From Streptomonospora nanhaiensis (GTDB lineage Bacteria; Actinomycetota; Actinomycetes; Streptosporangiales; Streptosporangiaceae), in NCBI RefSeq assembly GCF_013410565.1, contig NZ_JACCFO010000001.1:4402001-4466000 (forward strand): a stretch of 64,000 bases of DNA, given 5' to 3'. The notes under the pieces are model-generated. The model worked only from the letters and a program-made list of their open reading frames with translations. It did not search any database and was not told the origin of the DNA. Below, one piece after another: positions 1 through 64,000 of the stretch; the first letter of the stretch is position 1; each line of letters starts with the position of its first letter. The position numbers and the translations under genes were made by a program.

Positions 1-340
1 ACCCGTACTCCACCCTCGGCGGCGCCTCGGCATAGGCCGTCCGCTCCACCAGACCGGAGTCGGCCAGGCGCCGGAGGGTCTGGTTGAGCACCTTGGCACT
101 GATCCCGCCGATCTCCTCGCGCAGTTCACCCGGGCGGCGCGGGCCCGTGCGCAGGCCGAAGAGGACAACGCTGTTCCAGGTATGGGTGAACAGGTCGAAG
201 GCGAGCCGGGCCCGGCAGTCCGCGAGGAACGGCTGGTCCAGGCGTGCCGCCGGCTCGTGCGCGCCCCAGGCCGCGTGGCCCGCCTCCGGGTGGGGCCGGT
301 GGTCGCCCGCCGCCCCTGCCGCCCCCGTGGTGTCCGCCAC
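1..340 (-). CDS. HxlR-family transcriptional regulator, C-terminus cut by window edge
   Basis: The reverse strand reads through a winged-helix HxlR domain: the order CRARLAFDLFTHTW, VVLFGLRTGPRRPGELR, GGISAKVLNQTLRRL and GLVERTAY matches the family, including the recognition helix (ISAKVLNQTL). A GTG at 340 preceded by a GGAGGG-like ribosome site is the best start; the stop lies before base 1. The preceding 20-25 residues are a family-atypical Gly/Ala tail. It is divergent from the F420/NADP reductase at 551, a common pairing in which HxlR senses redox or electrophile stress and controls the neighbour (inference). The true product may be slightly longer at the 3' end only. Confidence 0.8.
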   Translation of the reverse strand, partial: MADTTGAAGAAGDHRPHPEAGHAAWGAHEPAARLDQPFLADCRARLAFDLFTHTWNSVVLFGLRTGPRRPGELREEIGGISAKVLNQTLRRLADSGLVERTAYAEAPPRVEYG

Positions 341-459
341 CTTGTTCGCCCTCCCCGCCCCTCCCCGCCCCTCGGCCGGTGCCCCGGCCCGGCCGCTCCG
401 CGCGTCGGCGGCGTTCCCGCCCGCTCCGACACCAGGCAAGTAAACAGCACCCGATGAGT

Positions 460-469
460 ACCGATCGGT
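460..469. promoter_or_regulatory. Possible operator in HxlR/reductase divergent region
   Basis: ACCGATCGGT is a perfect 10-bp palindrome in the 210-bp spacer between the divergent regulator and reductase. Position and symmetry suit an operator, but the site is short and HxlR specificity cannot be read from it. Confidence 0.3.
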
Positions 470-550
470 GTCCGTCGTCCTCCCTACGCTCGCTGCCGAG
501 CGGTCGGCGCTTCAGCAGCCGGCCCGGCAACGGAAGGTGAGGTCACGGCC

Positions 551-1237
551 ATGCGGATCGGAGTCATCGGTACCGGTGGGATGGCGGAGGCGCTGGGCGG
601 GGGATGGGCCGCCGCCGGGCACGCCGTGCTGTTCGGCGGGCGCGGCCCCGAACGGGCCGAGGCGCTCGCCGCGCGCGTGGGCGGTGCGGCGCGGGCGGGC
701 ACCCCGGCGGAGGCCGCGGCCTTCGGGTCGGTGGTGCTGCTCGCGGTGCCCTACGCGGCGGCCCTGAGCGCGCTCGGCGCCCTGGGCGCGGCTGAGGGCG
801 CCCTTCGGGGCCGGGTCCTCATCGACTGCGTGAACCCGGTGGCGACGGCCGCCTTCACCCTCGCGACCGACGACGGCGGTCCGTCGCTGGCGCGCCGGAT
901 CGCCGACGCGGCCCCCGGCGCGCACGTCGTCAAGGCGTTCACGCTGTGCCCGGCGGACGTGTGGCGCACACTTCGCGAGACCCCCGGCGGCGCCGCGCCG
1001 CACGTGCCGCTGTGCGGGGACTCCGCCGACGCTTTGGCCGTCGCCGGCGGGCTCGTGCGCGACCTCGGCGCGACACCGGTCCCCGCCGGGAGCCTGGAGC
1101 GCGCCGGCCTGGTGGAGGCCGCGGCCGCGTTCGCGATCGGGTTGTACGCCTCCGGGAACGACCCGCGCCTGGTCTTCGCGGCACCGGACGCGGCGCCGCC
1201 GCCGCGGGCGCAGCCGCGCACGACGGTCGCCGACTGA
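551..1237 (+). CDS. NADPH-dependent F420 reductase-like / NADP oxidoreductase
   Basis: The 228-residue product opens with a Rossmann dinucleotide motif (GVIGTGGMAEAL, residues 4-15), followed by a variable NADP-specificity loop (GGRGPERAEAL) and a VVLLAVPY strand, as in the coenzyme F420-dependent NADP oxidoreductase family (PF03807). IDCVNPV and HVVKAFTLCPADVW resemble the family's later motifs (N-P after the central strand; VKAFN-type turn). The start is well supported by GGAAGGTGAGG upstream. Members pass hydride between NADPH and F420 or reduce small carbonyls; which applies here cannot be decided. It probably answers to the divergent HxlR regulator. Confidence 0.75.
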   Translation: MRIGVIGTGGMAEALGGGWAAAGHAVLFGGRGPERAEALAARVGGAARAGTPAEAAAFGSVVLLAVPYAAALSALGALGAAEGALRGRVLIDCVNPVATAAFTLATDDGGPSLARRIADAAPGAHVVKAFTLCPADVWRTLRETPGGAAPHVPLCGDSADALAVAGGLVRDLGATPVPAGSLERAGLVEAAAAFAIGLYASGNDPRLVFAAPDAAPPPRAQPRTTVAD

Positions 1238-1405
1238 GGCGGTCCGGGGCCGGCGGGCGCTCGGCCCGCGGTGTGGACCCACATCAACCCGTGCGGCCGG
1301 TCCGCCCCGGACACCGGCCGGCCCCCGGGCCCGGCCGGCCGTGGCCGGTGAACCGGGGCCCGTGCCAGGGGCTGGTGCGTTGCGGTTTCGGTCGCGGCCG
1401 GAGGA

Positions 1406-2008
1406 TCAGTCGGGGCGCAGCGCGTCCATGATCAGGCCCAGCAGCCGCTCCGACTGGGCGGCCTCGACCTGAACGGGCATGAGGGAGCCGGCGGCCAGCA
1501 GTACGACGTCACTTGGCTGAACGTCCGCGCGCAAAGAACCGTCACGCGCCCCGGCCGCCAGAATCGGGGCGATCGCGGCCGCCATGCGCTCCCGCGCGTT
1601 GATCACGTCGTGCTGGGTCGTCGCCTCCACCATGCCCAGGCGCAGGGCGTCGAGCATGCCGTGCTTGGTCGACACGAAACGCGCGAACTCGTCCAGCCAC
1701 CGCCGCAGCGCCTCCCGTGGAGGCAGCGCCTCCAGCAGGCGCCCGCCCTGGGCGAGCAGGTCCTCGACCTGGGCCTCGTAAGCCGATGTCACCAGCGCCT
1801 CCCGCGTGGGGAAGTGCCGGTACAGGGTGCCGATCCCCACCCCGGCGGCGCGTGCGACGCCCTCCAGGGAGAACGACTCCTCGCCGTCGGTGAGGGCGGC
1901 GCGAGCGGCATCGAGCAGGGCCTGCCGGTTGCGCTCGGCGTCCGAGCGGCGTCGGCGCGGAGCCGGGGCGGGGTTGGGCGCCTCAGGGGACTGCGACGCG
2001 TCACGCAT
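1406..2008 (-). CDS. TetR-family transcriptional repressor
   Basis: 200 residues. The N-terminal helix-turn-helix lies at about residues 24-72 (RQALLDAARAAL, then FSLEGVARAAGVGIGTLYRHFPTREALV), preceded by a basic Arg/Pro stretch. The C-terminal part is the all-helical ligand-binding domain of the SBD class seen in many actinobacterial TetR proteins. It is transcribed away from the aldo/keto reductase at 2102, and two inverted repeats lie between them, so repression of itself and the reductase is the simplest reading. The ligand is unknown. Confidence 0.88.
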   Translation of the reverse strand: MRDASQSPEAPNPAPAPRRRRSDAERNRQALLDAARAALTDGEESFSLEGVARAAGVGIGTLYRHFPTREALVTSAYEAQVEDLLAQGGRLLEALPPREALRRWLDEFARFVSTKHGMLDALRLGMVEATTQHDVINARERMAAAIAPILAAGARDGSLRADVQPSDVVLLAAGSLMPVQVEAAQSERLLGLIMDALRPD

Positions 2009-2010
2009 AG

Positions 2011-2065
2011 CGGAGGGGTCTCCGGTTGTGGCATTCTGGAGTCAGCTACCGGAGGGTCCTCCGGT
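2011..2065. promoter_or_regulatory. Two TetR operator-like inverted repeats
   Basis: Between TetR and the aldo/keto reductase lie CGGAG-gggt-CTCCG (2011-2024) and ACCGGAGG-gt-CCTCCGGT (2048-2065). The two share a CGGAG/CTCCG core, as expected for duplicate sites of one repressor. The second is perfect over 8-bp arms. Confidence 0.6.
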
Positions 2066-2101
2066 ATGTACTCCATGGTCTCACGGAAGAGAGCGGCTGC
2101 G

Positions 2102-3043
2102 ATGTCCGACTCCACCCATGACTCCGTCATGCCCACCCGCCCCGGCGGTGCCTTCCCCCTGGCCGGCCGCGAGGTCGCCCGCGTCGGGTACGGCACGATG
2201 CAACTGCCCCGCATGTCCGACCCGGACGCGGCCCGCGAGGTCCTGCGCCGCGCCTACGAGCTGGGCGTGAACCACTTCGACACCGCCCACTTCTACGGCG
2301 ACGGGACGGCCAACCGCTACCTCGCCGAGACCCTGGGCGGCAAGGCGGACGTCGTCATCGTGACCAAGCTCGGAGCGCGGCCCCCCGCGCGCGGTCCCAT
2401 GCCGCTGGTGCCCGCCCAACGGCCGGAGCAGCTGCGCGCCCAGGTGCACGACAACCTGCGCAGCCTGAAGGCCGAGCGCCTGGACGTGGTCAACATGCGC
2501 CGCATCGCGCCCGGCATCTTCCCGCTGCCCCCGTCGCAGATGGTGAGGTTCGACGACCAGGTCGCCGAGATGGTGGCCCTGCGCGAGCAGGGGCTGATCG
2601 GGCACATCGGACTGAGCACGGTCAGCGCCGCCGAGCTGCGTGCCGCCCTGCCCGCCGGGATCGCCTCCGTGCAGAACCGGTACAGCCTGGTGTCCCGCGG
2701 GCACGAGCCCGCCCTGGAGATCGCCCGCGCCGAGAACATCGCGTGGGTGCCCTACTTCCCGCTCGGCGGCGCCTTCCCCGGCCTGGCGAAGGTGACCCAT
2801 GAGCCCGCCGTTCAGCAGGTCGCGCGCGAGATCGGCGCGAGCCCCGTGCAGGTGGGCCTGGCCTGGCTCCTGCAGCACGCCCCGAACACGCTGCTCATCC
2901 CCGGTACGACCTCCCTCGCCCATCTGGAGCAGAACGTGGAGGCCGGTGCGGTGGTCTTGAGCGCCGAGCAGGTCTCCCGGCTGGACGCGGTCAGGCCCGC
3001 CGCCGGTGTGCGCGGGTTCCTCAACCGCATGCGCCGCCCCTGA
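2102..3043 (+). CDS. Aldo/keto reductase
   Basis: 313-residue TIM-barrel NADPH oxidoreductase. Visible landmarks: VGYGTMQLP near the start, the HFDTAHFYGDGTANRYL block carrying the catalytic Asp and Tyr, VIVTKLG with the catalytic Lys, and the C-terminal NADP-binding GTTSLAHLEQNV. The usual tetrad His region reads DVVNMRR, so the His seems replaced by Arg, as in some actinobacterial subfamilies. The start is the ATG at 2102 giving MSDSTHDS; an in-frame ATG at 2065 falls in the operator and is less likely. Probably repressed by the divergent TetR gene. Natural substrate unknown. Confidence 0.85.
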   Translation: MSDSTHDSVMPTRPGGAFPLAGREVARVGYGTMQLPRMSDPDAAREVLRRAYELGVNHFDTAHFYGDGTANRYLAETLGGKADVVIVTKLGARPPARGPMPLVPAQRPEQLRAQVHDNLRSLKAERLDVVNMRRIAPGIFPLPPSQMVRFDDQVAEMVALREQGLIGHIGLSTVSAAELRAALPAGIASVQNRYSLVSRGHEPALEIARAENIAWVPYFPLGGAFPGLAKVTHEPAVQQVAREIGASPVQVGLAWLLQHAPNTLLIPGTTSLAHLEQNVEAGAVVLSAEQVSRLDAVRPAAGVRGFLNRMRRP

Positions 3044-3197
3044 CGTGCGTGCGCGGGGCGGGGCCGCTGCCCGGCACCCGCCCGCGCGCGGCGCCGGGAT
3101 CACCGCGCCAGTGCCGAAGTGCCGGATGGGCGGCTTGCCGTCTCGCCCACCGCACGGTGCTCGGGCCGCCCGCGTCACCGGCCCACGCGGGCGACGC

Positions 3198-3803
3198 TTA
3201 CGACGGCGCCGGCGTCCGCGCGCGAACGGCCTCGCCGATGAGGCGCACCGCGCGGTCGACGCTGCGGGCCGTGGCCTCCGAGGAAGGCTGCTCGGACTCG
3301 TAGATGAACGCCGTGGTGCCGCGTCGGCTGCCGCAGTAGCCGATGATCCCGCGCTCGATCTGCGTCCGCAGCGCCTCCCCGTACCCGCGGCGTTCGAATG
3401 CGGCGGGGTCGTCGCCCGCGATGGGCACGAGATGGGTGGTGAGCGCCTGGAGCCTCGGTTGCAGGCCCGATGTGGGGGAGTACTCGAAGGCCCAGCCGTT
3501 GACGAAGACGCGGTCGATCCACCCCTTCAGCAGCGCGGGCATCGACCACCAGTACACCGGGAAGACGAGCACGAGGTCCGTGGCCCGTTCAAGGCGGCGG
3601 TGCTCGCGGACGACGTCGGGCGGGTAGCCGCCTGCCTGGTGGTACGCCCGGCGGTCCGCCAGGGTGAACGTGGGGTTGAATTGCTCCTTGGACAGGTCGG
3701 CGACCTCGACCGGCCCGGGATGGAGCGCCGTCTTGAGTTCGTCCACCACGTGATGCGTCAGGGACCGGGGGTCCGGGTTCGTGGCCACCAGCAGGGTGTG
3801 CAT
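3198..3803 (-). CDS. Flavodoxin-fold NAD(P)H oxidoreductase (quinone reductase type)
   Basis: 201 residues of the NAD(P)H dehydrogenase (quinone)/MdaB-like family (PF02525). The FMN-phosphate loop is near residues 7-16 (ATNPDPRSLT) and the second flavin region is LVFPVYWWSMPALLKGWIDR, the family signature. Members make two-electron reductions of quinones or nitro compounds in the cytoplasm. GGAG precedes the ATG by 7 bases. It is divergent from a TetR gene with a perfect 21-bp palindrome between them, suggesting induction by an electrophilic or quinone ligand (inference). Confidence 0.87.
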   Translation of the reverse strand: MHTLLVATNPDPRSLTHHVVDELKTALHPGPVEVADLSKEQFNPTFTLADRRAYHQAGGYPPDVVREHRRLERATDLVLVFPVYWWSMPALLKGWIDRVFVNGWAFEYSPTSGLQPRLQALTTHLVPIAGDDPAAFERRGYGEALRTQIERGIIGYCGSRRGTTAFIYESEQPSSEATARSVDRAVRLIGEAVRARTPAPS

Positions 3804-3826
3804 CGACGGCTCCGCTCACTCAGAAG

Positions 3827-3847
3827 TAACCTACTACTAGTAGGTTA
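3827..3847. promoter_or_regulatory. TetR operator, perfect 21-bp palindrome
   Basis: TAACCTACTA-c-TAGTAGGTTA is a perfect inverted repeat with 10-bp arms and one central base, AT-rich against its surroundings, and lies 23 bp from both divergent start codons. This is textbook placement for autoregulation by the TetR gene at 3870 with co-control of the reductase at 3803. Confidence 0.8.
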
Positions 3848-3869
3848 GTGGAAAGGGGGACCTCCGGAC

Positions 3870-4448
3870 ATGGCCGGGCGACGACTTTCCAGCGCCGACC
3901 GGCGGGCCCAGCTCGTCGGCCTTGCCCGCGACGTCATCGCCACGGAGGGCACGGACGCGCTCACGCTCGCCTACCTGGCGAGCAGGGCGGGGATCTCCAA
4001 GCCCGTCGTCTACGACCACTTCTCCTCGCGCTCGGCGCTGCTCCTCTCGCTGTACGAGGACTTCGACCGGCGGCACCTCGCCGACGTGCGTGCCGCGCTG
4101 GCGCAGACCCCGCCCGAGCTGCGGCTGCGGGTCGACGCGATCGCGGCGGCCCATGTGGCGTGCGTCATCTCACAAGGCGCCGAACTCAGCGGGGTGATGG
4201 CCGCACTGGTCGGCAGCCCGGCCCTGGAGGAAGCCAAGCGGGAGGGTGAACGCCGCTACGTGGAGGTCTGCCGGCAGGCCATACGGAGCGCTGACGGCGC
4301 CGCGGACCTCGACGAGGAAGGGGCGGTCGCGTTCGTGGGCGCCGCGGACGCGCTCGGCCATGCGGCCGCCCGCGGAACGATCAGCCCCGAACGCGCTCGC
4401 GCGACCATCGCCACCGTGCTGCTCAGCGTCGTCACCCGCTCCGACTGA
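3870..4448 (+). CDS. TetR-family transcriptional repressor
   Basis: 192 residues. The helix-turn-helix is at about residues 12-60 (RAQLVGLARDVIATEG, then LTLAYLASRAGISKPVVYDHFSSRSALLLSL), followed by a helical effector domain. The start ATG is preceded by AAAGGGGG. It lies next to the perfect palindrome at 3827-3847 and is divergent from the flavodoxin-fold reductase, its likely target. This regulator is unlike the TetR at 1406 in sequence and operator, so the two systems are probably independent. Confidence 0.88.
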   Translation: MAGRRLSSADRRAQLVGLARDVIATEGTDALTLAYLASRAGISKPVVYDHFSSRSALLLSLYEDFDRRHLADVRAALAQTPPELRLRVDAIAAAHVACVISQGAELSGVMAALVGSPALEEAKREGERRYVEVCRQAIRSADGAADLDEEGAVAFVGAADALGHAAARGTISPERARATIATVLLSVVTRSD

Positions 4449-4542
4449 AGGGCGTGCGCCTCCGCGGTCCGGTGCGTTGCCTCCGGGCCGCGGGTGTGCC
4501 ATCCTGCTGCGTCGTCCTCGTCCTTCAGTGAAAGGGAGTTCC

Positions 4543-4608
4543 GTGGGGCTGCCGCTCGGCATGGTTCTCGGTGATCGCTCCTCGCGCGCTTCGGCGCGGG
4601 AGCGGTAG
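4543..4608 (+). CDS. Possible 21-residue leader peptide upstream of methyltransferase
   Basis: A short frame from GTG 4543 to TAG 4606-4608 encodes MGLPLGMVLGDRSSRASARER. It has one of the better ribosome sites in the area (AAAGGGAG, 4 bases spacing). Its second half is folded into a strong hairpin. No homologue is known to me, and it could be chance. It is listed because an upstream peptide plus hairpin before a methyltransferase gene recalls translational attenuation. Confidence 0.3.
   Translation: MGLPLGMVLGDRSSRASARER
4576..4604 (+). promoter_or_regulatory. Hairpin in methyltransferase leader
   Basis: CGCTCC-t-CGCGC pairs with GCGCG-GGAGCG around a GCTTCG loop: 11 base pairs with one bulged T. 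It overlaps the end of the possible leader peptide, 130 bases before the methyltransferase start. It could be an attenuator, a terminator of the upstream TetR transcript, or both; no T-tract follows. Confidence 0.45.
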
Positions 4609-4733
4609 CGGCGCCTGCCCGACCCCCGTGCGCCCGTGCCTCCGGCACGTGCGGCGGCCTTTCACCGATTCCCGGTTCCCGCTCCTCGTCGAAGTGCTCT
4701 TCGCGCCCCGCACTTCGAACCACGAGGAGTCCC

Positions 4734-5933
4734 ATGTCCACGATCCGGTGGACCGAGAACACCACCCGCCGCCGCGCCCGCTGGCACTCCGAGAGCGCCG
4801 CGCCCCCGCCCACGCGGGTCGTCGCGGCCGACGACCGCATGCGCGCCGACACCGCCTTCCGCCTGGTCCGGCAGGGCACCGCGCTGCTGTGGCGGGGGAG
4901 CTTCCCCAACGCGCGGCGGCTGCTCGGCGCCCTGCGCCGCCGCGTCGATGACGCCGACCGCGCCGCCCGCGCGGCGCCTCCGCCGTACGGCGACCCGGCC
5001 GAGGCGTTTTGGCGGCACCGGCGGGCCCGCGCCGCCCGCGCCCGCCTGCTGGGGCGCCTCCTGGTGCTGCTGGAGGCCGACCACTCCCTCGACCTGTCCC
5101 GGGCCCCCGACGTGAGGCAGGCGTGCGCCGAGGCGTACGGGCCGCCGTGCGAAGCGCTGCCGGGCCGGCCGACCGGGCCGACGGCCGTGGCCCTCACCGA
5201 ACTGCTGGGAGTGATCAGCGCGCACCAGTGGCGCCTGACGGGGGTGGCGGTCGCCGCGCTGGGCGGTGCCCGCGTGCACCCGCACTACGGGGTGTTCTCG
5301 CCGACGCGGGCCGAGTACGTCGACCTGGTGGCCCGAGCGCCGCTGCCGCCGACGGCGGCGGGCCGCCCCGCCGGGCGGCGCGCACTCCGGCGCACCGCGT
5401 TCGACCTGGGCACGGGGACGGGCGTGCTCGCCGCGGTGCTCGCCCGGCGGGGGGTCGGCCGCGTGGTGGCCACCGACATCAGTCCGCGTGCGCTGGCCTG
5501 CGCGCGCGAGAACGTCCGCCGGCTGGGGCCGGCCGGCACGGTGGAGGTGGCCGCCGGGCCCGGTCTCTTCCCCGACGGGCGCGCCGACCTCGTCGTCTGC
5601 AATCCGCCGTGGCTCCCGGGCGAGCCCGCGTCCGAGGTCGAGTTGGGCGTCTACGACTCCGGCGGCCGCATGCTGCGCGGCTTCTTGGCCGGGCTGGCCG
5701 ACCATCTGGCGCCGGGCGGGGAGGGCTGGCTCGTGCTCTCCGACCTGGCCGAACACCTCGGGCTGCGGACACGCCGGGAGTTGGCGGACGCCATCGCCGA
5801 GGGCGGCCTGCGCGTGGTGGACCGCATCGACACGGTGCCGCGCCATCCCCGTGCGAGGGACGGCGCGGACCCCCTCCACGCGGCCCGCTCCGCCGAGACC
5901 ACGTCCCTGTGGCGCCTGGCGGCGGTCGGCTGA
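4734..5933 (+). CDS. Class I SAM-dependent methyltransferase, HemK/RsmC-like
   Basis: 399 residues. The first ~210 form an Arg/Ala-rich domain of unknown role. The C-terminal half holds a Rossmann methyltransferase: SAM motif I FDLGTGTGVLAAVLARRG (about 222-239), the acidic post-strand VVATDISPRAL, and the NPPW catalytic motif (about 288-291) that binds a planar amide or amino group, as in PrmC/HemK glutamine N5- and RsmC-type rRNA guanine N2-methyltransferases. The substrate cannot be assigned. GAGGAG precedes the ATG. A possible leader peptide and hairpin lie upstream and a perfect bidirectional terminator follows. Confidence 0.8.
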   Translation: MSTIRWTENTTRRRARWHSESAAPPPTRVVAADDRMRADTAFRLVRQGTALLWRGSFPNARRLLGALRRRVDDADRAARAAPPPYGDPAEAFWRHRRARAARARLLGRLLVLLEADHSLDLSRAPDVRQACAEAYGPPCEALPGRPTGPTAVALTELLGVISAHQWRLTGVAVAALGGARVHPHYGVFSPTRAEYVDLVARAPLPPTAAGRPAGRRALRRTAFDLGTGTGVLAAVLARRGVGRVVATDISPRALACARENVRRLGPAGTVEVAAGPGLFPDGRADLVVCNPPWLPGEPASEVELGVYDSGGRMLRGFLAGLADHLAPGGEGWLVLSDLAEHLGLRTRRELADAIAEGGLRVVDRIDTVPRHPRARDGADPLHAARSAETTSLWRLAAVG

Positions 5934-5993
5934 GACGCGGCGGCCGAGGTCCGCGCGTGCGCCCGGGGGCCGGCCGCTGTGCTCTGCGGCCGC

Positions 5994-6025
5994 TGTGCTC
6001 CCCGGCCGCGCGGCCGGGGAGCACA
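5994..6025. terminator. Perfect 32-bp palindromic bidirectional terminator
   Basis: TGTGCTCCCCGGCCGC is followed directly by its exact reverse complement. It sits between the converging methyltransferase and ogt genes. Confidence 0.8.
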
Positions 6026-6030
6026 AGCCG

Positions 6031-6633
6031 TCAGGCTCCGGCCGGGCGGCGGGTGGAGCGCTCCAGGTGGAGCAGGGCCTGCTTGCGCGGCAGGCCGCCG
6101 CCGTAGCCGACCATGGCGCCGTTGGCGCCGATCACCCGGTGGCACGGGATGACGATCGAGATCGGGTTGCGGTTGTTGGCCATGCCCACCGCGCGGGCGG
6201 CGTTGGGCTGGCCGATGGCCCGCGCGATCTCGCCGTAGGTGGCGGTGCGGCCGTAGGGGATGGTGGTGAGCGCCCGCCACACCTGCCGCTGGAACGCGGT
6301 GCCCGCCGGGGCCAGGGCCAGGGTGAAGGCGGTCCGCTCGCCCGCGAAGTAGGCGGCGAGCTGGTCGGCGGCCTCGGCCAGCGCGGCCGGTGCGCGCCGC
6401 CACCGGGTGTCGGTCTCGTGGGCGAACCGCGCGGGGTCCAGGTGCAGGCCGGTGAGCACCGCGCCGGCCTCCTCGGCGGTGAGCAGCAGGTCGCCCAGCG
6501 GCGAGGGCACGATGTCGTAGAGCCGCTCCCCGTCCTCAGCGGGTCGAGCGAACTCGACCGCCGCGACCGCCTCGGGTTCCGGCGCGGCCAGGTCCAGCGG
6601 GAGCGCGTCCTGCGTCATGCTGTCGGCTGTCAT
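6031..6633 (-). CDS. ogt: Methylated-DNA--protein-cysteine methyltransferase
   Basis: 200 residues, slightly longer than the usual 160-180 because of an acidic N-terminal extension. It carries the suicide-repair signature VIPCHRVIG in which the Cys accepts the alkyl group from O6-alkylguanine, the upstream TYGEIARAIGQPNAARAVG helix-turn-helix that binds DNA, and the closing GYGGGLPRKQALLHLE. AAGGAG lies 8 bases before ATG 6633. The gene begins inside the end of the ada-alkA frame (98-bp overlap), so the two are co-transcribed and probably induced together by alkylation damage through the Ada part of the neighbour. Confidence 0.95.
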   Translation of the reverse strand: MTADSMTQDALPLDLAAPEPEAVAAVEFARPAEDGERLYDIVPSPLGDLLLTAEEAGAVLTGLHLDPARFAHETDTRWRRAPAALAEAADQLAAYFAGERTAFTLALAPAGTAFQRQVWRALTTIPYGRTATYGEIARAIGQPNAARAVGMANNRNPISIVIPCHRVIGANGAMVGYGGGLPRKQALLHLERSTRRPAGA

Positions 6634-8257
6634 TTCGGGGCTCCTTGCGCGTGGGCTCTGTCGTGGCGGTGGCGGCTGTCGTGGCGGCGGCGGGGACGGC
6701 GGCCGCGGTGCGGGTCCCCGGGGCGGAGCCGGTGGGCGGCGCGTCGGCGCCGGCCGCCCACAGGTGGTGGGTGGCGTAGGACCGCCACGGGCTCCAGGCG
6801 CGCGCCGCGCGCTCGGCCGCGCGGGGGTCGCCGGGGCGGCCCAGGCGCTCCAGGGCGCGGCGCACCCCCAGGTCGGTGGCGAGGAACACGTCGGGGTCGC
6901 CGAAGGCGCGCATGCGGATGTAGTCGGCGGTCCAGGGCCCGATCCCGGGCAGGGCGCGCAGCCGTGCGGTGGCGGCGTCCCAGTCGGCGCCGGGGCCGAG
7001 GTCGAGCTGGTCGCCCGCGAGGGCCTCGGCCAGGGCGATGAGCGCGCGGGCGCGCCCGCGCGGCATGGGCAGCTCCTGGGGGGAGGCGCCGGCGAGCGCG
7101 TCAGGGCGGGGGAACGCGTGGGTGAGCCCGTCGGAGGCGGCGGTGAGCGGCTTGCCGAACCGCTCCACGAGCCGGCCGGCCACGGTGCGCGCGGCGGCCA
7201 CCGACACCTGCTGGCCGACGATCGCGCGGACGGCGATCTCGGCGGGGTCGACGTGCCCGGGGGCGCGCAGGCCGGGGCGCGCGGCCACCAGCGGCGCGAG
7301 CGCGGGGTCGGCGCCCAGCACCTCGGCGACGGCGTGGGGGTCGGTGTCGAGGTCGAGCAGCCGCCGGCACCGCTGCACCGCCGTGCCGAGGTCCTGGAGG
7401 AGTTGCAGGCACAGCCGGCACCACACGTGGTCGGGGGTGTCGCCGGGCGACAACTCCACCAGCCCGGTGCCGTGGGGAAGGTTCAGCGAGCGCCGGTAGG
7501 TGCGGGCCGCGCCGGTGCCGGTGACCTCCTCGACGCCGGGGACGGCGCGGGCGCCGAGGAAGCCGAAGAGGTGGTCGATGTCGATGGGCGGGCGCAGCGG
7601 CAGGCGCAGCGTGACGGTGCCGGGCGCCTCGCCGGGTCCGACCGGTCCGGCGGGGGCGTCGGCGGTGCGCGCGGTCGGCGCGCGGCCGGCCGCGCGCCGG
7701 CGCCGCAGTTCGGTGGGGGCCTGGGCGAACACCTCGCGGACGGTGTCGTTGAACTGGCGGATGCTGGCGAACCCCGCGGCGAAGGCGATGTCGCCCATGG
7801 GCATCTCGGTGGTCTCGATGAGCACGCGCGCGGTCTGGGCGCGCTGCGCGCGGGCCAGGGCGAGCGGGCCGGCGCCGAGCTCGGCGATGAGCAGCCGGTT
7901 GAGCTGGCGTTCGCTGTAGCCGACGCGGGCGGCCAGGCCGCTGACGCCCTCGCGGTCGACGGCGCCGTCGGCGATCAGCCGCATGGACCGGCCCACCACA
8001 TCGGCGCGGACGTTCCACTCGGGCGATCCGGGGGCGGCGTCGGGGCGGCAGCGCTTGCAGGCGCGGAACCCCGCGCGCTGGGCCGCCGCCGCCGAGGGGA
8101 AGAAGCGGGTGTTCTCGCGCTTGGGGGTCACGGCGGGGCAGCTCGGGCGGCAGTAGATGCCGGTGCTGGTGACACCGACGTAGAACACGCCGTCGAAGCG
8201 CGCGTCGCCGCTGCGAACCGCCAGGTAGCGCTGGTCGTCGTCCATCACGCCATCCAT
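6536..8257 (-). CDS. Ada regulator fused to AlkA 3-methyladenine DNA glycosylase
   Basis: 573 residues in four parts. (1) The Ada zinc-binding methyl-acceptor domain has four Cys (YCRPSCP and ACKRCRP, within the first 75 residues). (2) An AraC-type helix-turn-helix lies at about 90-190 (VSGLAARVGYSERQLNRLL; MGDIAFAAGFASIRQFN). (3) The AlkA N-terminal domain follows. (4) The HhH-GPD glycosylase has LRALPGIGPWTADYI and the catalytic Asp in DVFLATDLGV. It senses methyl-phosphotriesters, activates transcription and excises alkylated bases. The last ~75 residues are low-complexity Ala/Thr/Arg and overlap ogt by 98 bp. GGGGAGG precedes the ATG. Confidence 0.93.
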   Translation of the reverse strand: MDGVMDDDQRYLAVRSGDARFDGVFYVGVTSTGIYCRPSCPAVTPKRENTRFFPSAAAAQRAGFRACKRCRPDAAPGSPEWNVRADVVGRSMRLIADGAVDREGVSGLAARVGYSERQLNRLLIAELGAGPLALARAQRAQTARVLIETTEMPMGDIAFAAGFASIRQFNDTVREVFAQAPTELRRRRAAGRAPTARTADAPAGPVGPGEAPGTVTLRLPLRPPIDIDHLFGFLGARAVPGVEEVTGTGAARTYRRSLNLPHGTGLVELSPGDTPDHVWCRLCLQLLQDLGTAVQRCRRLLDLDTDPHAVAEVLGADPALAPLVAARPGLRAPGHVDPAEIAVRAIVGQQVSVAAARTVAGRLVERFGKPLTAASDGLTHAFPRPDALAGASPQELPMPRGRARALIALAEALAGDQLDLGPGADWDAATARLRALPGIGPWTADYIRMRAFGDPDVFLATDLGVRRALERLGRPGDPRAAERAARAWSPWRSYATHHLWAAGADAPPTGSAPGTRTAAAVPAAATTAATATTEPTRKEPRNDSRQHDAGRAPAGPGRAGTRGGRGGRVRSTR

Positions 8258-8349
8258 GGTCGCCTCCCCCCGCCGCCCACGCTAGCGGATATCGGACATG
8301 GAGGTCCGGGGGCCGTGGCGCAGGCGGGTGCCGGCCGGCGCGCGGTGCG

Positions 8350-9156
8350 CTACCCGGGGAAGCGGGCCTGGAAGGCCGCGCGGACGGCGGGGTCGCGGTC
8401 GAGGACCGCGAAGACCACGTGGGCGAACACCCCGGCGTAGGTGCCGTGCAGGTGGGTGGCGAACGCCGCGGCGACCTCGGCGGGGTCGTTGCCGAACACG
8501 CCGCAGCCCCAGGCGCCCAGCACGAGCCGGGTGTGTCCCTGGTCGGCGGCCGCGGCGAGCACGGCGCGGGCGCGCGCGGTGAGGGCGGCGCCGACGCGGC
8601 CGGCGTCGTGCGGCTGGTCGCGCTCGATCATCCGCCGGTTGGGCGCGGCGGCGGTGAGGAACGCGACGGGGACCGGCTCGGGCAGCCAGGAGCCGTCGTC
8701 GCGGCGGTAGACGGGCACGCCCGGGGAGTAGACCACGCGGTCGCTGTAGAGGAGTTCGCGGTGGGCGCGGTGGTGGGCGTAGAACTCGGGGCAGCGCACG
8801 AGGGAGTCGTAGAGCGCGCTGGAGCGGGCCAGGCTCTCCTCCTGGGCGCGGGCACCGTTGGCCACGCCGCCGCCGGGGTTGCGCGCCGAGGCGAAGTTGA
8901 GCGCGGCGACGGGGCCGCCGCGGCCCAGCCGGAGCGCGGCGTGCAGCGTGGACTCGCCGGTGACCTCGAACTCCGTGGTGGAGCGGGCGGCGGGCGGGGT
9001 GAGCGCGCGGGTGTCCTCGGGCAGGTACAGGCGGGTGCCGTCGCGCATGGCGGTGAGGTGGGGGACGAGGTCGACGCGGTGGCCGTCATGGTCGTACCAG
9101 CCGCGCTCGAAGGCCGCCCTGGTCTGCTGCCACCGCTCGCGCATACGCTGCGACAT
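8350..9156 (-). CDS. Bacterial-type poly(ADP-ribose) glycohydrolase (TIGR02452/DUF2263)
   Basis: 268 residues from ATG 9156 (MSQRMRERW). The macrodomain carries the PARG signature GGG-x7-QEE at residues 95-107 (NPGGGVANG then QEES), in which the two Glu are catalytic, plus NFASARNPGGG before it and LGAWGCGVFGND near the C-terminus, which matches the phosphate loop of the family. The enzyme removes ADP-ribose from protein or nucleic acid. It is not obviously in an operon, but its direct neighbour is the alkylation-repair pair, suggesting a role after DNA damage (inference). No ADP-ribosyltransferase is seen in the window. Confidence 0.88.
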   Translation of the reverse strand: MSQRMRERWQQTRAAFERGWYDHDGHRVDLVPHLTAMRDGTRLYLPEDTRALTPPAARSTTEFEVTGESTLHAALRLGRGGPVAALNFASARNPGGGVANGARAQEESLARSSALYDSLVRCPEFYAHHRAHRELLYSDRVVYSPGVPVYRRDDGSWLPEPVPVAFLTAAAPNRRMIERDQPHDAGRVGAALTARARAVLAAAADQGHTRLVLGAWGCGVFGNDPAEVAAAFATHLHGTYAGVFAHVVFAVLDRDPAVRAAFQARFPG

Positions 9157-9315
9157 CGCCGCCGTCCACCCCTTCCGCTTCCGCCGGCGCCCGTGCCCGC
9201 GGCGGGCCGGTGCCGTCCCGGACGCTACCGCCCGCCGGGGCGGCGGCTCCACCGGATTTCGCGGCGGGCGGGGGTGCCGGCGGTCCGGCGGGCGGTCCGG
9301 CAGGAGGGACCGGTG

Positions 9316-9732
9316 TCAGGTGCCGGGCGGGCGCCGTTCGGGGGCGGGCGCGGCGGACCCGGACTCGGCGCCGGACCCGGCGGCCTTCGGCCCGGGACCG
9401 GACTCGGTGCCGGAGCCCGACGCGGATCGCGTGGCGGTGTCGGTCTCGGCGAAGGCGCCGTGCTCGGTGAGGTAGTCGATGTAGACCGGGCGCAGGGCGT
9501 CCTGGACGACGGGGTCCTCTTCGGCGGCCAGGGCGTCGTAGAACAGGCCCGACGCCTGCGCCACGCCGGCCTCGCCGGCCTCCACGTTGCCCGCCGCGGC
9601 CTCGGCGGCGGGCAGCAGCCGCAGCAGCCGCCAGAAGAACTTGACGTCCCAGCGGCGGCGGGCGAGGGCGACGGCGCGGTCGCGGAGTTCGTCGGTCTCC
9701 AGGCGGTCGAGGGCGGACAGATCTTCGTTCAT
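9316..9732 (-). CDS. Small acidic protein of unknown function
   Basis: 138 residues. The first ~95 are predicted helical ([55 protein letters not shown]), with no signal peptide. The last ~45 are a Ser/Gly/Glu/Pro-rich disordered tail. Codon use is normal for the neighbourhood, supporting a real gene. I do not recognise a characterised family; similar short proteins occur in actinomycetes. Confidence 0.65.
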
Positions 9733-9878
9733 GCCCCTGCCCTACCCGGACCGCGGCGGTTCAACAAAGGGTGATGTGGGTTACCCTTCGGTCGGGTCCA
9801 CACAGGACGCGGTCCGCGCCGGCGCCCCGGGCGATCCCCGGCTCCGGCGGCGGCGCGCAACGGCAGGAGGGGGCGCTC

Positions 9879-10298
9879 ATGAGCGCGTCATCGGCGGTGC
9901 GGGTGGTCGTCGCCAAGCCCGGGCTGGACGGGCACGACCGCGGGGTCAAGGTGGTGGTGCGGGCGCTGCGCGACGCGGGTGTGGAGGTCATCTACACCGG
10001 TCTGCGGCAGACCCCGGAGATGGTGGTCAGCGCCGCGCTGGAGGAGGACGCCGACGCCATCGGGCTGTCGGTGCTCTCGGGCGCGCACATGACGATCTTC
10101 CGCCGGGTCATGGAGCTGCTGGCCGAGCACGACGCCACCGACATCACCGTCTTCGGCGGCGGGATCATCCCCGAGGCCGACATCCCCGAGCTGGAGCGCA
10201 TGGGCGTGGCCAAGGTGTTCACGCCGGGCACCCCCACCACCGAGATCAGCGACTGGGTGCGCGGCAACATCCGGGCGGTGCACACCGGCGCGGGCTGA
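9879..10298 (+). CDS. Cobalamin-binding small subunit of an acyl-CoA mutase (IcmB-like)
   Basis: 139 residues, a stand-alone B12-binding domain. It has DGHDRG (residues 17-22), the DxHxxG motif whose His19 displaces dimethylbenzimidazole, then GLSVLSGAH (SxL) and [11 protein letters not shown] (GG), the full set for base-off cobalamin binding. Length and order match the isobutyryl-CoA mutase small subunit; the C-terminal domain of methylmalonyl-CoA mutase is the closest relative. AGGAGG supports ATG 9879. The catalytic large subunit is not in this window, so it must be encoded elsewhere. Confidence 0.88.
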
Positions 10299-10600
10299 TC
10301 GGCGCACCGGCGCCGCCCTCCGCCCTCCTCCGGGGTTCTCCCCGCCGCCCTTCGCCCGCCGAACCCGCCCGGTTCCCGCGCCCCTCCCCGCCCGCGCGCG
10401 CCGCGCGTAGGCGCCGCGCGCGGGTGTGGGGCATCGCTCACGGTCGGCGGCGGCCGTTTCGGCGTTGGGCGCCGGAGGCGCGATTAGGCTGCCCTTTTGT
10501 GTCATTCGTCCGGTTTCTCGCAGGTCCGGGGCGGCGGCCCCGCCGCCACCGCCCGCGCCGCCCCCATCACCGCGCCCGGCCCCGGGTCGGCGGGTAGGCC
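10299..10600. other. Intergenic region before TauE gene
   Basis: No convincing gene is seen. The left part is an extremely GC-rich run. A TAGGCT hexamer near 10484-10489 could be a -10 element for the exporter gene, but no good -35 element is spaced to it. Confidence 0.4.
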
Positions 10601-11374
10601 GTGGAACCGGGTATCGACGTGGTGGCCCTGCTGCTGGCGGCCGCCATGGCCGCCGGATGGGTCGACGCGGTGGTGGGCGGCGGCGGGCTGCTGATGCTGC
10701 CGGCCATGCTCGTGGCCTTCCCCGCCTCGCCCGTCGCGCCGCTGCTGGGCACCAACAAGCTGACCGCGATCATGGGCACCGCCTCGGCGGCCTGGACCTA
10801 CCTGCGCGGCGTGCGGCCGGACCCGCGGATCATGTGGCCCACCGCCGGGCTGGCCCTGCTGGGGGCCGGGGGCGGCGCCGCGCTGGCGGGGTCGGTGTCC
10901 TCGGCCGCGCTGCGCCCCACCGTCATGGTGGTGCTCGCGGTGGTGCTGGTGCTCGTGGTGGCGCGCCCGGCCATGGGAGCGGTGGCCAATCCCACACTGC
11001 TCACCCCGCGCCGGATCGCGGTGGCGGTGCTGCTGGCCGGCGGCGGCGTGGGGTTCTACGACGGGCTGATCGGCCCCGGCACCGGGACGTTCCTCATCAT
11101 GGTGCTGACCACGGTGGTGGGCCTGGACTTCGTCAGCGCCTCGGCGTCGGCCAAGGTGGTCAACACCGCCACCAACCTGGGCGCGCTCGTGGTGTTCGCG
11201 GTCAACGGCGACGTGCTGTGGCTGCTGGGGCTGGGCCTGGCGGTGTGCAACGTGGCCGGCGCCCAGATCGGCGCGCGCATGGCGCTGCGCCGGGGGTCGG
11301 GGTTCGTGCGGGTGGTGCTCGTGGTGGTGGTGCTGGCCCTGCTGGTGCGGCTGGGCTGGGAGCAGGTGGCGTAG
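10601..11374 (+). CDS. TauE/SafE-family membrane exporter
   Basis: 257 residues, almost entirely hydrophobic, with about eight predicted membrane helices. The two halves repeat the family signature: [19 protein letters not shown] with [11 protein letters not shown] in the first half, and [17 protein letters not shown] with [17 protein letters not shown] in the second. Family members export sulfite or sulfonated organics, but substrates are rarely known. GTG at 10601 is the start; the ribosome site is weak. It is monocistronic between the B12 protein and sucC. Confidence 0.88.
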
Positions 11375-11402
11375 AACGCCCCCGGCGTCCTGTTAATCCC
11401 GA

Positions 11403-11416
11403 TGTGAGACCTCACA
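11403..11416. promoter_or_regulatory. Inverted repeat upstream of sucCD
   Basis: TGTGAG-ac-CTCACA is a perfect inverted repeat 240 bp before sucC. It resembles a Crp half-site pair but with a 4-base instead of 6-base core, so GntR-type binding is as likely. A second inverted repeat, CACCGG-cgcc-CCGGTG, lies at 11485-11500 beside a TTGACT -35-like hexamer (about 11477). Confidence 0.4.
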
Positions 11417-11655
11417 CGAATTCCCACCGGCGCACCGCCGCAGAACCCGGCATACCGGGGGTTTCCCCGTTCGCTTTGACTGGTCACCGGCGCCCCGGTG
11501 TCATCTGTCAAGCCCTGGGAGGACTAAGCTGCCGCATGTTGCGGACGGCATTCGACGTATCTCCAACGCGGCGGCATCCGGTTCGGTTCCCCGCGAACGA
11601 CAGACTCCGCGTCCGCACACGACCGCAGCCAGCGAAACAACAAGGACGGACCCTC

Positions 11656-12837
11656 GTGGACCTGTTCGAATACCAGGCGAAGCAGCTCTTCGCAGAGTAC
11701 GGGGTGCCGGTACCCCAGGGAAAGGTGGCGAGCACGGCCGCTGAGGCCCGTGCCATCGCCGAGGAGTTCGCGGCGGCGGGCACGCCCCGCGTCGTGGTCA
11801 AGGCGCAGGTGAAGACCGGCGGGCGCGGCAAGGCCGGCGGGGTGAAGGTGGCCGACGACGCCGCCGACGCCGAGGCCAAGGCCGAGCAGATCCTCGGCAT
11901 GGACATCAAGGGCCACACGGTCCACCGGGTCCTCGTCGAAGAGGCCAGCGACATCGCCGAGGAGTACTACTTCTCGTTCCTGCTGGACCGCGCCAACCGC
12001 ACCTTCCTCTCCATCTGCTCCGCCGAGGGCGGCATGGAGATCGAGGAGGTCGCCGCGACCAACCCCGACGCCGTCGCCAAGGTCGCCATCAACCCGCTGC
12101 AGGGCGCCCCCGCCGACGTCGCCGCCGAGATCGTGCGCCAGGGCCGCCTGCCCGAGGCCGCCGCGCAGGGCGCCGCCGAGGTCATCACCAAGCTCTGGGA
12201 CGTGTTCGTCGGCCGCGACGCCACCCTGGTCGAGGTCAACCCGCTGATCCTCACCGGTGACGGCCGCGTGGTCGCGCTCGACGGCAAGGTCACCCTCGAC
12301 GAGAACGCCGAGTTCCGCCAGGACCTGGAGAGCCTCGCCTTCGCAGCCGAAGGCGATCCCCTCGAAGTCAAGGCGAAGGAGAAGGGGCTCAACTACGTCA
12401 AGCTGGACGGTCAGGTCGGGATCATCGGCAACGGTGCGGGCCTGGTGATGTCGACGCTGGACGTGGTGGCCTATGCCGGTGAGGAGTTCGGCGGGGTCAA
12501 GCCGGCCAACTTCCTGGACATCGGCGGGGGCGCCTCGGCCGAGGTCATGGCCAACGGCCTGGAGATCATCCTGGGCGACCCCGATGTCAAGAGCGTGTTC
12601 GTCAACGTGTTCGGCGGGATCACCGCCTGCGACGCGGTGGCCAACGGCATCGTGCAGGCCCTGCGGCTGCTGGAGGGCCGGGGCGACGATGTGACCAAGC
12701 CGCTGGTGGTGCGCCTGGACGGCAACAACGCCGAGCTGGGCCGCCGGATCCTGACCGATGCCGCCCATCCGGCGGTGCGCCAGGTGGCGACCATGGACGG
12801 CGCTGCCGCCCAGGCCGCTGAACTGGCCGCGAAGTAA
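11656..12837 (+). CDS. sucC: Succinyl-CoA synthetase beta subunit
   Basis: 393 residues starting at GTG 11656 ([22 protein letters not shown], the standard N-terminus). An ATP-grasp domain covers the first ~230 residues ([30 protein letters not shown]) and the CoA-ligase domain follows ([27 protein letters not shown]). With SucD it converts succinyl-CoA plus NDP and phosphate to succinate, CoA and NTP in the TCA cycle. A long in-frame extension upstream is not used. AAGGAC precedes the start. sucD follows after 27 bp. Confidence 0.97.
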
Positions 12838-12864
12838 CGAGGGCGCGAGGCGAGTAGAAGCATC

Positions 12865-13743
12865 ATGGCTATCTTCCTGACCAAGGACAGCAAGGTGCTG
12901 GTGCAGGGCATGACCGGCTCTGAGGGCACCAAGCACACCCGCCGGATGCTGGCGGCGGGCACGCGGATCGTGGGCGGGGTCAACCCGCGCAAGGCCGGCC
13001 AGTCGGTGGACTTCGACGGCACCCAGGTGCCGGTGTTCGCGTCGGTGGCCGAGGGCATGGCGGCCACGGGGGCCGATGTGTCGGTGGTGTTCGTGCCGCC
13101 GCGCTTTGCCAAGGCCGCGGTGGTGGAGGCGATCGACGCGGGTATCGGGATGGCGGTGGTGATCACCGAGGGCATTCCGGTGCACGACACGGCGGCGTTT
13201 TGGGCGCACGCCTGCGCCAAGGGCAACCGGACGCGGATCATCGGGCCCAACTGCCCGGGTCTGATCACGCCGGGGGAGTCCAACGCGGGCATCATTCCGG
13301 CCGACATCACGCGGCCGGGGCGGATCGGGCTGGTGTCGAAGTCGGGGACGCTGACCTACCAGATGATGTATGAGCTGCGGGACATCGGTTTCTCCACGGC
13401 GGTGGGGATCGGTGGGGACCCGATCATCGGGACGACCCACATCGACGCGCTGGCGGCGTTCGAGGCCGACCCGGGTACGGACGCGATCGTGATGATCGGT
13501 GAGATCGGCGGGGACGCCGAGGAGCGGGCCGCGGAGTTCATCAGGGCCAACGTGTCCAAGCCGGTCGTCGGTTACGTGGCGGGGTTCACGGCTCCCGAGG
13601 GCAAGACGATGGGGCACGCGGGCGCGATCGTGTCGGGGTCGGCGGGTACGGCCGCGGCGAAGAAGGAGGCGTTGGAGGCCGCTGGCGTCAAGGTCGGCAA
13701 GACCCCCAGCGAGACCGCGAAGCTGGCCCGCGCGCTGTTCTGA
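12865..13743 (+). CDS. sucD: Succinyl-CoA synthetase alpha subunit
   Basis: 292 residues. The CoA-binding Rossmann domain opens it ([19 protein letters not shown]), [12 protein letters not shown] is the family signature, and the phosphorylated catalytic His is in [26 protein letters not shown] near residue 250. It forms the phosphohistidine intermediate transferred to nucleotide by SucC. Second gene of sucCD and followed by a strong hairpin terminator. Confidence 0.97.
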
Positions 13744-13804
13744 TCCACCGCGCGGCACCGCCGCGCCGCCGGAGCCCGGCCCCGCCGGGACCCGCGCACA
13801 CACC

Positions 13805-13843
13805 GGCCGCGCCCCCCGCCTCCACCGGCGGCGGGGCGCGGCC
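13805..13843 (+). terminator. sucCD terminator
   Basis: GGCCGCGCCCC-CCGCC and GGCGG-CGGGGCGCGGCC form a ~16-bp stem around TCCACC with one unpaired base, followed by TTT. Confidence 0.75.
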
Positions 13844-13985
13844 TTTCGCGTGCCCGCCCCCGCCGCGGCCCGCCCGCGGCGTCCCGCCGCGCCGCGAGCG
13901 CCCGGACTCCTAGCACAACCGGCCCGTGCGCCGCCTGCCGACACGCCCGGCCAAACCCCGGGGGTCGGCCCGCCCGGCTGGCAGC

Positions 13986-15626
13986 ATGGGACGGGTGAGC
14001 GCGCCCGCACGTCCCTCCCCGAACCGCAGCGGCGGCCGGCCCCGCCGCGAGCCCTCCCAGGCGCGCGGCGCCGCCCGCGCGCCGCGCGGCCGCCGCCCGC
14101 CCCCCGCCGACGACCAGCCCCGCCCCCTCTACACCGCCGGCGGCCTGGCCGCCGCCTGGTCGGCCGGCATCGGCCTGGCCGTGCTGATGACCCTCACCGT
14201 GGCCGGGTGGGTGGCCGCGCCCCACGGGGCGTTCGGCGAGGACATCGGCGAGGTCCTGCGCGCCGCCGTGCAGGCGTGGCTGGTGGGCCACCACGTCGGG
14301 TTCACCATCCCCGGCGGCGGCGTGTCCCTGCTCCCGCTGGGCCTGGTCGTGCTGCCCGGCCTGCTGCTGTACCGCGCGGGCCGCTGGCTGGCCCGCAGTT
14401 GCGAGCTGCCCCGGCTGCGCCACCTGTTCCGCGCCGCGCTCGCCATCGCCGGGCCCTACGCCGCCATCGCCGGCACGCTCGCCCTGGTCGGCCGGACCGA
14501 GGTGGTGCGGCCCAGCGTCGTCCAGGCGCTCATCGCCGGGTTCGGCGTGGCGTTCGTGGCCGGGGGCGCCGGCGTGCTGTTCCAGCTGCTCAAGGACAAG
14601 GGCATCCCCAAACGGCGGCTGCTGGACCTGATGCCCGACCGCCCCCGCTCCCTGCTGGTGGGCACCCTCAGCGCCACCGGCACCCTGCTGGCCACCGGCG
14701 CGCTGCTGTTCGGCGCCGCACTGGCGAGCGGCATGGACCAAGCGGCCGCGCTCACCGGCGAACTCGCGCCGGGCCTGGTGGGCGGCGCGCTGCTGCTGCT
14801 CGTCCAGTTGCTCTACCTGCCCAACGCCGTGGTGTTCGGCCTGGCCTACGCCGTGGGGCCGGGTTTCGCGGTGGGCACCGGCACGGTCGTCGCGCCGACC
14901 GGGGTGTCGGTCGGCGCCGTCCCGATTCTGCCCATGCTCGCGGCGCTGCCCGACAACGGTCCGGCGCCGGTGGTGTCGCTGGCGGCGCTGGCGGTGCCGT
15001 TCCTCGCCGGCGCGGTGGGCGGGGTGCTGACCCAGCGCAGCGCGCCGGCGGTGGTCAGCGAGTCGGCGCCGCTGTGGGGGTTCGTCTGCGGGGTCACGAC
15101 CGGCCTGGTGTGCGCGGCGCTGTCGCTGCTGGCCGGGGGCTCGATGGGCGCCGAGCGGCTGTCGGAGGTCGGGCCGTCGGCCTGGCAGGTGGGGCTGATC
15201 ACCGCGCTGGAGGTCGGGCTGGCCGCGGCCATCGCCGCGTGGGTGGCCAACTGGCGCTACTACCGGCGGGCCCACGCCGGGGCGGCGCCGGACGAGGCCG
15301 GGGCGGAGCCCGAAGAGGAGGAGGGCGCGCCCGGCGACGAACCGCCGCCCGCGCCCGCGCGGCGCCGCGGCCGTCCGGTGCTGCGCGTGGTGCCCGACCC
15401 CGGCGACGCCGAGCCCGCGCCCGAACCCGGCCCCCGCCCGCGGAGCGGTCCCGGGCCCGTCGAGCAGGCCCCGCCGAAGGCGGCGCCGCGCTGGCGGCTG
15501 CGGCTGCCCGCGCTGCGGCTGCGCCGCCGCCGCGCGGCCGACGACGACGGCGAGGAGTTCTACGGCATCACCTACGAGGCCGACTCCGCCCCCGCCGCCC
15601 CCGCCGACGACGGCCCCGGCCGCTGA
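13986..15626 (+). CDS. DUF6350-type polytopic membrane protein
   Basis: 546 residues from ATG 13986. After ~55 basic Arg/Pro residues there are about ten hydrophobic segments (for example LAAAWSAGIGLAVLMTLTVAG and VGGALLLLVQLLYLPNAVVFG), then a ~120-residue charged cytoplasmic tail rich in Glu, Pro and Arg ending YGITYEAD. Its place between sucD and purN is conserved in Streptomyces-like genomes, where such proteins are annotated as DUF6350 or PerM-like cell-division proteins. Function is not established. No clear ribosome site was found for the ATG. Confidence 0.75.
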   Translation: MGRVSAPARPSPNRSGGRPRREPSQARGAARAPRGRRPPPADDQPRPLYTAGGLAAAWSAGIGLAVLMTLTVAGWVAAPHGAFGEDIGEVLRAAVQAWLVGHHVGFTIPGGGVSLLPLGLVVLPGLLLYRAGRWLARSCELPRLRHLFRAALAIAGPYAAIAGTLALVGRTEVVRPSVVQALIAGFGVAFVAGGAGVLFQLLKDKGIPKRRLLDLMPDRPRSLLVGTLSATGTLLATGALLFGAALASGMDQAAALTGELAPGLVGGALLLLVQLLYLPNAVVFGLAYAVGPGFAVGTGTVVAPTGVSVGAVPILPMLAALPDNGPAPVVSLAALAVPFLAGAVGGVLTQRSAPAVVSESAPLWGFVCGVTTGLVCAALSLLAGGSMGAERLSEVGPSAWQVGLITALEVGLAAAIAAWVANWRYYRRAHAGAAPDEAGAEPEEEEGAPGDEPPPAPARRRGRPVLRVVPDPGDAEPAPEPGPRPRSGPGPVEQAPPKAAPRWRLRLPALRLRRRRAADDDGEEFYGITYEADSAPAAPADDGPGR

Positions 15627-15645
15627 GGCCCGGGCCGCGCTCCGG

Positions 15646-16059
15646 TCAGCCGCCCACCGGCGGCACGCTCTCCACCGGCAGCCCGGCGCGCCGGGCGATG
15701 TCCTCGCGCAGCTGGCGGTCGCAGTCCTGCTGGGAGCTGACCGTCAGCGCGCGCGTGGAGCACTCCTGATAGGCGCTGTAGGCGTCCCAGAAGACCAGGT
15801 AGCCCACGAGCATCAGGGCGGAGAGCGCGACCCCGAACCAGCCCAGCACCATGCTCAGGATCGCCCCGGGCGCCACCCCGTTCTTCGCCTTGGCCGCGCG
15901 GCGCGCGCGGTGGCCCTGCACGATCCCCAGCGCCGACAGGATGAGCCCGAACGGCGGCAGGATCAGCCCGGCGGCCGAGAGGAACAGCCCCCACAGGCCG
16001 CCGCGTTCGATGTGCGGCCGGTCCCCGTCCGTCTGCTGCTGGGGCGGCTCATTGATCAC
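15646..16059 (-). CDS. DUF4190-like small membrane protein
   Basis: 137 residues from GTG 16059 with GAGGAG 6 bases upstream. Two hydrophobic helices (LWGLFLSAAGLILPPFGLILSALG and GAILSMVLGWFGVALSALMLVGYLVFW) flank a basic loop HRARRAAKAKNG, the layout of DUF4190 proteins. The C-terminal ~45 residues contain two Cys (ECSTRALTVSSQQDCDRQ) that could form a disulfide if extracellular. Convergent with the DUF6350 gene. Function unknown. Confidence 0.75.
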   Translation of the reverse strand: MINEPPQQQTDGDRPHIERGGLWGLFLSAAGLILPPFGLILSALGIVQGHRARRAAKAKNGVAPGAILSMVLGWFGVALSALMLVGYLVFWDAYSAYQECSTRALTVSSQQDCDRQLREDIARRAGLPVESVPPVGG

Positions 16060-16357
16060 AGGGGCTCCTCGCGAACGGCGCCTGGTCGGCGGCTGGACGG
16101 CGGTCGGGGGCGGCCCGGTGCGCGCACGTCGCGCGATGCGCGCGGGCGTGCGCCGAACGGGGCCTCGTGGAGTAGACGCTACCTGGCGAGATAGGCTGAC
16201 AGCGCGGACGGGTAAGCCGCGTGCCCCGTCCGGCCGCGTCCGAGGTGCCCCGCGCGCCCGCGCCGGGCCCCGGGCCCGCACGGCCGCCGCGCCAGGCGCA
16301 CCCGGCGGCGTCGAGGACGCGCGTCAGCGCATTCGTTTTCCCACGAGGAGGAACACA
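16060..16357. other. Divergent spacer DUF4190-like/purN
   Basis: No gene seen. TAGGCT near 16190 (plus strand) and TAGCGT on the minus strand in the same AT-richer patch could be the two divergent -10 elements. Confidence 0.35.
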
Positions 16358-17008
16358 CTGTCGGCGCGAGTTGTCGTTCTCATCTCCGGCACGGGGAGCA
16401 ACATGGCCGCCCTGCTGGACGCGGCGGCCGACCGCCTCTACGGCGCCGAGGTGGTCGCGGTGGGCTCCGACCGCGACGCCCCCGGACTGGCCCTGGCCGA
16501 GCGCGCGGGCGTGGCGACCTTCACGGTGCGCCTCGCCGACCACCGCGACCGCGCGGAGTGGGACGCCGCGCTCAGTGAGCGCATCGCCGCGTTCGCGCCC
16601 GACCTGGTGGTCTCGGCGGGGTTCATGCGGCTGCTGGGCCCGGCGGTCCTGGACCGCCACACCGTCATCAACACCCACCCCGCGCTGCTGCCGGCCTTCC
16701 CCGGCACGCACGCGGTGCGCGACGCCCTCGCCTACGGGGTGCGGATCACCGGCGCCACCGTCCACTTCGTGGACTCCGGCATGGACACCGGCCCGGTCAT
16801 CGACCAGGTGGCGGTGCCGGTGCTGCCCGGCGACGACGCCGAGGCGCTGCACGAGCGCATCAAGACCGTCGAGCGGCGGATGCTGGTCGACGTGGTGGGC
16901 CGCCTGGCGCGCGAGGGCTGGACCGTCGAGGACCGACACGTGCGGCTGGGCTCGGTGGAGCCCGGGCCGTCCCCTTCACCCGGATACGTTGCAGAGGAGA
17001 ACCGGTGA
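16358..17008 (+). CDS. purN: Phosphoribosylglycinamide formyltransferase
   Basis: 216 residues. The fold opens with [20 protein letters not shown], has the catalytic [16 protein letters not shown] (Asn-x-His) and [11 protein letters not shown] with the catalytic Asp. It transfers formyl from 10-formyl-THF to GAR in purine synthesis. No ATG, GTG or TTG exists in frame near the conserved N-terminus; the only candidate is CTG 16358 (LSARVVVL), placed 7 bases after a perfect AGGAGG. I annotate CTG as the start. The stop overlaps the purH GTG (GTGA). Confidence 0.93.
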
Positions 17009-18576
17009 CCCAGCAGGCCATTCGGCGCGCGTTGATCAGCGTCTACGACAAGACCGGGCTGGAGGAGCTGGCCTACGGGCTGGCCGAGGCCGGGGTGGAG
17101 ATCGTCTCCACCGGATCCACCGCCGCGCGCCTCGCCGAAGTCGACGTTCCCGTCACCCCGGTCGAGGAGGTCACCGGGTTCCCCGAGGTCCTGGACGGCC
17201 GGGTCAAAACCCTGCACCCCAAGGTGCACGCCGGCCTGCTGGCCGACCGCTCCAACGCCGCGCACCGCGCCACGCTGGAGGAGCTGGACATCGCGCCGTT
17301 CGACCTGCTGGTGGTCAACCTCTACCCGTTCCAGCAGACGGTGGCCTCGGGCGCCGCGCCGGCCGAGTGCGTCGAGAAGATCGACATCGGCGGCCCCGCG
17401 ATGATCCGCGCCGGGGCCAAGAACCACGGCTCGGTCGCGGTGGTGGTCGACCCGGGCCGCTACGACGAGGTCGTGGAGGCCGTGCAGGGCGGGGGCTTCA
17501 CCCTGGAGCAGCGCAAGCGCCTGGCGGCGCTGGCCTACGCCCACACCGCCGCCTACGACGCGGCCGTGGCGTCGTGGTTCGCCCGCGACTACGCGCCCGA
17601 CGAAGTCGCGGTCGAGACCGGGTGGCCCGACTTCTACGCCACCGCCTACCGGCGCTCCTCGCCGCTGCGCTACGGCGAGAACCCCCATCAGCGGGCCGCG
17701 CTCTACCGGGGCGACGACGACGCCTGGGGGCCGGGCCTGGCCGGTGCCGAGCAGCTGCACGGCAAGGAGATGTCCTACAACAACTACGTCGACGCCGACG
17801 CCGCGCTGCGCGCCGCCTACGACTTCACCGAGCCGTGCGCGGCCATCATCAAGCACGCCAACCCGTGCGGGATCGCGCTGGGCGCCGACATCGCCGAGGC
17901 GCACCGCAAGGCCCACGCCTGCGACCCGGTGTCGGCCTACGGCGGCGTGATCGCCACCAACCGCCCGGTGAGCGTGGCGCTGGCCGAGCAGGTGTCGGAG
18001 ATCTTCACCGAGGTGCTGGTGGCGCCGGAGTACGAGCCGGGCGCCGTGGACATCCTCACCCGCAAGAAGAACATCCGGCTGCTGGTGGTCACCCCGCCCG
18101 ACCGCGCCGCGCGCCCCGAGGCCAAGCCGGTCAGCGGCGGCTCGCTGCTGCAGTCGGTGGACCTGGTCGACGCCCCCGGCGACGACCCCGCCGCCTGGGA
18201 GCTGCGCGCCGGCGCGGCCGTCGACGACGACACGCTGGCCGACCTGGCGTTCGCCTGGCGCGCGGTGCGCGCCGTGAAGTCCAACGCCATCCTGGTGGCC
18301 GCCGACCGGGCGACGGTGGGCGTGGGCATGGGCCAGGTGAACCGGGTGGACTCCGCGCGCCTGGCGGTGACCCGGGCCGGCGAGCGGGTGCGCGGGGCGG
18401 TCGCGGCCAGCGACGCGTTCTTCCCGTTCCCCGACGGCCTGGAGGTGCTGATCGAGGCGGGCGTGCGGGCGGTCGTGCAGCCCGGCGGGTCGGTGCGCGA
18501 CGAGCAGGTGGTCGCGGCGGCCGAGCAGGCCGGTATCGCCCTGTACTTCACCGGCACCCGGCACTTCTTCCACTGA
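17005..18576 (+). CDS. purH: Bifunctional AICAR formyltransferase / IMP cyclohydrolase
   Basis: 523 residues, the expected length. The N-terminal MGS-like cyclohydrolase domain ([42 protein letters not shown]) is followed by the formyltransferase domain ([26 protein letters not shown] with catalytic Lys-His; [13 protein letters not shown]). It makes the last two steps to IMP. Translation is coupled to purN by a 4-base overlap, so purN-purH is one operon. Confidence 0.97.
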
Positions 18577-18655
18577 CCCCGCACTGATCACCGGCCGGGC
18601 GGCGCCGCATCCGGGGTGCGCGCCGCCGCCCGCCGCTGGAAAGGGACGAACGCTG

Positions 18656-19522
18656 ATGAGCGCACAGATTCTGGACGGCAAGGCCACGGCGGCGGCGATC
18701 CGCGCCGAACTGGTGGACCGGGTGGCGGCGCTGCGGGCCCGGGGGATCGCGCCCGGACTGGGCACGGTGCTGGTGGGCGACGACCCCGGCAGCCACTCCT
18801 ACGTGGCGGGCAAGCACCGCGACTGCGCCGAGGTGGGCATCGAGAGCATCCGCCGGGACCTGCCGGCCGACGCCACCCAGGTGCAGGTGGAGGGCGTGGT
18901 GGCCGACCTCAACGCCGACCCCGCCTGCACCGGCTACATCGTGCAGCTGCCGCTGCCGCGCGGCCTGGACGAGAACCGGATCCTGGGGCTGATCGACCCC
19001 GGCAAGGACGCCGACGGCCTGCAGCCGGTCAACCTCGGCAAGCTCGTGCTGATGGAGCAGGCGCCGCTGCCGTGCACGCCGCGCGGGATCGTGGAGCTGC
19101 TGCGCCGCTACGACGTCCCGCTCAAGGGCGCCGACGTGGTCGTGGTGGGCCGCGGGGTGACCGTGGGCCGCCCGCTGGGGCTGCTGCTGACGCGGCGCAG
19201 CGAGAACGCCACGGTGACCCTGTGCCACACCGGCACCCGCGACCTGGCCGAGCACACCCGCCGCGCCGACATCGTGGTGGCCGGCGCCGGGGTGCCGGGG
19301 CTGATCACCAAGGACATGGTCAAGCCGGGCGCGGCCGTGCTGGACGTGGGCGTGACCCGCACCGAGGCCGGGCTGGTGGGCGACGTGGCGCCGGACGTGC
19401 GCGAGGTGGCCGGCCACGTGGCGCCCAACCCCGGCGGGGTGGGGCCGATGACGCGGGCCATGCTGCTGGTGAACGTCGTGGAGGCCGCCGAGCGCATGGC
19501 GGGGATCGCTCCCGCCGGCTGA
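18656..19522 (+). CDS. folD: Methylenetetrahydrofolate dehydrogenase/cyclohydrolase
   Basis: 288 residues. [15 protein letters not shown] holds the catalytic Lys, [13 protein letters not shown] and [13 protein letters not shown] the folate site, and [17 protein letters not shown] the NADP Rossmann motif; the usual PCTPxG is [10 protein letters not shown]. It interconverts 5,10-methylene- and 10-formyl-THF, the cofactor used by PurN and PurH just upstream. AAAGGGA precedes the ATG. The 79-bp gap to purH allows co-transcription. Confidence 0.96.
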
Positions 19523-19523
19523 G

Positions 19524-19549
19524 CCGGGCGCGGACCGCGCGGCGCCCGG
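19524..19549 (+). terminator. Hairpin after folD
   Basis: CCGGGCGC and GCGCCCGG form a perfect 8-bp stem directly after the folD stop. Confidence 0.55.
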
Positions 19550-19609
19550 AGGCGGTGCGGGTACGCGGTGCCGCGCGGGCGTGCGGCGGGGACGCGGGGG
19601 ATTCGCCGA

Positions 19610-19632
19610 GGGGCCTCACGCGCCGAGGCCCC
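19610..19632 (-). terminator. Hairpin after FHA regulator gene
   Basis: GGGGCCT-N9-AGGCCCC, a 7-bp stem 8 bases beyond the stop of the leftward FHA gene. Confidence 0.5.
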
Positions 19633-19639
19633 CGGCGGG

Positions 19640-20245
19640 TCAGCTCGCCTTGCGTTCGCGGTCGAAGACCGGCATGGGGCGGACCAGCCCCAGGGCCACG
19701 ACCTCGTTGGCAAGGCGGGTGCGGCGGTTGGCCCCCTCGGGGACCCGGAACTTCTGGTACAGGCGGAGGAGATGCTGCTTGACCGCGGCTTCGGTGACGA
19801 CCAGGTCCTCGGCGATCTCGCGCGCGGTGGCGGGGGAGACGAAGGCCTCTTCGGAGAGAGCGGGGCGGCAGAGCGACGTCAGGACGTCAAGCTCCCTCCG
19901 GGTGAGTTCGGGTGCGGCCCCCTTGCGCAGCTCCACGTCGGGATTCAGCTCTTCCCGGGGGAGGCCGCCGATCTTGCAGCGCGCGCTGCCGAAGCTGAGG
20001 ACATCGCCTTCGTCGAGCACCCGGCGCGCTATGGGGCGCCCGTTGACACGGGTGCCGTTGCGCGACAGGCCGAGGTCGACCGCGTACACGTAGGGCCCGC
20101 GGCGCACGAGTTCGGCGTGGAGCCGCGACACGCTGGGGTCGCCGAGGCGGATGTCGACCCCTTCTCCGCGTCCGACCGTGGTGACCTCAGGTTGCAGCTG
20201 GTGGATGTCCCCGCTCTCCTCGACCCGCAGATATGGCCCGTCCAC
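19640..20245 (-). CDS. FHA-domain protein with C-terminal DNA-binding helix-turn-helix
   Basis: 201 residues from GTG 20245, backed by GGGAGG 7 bases upstream; frames starting further out lack a ribosome site. Residues ~10-95 form an FHA phosphothreonine-binding domain (TVGRGEGVDIRLGDPSVSRLHAEL; LSRNGTRVNGRPI). Residues ~120-195 form a helix-turn-helix (ELTRRELDVLTSL; AREIAEDLVVTEAAVKQHLLRLYQKF) like the LuxR/GerE or sigma-4 type. A phospho-protein, probably from a Ser/Thr kinase, may control its DNA binding (inference). The target is not evident; folD is convergent. Confidence 0.82.
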   Translation of the reverse strand: MDGPYLRVEESGDIHQLQPEVTTVGRGEGVDIRLGDPSVSRLHAELVRRGPYVYAVDLGLSRNGTRVNGRPIARRVLDEGDVLSFGSARCKIGGLPREELNPDVELRKGAAPELTRRELDVLTSLCRPALSEEAFVSPATAREIAEDLVVTEAAVKQHLLRLYQKFRVPEGANRRTRLANEVVALGLVRPMPVFDRERKAS

Positions 20246-20780
20246 GGTTGTTCCTCCCAGTGTTGGGCGCGGCCGATGAGGGAGTGCACGGCGGTGCGTG
20301 GACGGGCGCCTCGCAGTCGGGGTGGATCGGTCGATGGACGTGGGCTGAGTGGGGTTCATTGGGGGCAGTCCTCGCTCACCGTGGCACTCATCTCTTCACT
20401 GGTTACCCGGGCGGTACCGGTTCTACGCGCTTACTCCGCCGTTAGACCCCTATCTCGGGAGGTTTACGGGCTTTTCCGGATATCGGGCGCACCGGAACGC
20501 GCGCCGCTGCGGACCGATTCACCAGGGCGCCGCGCGGGGCCCGATCCGGGGTATAGGGCGGGGGCCGGGCGGCGCGCGGCGCGCGCGGGTGCCCGCGGTC
20601 ACTACACTGGCTGCGTCCTTGGCCGCACACGCGGCCGAGCCGACCGCGGCCACGCCGGCCGCTCCCGTCACGCGCCTCGCGGTTGCGGTCGCGCCCGTCC
20701 GCAACCGGCCGGGCGCCGCGCCGGGGCGGGCCGGCGCACACAGGGCCGGGCGGCGCAGGTGCGCTAGCGTGGGGTTGACG
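20246..20780. other. Spacer between FHA regulator and DUF3017 gene
   Basis: No gene is convincing. The FHA-proximal half is less GC-rich (about 20340-20480) and probably holds the leftward promoter. TACACT near 20604 could be a -10 element for the rightward gene. Confidence 0.35.
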
Positions 20781-21155
20781 GTGAGCCAGAACACGGTGGA
20801 GGAAGCGGTCGCAGCCAAGTCGCGCTCGCCCGAGGACCCGCCCGAGTCCGCGGCGGGCGAGCCGCAGCAGGAGCCCGCCGAGGCGCAGGTGCCGGGCTGG
20901 CTGGCCCAGGTGCCCTACTTCCTGGTGCTCGCCACCATGTCGGCGGGCATCGTGATCGTGGCCGCCGCCTACTTCAAGCGGGGGCCCGCGCTGATCGCGG
21001 GCGCGCTGCTGCTGGCCGCGGTGTTCCGCGCGGTGCTGCCGCCCGAGCGCATCGGCATGCTGGCGGTGCGCCGCCGCTGGATCGACATCGCCACCTACAC
21101 GGGCCTGGCCGTGGCGCTCATCGTGCTCGCATGGGTGGCGCCTCAGCTGTCCTAG
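20781..21155 (+). CDS. DUF3017-like three-helix membrane protein
   Basis: 124 residues from GTG 20781 (a TTG at 20775 is possible). The first ~45 residues are acidic and Pro-rich. Three hydrophobic helices follow (VPYFLVLATMSAGIVIVAAAYF; PALIAGALLLAAVFRAVL; IATYTGLAVALIVLAWVA), with PPERIGMLAVRRRWID between the second and third. This layout and its location after folD match the actinobacterial DUF3017 family. Function unknown. Confidence 0.78.
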   Translation: MSQNTVEEAVAAKSRSPEDPPESAAGEPQQEPAEAQVPGWLAQVPYFLVLATMSAGIVIVAAAYFKRGPALIAGALLLAAVFRAVLPPERIGMLAVRRRWIDIATYTGLAVALIVLAWVAPQLS

Positions 21156-21170
21156 CGGGCGTCTAATAAG

Positions 21171-21182
21171 CTTGATATCGAG
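21171..21182. promoter_or_regulatory. Near-palindrome in an AT-rich patch upstream of icd
   Basis: CTTGATATCGAG is palindromic except for one base pair, inside an unusually AT-rich patch (21160-21190) of the 273-bp leader of the isocitrate dehydrogenase gene. A regulator site is likely; I cannot name the regulator. Confidence 0.4.
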
Positions 21183-21428
21183 ATACCGCAGCGTTGGACC
21201 GGCGACGGCCACCGCCCCGCGGACCGCACCGGCCGCAGCCACGCACCGGGGCCGGGCACCGGGCGGGCCAGGGCTCTGCGGCGGGCTCACGAGGTCAGTC
21301 GCGGACGCACCGGCCTCACCGCGGGCACCCGCGCGGCCCTGTGCCGCGCACTCGCGGCGGGACCGGTGGGCCCCGGCGGCCTTCAGCCACACGACGGCTT
21401 TGCCGAGACGAAGGGACAGCCACCAGCC

Positions 21429-22646
21429 ATGGCCAAAATCAAGGTTGAGAATCCCGTAGTAGAGCTTGACGGCGATGAGATGACCCGGATCATCTGGTCC
21501 TTCATCAAGGAGCGGCTGATCCTGCCCTACCTCGACGTCGACCTGAAGTACTACGACCTCGGCATCGAGGAGCGCGACCGCACCGACGACCAGATCACGG
21601 TCGACGCCGCCAACGCCATCAAGCAGTACGGCGTGGGCGTGAAGTGCGCCACCATCACCCCCGACGAGGCCCGCGTCGAGGAGTTCGGCCTGAAGAAGAT
21701 GTGGCGGTCGCCCAACGGCACCATCCGCAACATCCTGGGCGGCGTGGTGTTCCGCGAGCCGATCATCTGCCAGAACGTGCCGCGCCTGGTGCCGGGCTGG
21801 ACCAAGCCGATCATCATCGGCCGCCACGCCCACGGCGACCAGTACAAGGCCAGCGACTTCAAGGTCCCCGGCCCCGGCACGGTCACCATCACCTACACCC
21901 CCGAGGACGGCGGCGAGCCCATCGAGCTGGAGGTCGCCAACTTCCCCGAGGGCGGCGGCGTGGCCCTGGGCATGTACAACTACCGCAAGTCCATCGAGGA
22001 CTTCGCGCGCGCCAGCTTCAACTACGGCCTGGACCGCGGCTACCCGGTCTACATGTCCACCAAGAACACGATCCTCAAGGCCTACGACGGCATGTTCAAG
22101 GACGTGTTCGCCGAGATCTTCGAGGCCGAGTTCAAGGAGCGCTTCGACGCCGCCGGCCTCACCTACGAGCACCGGCTGATTGACGACATGGTCGCCGCCG
22201 CCCTGAAGTGGGAGGGCGGCTACGTCTGGGCCTGCAAGAACTACGACGGCGACGTGCAGTCCGACACCGTGGCGCAGGGCTTCGGCTCGCTGGGCCTGAT
22301 GACCTCGGTGCTGCGCACCGCCGACGGCCGCACCGTGGAGGCCGAGGCCGCCCACGGCACCGTCACCCGGCACTTCCGCCAGCACCAGCAGGGCAAGCCC
22401 ACCTCCACCAACCCGATCGCCTCCATCTTCGCCTGGACGCGCGGGCTGGAGCACCGGGGCAAGCTCGACAACACCCCGGCGGTCGTGGAGTTCGCCACCA
22501 CCCTGGAGAAGGTCGTCATCGACACCGTCGAGGGCGGGCAGATGACCAAGGACCTCGCGCTGCTGGTCGGCGGCGACCAGGAATGGCTCACCACCGAGCA
22601 GTTCCTGGCGGCGCTGGACGAGAACCTGCAGAAGCGCCTGGCCTAG
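21429..22646 (+). CDS. icd: NADP-dependent isocitrate dehydrogenase
   Basis: 405 residues, matching the dimeric, eukaryote-like IDH clade rather than the monomeric type. [23 protein letters not shown] is the typical start, [11 protein letters not shown] binds isocitrate, [17 protein letters not shown] and [13 protein letters not shown] follow, and [14 protein letters not shown] is near the cofactor site. It makes 2-oxoglutarate and NADPH. It has a 270-base leader with an operator-like near-palindrome and a perfect hairpin terminator after it. Confidence 0.96.
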
Positions 22647-22677
22647 TCCCGGGCCGCCGCAAGCGGCCACGCACCAC

Positions 22678-22715
22678 CGGCCCCGGCCGCCGCCCCCGCG
22701 CGGCGGCCGGGGCCG
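22678..22715 (+). terminator. icd terminator
   Basis: CGGCCCCGGCCGCCGC and its exact complement form a 16-bp stem with a CCCCGC loop. Confidence 0.8.
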
Positions 22716-22855
22716 CGGCGTGCGCGGCCCCCGCCCGCCGGGGGCGGTGATTTCCGCCGTTCCCGCGCGAACCGCGTCCGGCGGATGCCATGATGGAGCA
22801 CGCGGGCACGGAGCGTGAACACCGCTGGTAGTGCGGCGTATCCCACTCTGTTGTG

Positions 22856-22887
22856 GTTCGCGTGTTTCGCGAACATTGCCCTATATT
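22856..22887 (+). promoter_or_regulatory. Promoter with operator for the small RNA
   Basis: GTTCGCG-tgttt-CGCGAAC (22856-22874) is a perfect 7-bp inverted repeat placed where a -35 element would be. TATATT (22882-22887) is a strong -10 candidate in otherwise GC-rich DNA. No consensus -35 is present, so activation or repression at the repeat is plausible. Confidence 0.5.
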
Positions 22888-22893
22888 GGAGTT

Positions 22894-23041
22894 ACCGCCA
22901 CCGGGGGGAAACCTCTGGAGGCGGGTGCGCGGCTCGGCCGCGCACCATAGGACGACGTGCCGGCCACGCGCCCGCTGGGGGGTAGGCGCGCGCGGTGCGG
23001 AACGTCAGGAAGGGGCCCGTCGCCTGCGGCGGGCCCCTTCC
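22894..23041 (+). ncRNA. Candidate structured small RNA (~150 nt)
   Basis: Between converging icd and the LCP gene, each with its own terminator, lies a third unit. After TATATT comes a helix CCGCC-a-CCGGGG / CTCTGG-a-GGCGG with a GGAAAC loop (22896-22923), directly abutting a second hairpin GGTGCGCGG-ctcgg-CCGCGCACC (22924-22946), then CGCGCC/GGCGCG (about 22967-22990). It ends in a 15-bp terminator stem at 23008-23041 with GGAAGGGGCCC/GGGCCCCTTCC arms and a T-containing tail. No reading frame fits. A 6S/Ms1-like regulatory RNA is one possibility, but I do not recognise a known family. Confidence 0.5.
23008..23041 (+). terminator. Terminator of the candidate small RNA
   Basis: GGAAGGGGCCC pairs perfectly with GGGCCCCTTCC, continued by 4 inner pairs around a CCTG loop and followed by ACTTTCCCGAATTT. 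It is separate from the LCP terminator at 23075. Confidence 0.75.
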
Positions 23042-23074
23042 ACTTTCCCGAATTTCCTTAAGCCTGTCCGGCCG

Positions 23075-23103
23075 GGGGCGGCGCGCGGTCCGCGCGCCGC
23101 CCC
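23075..23103 (-). terminator. LCP gene terminator
   Basis: GGGGCGGCGCGCG-gtc-CGCGCGCCGCCCC, a perfect 13-bp stem just past the LCP stop codon. Confidence 0.75.
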
Positions 23104-23107
23104 GCGG

Positions 23108-24346
23108 CTAGTCCTGCATGGCGCTCTCGGGGATCGGCTGCCCCTCCTGCATGGCGCCGAACATCTCCGCCGAGCGCGCCTCGTCCCACTGCACCACCGA
23201 TCCCACGCCGGGCAGGGTCGGCGTGGCGCCCACCGGCACCGCCGTGGTGGCGGGGTCGTCGCGCATGGCCAGCGCCATCCCGGCGAGGTCGCTGAGGTGG
23301 TCGCCCTCGTCCACCACGAAGGTGTCGGTGCCGTTGACCACCAGCGGGACCGAGCGGAACGGGTTGACGAGCGTGCCGGGCGAGGTCGCCTTGGACACCA
23401 GCGCGCTGAAGAACTCCCGCTGGCGCTGGATGCGGTCGAGGTCGGCCCGCGCCGAGGCGCGCGTGCGCACGTAGCCCAGCGCGGTGGCGCCGTCCATCTC
23501 CTGGCACCCGGCCTCGATGTCCAGGCCGGCCTTGGGGTCGACCATGGCCTCCTCGGGGCACATCTCCACGCCGCCCACGGCGTCGACGATGTCCACGAAC
23601 CCCGAGAACCCGATCTCGACGTAGTGGTCGATGTGCACCCCGCTGGCCTGCTCGAAGGTCTGCACCAGGGTGGTGGGCCCGCCGCCGAGGTCCTCGGCGA
23701 AGGCGGCGTTGATCTTGTTCTGGCCCAGGCCCGGGATCTCGACGTAGGAGTCGCGCGGCACGCTGATGATGGTGGGCCGGCCCGACTCCGGGACGTAGAG
23801 CACCATGATGGTGTCGGTGCGCTTGCCGGCGGCGTCGCCGGTGCGCAGGTTCTGCATGTCCTCGTCGGTCAGGCCCTCGCGGCTGTCGGAGCCCACGATC
23901 ATGTAGGTGGTGCCGGGCTGGTCCTCCAGCCGCCCCTCGTAGTCCAGGGCGGGCACCCGGTTCAGCCGGGAGTCGGCCCAGAAGTAGAACACGGCGGGCA
24001 CCAGCACCAAGACCACCAGGACGGTGACCAGGACGGTGCGGCGCCGGCGGCGCCGCTGCTCGCGGGCGCGCCGGGAGCGGCCCGAGCCGTCGTAGTCGCG
24101 CGGCGGGCCGTGGCGCCCGCGTCCCCCGCCCGAGGACGCCGAACGGCGCGCCGGGCGGTCGTCCTCGACCGGCGGGATGCGCCGCGTGGGCCCCGCCCCG
24201 CTCGGCGCCGACCGGCGGGGCGGCTCCGGCCGGAAGAGCTTCTCGATCTCGTCGGCCCCGCCCCCCGGAGGCCGGCGGAACACGCCGGTGCGGTCGGCGT
24301 CGTCCGCCGACCCTCCCCGGCCGCGTCCGTGTGGCCCGTCAACCAT
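23108..24346 (-). CDS. LCP-family (LytR-CpsA-Psr) cell-wall glycopolymer ligase
   Basis: 412 residues. A long Arg/Pro/Gly-rich cytoplasmic region (~1-105) is followed by one membrane helix (TVLVTVLVVLVLVPAVFYFW) and an extracellular LCP domain with its polyprenyl-phosphate residues: GSDSREG, RTDTIMVLYV, SVPRDSYVEI and NKINAAFAEDLGG. The family transfers teichoic acid-like or arabinogalactan-like polymers from a lipid carrier to peptidoglycan. ATG 24346 has no ribosome site of its own; a short upstream frame overlaps it and may couple translation. Confidence 0.92.
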   Translation of the reverse strand: MVDGPHGRGRGGSADDADRTGVFRRPPGGGADEIEKLFRPEPPRRSAPSGAGPTRRIPPVEDDRPARRSASSGGGRGRHGPPRDYDGSGRSRRAREQRRRRRRTVLVTVLVVLVLVPAVFYFWADSRLNRVPALDYEGRLEDQPGTTYMIVGSDSREGLTDEDMQNLRTGDAAGKRTDTIMVLYVPESGRPTIISVPRDSYVEIPGLGQNKINAAFAEDLGGGPTTLVQTFEQASGVHIDHYVEIGFSGFVDIVDAVGGVEMCPEEAMVDPKAGLDIEAGCQEMDGATALGYVRTRASARADLDRIQRQREFFSALVSKATSPGTLVNPFRSVPLVVNGTDTFVVDEGDHLSDLAGMALAMRDDPATTAVPVGATPTLPGVGSVVQWDEARSAEMFGAMQEGQPIPESAMQD

Positions 24347-24392
24347 GGCTTCGGTCGCCCATCTGCGATGTCACCGCGTCGTTGGCTAGCAC
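24339..24392 (-). CDS. Possible 17-codon upstream frame coupled to the LCP gene
   Basis: GTG 24392 follows AAGGGGGG by 8 bases and encodes MLANDAVTSQMGDRSHG, ending in a TGA that overlaps the first codons of the LCP gene (CATGGTTGA). The LCP ATG itself lacks a Shine-Dalgarno sequence, so ribosomes finishing this frame may restart on it. No homologue is known to me. Confidence 0.4.
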   Translation of the reverse strand: MLANDAVTSQMGDRSHG

Positions 24393-24580
24393 TTGGCAGT
24401 CCCCCCTTACATCCGGTGGGACTCGCCACAGCCTAGCCAGGTTCCCGACGCGACCGGTCCGTGACGAAAACCGCCCCCGGCACCGCACCGCGCGCACCGC
24501 CCGCACCGAGGGGCGCCCGCGCCCCGGCCGCCCCGGCGCGGTGCGGCCGATCTCACGGCGCGCAGCCGCGCGCACACGGC

Positions 24581-24610
24581 GGGGCGGGCCGCCCGCGGGC
24601 GACCCGCCCC
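24581..24610 (-). terminator. gal operon terminator
   Basis: GGGGCGGG and CCCGCCCC enclose the 10-bp palindrome GCCCGCGGGC, 15 bases beyond the galK stop. Confidence 0.65.
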
Positions 24611-24625
24611 TTGTGCTGCGGGGTG

Positions 24626-25942
24626 TCAGCGCAGCCGGCGGGCGCCCGGCGAGGGCAGGGCGACGCGCTGGTCGGGCAGGGTCCAGCCGCGCGCGGCGAA
24701 CGCGTCGGCCACGGCGCGCTCGACCTCGGCCAGGCGGTCGTCCGGCACCAGGGCGATGGCGCTGCCGCCGAACCCGCCGCCGGTCATGCGGGCGCCCCGG
24801 GCGCCGGCGGCCACGGCGGTCTCCACGGCGAGGTCCAGTTCGGGGGTGGAGATCTCGAACTGGTCGCGCATGGACAGGTGGGAGGCGGTGAACAGGGCGC
24901 CGATGTCGCCCACGGCGCCGGCGCGCATGAGGCCCACGGCGGCGTTGACCCGGTGGATCTCGGTGACGACGTGGCGCACCCGGTCGGCCAGGACGGGGTC
25001 GTCCAGCCGGGGCAGGGCGGTGTTGAGGTCCTCGACGTCGCGCAGCGCGGGCACCCCCAGCGCGGCGGCGGCGCGCTCGCACTCGTCGCGGCGGACGGCG
25101 TAGCCGCTGGTGGAGTCCTTGAGCTGGTGCTCGACCTTGGTGTCCATGATGAGCAGCCGCAGCCCCGACTCCTTCAGCCCGAAGGGGACGTTGCTGCCCA
25201 GGCCGGTGCGGCAGTCGAGGAAGAGGGCGTGGCCCTCGGTGCAGCGCAGCGACGCGCTCTGGTCCAGGATCCCGGTGGGCGCGCCCACGTAGGCGTTCTC
25301 GGCGCGGCGGGCGATGGCGGCCATGGCCGGGCGGTCGGCGGCCAGGTCGAGCCCGTGGGCGTCGGCCAGGGCCAGCAGCACCGCGCACTCCAGGGCGGCC
25401 GAGGACGACAGCGCGGCGCCGATGGGCAGGTCGGAGTCGAGCACGATGCGCGCGCCCGCCCCGGGCGGCAGGTGGCCGGCCTCGCGGGCGGCCCAGAACA
25501 CCCCGGCCACGTAAGAGGCCCACCCGGTGACCGGGGACCGCGCGTCGAGGTCGGCGGTGGTGAAGCGGACGTCCTCGCCGGGGCGCTGGGCGCTGCGGAC
25601 CTCCACGGCGCCGTCGTCGGTGGGGGTCAGCGCCAGCATGACGCCCCAGGGCAGGGCCATGGGCAGCACCAGGCCGTCGTTGTAGTCGGTGTGCTCGCCC
25701 ATGAGGTTGACCCGGCCCGGCGCGTGCCACACGCCGGCGGGCGGTGCGCCGTGCGCCTCGGCGAACGCCTCGGCGAGGCGGTCGGGGGCGACCGTGCGGG
25801 GCTCCACCGCGGCGGCCGGTGCGCCGGCCGCGCCGGTGCCGTCGGCGGGGGCCTCCGGCCGTGCCGACGGTGAGTCGCCGGTCCGCCCCGCCGGGGCGGA
25901 GGCCGATGCGCGCCGGAACGGCGCGAGAAGTCGGTCGAACAC
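24626..25942 (-). CDS. galK: Galactokinase
   Basis: 438 residues, longer than usual owing to a ~50-residue Ala/Pro-rich N-terminal stretch. GHMP-kinase motifs are all present: PGRVNLMGEHTDYNDG (galactose recognition), PIGAALSSSAALECAVLLA (ATP loop) and ARMTGGGFGGSAIALV (motif 3). It phosphorylates galactose at C1 in the Leloir pathway. Last gene of galT-galE-galK; 96 bp separate it from galE. A start within the Ala/Pro-rich stretch cannot be excluded. Confidence 0.95.
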   Translation of the reverse strand: MFDRLLAPFRRASASAPAGRTGDSPSARPEAPADGTGAAGAPAAAVEPRTVAPDRLAEAFAEAHGAPPAGVWHAPGRVNLMGEHTDYNDGLVLPMALPWGVMLALTPTDDGAVEVRSAQRPGEDVRFTTADLDARSPVTGWASYVAGVFWAAREAGHLPPGAGARIVLDSDLPIGAALSSSAALECAVLLALADAHGLDLAADRPAMAAIARRAENAYVGAPTGILDQSASLRCTEGHALFLDCRTGLGSNVPFGLKESGLRLLIMDTKVEHQLKDSTSGYAVRRDECERAAAALGVPALRDVEDLNTALPRLDDPVLADRVRHVVTEIHRVNAAVGLMRAGAVGDIGALFTASHLSMRDQFEISTPELDLAVETAVAAGARGARMTGGGFGGSAIALVPDDRLAEVERAVADAFAARGWTLPDQRVALPSPGARRLR

Positions 25943-26038
25943 GCTTGTACGCTCCTCGCTGGTCGGCGGGTGCCGGCGGGGCCGGACCTGTGGGCGCCCG
26001 GTGCCCGGCGCCCGCTGAAGGTGGCCGGTGGGTCCGCG

Positions 26039-27028
26039 CTAGGCGCGGCCGCCCGCCCCGGCGGCCGGGCCGGGGTGGGCGGTGTGGAAGGTCCAGGCGT
26101 CGGAGACGATCTCGCGCAGCCCGGGGCGGCGCGGGACCCACCCCAGTTCGGCGCGGGCGCGCTCGCTGGAGGCCACCAGGGCGGCGGGGTCGCCCGCGCG
26201 GCGGCCGGCCGCCGCGACCGGGATGGGGTGGCCGGTGACCTCGCGGCACACCTCGATGACCTCGCGGACCGAGAACCCGGTGCCGTTGCCGAGGTTGAAG
26301 ACCCGGTGCTCGCCCGGGCGGCAGTGGTCCAGCGCCAGCAGGTGGGCCTCGGCGAGGTCGGCGACGTGGATGTAGTCGCGCACGCAGGTGCCGTCGGGCG
26401 TGGGGTAGTCGGAGCCGTAGACCGACACCGACTCCCGGCGGCCCTGGGCCACCTGGAGCACGATCGGGATGAGGTGGGTCTCGGTGGTGTGGCGCTCGCC
26501 CAGCCCGGCGTAGGCGCCGGCGACGTTGAAGTAGCGCAGGCTCACCGCGCCGATGCCGTGCATGCGCGCGTGCTCGGTGAGGGCGGCGTCGATGGCGGCC
26601 TTGGTGGCGCCGTAGGGGTTGCCCGGGCGCACCGGGGCGTCCTCGGGGATGGGCACGGTCTCGGGCTCGCCGTAGACGGCGGCGGTGGAGGAGAACACGA
26701 TGCGCCCCACCCCGCACACCCGCATGGCCTCCAGGAGCGCCAGGGAGCAGCCGACGTTGCCGTCCCAGTAGCGGTCGGGGTGGGCCACCGACTCCGGCAC
26801 CACGGAGCGGGCCGCGAAGTGCAGCACGGCCTCGGTGCCCTGCTCGGCCATGACCGCCTGGGCGTGCTCGCGGATGCCGCCCTCGACCAGCCGGGCGCCC
26901 TTGGGCACGGCGTCGGCGTGGCCGGTGGACAGGTCGTCGAGGACGACGACGTCGTGGCCGGCTTCGACGAGCTGCGCGGCGACCACGCTGCCGATGTATC
27001 CGGCGCCTCCCGTGACCAGGACTCTCAC
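26039..27028 (-). CDS. galE: UDP-glucose 4-epimerase
   Basis: 329 residues from GTG 27028 with AAGGAG 7 bases before it. TGGAGYIGSVV binds NAD, SSTAAVYGEPE carries the catalytic Ser, and NPYGATKAAID the Tyr-x3-Lys. YFNVAGAYAGLGE and TRDYIHV-like CVRDYIHVADLAEAH complete an extended SDR epimerase. It overlaps the galT stop by 4 bases (GTGA), proving translational coupling in the operon. Confidence 0.96.
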   Translation of the reverse strand: MRVLVTGGAGYIGSVVAAQLVEAGHDVVVLDDLSTGHADAVPKGARLVEGGIREHAQAVMAEQGTEAVLHFAARSVVPESVAHPDRYWDGNVGCSLALLEAMRVCGVGRIVFSSTAAVYGEPETVPIPEDAPVRPGNPYGATKAAIDAALTEHARMHGIGAVSLRYFNVAGAYAGLGERHTTETHLIPIVLQVAQGRRESVSVYGSDYPTPDGTCVRDYIHVADLAEAHLLALDHCRPGEHRVFNLGNGTGFSVREVIEVCREVTGHPIPVAAAGRRAGDPAALVASSERARAELGWVPRRPGLREIVSDAWTFHTAHPGPAAGAGGRA

Positions 27029-28242
27029 GGCTGCTCCTTCTCGCTTGGGCGGGTGGCTGGTTGTCGGTTCGCGGGATCGCCGGGGGCGGTGCCGGGGTGC
27101 GCGGGGTTCGAGGGCAGCGCGGCGCGGATGCGCTCGGCCGCGGCCTCGGGTGCGACGTCGTTGATCCACGCCGCCATGCCCGACTCCGAACCGGCGAGGT
27201 ACTTCAGTTTCCCAGGGGCGCGGCGCAGCGTGAACAGCTGGAGGTGCAGGCCGAACTCGGGGTCGGGGGCGCCGTCGGCGCCGACGGGCGCCTGGTGCCA
27301 GGCGGCGATGTAGGGCGTGGGCGGCGCGGCGGGGTCGCCGTCGCGGAAGAGGTTGTCGAAGGCGCGCAGCAGGTCGAGGTAGACGAGGGCGAGGTCGTCG
27401 CGCTCGGTGTCGGAGAGGGCGGTCAGCAGGGGCACCCGCCGCAGCGGGAACAGCCGGACCTCGTAGGGCCAGCGGGCGGCGGCCGGGACGTAGCCCACCC
27501 AGTGCTCGCCCTGGACGACCACGCGGGTGCCGGCCGCGCGCTCGGCGGCCACGACGTCGTCGAACAGGTTGGTGCCGGCCGCGGCCCGGTGCGCGCGGGC
27601 GGTGGCGGTCATGCGCTCGATGCGCGGCGGCACGAACGGGTAGGCGTAGATCTGGCCGTGGGGGTGCTGGAGGGTGACGCCGATCTCCACGCCCCGGTTC
27701 TCGAAGGGGTAGACGTGGGCGACGTCGGCGCGGGCGGCCAGTACCTCGGTGCGGTCGGCCCAGACGTCGATGACGGTGCGGGCCCGCTCGGGCGAGAGGT
27801 CGGCGAAGGAGCCGGTGTGGTCGGAGGTGAAGCAGACGACCTCGCAGCGGCCGGCGCCGGGCCGGGTGACCAGCGCGGGGTCGTCGCCGCCGTCGGCGGC
27901 GACGAGCGGGCCGGGCGAGGGCGCCAGGGAGGGGAAGCGGTTCTCGAAGACGACGACGTCGTAGTCGGGCGCGGGGATCTCGCTCAGGCGGTCGCCGGAG
28001 GTGGGGTCCAGCGGGCACTGGTCGGGCGGGGGCAGGAACGTGCGGTCCTGGCGGTGCGCGGCCAGGGCGACCCACTCGTCGAGCAGGGGGTCGTGGCGCA
28101 GTTGCGAGCCCGGCGCGAAGGGCTGGAGGGGGCGGCGGTCGGCGACCTCGGCGCGGCCGGTGCCGGGGGACTCGTCGTAGTAGATGATCTCCCGCCCGTC
28201 GGCGAGTCGGCCAATCGATCGGTAAACCTGTCGAGTTCGCAC
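27025..28242 (-). CDS. galT: Galactose-1-phosphate uridylyltransferase
   Basis: 405 residues, first gene of the operon. The catalytic HPHGQIYAYPF (His-Pro-His) is in the middle, preceded by VEIGVTLQHPHG and followed by WVGYVPAAARWPYEV; NRFPSLAPS and ETPGHG-like RCEVVCFTSDH lie earlier. It exchanges UMP between UDP-glucose and galactose-1-phosphate. The 235-bp region upstream carries repeated GATCGGTAAA boxes. Confidence 0.95.
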   Translation of the reverse strand: MRTRQVYRSIGRLADGREIIYYDESPGTGRAEVADRRPLQPFAPGSQLRHDPLLDEWVALAAHRQDRTFLPPPDQCPLDPTSGDRLSEIPAPDYDVVVFENRFPSLAPSPGPLVAADGGDDPALVTRPGAGRCEVVCFTSDHTGSFADLSPERARTVIDVWADRTEVLAARADVAHVYPFENRGVEIGVTLQHPHGQIYAYPFVPPRIERMTATARAHRAAAGTNLFDDVVAAERAAGTRVVVQGEHWVGYVPAAARWPYEVRLFPLRRVPLLTALSDTERDDLALVYLDLLRAFDNLFRDGDPAAPPTPYIAAWHQAPVGADGAPDPEFGLHLQLFTLRRAPGKLKYLAGSESGMAAWINDVAPEAAAERIRAALPSNPAHPGTAPGDPANRQPATRPSEKEQP

Positions 28243-28320
28243 AGGTCGAGTCTAGGACATGGGGACAGGTGACTGTATTGGACCGGTATTGAATGCAGTT
28301 GATCGGTAAAGCCGGGCTTT
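28217..28320 (-). promoter_or_regulatory. gal operon promoter/operator region with repeats
   Basis: GATCGGTAAA occurs twice (28217-28226, inside the start of galT, and 28301-28310). GACTGTATTG (28271-28280) and GACCGGTATTG (28281-28291) form a tandem direct repeat about one helical turn apart, and AAAGCC-g-GGCTTT (28308-28320) is a perfect palindrome. The tract is AT-richer than its flanks. Repeats like these suit a DeoR-, ROK- or LacI-type repressor; none is encoded nearby. Confidence 0.5.
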
Positions 28321-28478
28321 GCTGTCCGTTTCCGCTCGGTGTGCCCGGCGGGCTCCCCGGCCCGCCGCCCGGCGCGGTGCGGGCGAGGTGACACCGCCGC
28401 GCCGCCGGGTAGGACCCCGGCGCGGCCGGCCCGTCCAGGGACGCGGGGCGGCCGGGCGGCGAGGGGAGGGCGCGGGCG

Positions 28479-29684
28479 GTGATGGCCTCCGCGAGGACGG
28501 CGCTGATGGACCGGGTGCGGCACTACCGCAACCTGGCGATGGAGACCTACTGGGCGGTTCGGCGCCGGCGCCCGGTCGCCGACCACGCGGTGCGCGCCTA
28601 CGAGCGCTACGCCGACGTCCAGGGCGACCGGCTGGCCGCAGCGGTGACCTACTACGCCTTCCTGTCGTTCTTCCCGCTGCTGGCCCTGGCCTACGCCGCC
28701 GTGGGCTACGCCGCCGCCGTCGAGCCCGCCGCCCGCGACCACCTGGAGCGGGCGCTGGCGGAGTCCCTGCCCGGCCTGTCGGAGGGCCTGCCGGTCGCCG
28801 AGATCGCCGCGGCCCGAACCGGCGCGGGCGTCGTCGGCCTGCTGGGGCTGCTCTACGCCGGGGTGGGCGCCCTGGGCGCGGTCCGCGAGGCGCTGCACCG
28901 CGTCTGGCTCAAGGACGTAACCGGCGGCCCCGGCGTGGTGCTGGCCAAGGCGGCCGACGTCCTGGTCATGGCCGTGCTGGGCGCCTGCCTGCTGGGCTCG
29001 GTGGCGCTGACCAGCGTGGCCCAGGCCGCCACGCACTGGCTGCTGGGCTGGGTGGGCCTGGCCGAGTCGGTCGTGGCGCTGGCCGCCACCCGCGTCCTCG
29101 CCCTGGTCATCGCCATCGCCGTGGACACGGTGATCTTCGTGGTGGTGTTCTCGCGGCTGTCGGGCACCCGCCGCCCGCTGCGGCTGCTGTGGCCCGGCGC
29201 GCTGCTGGCCGCCGCCGGGTTCGAGATCCTCAAGGCCGGCGGCGCGCTGCTGCTGGGCGGCACCCTGAGCAACCCCGTCTACGCGTCGTTCGCGGTGGTG
29301 GTCGGGCTGCTGGTGTGGATCAACCTGGTCATGCGCATGGTGCTGCTGTGCGCCGCCTGGACCGCCACCTGGCTGCCGGTGCCCCCGCCCTACCAGGGGG
29401 CGGTGCCCGTGGACCTGCCCATCGGCCTGGCGCGGGAGGAGCCCACCCGCCAGGCCGTGCGCCAGGACCTCGCCGGCGGCGCCGCCGCGCTGCCCGCCCG
29501 CCCCGGCCCCGAGCGGGCGCCCGGCGGCCCGGCGCGCGCCCGGCCGCGGTGGCCGGGCCGGGGTGCCCTGGGCCGCGCGGCGGGGGCCGCGGCGGGCGGG
29601 CTGGCCGCCGCCGCGCTGGGCGCCTGGCTCGTCCGGCGCCGCCGCGCCCGCCGCGCCCCGGGCGCCGCCCGCGCGGCCGGCTGA
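28479..29684 (+). CDS. YihY/BrkB-family membrane protein
   Basis: 401 residues. About six membrane helices follow a ~60-residue cytoplasmic start. Family marks are DRLAAAVTYYAFLSFFPLLALAYA, LLYAGVGALGAVREALHRVW and NPVYASFAVVVGLLVWINLVMRMVLLCAAWTATWL. The last ~90 residues are Arg/Ala/Pro-rich with a further hydrophobic patch. Despite old names (ribonuclease BN, virulence factor BrkB), the role is not settled; transport or envelope functions are proposed. Start GTG 28479, or the adjacent ATG. Monocistronic. Confidence 0.88.
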   Translation: MMASARTALMDRVRHYRNLAMETYWAVRRRRPVADHAVRAYERYADVQGDRLAAAVTYYAFLSFFPLLALAYAAVGYAAAVEPAARDHLERALAESLPGLSEGLPVAEIAAARTGAGVVGLLGLLYAGVGALGAVREALHRVWLKDVTGGPGVVLAKAADVLVMAVLGACLLGSVALTSVAQAATHWLLGWVGLAESVVALAATRVLALVIAIAVDTVIFVVVFSRLSGTRRPLRLLWPGALLAAAGFEILKAGGALLLGGTLSNPVYASFAVVVGLLVWINLVMRMVLLCAAWTATWLPVPPPYQGAVPVDLPIGLAREEPTRQAVRQDLAGGAAALPARPGPERAPGGPARARPRWPGRGALGRAAGAAAGGLAAAALGAWLVRRRRARRAPGAARAAG

Positions 29685-30188
29685 CCGGGGCGGCGGCCCC
29701 GGTGACCCGCGCCGTCGCCGGCGCGACAACCGGTGCCGCGGGCACGGGTGCGTCTGTCGGTTCGGAAACGGGTACCGGCACAGAGATCACGTATCGGTTA
29801 CTTCAGGGTAGAGGCAGCGGTTGTTGTGTAGCGTGATCTTGAGGCACGGAGGGCCCGCGCGGCCCTCCCGGCGCATCGGGGACCGGCTCCGCCGCTTGAC
29901 CGCCCGGTGCGCTTCCGCGGGTCCGGACCCGGGTCGCCGCCGGCCCCGCGCCGCCGCCCCGTCCTCCCCGGTGGAGGCGCGGGCCGCCCGCCCGCGCGCG
30001 GTCCGCCGCGGCGCGGCGGACATCCCCCTCGGCAGCCCGGCCGCGGTCGCGGCCCCCCTCGGGATCTCCCTACCTCCGACCGAACGGAATCCGGTTATGC
30101 ACCTGTCTGACGGAGCGGTCACCGCCTCGCCTAGGGTGCGATCGATGTCGGTGAGCGCACCGGCCCCACGACTGCGCGGAGGTTGACC
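29685..30188. other. Intergenic region before GCS2-type ligase gene
   Basis: About 500 bp with no convincing gene. It holds a terminator-like hairpin at 29848-29868. TGACGG with TAGGGT 18 bases later (about 30112-30140) is a weak promoter candidate for the gene at 30189. Confidence 0.4.
29848..29868 (+). terminator. Hairpin after BrkB-type gene
   Basis: GGAGGGCC-cgcgc-GGCCCTCC, a perfect 8-bp stem 164 bases past the stop. Confidence 0.4.
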
Positions 30189-31430
30189 GTGGCCATCGAA
30201 TTCAACGCGTCGGAACGCGCGACCCTGGGAGTGGAGTGGGAGCTGCAGCTCGTCGACCTGCACACCCGCCACCTGCGCCAGGAGGCCCAGCAGGTCCTGG
30301 GCGAGCTGCCCGACCTCAGTGAGACCGGCGACAACCCGCCGCTGCGCCACGAGCTGATGCAGTGCACGGTCGAGGTGGTCACCGGCATCTGCGAGACCGT
30401 CGAGGAGGCCAAGACCGACCTGGCGGCCAGCATCGGCCGCCTCACCGAGGTGCTCGGGCCGCGCGGGACCGCGCTGATGTGCACTGGCACCCACCCGCTG
30501 GACGACTGGCGCGACCAGACCCTGTCGCCGGTGCAGCGCTACGGCGAGCTGATCGACGAGATGCAGTGGCTGGCGCGGCGCATCCTCACCTTCGGGGTCC
30601 ACGTGCACGTGGGCGTGCGCTCGCGCGACAAGGCGATCCCCATCCTCAACGCGCTGGCCAACTACCTGCCGCACTTCCTGGCGCTGACCGCCTCCAGCCC
30701 GTTCTGGAGCGGGCACGACACCGGGCTGGCCTCCAGCCGCTCCATCGTGTTCGGCGCGCTGCCCACCGCGGGGCCGCCGCCGCACCTGCCGCACTGGAGC
30801 GCCTTCGAGGAATATATGGAAACCCTGCTCCGCGCCGGGACCATATCGAGTATCAAGGAAGTCTGGTGGGACGTCCGGCCCCATCCCGACTTCGGTACCG
30901 TCGAGATCCGGATGTTCGACGGCATCCCCACGCTGCGCGAGGTCGGTATGGCGGCGGCGCTCTCCCAGAGCCTGGTGCGGCTGTTCGACCAGCAGCTCGA
31001 CCGCGGCTACGGGCTGCCCAGCCCCCCCAGCTGGGTGGTCAACGACAACAAGTGGCGCGCCACCCGCTACGGCCTGGACGCCCGCGTCATCACCGACGAC
31101 CGGGGGAGCACCGTCCCGCTGCGCGACGACCTCTACGAACTGCTGCGCGAACTGAGACCCGTGGCCGCGCGGCTGGGGTGCGCCGAGGACCTCGACGTCG
31201 CCGCCGAGATCCTGGACAAGGGCGCGTCCTACGAGCGTCAACGTGCCGTCATCGCCGACGGCGGCACCCTGAACGACGTCGTGGACCTGCTGGTGGCGGA
31301 GTTCCGCGAGGGCGGGCTCCCGGCGGGTCCGGCCGCACCCGGCGGCTCCAACGGCACGCGGCCGGGCCGCGGCGACACCGGCACCGACAATGCGACGAGG
31401 AACAGGGGGCCATCCCATGCAGGGGCGTGA
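30189..31430 (+). CDS. GCS2-type carboxylate-amine ligase (glutamate--cysteine ligase family 2)
   Basis: 413 residues from GTG 30189, six bases after GGAGG (TTG 30183 is an alternative). LGVEWELQLVDLHTRHL begins the ATP-dependent ligase fold of the YbdK/GCS2 family; FGVHVHVGVRSRDKAI and GTVEIRMFDGIPTLRE are diagnostic. Members join glutamate and cysteine or an unknown amine-acid pair. The C-terminal ~40 residues are Gly/Pro-rich. Its end overlaps the next gene by 14 bp, linking it to an M20 amidohydrolase. Whether the product is gamma-glutamylcysteine is not shown here. Confidence 0.85.
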   Translation: MAIEFNASERATLGVEWELQLVDLHTRHLRQEAQQVLGELPDLSETGDNPPLRHELMQCTVEVVTGICETVEEAKTDLAASIGRLTEVLGPRGTALMCTGTHPLDDWRDQTLSPVQRYGELIDEMQWLARRILTFGVHVHVGVRSRDKAIPILNALANYLPHFLALTASSPFWSGHDTGLASSRSIVFGALPTAGPPPHLPHWSAFEEYMETLLRAGTISSIKEVWWDVRPHPDFGTVEIRMFDGIPTLREVGMAAALSQSLVRLFDQQLDRGYGLPSPPSWVVNDNKWRATRYGLDARVITDDRGSTVPLRDDLYELLRELRPVAARLGCAEDLDVAAEILDKGASYERQRAVIADGGTLNDVVDLLVAEFREGGLPAGPAAPGGSNGTRPGRGDTGTDNATRNRGPSHAGA

Positions 31431-32658
31431 CCTGCGGGAGCAGTTGAACGCGTTTCTGGCGCGCCACGAGCGCGAATTCACCGAGTTCCGGCGGGATCTG
31501 CACATGCACCCTGAACTCGCGTTCGCCGAGCACCGCACCACCCAGCGGCTCATCGAGCGGCTGCGCGGTGCGGGGCTCGCGCCGCGCCCGCTCCCGCACA
31601 CCACCGGGCTGGTCTGCGACATCGGCTCCGGTGAGGGCCCCACCGTCGCGCTGCGCGCCGACATCGACGCGCTGCCGCTCAGCGACGAGAAGGACGTGCC
31701 CTACCGCTCGACCGTGCCCGGCGCCGCCCACGCCTGCGGCCACGACGTCCACACCACCGTGCTGCTGGCCACCGGGCTGTTCCTGGCCCAGCAGGCCCGC
31801 GCCGGCGCGCTGCCGGGCCGGGTGCGGCTGCTGTTCCAGCCCGCCGAGGAGCTGCCCGGCGGCGCCCGCGAGGTGATCGAGGCCGGCGGGATCGACGGCG
31901 TCGACCGCGTCTTCGCGCTGCACTGCGACCCCCGCCTGGTCACCGGCCAGGTGGGGCTGCGCACCGGCGCCATCACCGCCGCCTGCGACCAGGTGCTGGT
32001 GCGGCTGTCGGGCCCGGGCGGCCACACCGCCCGCCCCCACCTGACCGCCGACCTCGTCTACGCCCTGGGCAAGGTCGTCACCGAGCTGCCCGCGGCGCTG
32101 TCGCGGCGGGTCGACCCCCGTGCCGGGTTCAGCCTGGTGTGGGGGCGGGTCAGCGCGGGCTCGGCGGCCAACGCCATCCCCGACGACGGCGTGGCCGAGG
32201 GCACGGTGCGCTGCCTGGACGACAGCGCCTGGCACGCCGCCCCCGAACTCATCACCGATCTCGTGCGCGCCGCCGTGGCCCCCTACGGCGCCGAGGCCGA
32301 GGTCGACTACCGGCGCGGGGTGCCGCCCACCGTCAACGAGGCCACCAGCGTGCGCATGCTCCAGGACGCCTGCACCCAGGTGCTGGGCCCGGAGTCCGTC
32401 GCCGCCACCCCCCAGAGCCTGGGCGGCGAGGACTTCGCCTGGTACCTGGAGCACGTGCCCGGGGCGCTGGCCCGCCTGGGCACGCACTCCCCGCGCTCCA
32501 GCGCGCCAATGCTCGACCTGCACCGCGGCACGTTCGACGTCGACGAGCGGGCGATCGGCGTGGGCGTGCAGCTCATGGCGGCCACCGCGCTGACGGCGCT
32601 GTGGGAGGGCGCGCGCTCGGCCGGCGGCGACCCCGTGCAGGACGCCGCGCTGGCCTGA
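31417..32658 (+). CDS. M20-family amidohydrolase (N-acyl-amino-acid/hippurate hydrolase type)
   Basis: 413 residues. [17 protein letters not shown], the metal-binding [32 protein letters not shown] and the dimerisation loop [16 protein letters not shown] mark the M20D aminoacylase-like amidohydrolases, with [20 protein letters not shown] at the C-terminus. They cleave N-acyl groups from amino acids or conjugates. The start ATG 31417 lies within the end of the ligase gene (14-bp overlap), so synthesis and cleavage of an amide may be co-regulated. Substrate unknown. Confidence 0.9.
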
Positions 32659-32735
32659 GCCTCGCCGCTCCCGGCGGGGCCGCCCCAGCTCACGGGGGTG
32701 GCCGCGGGGTGGCGCGGCGGGGGAGGGGTGGTGGC

Positions 32736-33845
32736 ATGCTGAGGAACATGAGCCACCCGTTGACACTCGAACAGATCCGGCGCGCCCCCAAGGTCCTGCT
32801 GCACGACCACCTCGACGGCGGGCTGCGGCCGGCCACCGTCGTGGAGCTGGCCGAGGCGGTCGGCTACACCGGCCTGCCCGCCACCGATCCCGCCGAGCTG
32901 GGCGCCTGGTTCCGCGACGCCGCCGACTCCGGCGCGCTGGAGCGCTACCTGGAGACCTTCACCCACACGGTGGCGGTGATGCAGACGCGCGAGGCGCTGG
33001 TGCGGGTGGCGGCCGAGTGCGCCGAGGACCTCGCCGCCGACGGGGTCGTCTACGCCGAGGTCCGCTACGCCCCCGAGCAGCACCTGGAGGGCGGGCTGAA
33101 CCTGGACGAGGTGGTCGAGGCGGTCCTGGAGGGCTTCCGGGTCGGCCGGGAGCGCGCCGCCGAGCAGGGCCGCTCCATCCGGGTGGGCACGCTGCTGACC
33201 GCGATGCGGCACGCGGCCCGCTCCCGCGAGATCGCCGAGCTGGCGGTGCGCTACCGCGACGTGGGCGTGGTGGGGTTCGACATCGCCGGCGCCGAGGCGG
33301 GGCACCCGCCCACCCGCCACCTGGACGCCTTCGAGTACCTGCGCCGGGAGAACGCCCACTTCACCATCCACGCCGGCGAGGCGTTCGGGCTGCCCTCGAT
33401 CTGGGAGGCCGTGCAGTGGTGCGGCGCCGACCGGCTGGGCCACGGGGTGCGCATCGTGGACGACATCGAGTTCGCCGAGGGCGGCGAGGTCCGCATGGGC
33501 CGCCTGGCGCGCTACGTCCGCGACACCCGGGTGCCGCTGGAGATGTGCCCCAGCTCCAACGTGCAGACCGGCGCGGCGGTCTCGATCGCCGAGCACCCCA
33601 TCGGGCTGCTGCGCGACCTGCGCTTCCGGGTCACGGTCAACACCGACAACCGGCTCCAGTCGGGCACCAGCCTGTCGGAGGAGTTCGCCAAGCTGTCGTC
33701 GGCGTTCGGCTATGACTGGGACGACCTCCAGTGGTTCACCGTCAACGCGATGAAGTCGTCGTTCCTGCCCTTCGACGAGCGGCTGGCGCTGATCAACGGC
33801 CGCATCAAGCCCGGGTTCGCGCAGCTGAAGTGGGCGGCGCGGTGA
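32736..33845 (+). CDS. add: Adenosine deaminase
   Basis: 369 residues from ATG 32736, nine bases after GGAGG; ATG 32748 ([16 protein letters not shown]) is an alternative whose spacing is poorer. Zinc and catalytic motifs are complete: [11 protein letters not shown] (His-x-His), [11 protein letters not shown] (His, Glu), [12 protein letters not shown] and [19 protein letters not shown] (Asp-Asp equivalent as Thr-Asp-Asn). It hydrolyses adenosine to inosine, feeding the phosphorylase at 34974. It overlaps the following gene (GTGA). Confidence 0.95.
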
Positions 33846-34438
33846 GACCGCTGACCGCGCCGATGCCGCGCGTGCTGGGCTGGGTGTGGATCGGCGTGGT
33901 GGTGCTGCTGATGGCCGACCTCGTCCTCAACGGCAGCGGCCGCTCCAGCCTCATCGCCGGTGCGGTCCTGCTGGTCACCGCCGGCGGCGCCTACACGCTG
34001 TGGCTGCGCCCGCGCGTGGTGCCCACCGACGAGGGCGTGCGGCTGGTCAACCCGCTGCGCGACACGTTCGTGCCGTGGTCGGCGTTCACCTGGGCCGATG
34101 TCACCGACGTGCTGCGCGTGCACGCGGGCGAGGCGGTGTTCCGCTCCTGGCCGCTGCGCGAGACCCGGCGCTCGCGGGTGCGCGAGAACCTGCTGCGGGC
34201 GCGCGACGGCGGCCCGGTGCCCGACGACGACGCCGGGCAGGACCCCCGCGCGATGCGGCCGGTGGACCTCGCCGCGCGGCGGTTGCGCCAGGAGGCCGAG
34301 CGGCGCAAGGCTGCGCCCGCGCCCGCCTCCGGCGGCGGGTCCGCGGAGGCGCGGCCGGTCACCGTGTGGGCGCCGGACGCGCTCGCGGCGCTGGGGATCC
34401 CGCTGGTGCTGCTGCTGGCCGTGCTCGTCCTGGGGTGA
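33842..34438 (+). CDS. PH-domain membrane protein (bPH_6-like)
   Basis: 198 residues from GTG 33842 overlapping the add stop. Two N-terminal membrane helices ([43 protein letters not shown]) precede a bacterial PH-like domain ([36 protein letters not shown]), then a charged linker and a C-terminal hydrophobic helix ([18 protein letters not shown]). Such proteins are common in actinomycetes without assigned function. Coupled to adenosine deaminase by overlap only. Confidence 0.78.
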
Positions 34439-34457
34439 GGCCGGCCGGGCCGGGGGG

Positions 34458-34499
34458 TTGACCGCCGCGCGGATACCTGGTTAGGTAAGGCATGCCTAA
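34458..34499 (+). promoter_or_regulatory. Promoter overlapped by DtxR/IdeR-type iron box, no obvious gene
   Basis: TTGACC (34458-34463) and TTAGGT (34481-34486) are separated by exactly 17 bases, a near-ideal primary promoter. The -10 lies inside TTAGGTAAGGCATGCCTAA (34481-34499), which matches 15 of 19 positions of the DtxR/IdeR/DmdR consensus (TTAGGTTAGGCTAACCTAA). Repressor covering the -10 is the classical arrangement. Confidence 0.65.
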
Positions 34500-34860
34500 T
34501 GGGCGGTGCGAGGCCGGCCGGCGGACACGCGGATCACCGGCCCGCCTTCGTGCCACACGGCCCCGCGGCATGGGTCACCCAACTGAATAGCGGCGCGCCG
34601 CGGCACGGATCGCCACCCGTGCCCCGCGCGGACCGCCGGTCACGGGGACCGCCGGGCCGCGCGCCACCCGGCGCGACGCACCACCGAGAAGGTGACGGTG
34701 CGGCGAGGGCTCGCCACCGGGTCTGCGGGGACCCGTGCCCGCGCCGTACCGGGGACCGCGCAGGCCGCGGCGCTTCGGGCGCCTCCTCCTGCGCCTCGGG
34801 AGGCCGCTCGCCACGCGGGCGCCCGACGACCCGCGGACACCGCGCGGTCCCGCAGACGCC

Positions 34861-34905
34861 GGTGCGCCCGGCGGCCCTTACGCGGATGGGGCCGCCGGGC
34901 GCACC
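34861..34905. terminator. Perfect 17-bp-stem terminator
   Basis: GGTGCGCCCGGCGGCCC and its exact complement flank an 11-base loop. It lies 68 bases past the leftward phosphorylase stop and would also end a rightward transcript from the iron-box promoter. Confidence 0.7.
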
Positions 34906-34973
34906 GCGCGTTCCGTGCGCTCCGCGCGCTTCGCGCAACGCGGCCGCGCGGGGCCGCGCCGATCCCCGCCGCC

Positions 34974-35804
34974 TCACGCCAGCGCGAGGGTGGCGTTGAG
35001 CAGGGACCCGAGCCGCTGGGCGCGCTGCTGGATGACGTCCAGCGCCCGCAGGGTGTCGAAGGGCTCGAACACCGCCCCCACGGCGTCGTTGCTGACCACC
35101 GCCACCCCCAGCACCTCGGCGCCCATCTCCACGGCCGCGATGGTCTCCAGCGCGAACGAGCGCCCCACCAGGTCGGCTCCGGCGTTGCGCAGCATGCCCA
35201 GTTCGGCCGGGGTCTGGAACTGCGGCCCCAGCAGCGAGGCGTAGACCCCCTCGGCCAGGCTCGGGTCGACGTCGGCGACGATCCGGCGCAGCCGCGGGCT
35301 GTAGGCGGCGGTCAGGTCCACGAAGTCGGGCCCGGCCAGCGGCGAGGTGGCGGTCAGGTTGATGTGGTCGCGCAGCACGATGGGCTGGCCCACCGCGAAG
35401 TCGGCGCGCAGCGACCCGGCGGCGCCGGTGAGCACCACGGTCGAGGCGCCCGCCGCGATCCCGGTGCGCACCGCGTGCGCGATGCGCATGGGGTCGTGCT
35501 CCTCGTAGAGGTGGGTGCGGCCGCAGAAGACCACGACGCGCTTGCTGTCGACCCACGTGCTGCGGACCTTGGTCTGGTGCCCCAAGGCGGTCGGCGCGAC
35601 GAACCCCGGAAGCTCGGTCATGTCCAGTTCGATGTCTGCCACGCCCAGGGTGTCGGCCGCCCCGGCCCAGCCCGAGCCGAGGATCACCATGGCGTCGTAG
35701 GAGTCGGCCCCGGTGCGGGCCTTCAGTTCGTCGGCGGCCTGGGCGGCCAGCCGCTTCGCCTGGGCGGTCCCCGTCGTTGGGCGCACTTGCGTGGATTCGC
35801 TCAC
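34974..35804 (-). CDS. Purine-nucleoside phosphorylase (trimeric type)
   Basis: 276 residues. VILGSGWAGAA binds phosphate, FCGRTHLYEEHDP and LTGAAGSLRADFAVGQ form the active site, LLGPQFQTPAEL is followed by ETIAAVEMGAEVLGVAVVSNDAVG with the purine-contacting Glu/Asn segment. This is the family of trimeric PNPs acting on inosine and guanosine. It completes salvage with adenosine deaminase upstream, although on the opposite strand. Three bases before the end of the frame the sequence becomes extremely GC-rich. Confidence 0.94.
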   Translation of the reverse strand: MSESTQVRPTTGTAQAKRLAAQAADELKARTGADSYDAMVILGSGWAGAADTLGVADIELDMTELPGFVAPTALGHQTKVRSTWVDSKRVVVFCGRTHLYEEHDPMRIAHAVRTGIAAGASTVVLTGAAGSLRADFAVGQPIVLRDHINLTATSPLAGPDFVDLTAAYSPRLRRIVADVDPSLAEGVYASLLGPQFQTPAELGMLRNAGADLVGRSFALETIAAVEMGAEVLGVAVVSNDAVGAVFEPFDTLRALDVIQQRAQRLGSLLNATLALA

Positions 35805-35961
35805 ATCTCAGGAGCGTACCTGTGTGTAACCGCTCAGTTCCGGAACGCAACGCAGCGTGTTCGAATTCGCCCGAAACCCCAGTAGGGGTCAGGTTCCCAC
35901 CAGGAATACCGCACGGGCCGCCGAATACCGGCGGCGCGCGGGCGCGGCGGCGCGGGCGCGC

Positions 35962-36417
35962 TCAGCGATCGGCCGGGTCGCACGGCCGCGCCCGCAGCGC
36001 CTCGACGTAGAACGGCGGCGCGCCCGCCTTCTCGGCGGCGTCGGCCAGCAGGCCCAGGTACAGCGCCGAGGGCAGCCCGCCCTCGTAGTCGTTGAGCACG
36101 TGGGTCCAGGCCGCGACCTCGCCCTCCAGCAGCGTGGCCGCGCGCACCCGCAGCCTTGAGTACAGCCCGAAGGCTGTGCCCGCGCACCCGTCGACGTGCG
36201 CTTCGTCGCATTCGGCGACGTCGTAGAGCGCCACGAACACGCTGGCCGAGGAGTCCTCGACGATGGTGGCCAGCGCCCCGCCCCAGGGCCCCGGGCCCCC
36301 GCCGAACGTCAGCCGCCACCCCTCCAGCCAGCCGGTCGCCCACAGCGGCGAGCGCGGCGCGTGCTCCGCCATGTACTCCGGATCCAGGTTGGTGCCATAT
36401 GCGGCATAGATGGACAC
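35962..36417 (-). CDS. Gamma-glutamylcyclotransferase-like protein
   Basis: 151 residues. The N-terminal YAAYGTNLDPEYM is the family YGxNL substrate loop, followed by WRLTFGGGPGPWGGALATIVED and VFVALYDVAECDEAHVDG. The family cleaves gamma-glutamyl amides to 5-oxoproline, but the catalytic Glu is not clear to me. Start GTG 36417 has no ribosome site; TAGCAT lies 6 bases upstream on the same strand, so the mRNA is probably leaderless. A functional link with the GCS2-type ligase at 30189 is possible but not shown. Confidence 0.8.
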   Translation of the reverse strand: MSIYAAYGTNLDPEYMAEHAPRSPLWATGWLEGWRLTFGGGPGPWGGALATIVEDSSASVFVALYDVAECDEAHVDGCAGTAFGLYSRLRVRAATLLEGEVAAWTHVLNDYEGGLPSALYLGLLADAAEKAGAPPFYVEALRARPCDPADR

Positions 36418-36572
36418 CGCAGCATGCTAAGCCGACCTCCCCCGCCCCCCGTTGCGTTTCCCGCCGCTCGGCATGGCGGACAATGGGTAGACGGCAGATG
36501 TGAGAGAACGCGGGGCGGCGCCCACGAGGCGCGCGCGCACGGCGGTCGGCCGCCAGAGGGAGTGAAGCAGAC

Positions 36573-37952
36573 GTGACCAAGGTCGTGATCATCGGTGGCG
36601 GACCCGGCGGCTACGAGGCCGCACTCGTGGCCGCGCAACTGGGCGCGGACGTGACCGTGGTGGACCGCGACGGGATCGGCGGTGCCTGCGTCCTCACCGA
36701 CTGCGTGCCGTCCAAGACCCTCATCGCGACCTCCGTGCGCTCCACCTACGTCCGCGAGTCCGCCCGGCTGGGCATCGAGATCCCCACGGCCGACGGCCGG
36801 CCCGACGTCACCGTCGACCTGCGCAAGGTCAACGAGCGCGTCAAGCGGCTGGCCCAGGCGCAGTCCGACGACACCGCCAACCGGGTGCTCAAGGAGGGCG
36901 TCGAGATCATCCCGGGCGAGGCCCGCCTGGTCGACCCCAGCATCGTGGCGGTGGGCGACCAGCGCATCCGCGCCGACGTGGTCCTGGTGGCCACCGGCGC
37001 GCACCCCCGCGAGCTGCCCTCGGCCCGGCCCGACGGCGAACGCATCCTTACCTGGCGCCACCTCTACGACCTGGAGGAGTTGCCCGAGAAGCTGATCGTG
37101 GTGGGCTCGGGCGTGACCGGCGCGGAGTTCGCCAACGCCTACCAGGGCCTGGGCTCGGAGGTCACCCTGGTGTCCTCGCGCGAGCGGGTCATGCCCACCC
37201 AGGACGCCGACGCCGCCGAGGTCCTGGAGGGCGTGTTCCGCCGGCTGGGCATGACCGTGCTCGGCAAGACCCGCGCCGAGTCGGTGACCAACACCGGCAG
37301 CGGCGTGGTGGTGACCCTGTCCGACGGCCGCACGGTCGAGGGCAGCCACTGCCTGATGACGGTCGGCATGATCCCCAACACCGCCAACCTCGGCCTGGAG
37401 GAGGCCGGGGTGCGGCTGGACAAGGGCGGGTTCGTGCAGGTCGACCGGGTGTCGCGCACCTCCACGCCGGGCGTCTACGCCGCCGGCGACTGCACGGGCG
37501 TCAACATGCTCGCCTCGGTGGCGGCCATGCAGGGGCGGATCGCGATGTGGCACGCGCTGGGCGAGGCGGTGTCGCCGCTGAAGCTGTCGACCGTGGCCTC
37601 GACCGTGTTCACCCACCCCGAACTCGCCTCGGTGGGCGCCACCGAGGAGGACGTGCGCAGCGGCCGGGTCGACGCCCGCGTGGTCAACCTCCCGCTGGAC
37701 ACCAACCCGCGCGCCAAGATGACCAACAGCAAGGACGGGTTCGTCAAGCTCATCTGCCGCCAGCAGACCGGCATCATCATGGGCGGGGTGATCGTGGGGC
37801 CGCGGGCCAGCGAGCTGATCCTGGGGGTGTCGGTGGCCGTGCAGCAGCGGCTGACCGTCGACGAGGTCGCCCACACCTTCTCGGTCTACCCCTCGCTGTC
37901 GGGCAGCGTCACCGAGGCCGCCCGCTCGCTCATGCAGGCTTCGCCCGAGTAG
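36573..37952 (+). CDS. NAD(P)H-quinone dehydrogenase, flavoprotein disulfide reductase family (LpdA-like)
   Basis: 459 residues. FAD motif VVIIGGGPGGYEAALVA, GGACVLTDCVPSKTLIATS with the two Cys, an NAD motif LIVVGSGVTGAEFANAY and GVYAAGDCTGVNMLASVAAMQG show the lipoamide-dehydrogenase fold. The C-terminal catalytic His-Glu dyad is absent: the usual HPTLSE is YPSLSGSV, as in mycobacterial LpdA (Rv3303c), which reduces quinones instead of lipoamide. Located downstream of PNP on the plus strand with a perfect terminator after it. Confidence 0.9.
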   Translation: MTKVVIIGGGPGGYEAALVAAQLGADVTVVDRDGIGGACVLTDCVPSKTLIATSVRSTYVRESARLGIEIPTADGRPDVTVDLRKVNERVKRLAQAQSDDTANRVLKEGVEIIPGEARLVDPSIVAVGDQRIRADVVLVATGAHPRELPSARPDGERILTWRHLYDLEELPEKLIVVGSGVTGAEFANAYQGLGSEVTLVSSRERVMPTQDADAAEVLEGVFRRLGMTVLGKTRAESVTNTGSGVVVTLSDGRTVEGSHCLMTVGMIPNTANLGLEEAGVRLDKGGFVQVDRVSRTSTPGVYAAGDCTGVNMLASVAAMQGRIAMWHALGEAVSPLKLSTVASTVFTHPELASVGATEEDVRSGRVDARVVNLPLDTNPRAKMTNSKDGFVKLICRQQTGIIMGGVIVGPRASELILGVSVAVQQRLTVDEVAHTFSVYPSLSGSVTEAARSLMQASPE

Positions 37953-37996
37953 GGCGCCCCGCCGCGCCCGGACCGCCGGGCGGGGCCCGCCAACGC

Positions 37997-38034
37997 CGGC
38001 GGCCCCGGCACAGCGCGCTGTGCCGGGGCCGCCG
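37997..38034. terminator. Perfect 38-bp palindromic bidirectional terminator
   Basis: CGGCGGCCCCGGCACAGCG is followed directly by its exact reverse complement, between converging genes at 37952 and 38065. Confidence 0.85.
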
Positions 38035-38064
38035 TTGGTGCGTGGCCGGGTGGGGCGGGCGGGC

Positions 38065-39327
38065 CTAGAAGTCGAACCCGCCGAAGTCGCCTCCGCCGAA
38101 GTCGCCGAAGTCGCCGCCTCCGCCGAAGTCTCCGCCGCCGCCCATGTCACCGCCCATGTCGCCGGCGCCGATCATGCCGCCGCCCATCATGGACCCCATC
38201 ATCGAGCCCATCATCATGCCGGTGAACATGCCCATCATCATGTCCATGCCGAAGTAGCCGCCCGCGTAGGGGGCGTAGGCCGGGCCGGCGTCGTAGTAGG
38301 GGCGCCGGCGGCCGTCGACCTCGACGAGGCGGACGTCGGGGTCGTGGCCCGAGAGCACCGCCTGCGCGCAGGCCGGGCAGGCCGGCACCGAGCGGTTGGT
38401 GCCGCCGGGCGGCGCCCACATGACGTCCTGGCGCGAGGGGCCGTGCTGCGGGTTGAAGAAGCACGGCTGGCGGCGCTCGGGCACGGGCTCGCCGGCCATG
38501 CGCGCGCGGGTGGCCACCATGTAGTAGCGGCCGTCCTCCAGGGCGTTGGTGACCTGCTGGACCTGCTCGGGCTCGCGGATGTTGTCGAGCGTGGCCTTGG
38601 CGCGGTCGTAGGAGTCCATGGCGTGGGTGTAGTCGGCGCGGGTGAGGTCGTCGACCTTGGCGACGTCGATCTCCAGGCGCGCGATGTCCTCGCCCAGCCG
38701 GACCACGTCCTCGGTGGCCATCTGCTTGATCTCGGCCAGCTCCTTGGCCTTCTGCTCCTCGCGGCGCTTCCTGCCGCGGTAGAGGAAGAACCCGCCCGCG
38801 GCCACGGCCAGCACCAGCAGGCCCAGCAGCAGGGCGCCGAACACGCCGGAGGCGGCGTCGGCGGACTCCTGCTCCTCGACGACCTCGGGCACGGCGACCA
38901 GGGTGTCGACCTGGCCCTCGCCCCGGGCGAGCAGCTCCTGCTCCAGGGCCTGGTTCTCCTCCGGGCTGAGCTCGGTGGAGTCGATGATCAGGTTCTGCGA
39001 CCCGGCCAGGACGGCGTAGGTGCCGTCGCCGACCTCGGCCTGGACCTCGGAGAGGTAGCTGTCGACACTGGCCTCGGAGTTGAAGGTCTCCGAGCCCAGG
39101 ATCACGTAGTAGGTGGGGTTGGCCGCGGAGTCGGCCGCGTCAGCAAGGGCGTCCCGCTCGGCCTGGGGGAGCTCCTCGGTGCTGACGGCGGGGTCGACGA
39201 AGACGTTCTCGTTCCGTAGCGCGTCGACGACGTCGTTCGCGGGGGGAGCATCGGCGCTGGCCGGTGCCGCTGCCATGACAGTGAGCCCCGCGGCGAGCAG
39301 GGCGGGTAGTACCAAGCGGCGCAACAT
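38065..39327 (-). CDS. Exported membrane-anchored protein with Met/Gly/Phe-rich tail
   Basis: 420 residues from ATG 39327 (AGAGGA 8 bases upstream). A signal peptide (LRRLVLPALLAAGLTVMAAAPASADA) precedes an extracellular domain of ~150 residues resembling the TPM-like/DUF6676 fold, one membrane helix (VFGALLLGLLVLAVAAGGFFLY), and a basic coiled-coil-like segment (KELAEIKQMATEDVVRLGEDIARLEIDVAKV). After that comes a Cys-containing stretch (PCFFN; VPACPACAQ) and a 60-residue tail of Met, Gly, Phe and Asp. I do not know its function; the topology suggests the tail is cytoplasmic. Confidence 0.75.
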   Translation of the reverse strand: MLRRLVLPALLAAGLTVMAAAPASADAPPANDVVDALRNENVFVDPAVSTEELPQAERDALADAADSAANPTYYVILGSETFNSEASVDSYLSEVQAEVGDGTYAVLAGSQNLIIDSTELSPEENQALEQELLARGEGQVDTLVAVPEVVEEQESADAASGVFGALLLGLLVLAVAAGGFFLYRGRKRREEQKAKELAEIKQMATEDVVRLGEDIARLEIDVAKVDDLTRADYTHAMDSYDRAKATLDNIREPEQVQQVTNALEDGRYYMVATRARMAGEPVPERRQPCFFNPQHGPSRQDVMWAPPGGTNRSVPACPACAQAVLSGHDPDVRLVEVDGRRRPYYDAGPAYAPYAGGYFGMDMMMGMFTGMMMGSMMGSMMGGGMIGAGDMGGDMGGGGDFGGGGDFGDFGGGDFGGFDF

Positions 39328-39429
39328 GATCGTTCCTCTCGCCTCCCTCATCCTCACTAGACGAACAGGGAGGCCGGAAGGTTCCCCTGGGGGAACCGTG
39401 GGCTGTGGTTCCACGACCTTGTGCCCCCA

Positions 39430-39470
39430 CACTACGGGCGGCCCGCCCAAGCGGCGGGCCGCCCGTAGTG
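39430..39470 (-). terminator. Symporter gene terminator
   Basis: CACTACGGGCGGCCCGCC-caagc-GGCGGGCCGCCCGTAGTG, a perfect 18-bp stem 55 bases beyond the stop at 39525. Confidence 0.85.
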
Positions 39471-39524
39471 GTGTCGCGGCGGTGCGGGTGGCGGGGCGCG
39501 CCCCGCGCGTGCGGGGCGCGGCCG

Positions 39525-40970
39525 TCAGGCCGAGGACGCCGGGGTGGACCCGGCCGCCTTGGCGGGCTCGGCGGGCTCGGTGTCCGCCTCGGCGCTGCCG
39601 GCGGTGCCGGTCGCGTCGGCGGTGCCGGTGCCCGGAGCCGGGGCCTCGGTGTCGGCGACGAACCCGTCCAGCCCGCGCGGGGCGTTGTAGCGCGCCAGGT
39701 CGATGATGCCCTCGCGCTTGGCGACGATCGCGGGGATCAGCGCCTGCCCGGCGACGTTGGTGGCGGTGCGGCCCATGTCCAGGATCGGGTCGACCGCCAG
39801 CAGCAGGCCCACGCCCTCAAGCGGCAGCCCCACGGTGGACAGGGTGAGGGTCAGCATCACGGTGGCGCCGGTGGTGCCGGCGGTGGCCGCCGAGCCGATC
39901 ACCGACACGAACACGATCAGCAGGTAGTCGGTGATGCCCAGCGGCACGCCGTAGAACTGCGACACGAAGATCGCGGCGACGGCGGGGTAGATCGCGGCGC
40001 AGCCGTCCATCTTGGTGGTGGCGCCGAAGGGCACCGCGAACGAGGCGTAGTGGCGCGGCACGCCCAGGTTCTGCTCGGCCACGCGCTCGGTCACCGGCAT
40101 GGTGCCCATCGAGGAGCGCGAGACGAACCCGAGCTGCACGGCGGGCCACACGCCCGTGAAGTACTTCAGCGGCGAGAGGCCGTGCAGGCGGGCCAGCACC
40201 GGGTAGACGACGAACAGCACCAGGGCCAGGCCCACGTAGATCGCCACGGAGAACCGGCCCAGCGCGCCCACGGTGGTCCAGCCGTAGCTGTAGACCGCGT
40301 TGCCCAGCAGGCCGACGGTGCCCAGCGGGGCCAGGCGGATGACCCACCACAGGACCTTGAGCACGACGCTCAGGGCCGAGCGGGTGAAGGCCAGGAACGG
40401 CTCGGCGGCCGAGCCCACGCGCACCGCGGCCACGCCGATCGCGATGGCGATGACGATGAGCTGGAGCGCGTTGAAGTCGAGGCTGGTGGTGAGCGCGCCG
40501 CCCTCCTCGGCGGTGCCCGCGGTCAGGCCGAGGATGTTGACCGGCACCAGGCTCTCCAGGAACGCCAGCCAGGAGCCGTGCGAGCCCGCGTCGGGGGCCT
40601 CGGCGGCACCGGCGTCGACGCCGGCGTTGACACCCGGCTGGAAGACCAGGCCCAGCCCGATGCCGATGGCGACGGCGATCAGCGCGGTGACGGCGAACCA
40701 CAGCAGCGTCTGCCCGGCCAGGCGGGCGGCGTTGGAGGTGTGCCGCAGATTGGCGATCGAGGAGATGACCGCCAGCACGATCAGCGGCGGCACGATCGTC
40801 TGCAGCAGGGTCACGAAGGTCGAGCCGATGGTGTCGAGCGTGACGGCCAGCCAGTTGGGGTCGTCGGCGGTGCCGCCGAGCTGGCGGGCCACGACGCCCA
40901 GGCCGATGCCGACGACCAGGGCGGCGATGACTTGGACGGCGAAGGGGACGCGGCGGAGTGCGGATAGCAC
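39525..40970 (-). CDS. Dicarboxylate/amino acid:cation symporter (DAACS)
   Basis: 481 residues with eight or so membrane helices and two re-entrant loops. FVSRSSMGTMPVTERVAEQN contains the Ser-rich hairpin tip and FGATTKMDGCAAIYPAVAAIFVSQFYG the NMDGT-equivalent motif, here KMDGC: the Asn is replaced by Lys and Thr by Cys, which may alter ion or substrate use. The C-terminal ~65 residues are Pro/Ala/Glu-rich. AGGAG is 7 bases before the GTG start. A Crp-like site lies in the upstream region. Confidence 0.9.
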   Translation of the reverse strand: MLSALRRVPFAVQVIAALVVGIGLGVVARQLGGTADDPNWLAVTLDTIGSTFVTLLQTIVPPLIVLAVISSIANLRHTSNAARLAGQTLLWFAVTALIAVAIGIGLGLVFQPGVNAGVDAGAAEAPDAGSHGSWLAFLESLVPVNILGLTAGTAEEGGALTTSLDFNALQLIVIAIAIGVAAVRVGSAAEPFLAFTRSALSVVLKVLWWVIRLAPLGTVGLLGNAVYSYGWTTVGALGRFSVAIYVGLALVLFVVYPVLARLHGLSPLKYFTGVWPAVQLGFVSRSSMGTMPVTERVAEQNLGVPRHYASFAVPFGATTKMDGCAAIYPAVAAIFVSQFYGVPLGITDYLLIVFVSVIGSAATAGTTGATVMLTLTLSTVGLPLEGVGLLLAVDPILDMGRTATNVAGQALIPAIVAKREGIIDLARYNAPRGLDGFVADTEAPAPGTGTADATGTAGSAEADTEPAEPAKAAGSTPASSA

Positions 40971-41221
40971 GGAGTGACTCCTGGGTCAGGGCGAATCGGG
41001 GGCCCCACGGGTGGGCGGGGCCGCTCCGGGGGACGGGGCGCGCAGCGAACGCGCGCGGCGGGGACGGCGGCGGCCGGGTCGAGCGTCGGTCAGACCCGGG
41101 GACACGCCTGCGATGCGACACGGCACAGGTCGATGTGCCGGCGCACGGTGAGGCCCCAAAGATTCGTCACAAAAGTCCACAATGGTGGCCACTGCCCGGT
41201 TATTCCCCAACCGCGGTGCGA

Positions 41222-41237
41222 TGTCACCCAGATCACA
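41222..41237. promoter_or_regulatory. Crp/GlxR-like site upstream of symporter gene
   Basis: TGTCA-cccaga-TCACA matches the Crp-family consensus TGTGA-N6-TCACA at 9 of 10 fixed positions. It lies 250 bp from the symporter start. A class III cyclase in the same window (53300) could supply cAMP (inference). Confidence 0.45.
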
Positions 41238-41312
41238 CCGCCGGATCGGAACCCCGCCGCGGCCCGGATCGCGCTCCAGGCCGCGCGCGGCGCCGGGGCC
41301 CAAACGGCGCGG

Positions 41313-41348
41313 GGCCGGGAGGGGGCGGCGGCACACCCCCTCCCGGCC
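41313..41348 (-). terminator. Siderophore-binding protein gene terminator
   Basis: GGCCGGGAGGGGG-N10-CCCCCTCCCGGCC, perfect 13-bp stem 28 bases past the stop. Confidence 0.8.
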
Positions 41349-41375
41349 GTCCGCGCGCCGGGGCCGCCCGGAGGG

Positions 41376-42428
41376 CTACTCCACCTCGGCGGGCTCGGTG
41401 CCGGGGTCGCCGTCGACCAGGTCGACCAGGCGCGGCACCAGTTCGTCCAGCGCGTAGGGCAGGCTGAGCACCGAGCCGAAGGACAGCGCGCCGTTGAGGC
41501 GGCTCATCTCCGGCATCTCCAGCACGCGGCCCTCCTTGGCGGCGTCCAGCTCGGAGAAGACGTCGGTGCGGGCGACGCTGTTGTCGGGGTCGTCGTAGAC
41601 CCCCAGCAGCAGCACGTCGGCCTCCAGCACCTCCAGCTTCTCCAGGCTGACCTGCTTGGGCGCGCGCTCCTCGTCGGTGAACAGGGCCTCGGCCTTCTCG
41701 GGCAGCGCGAAGCCGAGCTGGGTGAGGAACCCCGGCGCGGGACCCTCGGCGTAGGCCCACGCCTCGCCCTCGATGGAGGTGGCGAGCAGGCCCGTGGACT
41801 CGGCGAACTCCGGGTGGTCGGCGCGGACCTGCTCGAAGCGCTCCTCGATGTCGGCGACCAGCGCCTCGGCCTCCGCCTCGCGGTCCAGCGCGGTGCCCAC
41901 CATCGCGGCGATCTCCTGCCAGGGCGCGCCGTAGTCGGCGTGGTCGGGCGCCTGGGCGATGGTGGGGGCGATCTCGGCGAGGGTGGTGTACTCCTCCTCC
42001 GTCAGGCCGGAGTTGACCCCCAGGATCAGGTCGGGGCGCAGCGCGCCGATCTGCTCGAAGTTCAGCTCCTCCACCGGCAGCACCTCGGGCGTCTCGTCAT
42101 CGCCCAGCAGCTCGGCCGCCCACGGCCACAGGGCGCCGTCGTGCCCGCCGAACCACTCGCGCACGCCCACCGGGGTGACGCCCAGCGCCATCACGTAGTC
42201 CTGTTCGGTCAACCCGACCGTCACGACGCGGGAGGGCCGTCCGGAGATTTCCGTGGTGCCGTACTTGTGCTTGACGCGGCGGGCGGGCCCGCTGCCGGAC
42301 TCCTCGGTGGGCGGGGGCCCGCAGGCGGTGAGGCCCAGCGCGGCAGCGCCGCCCAGGCCGAGCAGCGCGCTGCGGCGGGAGATGACCGGCGCGCCTGTGC
42401 GGGGCCGCGGGTGTGCTGTCTTGACCAA
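41376..42428 (-). CDS. Iron-siderophore ABC transporter substrate-binding lipoprotein
   Basis: 350 residues from TTG 42428, with AGGAGA 6 bases upstream. The leader SRRSALLGLGGAAALGLTACG shows a twin-arginine start and a lipobox (LTAC), so it is exported folded and lipid-anchored. The rest is a FecB/FepB-type binding protein: RVVTVGLTEQDYVMALGVTPVGVREW, FEQIGALRPDLILGVNSGLTEEEYTTL, and SLEKLEVLEADVLLLGVY. No permease or ATPase gene is adjacent, so it must use a transporter encoded elsewhere. An iron box upstream supports regulation by iron. Confidence 0.92.
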   Translation of the reverse strand: MVKTAHPRPRTGAPVISRRSALLGLGGAAALGLTACGPPPTEESGSGPARRVKHKYGTTEISGRPSRVVTVGLTEQDYVMALGVTPVGVREWFGGHDGALWPWAAELLGDDETPEVLPVEELNFEQIGALRPDLILGVNSGLTEEEYTTLAEIAPTIAQAPDHADYGAPWQEIAAMVGTALDREAEAEALVADIEERFEQVRADHPEFAESTGLLATSIEGEAWAYAEGPAPGFLTQLGFALPEKAEALFTDEERAPKQVSLEKLEVLEADVLLLGVYDDPDNSVARTDVFSELDAAKEGRVLEMPEMSRLNGALSFGSVLSLPYALDELVPRLVDLVDGDPGTEPAEVE

Positions 42429-42564
42429 CGTGCTCTCCTGACGTTCCTGCTCGGCGGGCGGTGCGCCCGCCGGCGTCCGCGAGACCCGCGCCCGGCCGCG
42501 GCCGCGCGGAGCGCGCGGCGCACCGCCCGGCCGCGACCGGGACGCCCCCGGATCGGGATGGAGA

Positions 42565-42583
42565 TTAGGTTAGCCTGGGCTCA
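42565..42583 (-). promoter_or_regulatory. DtxR/IdeR-type iron box
   Basis: On the plus strand TTAGGTTAGCCTGGGCTCA; the left half TTAGGTTAG is identical to the consensus, the right half is degenerate (14 of 19 overall). It lies 137 bp before the siderophore-binding protein start. Confidence 0.6.
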
Positions 42584-42794
42584 CTTGGCGGATCGCGGCG
42601 GGGTGGGCCCATCACCAGCGGAGACACCGGGCAGCGGTCCGGCCGCGCCGCGCCGCCGGCAACGGGCGCGACGGATATGGCGCACGCCACGCAATTCGTC
42701 GCATCGCCGTAGGAATCCCCGGCGTCCTGGTTCCGCTCGGCGCCGCGACGGGCAACGCCCACGCTGGGAAACGGGGACCGCGTATCGCGCAACG

Positions 42795-42831
42795 CCGGGG
42801 CCCGGCCGGGCAGTGCCCGGCCGGGCCCCGG
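42795..42831 (-). terminator. Acyl-CoA carboxylase operon terminator
   Basis: CCGGGGCCCGGCCGGGCA and its exact complement flank a single G; perfect 18-bp arms, 19 bases past the stop. Confidence 0.85.
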
Positions 42832-42849
42832 CCCGCGTCGGCGGGCGGC

Positions 42850-44625
42850 TCAGGCGTCCTTGATCTGGCAGACCACGCCGCCGCTGCTCAGCGGATCGCC
42901 AGCCCGCACCGACAGGCCGGCGACCACGCCCGGCTTGTGCGCGGTCAGCGGCTGCTCCATCTTCATCGCCTCGATGACCACCACCGGGTCTCCCTCGGCG
43001 ACCTGCTGGCCGTCCTCGGCCACCACCTTCACCACGGTGCCCTGCATCGGCGAGACCAGGGAGTCGCCGCCGGCCGCCGCCGGGGTGCCCCCGGTGCCGC
43101 CGCCCCGGCGCCCGGAGCGGCGGGCCGGGCGGCCCGCGCCCCCGCCGCCGCCAAGGTCGGCGCCGAGCCCGGCGGGCAGCACGACCTCCAGCCGCCGGCC
43201 GCCGACCTCGACGGTGACCGGGGTGCGCTCCTCGGGCTCGGCCTGCTCGGCGGCGCCCGCGTAGGGCTCGATGGTGTTGTCGAACTCGGTCTCGATCCAC
43301 CGGGTGTAGACGGAGAACGGGGTCTGGGGGTCGGCCGGCGCGAACGCCGGGTCCTCGATCACCGCCCGGTGGAACGGGATGACCGTGGGCATGCCGCCGA
43401 CCTCGAACTCCGCCAGCGCCCGCCGCGAGCGCTCCAGCGCCTCGGCGCGGGTGCGGCCGGTGACGATGAGCTTGGCCACCATGGAGTCGAACGCCTGGGG
43501 CACGGTGAACCCGACCTCGCAGCCGGTGTCGACCCGCACGCCCGGCCCGCCGGGCAGGTTCAGCGCGGTGATGGTGCCCGGCGCGGGCATGAAGTTGCGC
43601 CCGGCGTCCTCGGCGTTGATGCGGAACTCGATGGAGTGCCCGCGCAGCACCGGGTCGCCGTAGCCGAGTTCGGCGCCGTCGGCGATGCGGAACATCTCGC
43701 GGACCAGGTCGATGCCGGCGACCTCCTCCGACACCGGGTGCTCCACCTGCAGGCGGGTGTTGACCTCCAGGAACGAGATGGTGCCGTCCTGGCCGACCAG
43801 GAACTCGCAGGTGCCCGCGCCCACGTACCCGGCCTCGCGCAGGATCGCCTTGGAGGAGGTGTAGAGCAGGTCCAGTTGGGCGTCGCTGAGGAAGGGCGCG
43901 GGCGCCTCCTCGACCAGCTTCTGGTGGCGGCGCTGCAGCGAGCAGTCGCGGGTGGAGACCACGACCACGTTGCCGTGGGAGTCGGCCAGGCACTGGGTCT
44001 CGACGTGGCGGGGGCGGTCCAGGTAGCGCTCCACGAAGCACTCGCCGCGGCCGAACGCCGCGACGGCCTCGCGCACCGCCGACTCGTAGGCGTCGGGGAC
44101 CTCCTCCAGGCTGCGGGCGACCTTCAGCCCGCGCCCGCCGCCGCCGAAGGCCGCCTTGATCGCGATGGGCAGCCCGTGCTCCTCGGCGAAGGCCACGACC
44201 TCCTCGGCGCCCGACACGGGGTCGGGGGTGCCGGCCACCAGCGGGGCGCCCACCTTCTGCGCGATGTGGCGGGCCGCCACCTTGTCGCCCAGCGCGGTGA
44301 TGGCCGAGGGCGGCGGGCCGATCCAGGTCAGCCCGGCGTCGATGACGGCCTGCGCGAAGTCGGCGTTCTCGGCGAGGAAGCCGTAGCCGGGGTGGACGGC
44401 GTCGGCGCCGGAGCGCTCGGCGACGGCCAGGATCTTGCCGATGTCGAGGTAGGACTCCGCCGGGGTGCGGCCGCCCAGGGCGTGGGCCTCGTCGGCCACC
44501 TTGACGTGGAGGGCGTCCAGGTCCGGCTCGGCGTAGATCGCGACGCTGCCGATCCCGGCGTCGCGGCAGGCGCGCGCGACGCGGACCGCGATCTCGCCGC
44601 GGTTGGCGATCAGAACTTTACGCAC
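42850..44625 (-). CDS. Acyl-CoA carboxylase alpha subunit (biotin carboxylase + BCCP)
   Basis: 591 residues. Biotin carboxylase occupies about 1-450 ([59 protein letters not shown]), then a linker, and a biotinyl carrier domain at the C-terminus with VIEAMKMEQ, Lys555 being the biotinylation site. Actinobacterial alpha subunits of this kind serve acetyl- and propionyl-CoA carboxylases. AGGAGG precedes GTG 44625. It is the last gene of beta-epsilon-alpha; the biotin ligase for Lys555 is probably the one at 49974. Confidence 0.96.
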
Positions 44626-44700
44626 GGTCGAAAAACCTCCTGGTCCGGCGTCGGCGGGGATCGGCGCCTGTGGTGGAAAGTCTAGGGAGCGGTGGGCGGA

Positions 44701-44946
44701 TCAGCCGGGGCCGTAGGCGGCGCGCCAGGCGCCCGGCCCGGGGGCCGGCGGGCGGCGCAGCAGCCGCGCGCGGTCGCGCCAGCCCGAGTACGGCGCGCCC
44801 TCGGCCGCGCCGCGCGCGGCCCGCGCGGCGCTGGCGCGCGCGGTCAGCACCGCCACCAGCGCGGCGACCTCCTCGGGCGTGGGGTCGCCGCGGACCACCC
44901 GGAGGAACGGCGCGGGACCGGAGGGCCCCGCCGCGTTCGCCGTCAT
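44701..44946 (-). CDS. Acyl-CoA carboxylase epsilon subunit
   Basis: 81 residues from ATG 44946 (AGGGGG 5 bases upstream; GTG 44952 is possible). FLRVVRGDPTPEEVAALVAVLTA is the conserved core of AccE/PccE, the small actinobacteria-specific subunit that tethers alpha and beta. A Trp/Arg-rich tail (SGWRDRARLLRRPPAPGPGAWRAAYGPG) is also typical. Its position between beta and alpha subunits confirms the assignment. Confidence 0.88.
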   Translation of the reverse strand: MTANAAGPSGPAPFLRVVRGDPTPEEVAALVAVLTARASAARAARGAAEGAPYSGWRDRARLLRRPPAPGPGAWRAAYGPG

Positions 44947-45001
44947 CGCCACCCCCTGTTCGCGTACCTCGATGACCTCGCGTACCTCGTGGACCGCCCG
45001 C

Positions 45002-46606
45002 TCACAGCGGGATGTTCCCGTGCTTCTTGGGTGGAAGCTGCTCGCGCTTGCCGGCCAGCGAGCGCAGCGCCTTGGCCACCGCCACCCGGGTCTCCGAGGG
45101 CAGGATCACGCCGTCGACGTAGCCGCGCTCGGCGGCGGCGTAGGGGTTGAGCAGGGCGTCCTCGTATTCCTGCACCAGCCGGGCGCGCTCGCCCTCGACG
45201 TCCTCGGCCGCCGCCAGGGTGCGCCGGTGCAGGATGTTGACCGCGCCCTGGGCGCCCATCACCGCGATCTGGGCGGTGGGCCAGGCCAGGTTGATGTCGG
45301 CGCCCAGGTGCTTGGAGCCCATGACGTCGTAGGCGCCGCCGAACGCCTTGCGGGTGATGACCGTGATCAGCGGGACGGTGGCCTCGGCGTAGGCGTAGAT
45401 GAGCTTGGCGCCGTGGCGGATGATCCCGTTCCACTCCTGGTCGGTGCCGGGCAGGAACCCGGGGACGTCCACGAAGGTGAGCACCGGGACGTTGAAGGCG
45501 TCGCAGGTGCGCACGAACCGGGCGGCCTTCTCGGAGGCGTCGATGTCCAGGCAGCCGGCCAGGCTCATCGGCTGGTTGGCCACCACGCCCACCGGCCGGC
45601 CCTCGACCCGCCCGTAGCCGACCACGATGTTGGTGGCGAACTGGGCGTGCACCTCCAGGAACGCGCCGTCGTCCAGGACGTGCTCGATCACCCGGTGCAT
45701 GTCGTAGGGCTGGTTGGCGGAGTCGGGCACGAAGGTGTCCAGCTCGCGGTCGGTGTCGGTGACCTCGGGCTCGTCGGGGCCCTCGGCGACCGGCGGGTCC
45801 TCAAGGTTGTTGGCCGGCAGGTAGGACAGCAGTTCGCGGACGTAGTCGAGCGCGTCCCGCTCGTCGGCGGCCATGTAGTGGGCCACACCCGACTTGGTGT
45901 TGTGCGCCCGCGCGCCGCCCAGCTCCTCCACGGTGACGTCCTCGCCGGTGACCGTCTTGATGACGTCGGGGCCGGTGATGAACATCTGGGAGGTCTGGTC
46001 GACCATGACCACGAAGTCGGTGAGCGCGGGGGAGTACACGTGCCCGCCGGCCGCGGCGCCCATGATCAGGGAGATCTGCGGGATGACGCCGGAGGCGTGG
46101 GTGTTGCGCTTGAAGATCTCGGCGTAGAGGCCCAGCGCGACCACGCCCTCCTGGATGCGCGCGCCGCCGCCCTCGTTGATGCCGATCACCGGGCAGCCGG
46201 TCTTGAGGGCGTGGTCGAGGACCTTGACGATCTTCTCGCCGTAGACCTCGCCCAGGGAGCCGCCGAAGACGGTCACGTCCTGGCTGAACACCGCGACCGG
46301 GCGGCCGTCGACCGTGCCGTAGCCGGTGACGACGCCGTCGCCGTAGGGGCGGTTGGACTCCAGCCCGAAGCCCGTGGAGCGGTGCCGCGCCAGGGCGTCG
46401 AACTCGACGAAGGAGCCCGGGTCCAGAAGGGCGTCGATGCGCTCGCGGGCGGTCATCTTGCCCTTGGCGTGCTGCTTCTCGATGGCCCGCTGCGAACCGG
46501 CGTGCACCGCCTCGTAGCGGCGGCGCTCCAGGTCGGCGAGCTTGCCCGCGGTGGTGTGGATGTCGATCTCGGCCGCGGGCAGGGGTTCAGGGGCTTCGGT
46601 GGCCAT
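45002..46606 (-). CDS. Acyl-CoA carboxylase beta subunit (propionyl-CoA carboxylase type)
   Basis: 534 residues from ATG 46606. A carboxyltransferase of two crotonase-like domains: [52 protein letters not shown] and [14 protein letters not shown] in the first; [58 protein letters not shown] and [19 protein letters not shown] in the second; KHGNIPL at the end is typical. It makes methylmalonyl-CoA or malonyl-CoA. No ribosome site; TATCGT 8 bases upstream suggests a leaderless mRNA. First gene of the operon. Confidence 0.95.
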
Positions 46607-47227
46607 AACGCCACACGATAACTCCGCGCGCGGCCGCGGCGGTGACGCGCCCCGGGATTGGGCGGCAGGTCGGGGGGTGGGTGGGTGGGGAGGACGACGG
46701 GCGCGGAGCGGCGGGCGGTGGGTGGGCTTGTGGGCGGTGCTTCCCGGCGCCGCATTCGCCTGGGCGGCCGCCGCCACGCCGAGCCGGTCCGCCCGCCCCG
46801 GGCACCGGTGGCCGCGCGCCTGGCTCCCCGCCTCTCCTCGGTGCCTCGTCGCAACCCCGACCATCGGCCACGCTGACCGATGATCGTTCGCCCGAGCCCC
46901 TGCCGCCGTCGCCGTCACCGCCCTCGCCGTCGCCCCCGCCGACCGGCGCGGGCTCGGGCTCGGGCTCGCGCGGCTGTGGCACGGCGGTCAAGGCGGTGTC
47001 GGCCCGCCGTCGCACCGGCCCCGCGCGGGCCCGCCCAAGGGCCGGGGCGTGATGGGGTGGCCTTCGGTGGGAAAGGGGCGGTGGCGGGAGTGCGGGAGCG
47101 GGAGTCCGGCGGCGGTGGCGGGAGTGCCGACGCCGCCCGCGCGGCCGGACGCGGCCGCCGCGCCCCGCACGGAGTTATGGTCCCCCGTTCAACAGTGGTT
47201 CAGACCAATCTGGGTAAGGTCGTGCAC
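46607..47227. other. Divergent spacer between carboxylase beta subunit and ppc
   Basis: About 620 bp without a convincing gene. It holds a 16-bp direct repeat (47078-47127). TAAGGT 7 bases before ppc and TATCGT before the beta-subunit gene could be the two -10 elements of leaderless or short-leader transcripts. Confidence 0.4.
47078..47127. repeat. 16-bp direct repeat upstream of ppc
   Basis: GCGGTGGCGGGAGTGC occurs at 47078-47093 and again, identical, at 47112-47127: starts 34 bp apart, about three helical turns. GCGGGAG recurs between them (47093-47099). Confidence 0.6.
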
Positions 47228-49870
<2,643 letters not shown>

Positions 49871-49973
49871 GGCCGCGGCGGCCGAAGGGGGCCGGCGGCC
49901 GCGTGCCGCCGGCCCCCTCGCCGCCGGGGCGGCCGGGGCCGCGCCCGCCCCGGCGGGGCGGTTGAATGGCCCC

Positions 49974-50882
49974 ATGGGCGCTGACGACACCGCGTTTCCG
50001 CGATCACCGCACCACCGCGGCCCCGAGGCCGCCGACGACCGGCCGCCGCTGCGTCCGGCCGCCCTGGAGCGCGCCCTGGTGCGCCCCGGCGGGCTGTGGC
50101 GGACCATCACGGTCGTCCCGGCCATGGCCTCGACCAACACCGCGCTGCTGGAGCACGCGCGGCAGGGCGAGCCCGAGGGCGCGGTCCTGGTCACCGAGCA
50201 CCAGACGGCCGGCCGGGGCCGGCTGGACCGGGGGTTCACCACGCCGCCGCGCGCCGCGCTCACCCTGTCGGCGCTGGTGCGGCCGCGGGTCCCGGCGGCG
50301 CGCGTGGGCTGGCTGTCGTTGCTGATGGGTGTGGCGGCCGTGGCCGCCGTGGAGCGCGCGGCGGGGGTGGCGACCGCGCTGAAGTGGCCCAACGACCTGC
50401 TCTCCCGCGACGGCGAGCACAAGCTCGCCGGGATCCTCGCCGAGGCCGCGTTCCCCGCCCCCGACGGCGGCGGCGCGGCGGACCCGCCCGGGATCGTCAT
50501 CGGGATCGGGCTGAACGTGGCACAGCGCCGCGAGGAGCTGCCGGTGGAGACCGCGACGTCGCTGGCCCTGTGCGGCGCGCCGGGGACCGACCGCGACGCG
50601 CTGCTGCGCGCCCTGCTGGAGGAGTTCGCCGAGCGCTACGCCGCCTGGGCGGCGGCAGGCGGCGACGCCGAGGCGGCCGGACTGGCCGAGGAGTACCGGC
50701 GGCACTGCCTGACCGTGGGGCGCGCCGTGCGGGTGCACCTGCCCGGCGACCGGCGGGCCGAGGGCCGCGCGGTGGGGGTGGACGCCGAGGGCCGTCTGGT
50801 CGTGCGCACCGAGACGGGCCGGGAGCAGGCGCTCAGCGCCGGGGACGTGGTGCACGTCCGCCCGGGCGGCACCGCCGGCTGA
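49974..50882 (+). CDS. birA: Biotin--[acetyl-CoA carboxylase] ligase
   Basis: 302 residues. TEHQTAGRGRLDRGFTTPP holds the GRGRxxR biotinyl-AMP loop and ATALKWPNDLLSRDGEHKLAGILAE the substrate-binding KWPNDLL. IGIGLNVAQRREELP and a C-terminal SH3-like domain (VRVHLPGDRRAEGRAVGVDAEGRLVV) follow. It lacks an N-terminal winged helix, so it is a ligase without the E. coli repressor function. It would biotinylate the carrier domain of the carboxylase alpha subunit in this window. No clear ribosome site at ATG 49974. Confidence 0.93.
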   Translation: MGADDTAFPRSPHHRGPEAADDRPPLRPAALERALVRPGGLWRTITVVPAMASTNTALLEHARQGEPEGAVLVTEHQTAGRGRLDRGFTTPPRAALTLSALVRPRVPAARVGWLSLLMGVAAVAAVERAAGVATALKWPNDLLSRDGEHKLAGILAEAAFPAPDGGGAADPPGIVIGIGLNVAQRREELPVETATSLALCGAPGTDRDALLRALLEEFAERYAAWAAAGGDAEAAGLAEEYRRHCLTVGRAVRVHLPGDRRAEGRAVGVDAEGRLVVRTETGREQALSAGDVVHVRPGGTAG

Positions 50883-50914
50883 CACCCGGCCGCGCGGCAC
50901 GCGCGAGGGCGCGC

Positions 50915-50934
50915 CGCCCCGCTCTGGCGGGGCG
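50915..50934 (+). terminator. birA terminator
   Basis: CGCCCCGC-tctg-GCGGGGCG, perfect 8-bp stem 32 bases past the stop. Confidence 0.65.
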
Positions 50935-51298
50935 CGGGCGCGGACGCCGGGCCGCGTGCGGCGCGGCGGGGGAAGCCCGGCAATTCATGTCCTTCGGCCG
51001 CTGCGCCGAATTCCGTTCCGCCGCGGCCGCTCGGGCGGGAATCGCGGGGACGGGCGGCGGCGCTCGGCGCGGGCGCGGAAGGGGCGCCCACGGCGGTCAA
51101 TTCCGGGCCGGTGCCGGTGGCGGTGCGCGCGGTCGGCCAAAGTTCCGTGCCGGGCCGGGGGAGTGCCGGTACCGCCGTCGAGCCGGGATACGGCGCGTGC
51201 CCCACCTTCCGCCCCCTTGTCCCCGGCGGGCGCCCGGAGGCGGTGCGGCGTCCGGGCGCCCGGCACGGTGCGCGCCCGCAGCGCCATTTCGTAGAAGA

Positions 51299-51397
51299 AT
51301 GAACCATTTTTCCTGGGTGGAATGTCGGTGTATATGCTCCTGGGGGTGTGTCGACCAATGGTCCGCCATAGATGATAATGATTACTTTACGCACTGA
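51299..51397 (+). CDS. Possible 32-residue Cys-rich peptide
   Basis: ATG 51299 begins a frame whose middle is VECRCICSWGCVDQW (4 Cys in 9 residues) and which ends DDNDYFTH before TGA 51395-51397. It has only a weak, too-close AGAAGA upstream. No family is known to me. Low GC here makes chance frames shorter, not longer, but one short frame is weak evidence. Confidence 0.2.
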   Translation: MNHFSWVECRCICSWGCVDQWSAIDDNDYFTH

Positions 51398-51410
51398 ATC
51401 AAATTCAGTG
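51392..51410. promoter_or_regulatory. Perfect inverted repeat in AT-rich island
   Basis: CACTGAAT-caa-ATTCAGTG: 8-bp arms, 3-base loop, 104 bp before the small exported protein gene. It may be an operator or an RNA hairpin. Confidence 0.5.
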
Positions 51411-51513
51411 TGTTACATCGGGTGGGTTTGCGGACAGATTCCCTGTGGCGCCCGGGACGGGTTGCCGCAGGTCGGACACGGGGTCCGGCCCATACGAGAG
51501 GGGAACCTGACTT

Positions 51514-51783
51514 ATGAAGCGCACGACTCTGCGCCGTCTCGCCATCGCCGCGCTCGCCGCGCCCGCCATCGTGCTTTCCGCGCAGTCCCTGGCCATGGCC
51601 GACAGCGGCTACGCCGCCGAGGCGACCGCTGCCGGGCCGTACGGCGCCAGCTCCTACGGCGTGGTGGCCGCCGCCGGTCACGGCGACGACAAGGGCGGCG
51701 GCTGGTCGTTCTACCACCAGCACTCCGACTACGCGGGCCCCAAGGGTGCCGGTAGCCAGAGCGTGACCAGCGTCGCGGACTAG
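51514..51783 (+). CDS. Small exported protein of unknown function
   Basis: 89 residues. KRTTLRRLAIAALAAPAIVLSAQSLAMADS is a clear Sec signal peptide with cleavage after AMA. The ~60-residue mature part is Gly/Ala/Ser-rich with GDDKGGGWSFYHQHSDYAGPKGAG in the second half (aromatic plus His) and no Cys. GAGAGGGG lies before the ATG. Followed by a T-tailed terminator. I do not recognise a family; it has some resemblance to chaplin-like short secreted proteins only in size and leader. Confidence 0.7.
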   Translation: MKRTTLRRLAIAALAAPAIVLSAQSLAMADSGYAAEATAAGPYGASSYGVVAAAGHGDDKGGGWSFYHQHSDYAGPKGAGSQSVTSVAD

Positions 51784-51850
51784 GTCGGCACGCACACGCG
51801 CGGTTGACGAACGCGGCGGCCCGCACGGGCGGCGGCGTCAAGACCGGAAG

Positions 51851-51877
51851 GGGCCGGACGCCGCGGGTGTCCGGCCC
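51851..51877 (+). terminator. Terminator after small exported protein gene
   Basis: GGGCCGGAC-N9-GTCCGGCCC, a perfect 9-bp stem followed by TGTTTA. Confidence 0.75.
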
Positions 51878-51991
51878 TGTTTACGCCTCCACGTAACTAC
51901 ACAGGGTAATCACTCGGTCTCCATGTGCGGTCGTGGGCGCAGGCGTCGGTTTGCCGATGCGCGGCCCGCGACAGCACGGAAAGCAGGACAG

Positions 51992-52243
51992 ATGAAGAGT
52001 TCACTCCGCCGCATCGGCCTCGTTGCCGCAGCCGTGCCGATGCTGGCGCTCGCCGCCCCGGCCGCCGCGTCGGCCGACGCCATGTTCCTCGACAGCACCA
52101 CCACCGCCGACCACGAGGGCGCCGCCATCACCGTGGTCGAGAGCATCACGCGCCGGGACGGCACCGTCGTCTACCGCACCACCACCTACACCGCCGGCCT
52201 GGGAGGTGCCCATGTCCACGTCGTCTACAGCTCGGCCTTGTGA
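51992..52243 (+). CDS. Second small exported protein
   Basis: 83 residues. SSLRRIGLVAAAVPMLALAAPAAASADA is a Sec signal peptide. The ~55-residue mature part is rich in Thr and beta-branched residues (DSTTTADHEGAAITVVESITRRDGTVVYRTTTYTAGLGGAHVHVVYSSAL is read in pieces: STTTADHE, ITVVESIT, VVYRTTTYTAGL, HVHVVYS), suggesting a small beta structure. AGGA precedes the ATG. It follows the first exported protein by 200 bp but is unrelated in sequence. Confidence 0.65.
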   Translation: MKSSLRRIGLVAAAVPMLALAAPAAASADAMFLDSTTTADHEGAAITVVESITRRDGTVVYRTTTYTAGLGGAHVHVVYSSAL

Positions 52244-52913
52244 GCCTCCGCGCCGGCGCGCGCGGGCCGTCGCGGGGCCCGATCCGCACCGCCGGCGCGG
52301 AGGCTCATCCGGGTCCGCCCCGCGCGGCCGGGCCGGCGTGACCCGCGGGGCGATCGACCGCGGAGCCGCGGTACTGGCCGGACTGTGCTGCGCCGCCGCC
52401 CTGGGTAGCGCGCCCGCCGGTGCCGACCCGTGGCCCGCCGCGCCCGAGCCGCCCGCGGTGCCGCAGCGGCCCGGCGGCGCGCCCGAGGCGCCCTCGGCAC
52501 CGCGGCCGCCCGGCGGCGCGCAGGGCACCAAGGACGACTCCCGCGCCGAGTCGCTGGTGCGCGAGGTCAACGAGGCCCACACCGGCGCCGGGTGCGCCCG
52601 CCTGCGCGAGGACGACCGGCTGGCCGCCGCCGCGCGCAAGCACGCCGCCGACATGGCCGAGCGCGGCCGGCTCACCCACACCAGCGCCAACGGCGACCGC
52701 GGCGACGACCGCGCCGAGGCCGAGGGATACCGGCACTGGTCGGGCGAGCTGATCGCCCGGGGCCAGAAGACGGCCGGCGAGACCGTGCGCGACTGGAAGA
52801 ACAGCTCCAGCCACCGCCGCATCATGCTGGACTGCGGGCACACCGAGGTCGGCGCCGGAGCCTACGACGACTCCGGCCGCGTCTACTGGACGCTGGTGCT
52901 GGGCCGGGGCTGA
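52212..52913 (+). CDS. CAP-domain (SCP/PR1) secreted protein
   Basis: 233 residues if it starts at ATG 52212 (GGGAGG 6 bases upstream, overlapping the previous gene); GTG 52338 would give a standard signal peptide but has no ribosome site. After the hydrophobic GAAVLAGLCCAAALGSAPAGA and a Pro-rich linker, residues ~115-233 form a CAP domain: LVREVNEAHTGAGCARLREDDRLAAAARKHAADMAERGRLTHT (read in pieces), GYRHWSGELIARGQKTAGETVRDWKNSSSHRRIMLDCGHTEVGAGAYDD likewise. Two Cys could form a disulfide. Role of bacterial CAP proteins is poorly known. Confidence 0.78.
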   Translation: MSTSSTARPCEPPRRRARAVAGPDPHRRRGGSSGSAPRGRAGVTRGAIDRGAAVLAGLCCAAALGSAPAGADPWPAAPEPPAVPQRPGGAPEAPSAPRPPGGAQGTKDDSRAESLVREVNEAHTGAGCARLREDDRLAAAARKHAADMAERGRLTHTSANGDRGDDRAEAEGYRHWSGELIARGQKTAGETVRDWKNSSSHRRIMLDCGHTEVGAGAYDDSGRVYWTLVLGRG

Positions 52914-53299
52914 CCGCCGCGCCGCCGTGCCGTCACGGGCGTCCGCCAGGGGCCGCGCCGCCGCACCGCGCCTCCGAACCCGCCGACCGCCCGGCGCCGG
53001 GCGGGTACCGGCCGGTACGGGGCGCCGCCCGCGGCGGGCCCGCCGCCTGTGCGAGGATCGTCCCGTGACGGTGCGGCGCCGCCGCGACCGCGGCCCGCGG
53101 CCGCCCCCGCGCCGTGCGCACCCCCCGCGGGCTGCGCGGACGCGGTGCGGACCTGGTCTTTCTTGACGGGCGCCGCCCCCACGTACTAAACCGACAGTGA
53201 CGCGCGGGTGACCGTGCCCTCTGTGCCTTCTGTGCCTTCCGTCCGCTCGGCCGGTGCCGCGTTCCCCCCGCCGCACCGGCCTCGAACACGAGAGTTCCT
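52914..53299. other. Promoter region of nucleotide cyclase gene
   Basis: No gene. TTGACG (53163-53168) and TACTAA (53184-53189) are a possible promoter with a short 15-base spacer. A 9-bp tandem repeat lies between it and the start codon. Confidence 0.4.
53214..53240 (+). repeat. Three tandem 9-bp units in cyclase leader
   Basis: GTGCCCTCT, GTGCCTTCT and GTGCCTTCC follow each other without gaps, 60-86 bases before the cyclase start. Confidence 0.7.
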
Positions 53300-54307
53300 A
53301 TGTCGTCGCGTCCCGACCCCTCGGAGATCGAAGCCGTCCTGCTCGGTGGCGAGGCGCGCTATACGCGGGAGGAGGCGGTGCGGTTGGCCGGGGCCTCCAA
53401 CGACTTCACCAAGCGCGTCTGGCGGGCGCTGGGGTTCGCCGCCCGGGGCGAGGACGCCGTGGCGTTCACCGACGGCGACGTCGAGGCGCTGCGCGTCACC
53501 TCGGAGCTGATGAAGAACGGCGTCCTGGACGAGGACGCCGCCATCCGCATGGCGCGGGCGATGGGCCAGACCATGGCGCGCCTGGCCGAGTGGCAGACCA
53601 GCATCCTGTCGACCCTCTCCTACGAGCCGCAGGACCGCGCCGCCGACGACGGCCACGGCCCCCTGGTGGGGCTCGCCCAGGAGCTCATGCCCGACATCGA
53701 GAACCTGCTGCTCTACATCTGGCGGCGCCAGCTCGCGGCCTCGATCGCGCGGCGGATCGCGTTCGCGCGCAGCAGCGACGACGCCGCGCCCACCTACTTC
53801 CCCCTGGCGGTGGGGTTCGCCGACCTGGTGTCGTTCACCACGCTCAGCCGCGAGCTGGACGAGGTGGAGCTGGCCGAGGTGGTCGAGGGCTTCGAGTCCA
53901 CCGCCACCGACATCGTGGCCTCCGGCGGCGGGCGCGTGGTCAAGACCCTCGGCGACGAGGTGCTCTACGTCGCCAACACCGCACTCCAGGCCGCCGAGAT
54001 CGCCCTGCAGCTCGCCGACGGCGTCAAGACCCACATAGAGGTCCCCGACGTCCGCGTGGGGCTGGCCTACGGTCCGGTGCTCGCGCTGCTGGGCGACGTG
54101 TTCGGCACGACGGTGAACCGCTCGGCGCGGCTGACGTCCTTCGCCCGCCCGGGCACCATCCTGATCGACGAGGCGCTGGCCGACCAGCTGCGCGACGAGC
54201 CCGCGCTGCAGGTGGTGGCGGTGCGGGCGCGGCACGCCCACGGCCTGGGCCAGCTCCAGCCCTACGCGCTGCGCCGCAGCTACGAGCCGGCCGACCCCTC
54301 GGTCTGA
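53300..54307 (+). CDS. cya: Class III adenylate/guanylate cyclase
   Basis: 335 residues. The N-terminal ~150 match the regulatory domain of Rv1264-type cyclases (YTREEAVRLAGASNDFTKRVWRALGF; GVLDEDAAIRMARAMGQTMARLAEWQ). The catalytic domain has both metal Asp (VGFADLVSFTTLS; LGDEVLYV), the adenine-selecting Lys (VVKTLGDE) and the transition-state Asn-Arg (TTVNRSARL), so it should be active and probably makes cAMP. In Streptomyces the homologous cya also lies near carboxylase and biotin ligase genes. N-terminal domain homologues are pH-sensitive. Confidence 0.92.
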   Translation: MSSRPDPSEIEAVLLGGEARYTREEAVRLAGASNDFTKRVWRALGFAARGEDAVAFTDGDVEALRVTSELMKNGVLDEDAAIRMARAMGQTMARLAEWQTSILSTLSYEPQDRAADDGHGPLVGLAQELMPDIENLLLYIWRRQLAASIARRIAFARSSDDAAPTYFPLAVGFADLVSFTTLSRELDEVELAEVVEGFESTATDIVASGGGRVVKTLGDEVLYVANTALQAAEIALQLADGVKTHIEVPDVRVGLAYGPVLALLGDVFGTTVNRSARLTSFARPGTILIDEALADQLRDEPALQVVAVRARHAHGLGQLQPYALRRSYEPADPSV

Positions 54308-54318
54308 GCGCCGCGCGC

Positions 54319-54354
54319 GGCCGTCGGGGGCGGGCCTGCCCGCCCCCGACGGCC
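54319..54354 (+). terminator. Cyclase gene terminator
   Basis: GGCCGTCGGGGGCGGGC-ct-GCCCGCCCCCGACGGCC, perfect 17-bp stem. Confidence 0.8.
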
Positions 54355-54803
54355 GGCCGCTTTCCCACCCGCCTCCGCCCCGCCCGCGCCGCCGCGGGCG
54401 CGGGCCCCTGGGCGTCCTGCCGGGTGCCGCCCCACCGCGGAGCGGGGGTTCAGGGCGGGAGCAATCGCCTTTCTCCGGATCGGCCGAAAAGAGCAGCGGC
54501 CCCGGATTCCCCAGTGGAGAAAGCGCGCTTTCACGGTGCTTCCTCCCCCACCCGGGCATCGCGGGAAAATCCGTTATATGACGGAAATCCACTCGTGGTT
54601 TTCTGGGTGTTAATCGATTGATGTCCGGTATGCATTCTCATGGGGTGGTGCGCAACAATGCCGGTGTGCCGTTAATTCATTCTTGTGGACTGGTCGGCAT
54701 AGGCGGGAAACGCTAATGTAAATCCCGCGAAGCTTCGCTGACCGGCCCGAAACTGCGCATTCGGGCCAATCGTCCACCCTCGTTTTGCGTTGAGGAGCAA
54801 TAC
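54355..54803. other. AT-rich leader region of EF-hand gene
   Basis: No gene. GC falls sharply from about 54530 to 54730. It contains the palindromes GAAAGCGCGCTTTC (54519-54532) and AATCGATT (54612-54619) and a GCGGGA...TCCCGC inverted repeat (about 54702-54727) bracketing CTAATGTAAA. Promoter elements are likely but ambiguous. Confidence 0.45.
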
Positions 54804-55331
54804 ATGGCGAGTAGCCTCACCGAGCGCGACCGGCTCAACGAGCGTTTCTCCTTCTGGGACAACAACGGCGACGGCCAGATCGACCGATCGGACTTCGAGG
54901 CCGAGGCGCGCGAGATCATCCGGAGCCTCAACGAGGACGAGACGTCCCCCCGGGCGCGCGCGGTCCTCGACTCCTACACCCAGATGTGGGACTACCTGGC
55001 CAGCAAGGCCGGGAAGAGCTCGCTGAACGCCGAGGAGTTCGCCCAGGTCGCCGAGGCCGAGATCATCAGCCAGGGCGACGCCGGCTTCAGCCGCGTGCTG
55101 CGGCCGACCATCCGGGCGATCGTGGACCTCCTCGACACCGACGGCGACTCCCGGGTCAGCCCGGACGAGTTCAAGCGCTGGCTGGACGCCATCGGTGTGC
55201 AGTCCGACAGTGCCGAGATCTTCCAGCAGATCGACACCAACGGCAACGGCTACCTGACCGTGGACGAACTGCTCGCCGCCGTCCGCGACTACCACCTCGG
55301 GCGCAGCGACGTGCCGCTGCTGGGCCGCTGA
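54804..55331 (+). CDS. EF-hand calcium-binding protein (calerythrin-like)
   Basis: 175 residues with four EF-hand positions as in calerythrin/CabD. Loop 1 is D19-D30 (DNNGDGQIDRSD), loop 2 (about 60-75) is degenerate, loop 3 is D111-E122 (DTDGDSRVSPDE) and loop 4 D144-E155 (DTNGNGYLTVDE). Loop 1 ends in Asp instead of Glu, which tends to favour tighter geometry or Mg binding. No signal peptide: a cytoplasmic Ca buffer or sensor. GAGGAG precedes the ATG. A 16-bp hairpin follows. Confidence 0.93.
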   Translation: MASSLTERDRLNERFSFWDNNGDGQIDRSDFEAEAREIIRSLNEDETSPRARAVLDSYTQMWDYLASKAGKSSLNAEEFAQVAEAEIISQGDAGFSRVLRPTIRAIVDLLDTDGDSRVSPDEFKRWLDAIGVQSDSAEIFQQIDTNGNGYLTVDELLAAVRDYHLGRSDVPLLGR

Positions 55332-55673
55332 GCCGGTAGCCGCCCGCGGCGGCGCCGTGCGGGACGGTGCCGCCGCGGGTCCGGGCCGACCGCGCCGTGG
55401 TGCGGCCTTCGCACCGGGAGGGTGAAGGCCGCCGGGCGGCGCGGTCGGCAGCACTGTCGGCGCGGTTCACGCCGCTGTTCCCGCCGTGTGCTGTGTGCGC
55501 CGGCCGTGCTGTGGGTACCGGCCCCGTTCCGGCGGTTCCCTCCGTGCCCCCGGCGCGCCCCGCCGCTGCGCAGGCCCGTCAGCGCTCGGCGGTGCCCGTC
55601 GACGCCTCGCCCGCCCACCGCGCTCCCCGCGCACGCCCGGCCGACCGGTCCGGCCGCGCCCCCCTCCTTCCCC
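55332..55673. other. Intergenic region between EF-hand gene and biosynthetic operon
   Basis: About 340 bp, no gene seen. Contains the EF-hand terminator and separates converging units; no clear T-tailed terminator is seen for the leftward operon. Confidence 0.4.
55343..55379 (+). terminator. EF-hand gene terminator
   Basis: CCCGCGGCGGCGCCGT-gcggg-ACGGTGCCGCCGCGGG: 16-bp stem with one G-U pair, 12 bases past the stop. Confidence 0.75.
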
Positions 55674-56090
55674 TCAGTCCTCCGCGAACGGGGCCGGGAC
55701 GAACTCGATCCGGTCCTCGGGCGCCAGTCGGAGGTCCGGCCCCGTCAGCGTGCGCGGCGTGCGCACCAGCACGTTGTAGTGGTTGGGGAAGTGGCAGGCG
55801 TCGAACCCCAGGACCGTGCCGACCGTGCGGCCGTTGACCCGCAGTTCGTCGCCGCGGTCGATCACGCCGGCGCGGTCGATCTCGGCGAAGCCGAGGAACC
55901 CCACCCGGTCGATCCGCGTGCCCGCCGCCGTGCCGGTGTGGTCGGTGGTGACCAGCTCGTGCACCTCGCCCGCCCGCACGCAGCGGCTGGCGAACGGCTC
56001 CAGCGACATCCCGCGGTCCGTGCGGCGGTGCACCAGCACTTTGACCACCGTGGCCGCCACCGTGCGCTTGGCCCCGTCCTCGCCGATCAC
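55674..56090 (-). CDS. DUF6917-like small protein
   Basis: 138 residues from GTG 56090, overlapping the upstream gene by 4 bases. The core VVKVLVHRRTDRGMSLEPFASRCVRAGEVHELVTT (seen in pieces) with IDRVGFLGFAEIDRAGVIDRGDEL and GTVLGFDACHFPNHYNVLVRT resembles DUF6917 proteins that I recall from actinobacterial natural-product clusters; this recall is uncertain. All-beta composition with one Cys-His pair (DACHFPNHYN). No enzymatic motif recognised. Last gene of the six-gene operon. Confidence 0.6.
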   Translation of the reverse strand: MIGEDGAKRTVAATVVKVLVHRRTDRGMSLEPFASRCVRAGEVHELVTTDHTGTAAGTRIDRVGFLGFAEIDRAGVIDRGDELRVNGRTVGTVLGFDACHFPNHYNVLVRTPRTLTGPDLRLAPEDRIEFVPAPFAED

Positions 56091-57052
56091 GCGCGTCCCC
56101 CCGCCCCGGTGGCCGCCGACGCGCCGGACTCCGGCGCCCGCTCCGCGCGGTAGGCCGCCTCGACCAGCGCCAGGGCCGGCACGCCGCCGTCGCCGCCCGC
56201 CGGGGCGCGCCCGCGCACGCGGTCCTCGAAGTCGGCCAGGATCGCGGCGTACTCGTGCCACAGCGAGCCCTTGAAGCCCGGGTGGCCGGCGAGCATGTCG
56301 GCGCCGTCGGTGCCGCCATCGGCCAGCCGCACCAGCACGTCCTTGCGCTCGCCCGGAAAGGCCCAGTCCAGTTCGACGGTCGCCGCTGCGCCGTCCGCCG
56401 AGGCGAGGCGCACCCGCGCCCGGCGGTCCAGGCCCGCGGGGTCGCGCTCGACCTCGGCGCCGACCACCTCGACCTCGCCCAGCAGCAGCCGTACCAGGTC
56501 CAAGGCGTTGGGCCCGTTGTCGGCGACGCAGCCGCCCCCGCACCGGAGCGGGTCGAGGTACCAGGCGTCGCCGCCGATGTGGTCCTCGATCCGCTCCAGA
56601 TAGCGCACGGTGAGCCCGGTGACCGGGGCGCGCCCGGCCAGGCGGCCCGCCAGGGCCCGCACGGCGGCGTTGTGGCGGCGGTGGAACGCGGTGCGCAGCA
56701 CCACGCCGCGCCGCTCGGCCGCCGCCGCCAGCGCCTCGGCGTCGGGCAGGGCCGTGGCCAGCGGCTTCTCCACGCAGACCGGGAGTCCGGCGGCGACCGC
56801 GTCGCCGGCGACGGCGGCGTGCAGGTGGTTGGGCACCGCCACCACGACGGCGTCGAGGCCGCCGGCGGCCAGCAGGTCGCGGTGGTCGCGGTGGCAGGGC
56901 ACGGTCGCGGCGAAGGGCGCCAGGGCCTCGGGGGAGGGGTCGCACACGGCCGCCAGGCGCAGCGACGGGCGCTCGCACAGCGCCCGGACGTAGAACCGCG
57001 AGATGGCGCCCAGGCCGATGAGCCCCACGCGCAGCGGTGCGGTCGGTGCCAT
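56087..57052 (-). CDS. Gfo/Idh/MocA-family dehydrogenase with atypical catalytic region
   Basis: 321 residues. The NAD(P) Rossmann motif VGLIGLGAISRFYVRAL and the signature VCVEKPLATAL are clear. In the second domain the usual Gly-Gly...Asp-x-Gly-x-His reads GGGCVADNGPNALDLVRLLLG, so the conserved catalytic His appears to be Asn. ELDWAFPGERKDVLVRLADGG and KGSLWHEYAAILADFEDRV follow. It overlaps the Ldh-family gene stop (TGATG). May oxidise a sugar or cyclitol, or act in the reductive direction with another proton donor. Confidence 0.85.
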   Translation of the reverse strand: MAPTAPLRVGLIGLGAISRFYVRALCERPSLRLAAVCDPSPEALAPFAATVPCHRDHRDLLAAGGLDAVVVAVPNHLHAAVAGDAVAAGLPVCVEKPLATALPDAEALAAAAERRGVVLRTAFHRRHNAAVRALAGRLAGRAPVTGLTVRYLERIEDHIGGDAWYLDPLRCGGGCVADNGPNALDLVRLLLGEVEVVGAEVERDPAGLDRRARVRLASADGAAATVELDWAFPGERKDVLVRLADGGTDGADMLAGHPGFKGSLWHEYAAILADFEDRVRGRAPAGGDGGVPALALVEAAYRAERAPESGASAATGAGGRA

Positions 57053-58176
57053 CACACGCCTCCGATCAGCGCGGGCGCGGCGGTGCCCGCGGCGGCGGCC
57101 GCCGCCGCGAGTTCGCGGTAGACGGCCTCGGCCAGCGGCACCCCGGTGCGGCGGTGCTCGGCCGCCCGCTCGGCCTCGGGCCAGCCCGGGTAGCGCACGG
57201 GTGAGGCGGGATCGGTCGGCGGGCAGGCCAGGACCTCGGCGAACAGGGTGCGGGCGTCGTCGGCGAAACCCGCGCGCAGCGCCGCAGGAGCGAAGGCCGC
57301 CGCCAGGAACCCGATGTCGTCGTCGGCGGGGGCCGCGCCGCCGGCGCCGGGGTCGGGCCAGGGTCCCAGACCCGCGCCCGGGACCAGGGCGGCCAGCACC
57401 TCGACCGCCAGGCCGAGCCCGAAGCCCTTGTAGGCGCCCTCGCCCTGGCCCAGCCAGCGCAGGTGCGCCTCGCCCCGGTCGAAGGCGGCGGGGTCGGTGA
57501 CGGGGCGGCCGAGGTCGTCGGCCAGCCAGCCCTCGGGGATGGCGCGGCCGGCGCGCGCGGCCTCGCGCACGCGACCCGTTGGCACGGCCGTGGTGCTCAT
57601 GTCCAGCACGAACGGGCGGCCGGGCAGGGCGGGCGCGGCGACGGCCAGGGGGTTGGTGCCCAGCAGCGGGCGCCGCCCGCCCGGCGGGGGCGCGATGCGC
57701 TGGCGCCCGCAGTTGGCGGCCACGATCCCGACCATGCCGTGCTCGGCGGCGCGGGCGGCGTGGTGGCCGGCGCAGCCGAAATGGGTGGCTCCGCGCACCC
57801 ACACCAGGCCGGCGCCGTGGTGGCGGGCGCGCTCCACGGCGAGGTCCACGGCGGCGCCCGCCTGCCACAGGCCCAGCGCGCGGCGGGCGTCCACGAGCAG
57901 GCAGGCGCCCAGGTCGGAGAGCACGCGGGGCTCGGCGGCGGGGTCGATGCGCCCGGAGTGCAGCGCGGGCAGGTAGATCCGCGCCAGGTTGGCAAGGCCG
58001 TGGGAGCGCACCCCGGTGAGGTCGCCGTGGCACAGGGCCGCGGCCGCGGCGTCGGCGCGGTCGGGGGCAAGGCCGCGCGCGGCGAGGATCCGCGCGGTGC
58101 AGGCCGCCAGGTCGGCGTGGGCCACCCGCACGTCGCTGCGCGCGGGGACCGGGGGCGCGGTGTCCGATCGTGTCAC
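57052..58176 (-). CDS. Ldh-family NAD(P)-dependent dehydrogenase (malate/L-lactate dehydrogenase type 2)
   Basis: 374 residues from GTG 58176 (CGGAG upstream), overlapping the previous stop (GTGA). Family marks: LCHGDLTGVRSHGLANLARIY, the catalytic His in RGATHFGCAGHHAARAAEHGMVGI, GTNPLAVAAPALPGRPFVLDMSTTAVPTGRVREAARAG (in pieces), GEGAYKGFGLGLAVEVLAAL. Homologues reduce 2-oxo acids or cyclic imines (ureidoglycolate, 2,3-diketo-gulonate, pyrroline carboxylate). In this operon a 2-oxo or imine intermediate is likely. Confidence 0.88.
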   Translation of the reverse strand: MTRSDTAPPVPARSDVRVAHADLAACTARILAARGLAPDRADAAAAALCHGDLTGVRSHGLANLARIYLPALHSGRIDPAAEPRVLSDLGACLLVDARRALGLWQAGAAVDLAVERARHHGAGLVWVRGATHFGCAGHHAARAAEHGMVGIVAANCGRQRIAPPPGGRRPLLGTNPLAVAAPALPGRPFVLDMSTTAVPTGRVREAARAGRAIPEGWLADDLGRPVTDPAAFDRGEAHLRWLGQGEGAYKGFGLGLAVEVLAALVPGAGLGPWPDPGAGGAAPADDDIGFLAAAFAPAALRAGFADDARTLFAEVLACPPTDPASPVRYPGWPEAERAAEHRRTGVPLAEAVYRELAAAAAAAGTAAPALIGGV

Positions 58177-59462
58177 GATGCTCCGTTCCGCTGTCGGTGG
58201 TCGTCGGCGAAGGCGAGCAGCAGCCGGGCGACGGTGTCGGCGAAGGCGTCGAGGTCGGCCAGGTCGGCGAACTCGCCCTGGGCGTGGGCGTTGTTGGCGG
58301 CGAGGTCGCCGGGGCCCAGCACGGCGGCGGCGCCGGGCACCCCGGCCATCCATATGGCGTCGCAGGTGAATCCGCGCGCGTCGGCGGGCCAGGGCTCGAC
58401 CCCGGCGCGCTCCATCAGGTCGCGCAGCCAGGGGTCGGGGCCGTCGAGGGTGGGCAGGCCGCGCTTGAGCCAGTCCAGGCGGGTGATGGCGCGGGCGTCG
58501 GCCGCCGTCAGGGCGAAGGGCGGCGCGGCGGCGAAGCGCCGGGAGAACTCCGCCAGGCCGGAGTCCAGGGCCGCCTCGACGGCCGCGCCCAGGCGCCGGC
58601 CGGCGGCCGAGGACGCGTAGGCGAGGTTCAGCAGCAGGTCGCCGCGGCCGTAGACGCGGTTGTGCAGCGTGCCGGTGTGCAGCCCGGCCACGCACACGGT
58701 GCCGCCGGGGTGGTGGGCCAGCTCCTCGGCGAGGTACTGGGCCAGGAAGCCGAGCAGCACGGTGGCGTTGTGGCCCTCGCCGGGGCGGTCGTCGATGGAG
58801 TCGCGGCCGCGCACCCGCACCCGCGCGGTCATGGCGGCGGTGCAGCGCGGCAGGTAGCGCAGGCCGGTGGGCTCGCAGAAGACGTTGAGGCGGCCCACGA
58901 GGCCGCGCTCCACCAGGGGGCGGGTGCCGAACACGCCCATGGCGCCGCCCTCCTCTCCGGCGACCGCCTGCACGAGCACCCCGACCTCGGTGCCGACGGC
59001 GGGGTCGGCGGCGCGGGCCGCCCGCAGGCCGGCCAGCAGCGCCACGGCCGGGCCCTTGGCGTCGGCGGCGCCGCGCCCGTGGAAGCGGGTGCCGTCGAAG
59101 GACACCGGCTCGTCGCCGGCCACGGTGTCCAGGTGCACGTTGAACATGGCGGTGGCGGCGCGCGGCAGCGGCGGGCCCAGGCGCAGCACCAGACTGGGCT
59201 GGTCGGCGAGGAACGCGGGGTCGGCCGCGGCGCGGCGCACGGCCTCGGGGACCTCGGGGCGCTCCAGCTCCGCGGGGTCGGGCGCGCCGTGGTGCACCAC
59301 CACGCAGCCCGCCTCGGCGGCGGCCTCGGCGTAGGTGCGCTGGGCCTGGCGCAGGCGCGGCGGCGGGGCGCCGGGCCCGGTCTCCAGCGGCCCGGCGGTG
59401 GGCAGCTCCAGCAGGCGCAGCAGGAGGCGGTGGTCGGCGGGGGTGAGCCGGGCGGTGCTCAC
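58173..59462 (-). CDS. M20-family metallopeptidase (ArgE/DapE/LysK-like deacylase)
   Basis: 429 residues from GTG 59462. Metal ligands are in [13 protein letters not shown] (His-x-Asp), [18 protein letters not shown] (Asp), [11 protein letters not shown] (Glu-Glu), [12 protein letters not shown] (Glu) and [12 protein letters not shown] (His-Gly-Glu). CEPTGL resembles the EPS/EPT motif of [LysW]-lysine hydrolases and N-acetyl-lysine/ornithine deacylases. It probably removes an N-acyl or carrier protecting group from an amine made in this pathway (inference). Four-base overlaps with both neighbours. Confidence 0.86.
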
Positions 59463-60478
59463 GGCGCCCCCCGGCGCACCAGTCCCACCGCACCGCCCGA
59501 CCAGCCGGGCGCGGCGGGCACGACCACGCGGTCGACCAGGCGGCGCAGCGCCTCGCCGGCGGCGGTGAACCCGGCGGGGTCGCCGGACAGGGCCGTGCCG
59601 GGCTCGTGCGGGCGCAGCGCCAGGTGCGGTTCGATCGACCACACGCCCTGGTATCCGGCGGCCAGCAGCATGCGCAGGCAGTCGGCCACCCGCGCCTCGC
59701 CCTGGCCGGGGACGGTGTAGACCGTGCCCTGGGGGGTGGAGCGGGCGTCCTTGACGTGGACGTGCGCCACCCGGGCGGCGATGTCGCCGAGCAGGTCGGC
59801 GGCGCTGTAGCCGTGGGCGATCCCGTTGCCGGTGTCGAAGAGCAGGCCCAGCGCGGGGCTGGCGACGGAGTCGAGGAGGTCGAGCATGCGCTCGGCGGAG
59901 TCGGCGGCCCAGCCCGCGCAGTTCTCGACCAGCAGCCGCAGCCCGCGCCGCTCGGCGAGGTCGCACAGGCGCCGGGTGCGGTCGAGGACGCGGCGGCGCC
60001 ACTCGTGCTCGGGCAGGCCGTCGTTGGGATAGGACATGACGCGGACGCGGTCGGTGCCCAGGGCGGCGCAGCGGTCGGCCAGGACCGCTAGCTCGGCCAG
60101 GTCGGGGCCGGGGTCGCCGGTGACGGGCCGGGCCCAGTTGCCGATCCGGGAGTCCACGCAGCACACCACGACCCCGCGCGCGGAGAGTTCGCCGGCGACT
60201 CGGGCGAAGGCGGTGTCGTCGAGGTCGGCGACGGCGGTGCCGCCGACGCTGCGCAGCTCCAGGTGGCGCCAGCCGAGCGTGTCGAGGGCGGCGAGCTGGG
60301 TGGCGAGGTCGGGCCCGGCCTCGTCGCCGATGCCGGCGTAGGCGATGGCGGCGGTGGGCCCGGACGCGGCGGCCGGCGGCGCCGCCGAGGGCGCCGTCGG
60401 GGCTGCGGGCACCGCGGCCACCGTGTCGGCTGCGGGCGCGGCCGGGGGCGCCGCGGCGATCGGGGCGGGCTCAGGCAC
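59459..60478 (-). CDS. Sugar isomerase/epimerase, xylose-isomerase-like TIM barrel
   Basis: 339 residues; the first ~45 are an Ala/Pro-rich lead-in (a later start near IAYAGIGDEAG is possible). Barrel strands carry metal ligands: LLVENCAGWAAD (Glu), LLFDTGNGIAHG (Asp), VAHVHVKDA (His) and VWSIEPHLALRPH (Glu), the layout of AP_endonuc_2-type hexulose or inosose isomerases (IolI, IolE, EboC-like). It overlaps the upstream gene by 8 bp. A step on an inositol- or sugar-derived ketose fits the dehydrogenases beside it. Confidence 0.85.
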   Translation of the reverse strand: MPEPAPIAAAPPAAPAADTVAAVPAAPTAPSAAPPAAASGPTAAIAYAGIGDEAGPDLATQLAALDTLGWRHLELRSVGGTAVADLDDTAFARVAGELSARGVVVCCVDSRIGNWARPVTGDPGPDLAELAVLADRCAALGTDRVRVMSYPNDGLPEHEWRRRVLDRTRRLCDLAERRGLRLLVENCAGWAADSAERMLDLLDSVASPALGLLFDTGNGIAHGYSAADLLGDIAARVAHVHVKDARSTPQGTVYTVPGQGEARVADCLRMLLAAGYQGVWSIEPHLALRPHEPGTALSGDPAGFTAAGEALRRLVDRVVVPAAPGWSGGAVGLVRRGAP

Positions 60479-61523
60479 GGGGGGGCACCGCCTCGGTAAG
60501 GGCGGGGCCGGCGGCGCGGCCGGCGCCGGTCGCGGGGGCGGCGCACACCCGCTTGGCCTCGGCGAGCAGGCGCACCGTGCGCACCTGGATGTCGAACAGG
60601 TCGGTGATGGGGCGGCGCCCGGCGAAGTGCTCGTAGGCGCGCAGCATGAAGTCGGCGAGCGCGTCGTCGTGGAAGACCAGGTGGGAGGACCCGTCCTCGG
60701 TGGTGGTGCGCAGTTGGGCGGTGTCGTCGTCCTCGCTGCAGGGGTAGTGGCCCACCAGCGTGGCGGTGTCGAACTCCAGGCGGATGCGGCGCTCGCGGGT
60801 GGGCGACATCAGGTCGGAGAAGATCTCGGTGCGGGTACCGGAGCGGTGGTCCAGGACGAGCCGGGCCTGCCCCAGGCGGGGGACCTCGACGTTGCCCAGG
60901 GCCATGTCGGTACACGCCGCGGCGCGCACCCGCGCGGGGCCGGCCAGCGCCAGCGCCAGCCCGACCGAGTGCGGGAGCTCGACGTCGAAGACGGTGGGGT
61001 GGGCGCGGCTGGTCAGGGAGCGGACGAATCTCGGCTTGGTCTGCAGGACCGAGATGGCGCGCAGGGCGCCGAACGCGCCCTCGCGGGCGGCGGCGAGCAG
61101 CCGGTAGCTCAGCGCGCTGGTCAGCCACTGCGCGACCACGACGAGGTCCAGGCCGTGGCGGCGGCGGGCGCCGAGCACGGCCGCGAGTTCGGGTTCGTCG
61201 GGCGCCAGGGGCTTCTCGACCAGGATGCGGCGGTAGCCCAGGGCGGCGAGGTCGGCCATCAGGCGCGAGCGGACCCCGGGCGGGGTGCACAGGTGGACGA
61301 CGGTGCGGGCGGGGTCGACCAGCGCCGCGGCCTCGGCCAGGGCGGTCACGGGGCGGGTGCCCGGCAGGGGCGGCTCGCCCCGGAGCGCCCGGATGTCGTG
61401 GGTCAGCACGGGGCCGGGCGAGAAGAGGCGCCGGCGGCCGGCGAGGGCGCGGGCGCGGTTCAGCGCCGGGAGGTGCAGCCCCCGCCCCGAGCGGCCCAGA
61501 CCGACGACGAGCGTGTGCAGCAT
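60471..61523 (-). CDS. Gfo/Idh/MocA-family dehydrogenase
   Basis: 350 residues from ATG 61523 (GGAG 5 bases upstream). LVVGLGRSGRGLHLPAL is the NAD(P) motif (Gly-x-Gly-x-x-Gly), RILVEKPLAPDEPE the EKP signature. FDVELPHSVGLALALAG retains a His in the C-terminal domain, unlike the paralogue at 56087. The segment FHDDALADFMLRAYEHFAGRRP is the usual C-terminal helix. First gene of the leftward operon, so it sets promoter position in the 630-bp divergent region. Confidence 0.87.
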   Translation of the reverse strand: MLHTLVVGLGRSGRGLHLPALNRARALAGRRRLFSPGPVLTHDIRALRGEPPLPGTRPVTALAEAAALVDPARTVVHLCTPPGVRSRLMADLAALGYRRILVEKPLAPDEPELAAVLGARRRHGLDLVVVAQWLTSALSYRLLAAAREGAFGALRAISVLQTKPRFVRSLTSRAHPTVFDVELPHSVGLALALAGPARVRAAACTDMALGNVEVPRLGQARLVLDHRSGTRTEIFSDLMSPTRERRIRLEFDTATLVGHYPCSEDDDTAQLRTTTEDGSSHLVFHDDALADFMLRAYEHFAGRRPITDLFDIQVRTVRLLAEAKRVCAAPATGAGRAAGPALTEAVPPRA

Positions 61524-62154
61524 GGCTACTCCGTCCCCTTTTCCGGTTTTCGGGCGCACGGCGGCGGCACCCGGTCCAGGTGAAGAATGCGATTTTGGGG
61601 GTGTGGTCCGACTGGCGCCCTGATTTTCGGTCAGGTGGAGGTCGCGGTGGAATTCCGTGGTCGGACCCCAGGTTCACCGGGTGTGCGGTGTTTGTCAAAT
61701 GTCCGCAAATTGCCGTCTGGCGATATGTCCGACGTCCGGCCTTGCAGGGGTGCATACGTGGGCATGATCGGACGAACGGGATGTTGTCCCTGTACTGCGC
61801 CGATAGGTCGGATTGGCGGAGGATTCGCTTCCGCTGTTGTGTTCCGCCTTGCCGACTGTGCACACTTTTCCCGTGTGCTGCGTTAGTCTCCGGAAGGCGT
61901 GGGGAATAACCGCGAACGCTGTGGATTGTCGGCGGAGATAAACCCCGAAACGCCGATGTCTCGATAACCCGGGCAACCCTCGCAACCCAGGTGAACCCGG
62001 TAAATCCGGAAGACCCGACCAGCCTTATCGGTTCCGATTCAGCCGAATCCGGCCCGCGATCGCGGTCGGACCCGGCTCGTCCGTTCCGCCCGCCCTCGAC
62101 AAGCCCTCGTCACCCGTGCCCCCGGGCACGCGATCCGTCCGGCAGGGATGCACC
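61524..62154. promoter_or_regulatory. Divergent control region of the putative biosynthetic cluster
   Basis: 630 bp, AT-richer than the flanks, no credible gene. It contains GGTCCGACT (61605-61613) and GGTCGGACC (61659-61667), two copies of GGTCnGACc; GGTCGGATT (61806-61814) is a third relative. GCACAC-N7-GTGTGC (61860-61878) is a perfect inverted repeat, and four AACCC boxes lie at 61966-61998. Confidence 0.6.
61966..61998 (+). repeat. Phased AACCC repeats
   Basis: AACCC begins at 61966, 61975, 61984 and 61994, i.e. at 9-10-bp steps, about 157 bp before the first aminotransferase start. Near helical phasing of direct repeats is typical for cooperative activators, for example SARP proteins. 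Confidence 0.6.
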
Positions 62155-63405
62155 TTGGACACCCCCGCTCCCGCGCCCGCTCCGCGGGCGCCCGCCGCCG
62201 TACCGACCACCACCGCCACCCCGCCCGCCGCGGACCCGCCGCCCGCGCCGCCCGTCCCGTTCTTCAGCCAGCGGGCCGCGTTCGCCGAGCTGTGGCCGCG
62301 GGTGCGGGCGCACTGCGCCGACGTGCTCGACCACGGCAAGTTCTCCCACGGCCGCAAGGTCGCCGAACTGGAGGCCGTGCTCGCCGCCTGGACCGGCGCC
62401 CGCCACGTCATCGGCGTCAACTCCGGCACCGACGCCCTGGTCCTGCTGCTGCGCGCCTGCGGCCTCGAACCCGGCGACGAGGTCGTGGTGCCCGCCTACA
62501 GCTTCGCGGCCACGGCCACCTCGGTCGCGCTGGCGCGCGGCCGGCCGGTCTTCGCCGACATCGACCCCGCCACCTACGCGCTGGACCCCGAATCCGCCGC
62601 CGCCGCCGTCACGCCGCGCACCCGCGCGGTCATGCCCGCCCACCTGTTCTCGCGCACCGCCGACCTCGACGCGCTGGCCGGCCTCGCCCGCCGCCGGGGG
62701 ATCACGCTCGTCGAGGACAGCGCCGAGGCCGTCGGCATGCGCTGGAACGGCGTGCACGCCGGGCTGCTGGGCGCCGGCGGGGTGCTGTCGTTCTTCCCCG
62801 CCAAGACCCTGGGCGCCATCGGCGACGCCGGCGCCGTGCTGACCGACCGCGACGACATCGCCGACACCGCGGCGGCGCTGCGCCACCACGGCCGGCGCGG
62901 CGCCACGCTCGACAACTTCCCCGGCATCGCGACCCAGACCAGCCTGCCCGGCCTCAACAGCAAGATGGACGACCTCCAGGCGGCCGTGCTGCTGGCCAAG
63001 CTCCCCGGCCTGGCCGACGACATCCGCCGCCGCGCCGACCTCGCCGCCGCCTACTCCGAGCGGCTGCGGGGCGTGCCCGGGGTGCTCCGGCTGCCCGACC
63101 ACGCGCCCGGCCCCCACGGCGACCCCCCGGTCTTCTACGTCTACCTGGTCGAGGTCGCCGACCGCGACGCGCTGGCCGCCTTCCTGGCCGACCACGGCGT
63201 GGGCACCGAGGTCTACTACCCCGTGCCGCTGCACCTCCAGCCCTGCTTCGCCCACCTCGGCCACGGGCCCGGCGACTTCCCCCGCGCCGAGGCCGCCTGC
63301 GCCTCGGCCCTGGCGCTGCCGCTCTACCCCGGCCTCGCGCTCGCCGACCTCGACCGCGTCTGCGCCCTGATCAGCCGCTTCTACACCGGAAGGGAGCGGG
63401 TGTGA
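62155..63405 (+). CDS. DegT/DnrJ/EryC1/StrS-family PLP aminotransferase
   Basis: 416 residues from TTG 62155 (AGGGA 6 bases upstream; GTG 62116 is possible). HGKFSHGRKVAELEAVLAAWTGARHVIGVNSGTDALVLLLRA (in pieces), DEVVVPAYSFAATATSV, ADIDPATYALDPES, LVEDSAEAVG and the PLP-binding Lys in LSFFPAKTLGAIGDAGAV (about residue 216) mark a sugar or cyclitol aminotransferase. NSKMDDLQAAVLLAKL and GVGTEVYYPVPLHLQPCF are typical C-terminal motifs. It transfers an amino group from Glu or Gln to a keto-sugar. Overlaps the second aminotransferase. Confidence 0.93.
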   Translation: MDTPAPAPAPRAPAAVPTTTATPPAADPPPAPPVPFFSQRAAFAELWPRVRAHCADVLDHGKFSHGRKVAELEAVLAAWTGARHVIGVNSGTDALVLLLRACGLEPGDEVVVPAYSFAATATSVALARGRPVFADIDPATYALDPESAAAAVTPRTRAVMPAHLFSRTADLDALAGLARRRGITLVEDSAEAVGMRWNGVHAGLLGAGGVLSFFPAKTLGAIGDAGAVLTDRDDIADTAAALRHHGRRGATLDNFPGIATQTSLPGLNSKMDDLQAAVLLAKLPGLADDIRRRADLAAAYSERLRGVPGVLRLPDHAPGPHGDPPVFYVYLVEVADRDALAAFLADHGVGTEVYYPVPLHLQPCFAHLGHGPGDFPRAEAACASALALPLYPGLALADLDRVCALISRFYTGRERV

Positions 63406-64000
63406 TCCCCTTCTTCCCCCCGGACCTGTTCGCCGAGGACCGCGACGCCCTGCTTGAGGCGGTGCGCGAGGTGGGCACCGACCCCGAGCAGCGGTTCATC
63501 CTGGGCCGGCGCACCGCCGCGTTCGAGGACGCGCTGCGCGAGCGGCTGGGTGCCGCCGACGTCGTGGCCTGCTCCAGCGGCACCAGCGCGCTCACCCTGG
63601 TGCTGACCGCCATGGGGATCGGCCCCGGCGACGAGGTCGTGGTGCCGGCGTTCGGCTGCGCGCCCCTGGCGGCCGCGGTGGCGGTCCTGGGCGCGGTGCC
63701 GGTCTTCGCCGACATCGACCCCTGGACCATGGTGGCCGACCCCGCCGCCGTCGAGGCCGCCGTCACGGATCGCACCGCCGCCCTCATGCCCGCGCACATG
63801 TTCTCGGTCATGGCCGACATGCCGCGCATCGCCGACACCGCCCGGCGCCACGGCCTGCGCCTGGTCGAGGACTCCGCCGTCGCCCAGGGCGGGGTGCTCG
63901 GCGGGCGCCCGGCCGGGCTCTGGGGCGAGGCGGGCGTGTTCTCGTTCGTGCAGGTCAAGACGTTCGGCACGGCCGGCGAGGGCGGCGCGGTCGTCACCCG
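63402..64000 (+). CDS. Second DegT/StrS-family aminotransferase, cut by window end
   Basis: Starts at GTG 63402 (AAGGGAG 6 bases upstream; GTGA overlap with the first). 199 residues are visible. FFPPDLFAEDRDALLEAVREVG, ACSSGTSALTLVLTAMGIGPGDEVVVPAFGCAPLAAAVAVLG (in pieces), FADIDPWTMVADPAAV, LVEDSAVAQGG and VFSFVQVKTFGTAGEGGAVVT contain the PLP Lys (about residue 185). It is a paralogue of, not a fragment of, the preceding gene: sequence differs throughout. The remaining half lies beyond base 64000. Confidence 0.92.
   Translation, partial: MIPFFPPDLFAEDRDALLEAVREVGTDPEQRFILGRRTAAFEDALRERLGAADVVACSSGTSALTLVLTAMGIGPGDEVVVPAFGCAPLAAAVAVLGAVPVFADIDPWTMVADPAAVEAAVTDRTAALMPAHMFSVMADMPRIADTARRHGLRLVEDSAVAQGGVLGGRPAGLWGEAGVFSFVQVKTFGTAGEGGAVVT

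Follow-up and report, generated by a model that had tools for sequence, protein, structure and literature searches.

At the right end of the 64,000-nucleotide stretch of Streptomonospora nanhaiensis DNA analysed here (hereafter, the window), eight genes lie in two divergent groups, and the question they raise is whether they form the edge of a biosynthetic cluster and, if so, what that cluster would make. An earlier note had described six leftward overlapping genes and two divergent overlapping DegT genes, and had read them as the edge of an uncharacterised cluster for a doubly aminated sugar or cyclitol. All eight were found at the positions it gave, with overlaps of 4–8 bp, and no description, name or product of such a cluster was found in the open-access papers searched.

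Gene calls were made with a home-made codon-usage caller rather than taken from a standard annotation. The minus strand carries IDH1, a divergent Gfo/Idh oxidoreductase (60471–61523, ORF open from 61559, assigned by family-level matches), a TIM-barrel protein resembling sugar isomerases/epimerases (59459–60478, caller start 60421; AP_endonuc_2, 1.3e-30), an M20 metallo-deacylase (58173–59462; Peptidase_M20, 7e-18), an Ldh_2-type oxidoreductase (57052–58176; Ldh_2, 5.1e-96), IDH2, another Gfo/Idh oxidoreductase (56087–57055; Pfam Gfo/Idh, 4.5e-18), and a DUF6917 protein of 138 amino acids that is predicted to be all-beta (55674–56090; PF21891, 1.1e-56). Overlaps are 8 bp for IDH1/TIM barrel and 4 bp for TIM barrel/M20, Ldh_2/IDH2 and IDH2/DUF6917; that of M20/Ldh_2 is 4 bp only with an inferred GTG start at 58176, the caller's start at 58131 leaving a gap. 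On the plus strand, the DegT aminotransferase AT1 (62116–63405, caller start 62155; DegT, 7.3e-102) overlaps by 4 bp a second one, AT2 (63402–64000; DegT, 1.9e-55 for the in-window part), which is cut by the window end and stops in the genome at window-equivalent position 64535. The intergenic region between the two groups (61560–62115, no strand) is presumed from its position to hold the promoters; a promoter search of it gave no sigma-70-like site, and no Rfam family reached gathering score there. An EF-hand protein of the calerythrin type (54804–55331, plus strand, 175 amino acids) forms the left border of the cluster, as judged from its EF-hand matches and co-occurrence. The neighbouring nucleotide-cyclase gene (53300–54307) was tried as a member and rejected, with no match of at least 60 bits in 80 related loci.

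These 80 loci were the best of 244 related stretches found by a DUF6917 scan, ranked by similarity to the DUF6917 of the window, so that all counts below lean toward close relatives; all were from actinomycetes. The complete core of IDH1, TIM barrel, M20, Ldh_2, IDH2, DUF6917, AT1 and AT2 was present in 73/80, and a grouping of the same eight genes in that many relatives is beyond chance. Six of the seven incomplete loci were truncated, either by a contig end (L054, L067, L089, L112 and L131) or by the fetched edge (L102, with AT2 just outside), and the remaining one, L062, was without aminotransferases. One Saccharopolyspora carries a diverged second copy (L193), a single operon with all eight functions at 34–54% identity, and in the genome G477 the core is divided between two contigs that complement each other. 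L040, which was considered as a minimal independent three-gene version, was rejected because the genes completing its core were found elsewhere in that genome, on a separate contig. Genome G176 has IDH1, AT1, AT2 and UbiA, the other five core genes not being found in the 20 kb taken, and in the plasmid copy L134 no aminotransferase was annotated or recognised within 20 kb. By gene content, the core recurs as a tightly coupled set and is one edge of a larger cluster.

Extension past position 64000, as the earlier note had proposed, showed that the cluster goes on for about 10 kb in the same genome. In window-equivalent coordinates this half holds a UbiA prenyltransferase (64733–65719), a flavin oxidoreductase (65716–67068), an AMP-ligase (67055–68617), a CoA-transferase III (69249–71192), a second AMP-ligase (71335–73041), a methyltransferase (73038–73865) and a small secreted protein (74006–74329, minus strand). 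The flavoenzyme is of the amine oxidase/HpnE type, its HpnE match of 83.9 of 283 bits being under the curated cut-off. UbiA was found at 47/80 of the relatives' loci and the flavoenzyme at 43/80; AMP-ligases, a CoA-transferase and methyltransferases likewise accompany the core in many hosts. A nucleotide-sugar dehydrogenase adjoins the core at 38/80 loci, and the sequence fetched for the other 42 showed none; in the window genome it is not adjacent, and a 58% homologue lies about 41 kb off. The one NDP-sugar dehydrogenase scanned was over the subfamily cut-off and under every UDP-sugar-specific cut-off, and UDP-sugar-specific matches among the scanned cluster-flanking genes of relatives (n = 8) were mostly under cut-off as well. 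In a second type of locus (10/80), which is without EF-hand, the core is accompanied by at least one gene of the MEP pathway or for a polyprenyl synthase (DXS in 8, IspG in 7, IspH in 6, polyprenyl synthase in 6). At 12/80 loci no EF-hand and no MEP gene was seen, and the cluster of the window likewise gave no MEP-gene match.

Both aminotransferases keep the PLP lysine. Their mean identity within a locus is 41%, compared with 66% within each type, and in a tree built from every third of 81 two-gene entries (n = 27 including the window, AT1/AT2 labels by best match) they formed two separate deep clades of 27 each. For both, the best solved relative is 2oga, which we take to be DesV, with WbpE (226 bits for AT1 and 201 bits for AT2) and QdtB close to it by score rank. 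The entry 7b0d, named glutamine--scyllo-inositol transaminase, is among the better matches (214 and 191 bits). NtdA, the 2-deoxy-scyllo-inosose aminotransferases and AHBA synthase (132 and 120 bits) rank below 2oga, WbpE and QdtB, StsC not being named in the lists; 2oga and WbpE exceed the 2-deoxy-scyllo-inosose aminotransferase 2c7t by 76 to 117 bits.

IDH1 of the window alone gave no Pfam or NCBIfam match at 1e-3. Its Gfo/Idh label holds because 32 of 40 aligned members of its family match PF01408 and a search with the profile of that family retrieves structures of Gfo/Idh enzymes (best 3.7e-7). The Gfo/Idh family is marked by an E-K-P motif and a D...H pair, and in the alignment of 40 sequences K104, P105 and H185 are invariant and E103 and D180 nearly so. 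IDH2 has D-N-G-P-N, with each residue in at least 95% of 92 sequences, where the usual motif is D-x-x-x-H, with Asn at the place of the expected catalytic His. It matches 3q2k, presumably WlbA, weakly (1.9e-17), and its best NCBIfam model is inositol 2-dehydrogenase (6.8e-15, 54.8 of 355 bits). The DUF6917 protein is fused to IDH2 in L040 and L193. Its structure model (pLDDT 86.9) matched no PDB fold with E ≤ 0.001, and its profile gave 0 matches to PDB sequences at E ≤ 1. DUF6917 also occurs outside the core: in Thermomicrobium it adjoins a TPP enzyme, with LysX nearby, and in S. spinosa a carbamoyltransferase and an ATP-grasp protein lie in its vicinity.

M20 enzymes bind metal and catalyse through HxD, D, EE, E/D and H residues, and in an alignment of 16 loci plus the window the corresponding H69, D71, D93, E129, E130, E156 and H352 were invariant (17/17). 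The profile gave 0 matches to PDB sequences at 1e-10; by fold comparison the model is nearest ArgE and DapE. The best NCBIfam model for the TIM barrel is myo-inosose-2 dehydratase (1.5e-12, 47.6 of 290 bits), and its match to QuiC is weak (6.1e-5).

The EF-hand protein matches the calerythrin family over its full length with the EF-hand loops retained, its best PDB match being calerythrin itself (1nya, 4.1e-44). In Saccharopolyspora, EF-hand and DUF6917 occur in the identical 12/22 genomes; no protein in these genomes is identical to calerythrin (best 69%), S. erythraea itself lying outside the sample. In the class sample, EF-hand matches better than 1e-40 and DUF6917 occur in the identical 6/296 genomes, the line at 1e-40 having been drawn after seeing a gap down to 4e-23, and some EF-hand match at 1e-10 occurs in 37/296; in one of the six, G477, the two genes are on different contigs. 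In the family, 26/27 EF-hand genomes also carry the cluster, and in G073 the EF-hand stands without an IDH1 match, but AMP-ligase and methyltransferase relatives lie some 9 kb from it. Conversely, 7 of the 33 IDH1-bearing genomes (33/250 in the family) are without an EF-hand match at 1e-25: G020, G090, G173 and G218 belong to the MEP or polyprenyl-synthase type, G080 ends at a contig edge, G244 (L173) looks decayed, and G176 is the genome with five core genes missing from the stretch taken. In the Saccharopolyspora loci L068, L069, L103 and L110 the EF-hand gene lies about 3 to 5 kb outside the fetched edge. On this co-occurrence, the EF-hand gene at 54804–55331 is part of the cluster and tracks it. 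Its product probably senses or buffers calcium for the pathway or for product handling.

We propose, at a probability of about 0.5 and with the chemistry read from protein families, that the window holds the left half of a secondary-metabolite cluster, shared by many actinomycetes, for a sugar acid carrying two amino groups, which many of the hosts would couple to an isoprenoid. A UDP-(N-acetyl)hexose would be oxidised at C6 to the uronate, each of the two Gfo/Idh enzymes would generate a ring ketone, and the ketones would be converted to amines by AT1 and AT2. The TIM-barrel and Ldh_2 enzymes may provide isomerisation and redox adjustment, the ArgE/DapE-type M20 enzyme would take off an N-acyl group, and DUF6917 would act together with IDH2, to which it is fused in L040 and L193. 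UbiA would then join the aminated sugar acid to a prenyl diphosphate, and the prenylated product would be oxidised, methylated and acylated. Against this scheme stand the weak 3q2k match behind a WlbA/WbpB-type role for IDH2, the Asn of this enzyme at the expected catalytic His, the fact that no glycosyltransferase for a nucleotide sugar was seen in the cluster of the window, the dehydrogenase that is non-adjacent here and was not found at 42/80 loci, and also G176, the plasmid copy L134, DUF6917 outside the core and the sub-cut-off HpnE match.

The two aminations suggested earlier fit the two Gfo/Idh enzymes and the pair of intact aminotransferases from separate deep clades, and the higher scores of the latter with nucleotide-sugar enzymes lean tentatively to a sugar over a cyclitol. 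In a diaminocyclitol route of the inosamine type, IDH2 and the IolE-like barrel would take inositol or inososes as substrates, while the aminotransferases would aminate ring ketones, as for streptidine or fortamine. The top NCBIfam models of both enzymes and the 7b0d scores speak for it, but the 2c7t deficit, the frequently adjoining nucleotide-sugar dehydrogenase and the lack of any match between proteins encoded in the window's cluster and cyclase, kinase or amidinotransferase families make it rather unlikely. The curated IolG and IolE models are far under cut-off, and the catabolic operon that the earlier note had set against its own reading was not seen, as far as inositol genes are concerned.

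UbiA enzymes usually prenylate aromatic acids, which, with the QuiC match, the fold of the M20 enzyme near amino-acid deacylases and the AMP-ligases, would suit a polar diamino acid or AHBA-like aromatic unit made by DegT and Gfo/Idh enzymes on a shikimate- or lysine-type substrate, with M20 removing a carrier or acyl group. This is quite improbable given the low AHBA synthase scores and the lack of any match to shikimate-pathway, LysW- or LysX-type families in the window's cluster. The M20 enzyme, previously called LysK-like, has LysK at fold rank 38 and the [LysW]-lysine hydrolase model at 37.6 of 363 bits, one of 20 matches listed, all under cut-off; a LysW/LysK carrier route was rejected, and no evidence was found for the N-protected amino-acid branch once suggested. 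The UbiA family also includes decaprenyl-phosphoribose synthase, and together with WbpE-like aminotransferases and the nucleotide-sugar dehydrogenase this could point to a pathway for a cell-envelope sugar or a prenyl-linked glycolipid, and not for a secreted metabolite, the least probable of these readings. Against it, the core genes are patchily distributed (IDH1 in 33/250 family and DUF6917 in 6/296 class genomes), no glycosyltransferase or acetyltransferase Pfam family was found in a scan confined to proteins of the window's cluster, and the largest gap between cluster genes in the compact S. spinosa copy L175 is at most 719 bp; a polysaccharide locus, also foreseen as a contrary outcome, was rejected on the last two grounds.

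The EF-hand partner, the prenyl-transfer half outside the window and the relatives' nucleotide-sugar dehydrogenase are absent from the earlier note. A tentative extension is possible but more doubtful than the scheme itself: calerythrin-type EF-hands may belong specifically to a new class of clusters for prenylated, doubly aminated sugar acids, with DUF6917, of an unrecognised all-beta fold, partnering an unusual Gfo/Idh enzyme in a catalytic or gating role, and with calcium controlling the pathway or product handling. The cluster, its core present in at least 73 actinomycete loci, ties together a widespread building block, a DUF recurrently fused to an oxidoreductase, and calerythrin. The last is known by structure, and passages of PMC10574481 and PMC4053335 that mention no cluster describe it as a buffer, or putative buffer, of calcium; the link puts its role within a putative pathway, open to direct testing. 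It also offers genome mining an entry point to a family of products that are probably aminosugar-isoprenoid hybrids.

Among known systems, calerythrin of Saccharopolyspora erythraea (1NYA) shares the EF-hand type. WbpA-WbpB-WbpE and WlbA-WlbE form the UDP-2,3-diamino uronate pathway, and the present loci may resemble WbpA/B/E in the nucleotide-sugar 6-dehydrogenase (38/80 loci), Gfo/Idh and DegT enzymes, WbpE scoring with the top solved relatives for both aminotransferases; they differ in having two Gfo/Idh and two DegT enzymes plus TIM barrel, M20, Ldh_2 and DUF6917, and, in the window's cluster, no acetyltransferase or glycosyltransferase family match. The Gfo/Idh plus DegT logic is also that of NtdABC for kanosamine and of the streptidine/2-deoxystreptamine pairs, whereas the aminotransferase scores with NtdA and the 2-deoxy-scyllo-inosose aminotransferases are lower and the gene set is another. 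MEP-pathway or polyprenyl-synthase genes, found at 10/80 core loci, resemble those of the phenalinolactone and brasilicardin diterpenoid clusters, but here they accompany an aminated-sugar core with DUF6917, and the cluster of the window has UbiA and the flavoenzyme.

The earlier note described eight genes, six reading leftward and two of DegT type reading rightward, as the edge of a larger cluster; all eight are present at G000:C1:4402001-4466000 in the 6.28-Mb window genome, with overlaps of 4 to 8 bp (that between the M20 and Ldh genes hinges on which start is taken), and the larger cluster was borne out by further genes past the window end. In window-equivalent coordinates, which continue the numbering beyond 64000, the second aminotransferase gene, AT2, ends at 64535, and the genes past the window end include those for UbiA, a flavin oxidoreductase of the amine oxidase family (top NCBIfam match HpnE, under the cut-off), two AMP-ligases with a CoA-transferase III protein between them, a methyltransferase after the second ligase, and a small secreted protein without a Pfam match on the minus strand (74006-74329; 14006-14329 in the fetched locus L009). 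The left start of the cluster is an EF-hand gene of calerythrin type (54804-55331, plus strand), adjoined by a nucleotide cyclase-like gene (53300-54307, plus strand) that had no match of at least 60 bits at any of 80 related loci and is not conserved with the cluster.

These loci were obtained by scanning a species-representative genome collection with DUF6917, which gave 244 related stretches, and the best 80 of the 244 were fetched. By their titles the 80 hosts were Streptomyces, Kitasatospora, Lentzea, Saccharothrix, Saccharopolyspora, Amycolatopsis, Actinomadura, Nocardiopsis and other actinomycetes, and the closest named relative in the scan was Streptomonospora mangrovi, with a DUF6917 protein 94% identical. 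All eight core genes occurred together in 73 of these best 80 loci, and the order IDH1-TIM-M20-Ldh-IDH2-DUF6917 was, as judged by eye, nearly always kept. Of the seven incomplete loci, five (L054, L067, L089, L112 and L131) sit at contig ends, a sixth (L102) is truncated where the fetched stretch stops, its contig carrying AT2 just outside, and at L062 no aminotransferases were found within reach. The most compact view came from S. spinosa (L175), where 18 gene types stand within less than 20 kb with a largest gap of 719 bp: the core, EF-hand, secreted protein, UbiA, flavoenzyme, AMP-ligases, CoA-transferase, methyltransferases and a nucleotide-sugar dehydrogenase. The cluster is patchy: IDH1 turned up in 33 of the 250 family genomes, and DUF6917 in 6 of the 296 class genomes. 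Among the scanned genomes, G477 carries the core between two contigs of complementary gene content, and the 20 kb taken from G176 showed only IDH1, AT1, AT2 and the UbiA-side genes. One further locus (L173, G244:C30) seems to be a decayed cluster: it has the secreted protein, fragmented IDH1 and TIM genes, an AMP-ligase and a methyltransferase, and none of the remaining core genes was found.

The EF-hand gene accompanies this core in a clear pattern of co-occurrence. The top solved relative of its product was calerythrin (1nya, 4.1e-44), which is described in passages of two papers (PMC10574481, PMC4053335) as a buffer, or putative buffer, of calcium. Within the genus to which the Saccharopolyspora rosea genome belongs, a calerythrin-type gene was present in 12 of 22 genomes (E <= 1e-40) and DUF6917 in the identical 12; in 11 of these the two stand on one contig with 88 to 15,197 bases between them, and in the twelfth each lies near a contig start. 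A protein identical to calerythrin was present in none of the 22 (best 69%), among which S. erythraea is not included. At class level, matches better than 1e-40 were confined to the same six of 296 genomes that hold DUF6917 (G000, G030, G088, G174, G432 and G477), this line being placed at the gap above the next best match (4e-23), and 37 genomes had some match at 1e-10. In the family, 27 genomes had the EF-hand gene (E <= 1e-25), 26 of them together with IDH1, always on the same contig and about 5 to 7 kb apart. The hypergeometric tails of co-occurrence (1.5e-6, 1.1e-12 and 8e-28 for genus, class and family, respectively) are too small as probabilities because genomes share ancestry. Across the 80 loci, the EF-hand gene was present at 58 and MEP-pathway or polyprenyl-synthase genes at 10, never together; of the 12 loci with neither, four (L068, L069, L103 and L110) have the EF-hand gene just beyond the fetched stretch. 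Relatives of the small secreted protein were present at 32 loci, 29 of which have the EF-hand gene.

Judged from sequence, the recurring core has two intact aminotransferases, two Gfo/Idh oxidoreductases and an N-deacylase fold, joined by a prenyl-transfer half and the EF-hand partner. AT1 and AT2 share a mean identity of 41% inside a locus and 66% within each type between loci, form two separate clades of 27 each, and keep the PLP-site lysine. By PDB score, 2oga, which we take to be DesV, was nearest to both, WbpE, QdtB and perosamine synthetase were close, and the NtdA, deoxy-scyllo-inosose and AHBA enzymes were further away. The top PDB match of IDH2 was 3q2k (1.9e-17), presumably WlbA. Gfo/Idh enzymes usually have D-x-x-x-H at the position where IDH2 has D-N-G-P-N, each residue of which is at least 95% conserved (n = 92 sequences); IDH1 is a divergent Gfo/Idh enzyme. 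Metal-site residues are retained in the M20 enzyme, whose model (pLDDT 88.8) was nearest to ArgE and DapE; LysK ranked 38th. DUF6917 was modelled as all-beta with good confidence and matched no solved fold at E <= 0.001. A nucleotide-sugar dehydrogenase is encoded at 38 of the 80 loci, and a 58% homologue lies roughly 41 kb away in the window genome.

In the pathway that we propose, a nucleotide sugar would be oxidised at C6, undergo two ketone-forming oxidations with a transamination after each, then isomerisation and redox adjustment followed by N-deacylation, and finally be prenylated by UbiA and tailored. To this whole reading, in which the order of steps is inferred, we give a probability of about 0.5. 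The core may instead belong to a cyclitol, an amino-acid or aromatic, or an envelope-glycolipid pathway.

Diverged and stray copies were also observed. Another Saccharopolyspora genome has a diverged second copy (L193, G535:C1:5082001-5100000), in which a single operon encodes all eight core functions; IDH2 and DUF6917 are fused there, as they also are in L040, and the first gene is one of tryptophan synthase alpha type (103-909). Since a TrpF-type gene lies about 10 kb off as well, an indole may be joined to the core in this lineage. On a plasmid of Streptomyces sp. NBC_00490 (L134, 19938-22265), DUF6917 lies within a 775-residue gene annotated dxs and thus appears to be fused to DXS; no aminotransferase was annotated or recognised in the 20 kb around this core copy. 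Outside actinomycetes, a Thermomicrobium roseum plasmid has a solitary DUF6917 gene (L135, 11890-12357) whose neighbours are a TPP enzyme gene and one of the proline racemase family, with LysX near. Around the second DUF6917 of S. spinosa (L194, G519:C2:957001-976000, near 9300) are genes for a carbamoyltransferase, an ATP-grasp protein and a PALP enzyme that by eye resembles threonine synthase; this may be a further cluster.

Streptidine, AHBA, inositol-catabolic and LysW systems were ruled out by the tests made, and nothing on DUF6917, or on a gene set like this one, turned up in the open-access library searched. The cluster is a biosynthetic one that combines known enzyme families in a way for which no published example was found there, and a calcium-protein partner of such a cluster is unexpected. 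Of known routes, we compared it with WbpA-WbpB-WbpE, which its logic resembles; however, no polysaccharide context was seen in the cluster, and its gene content and context are different from those of that route.
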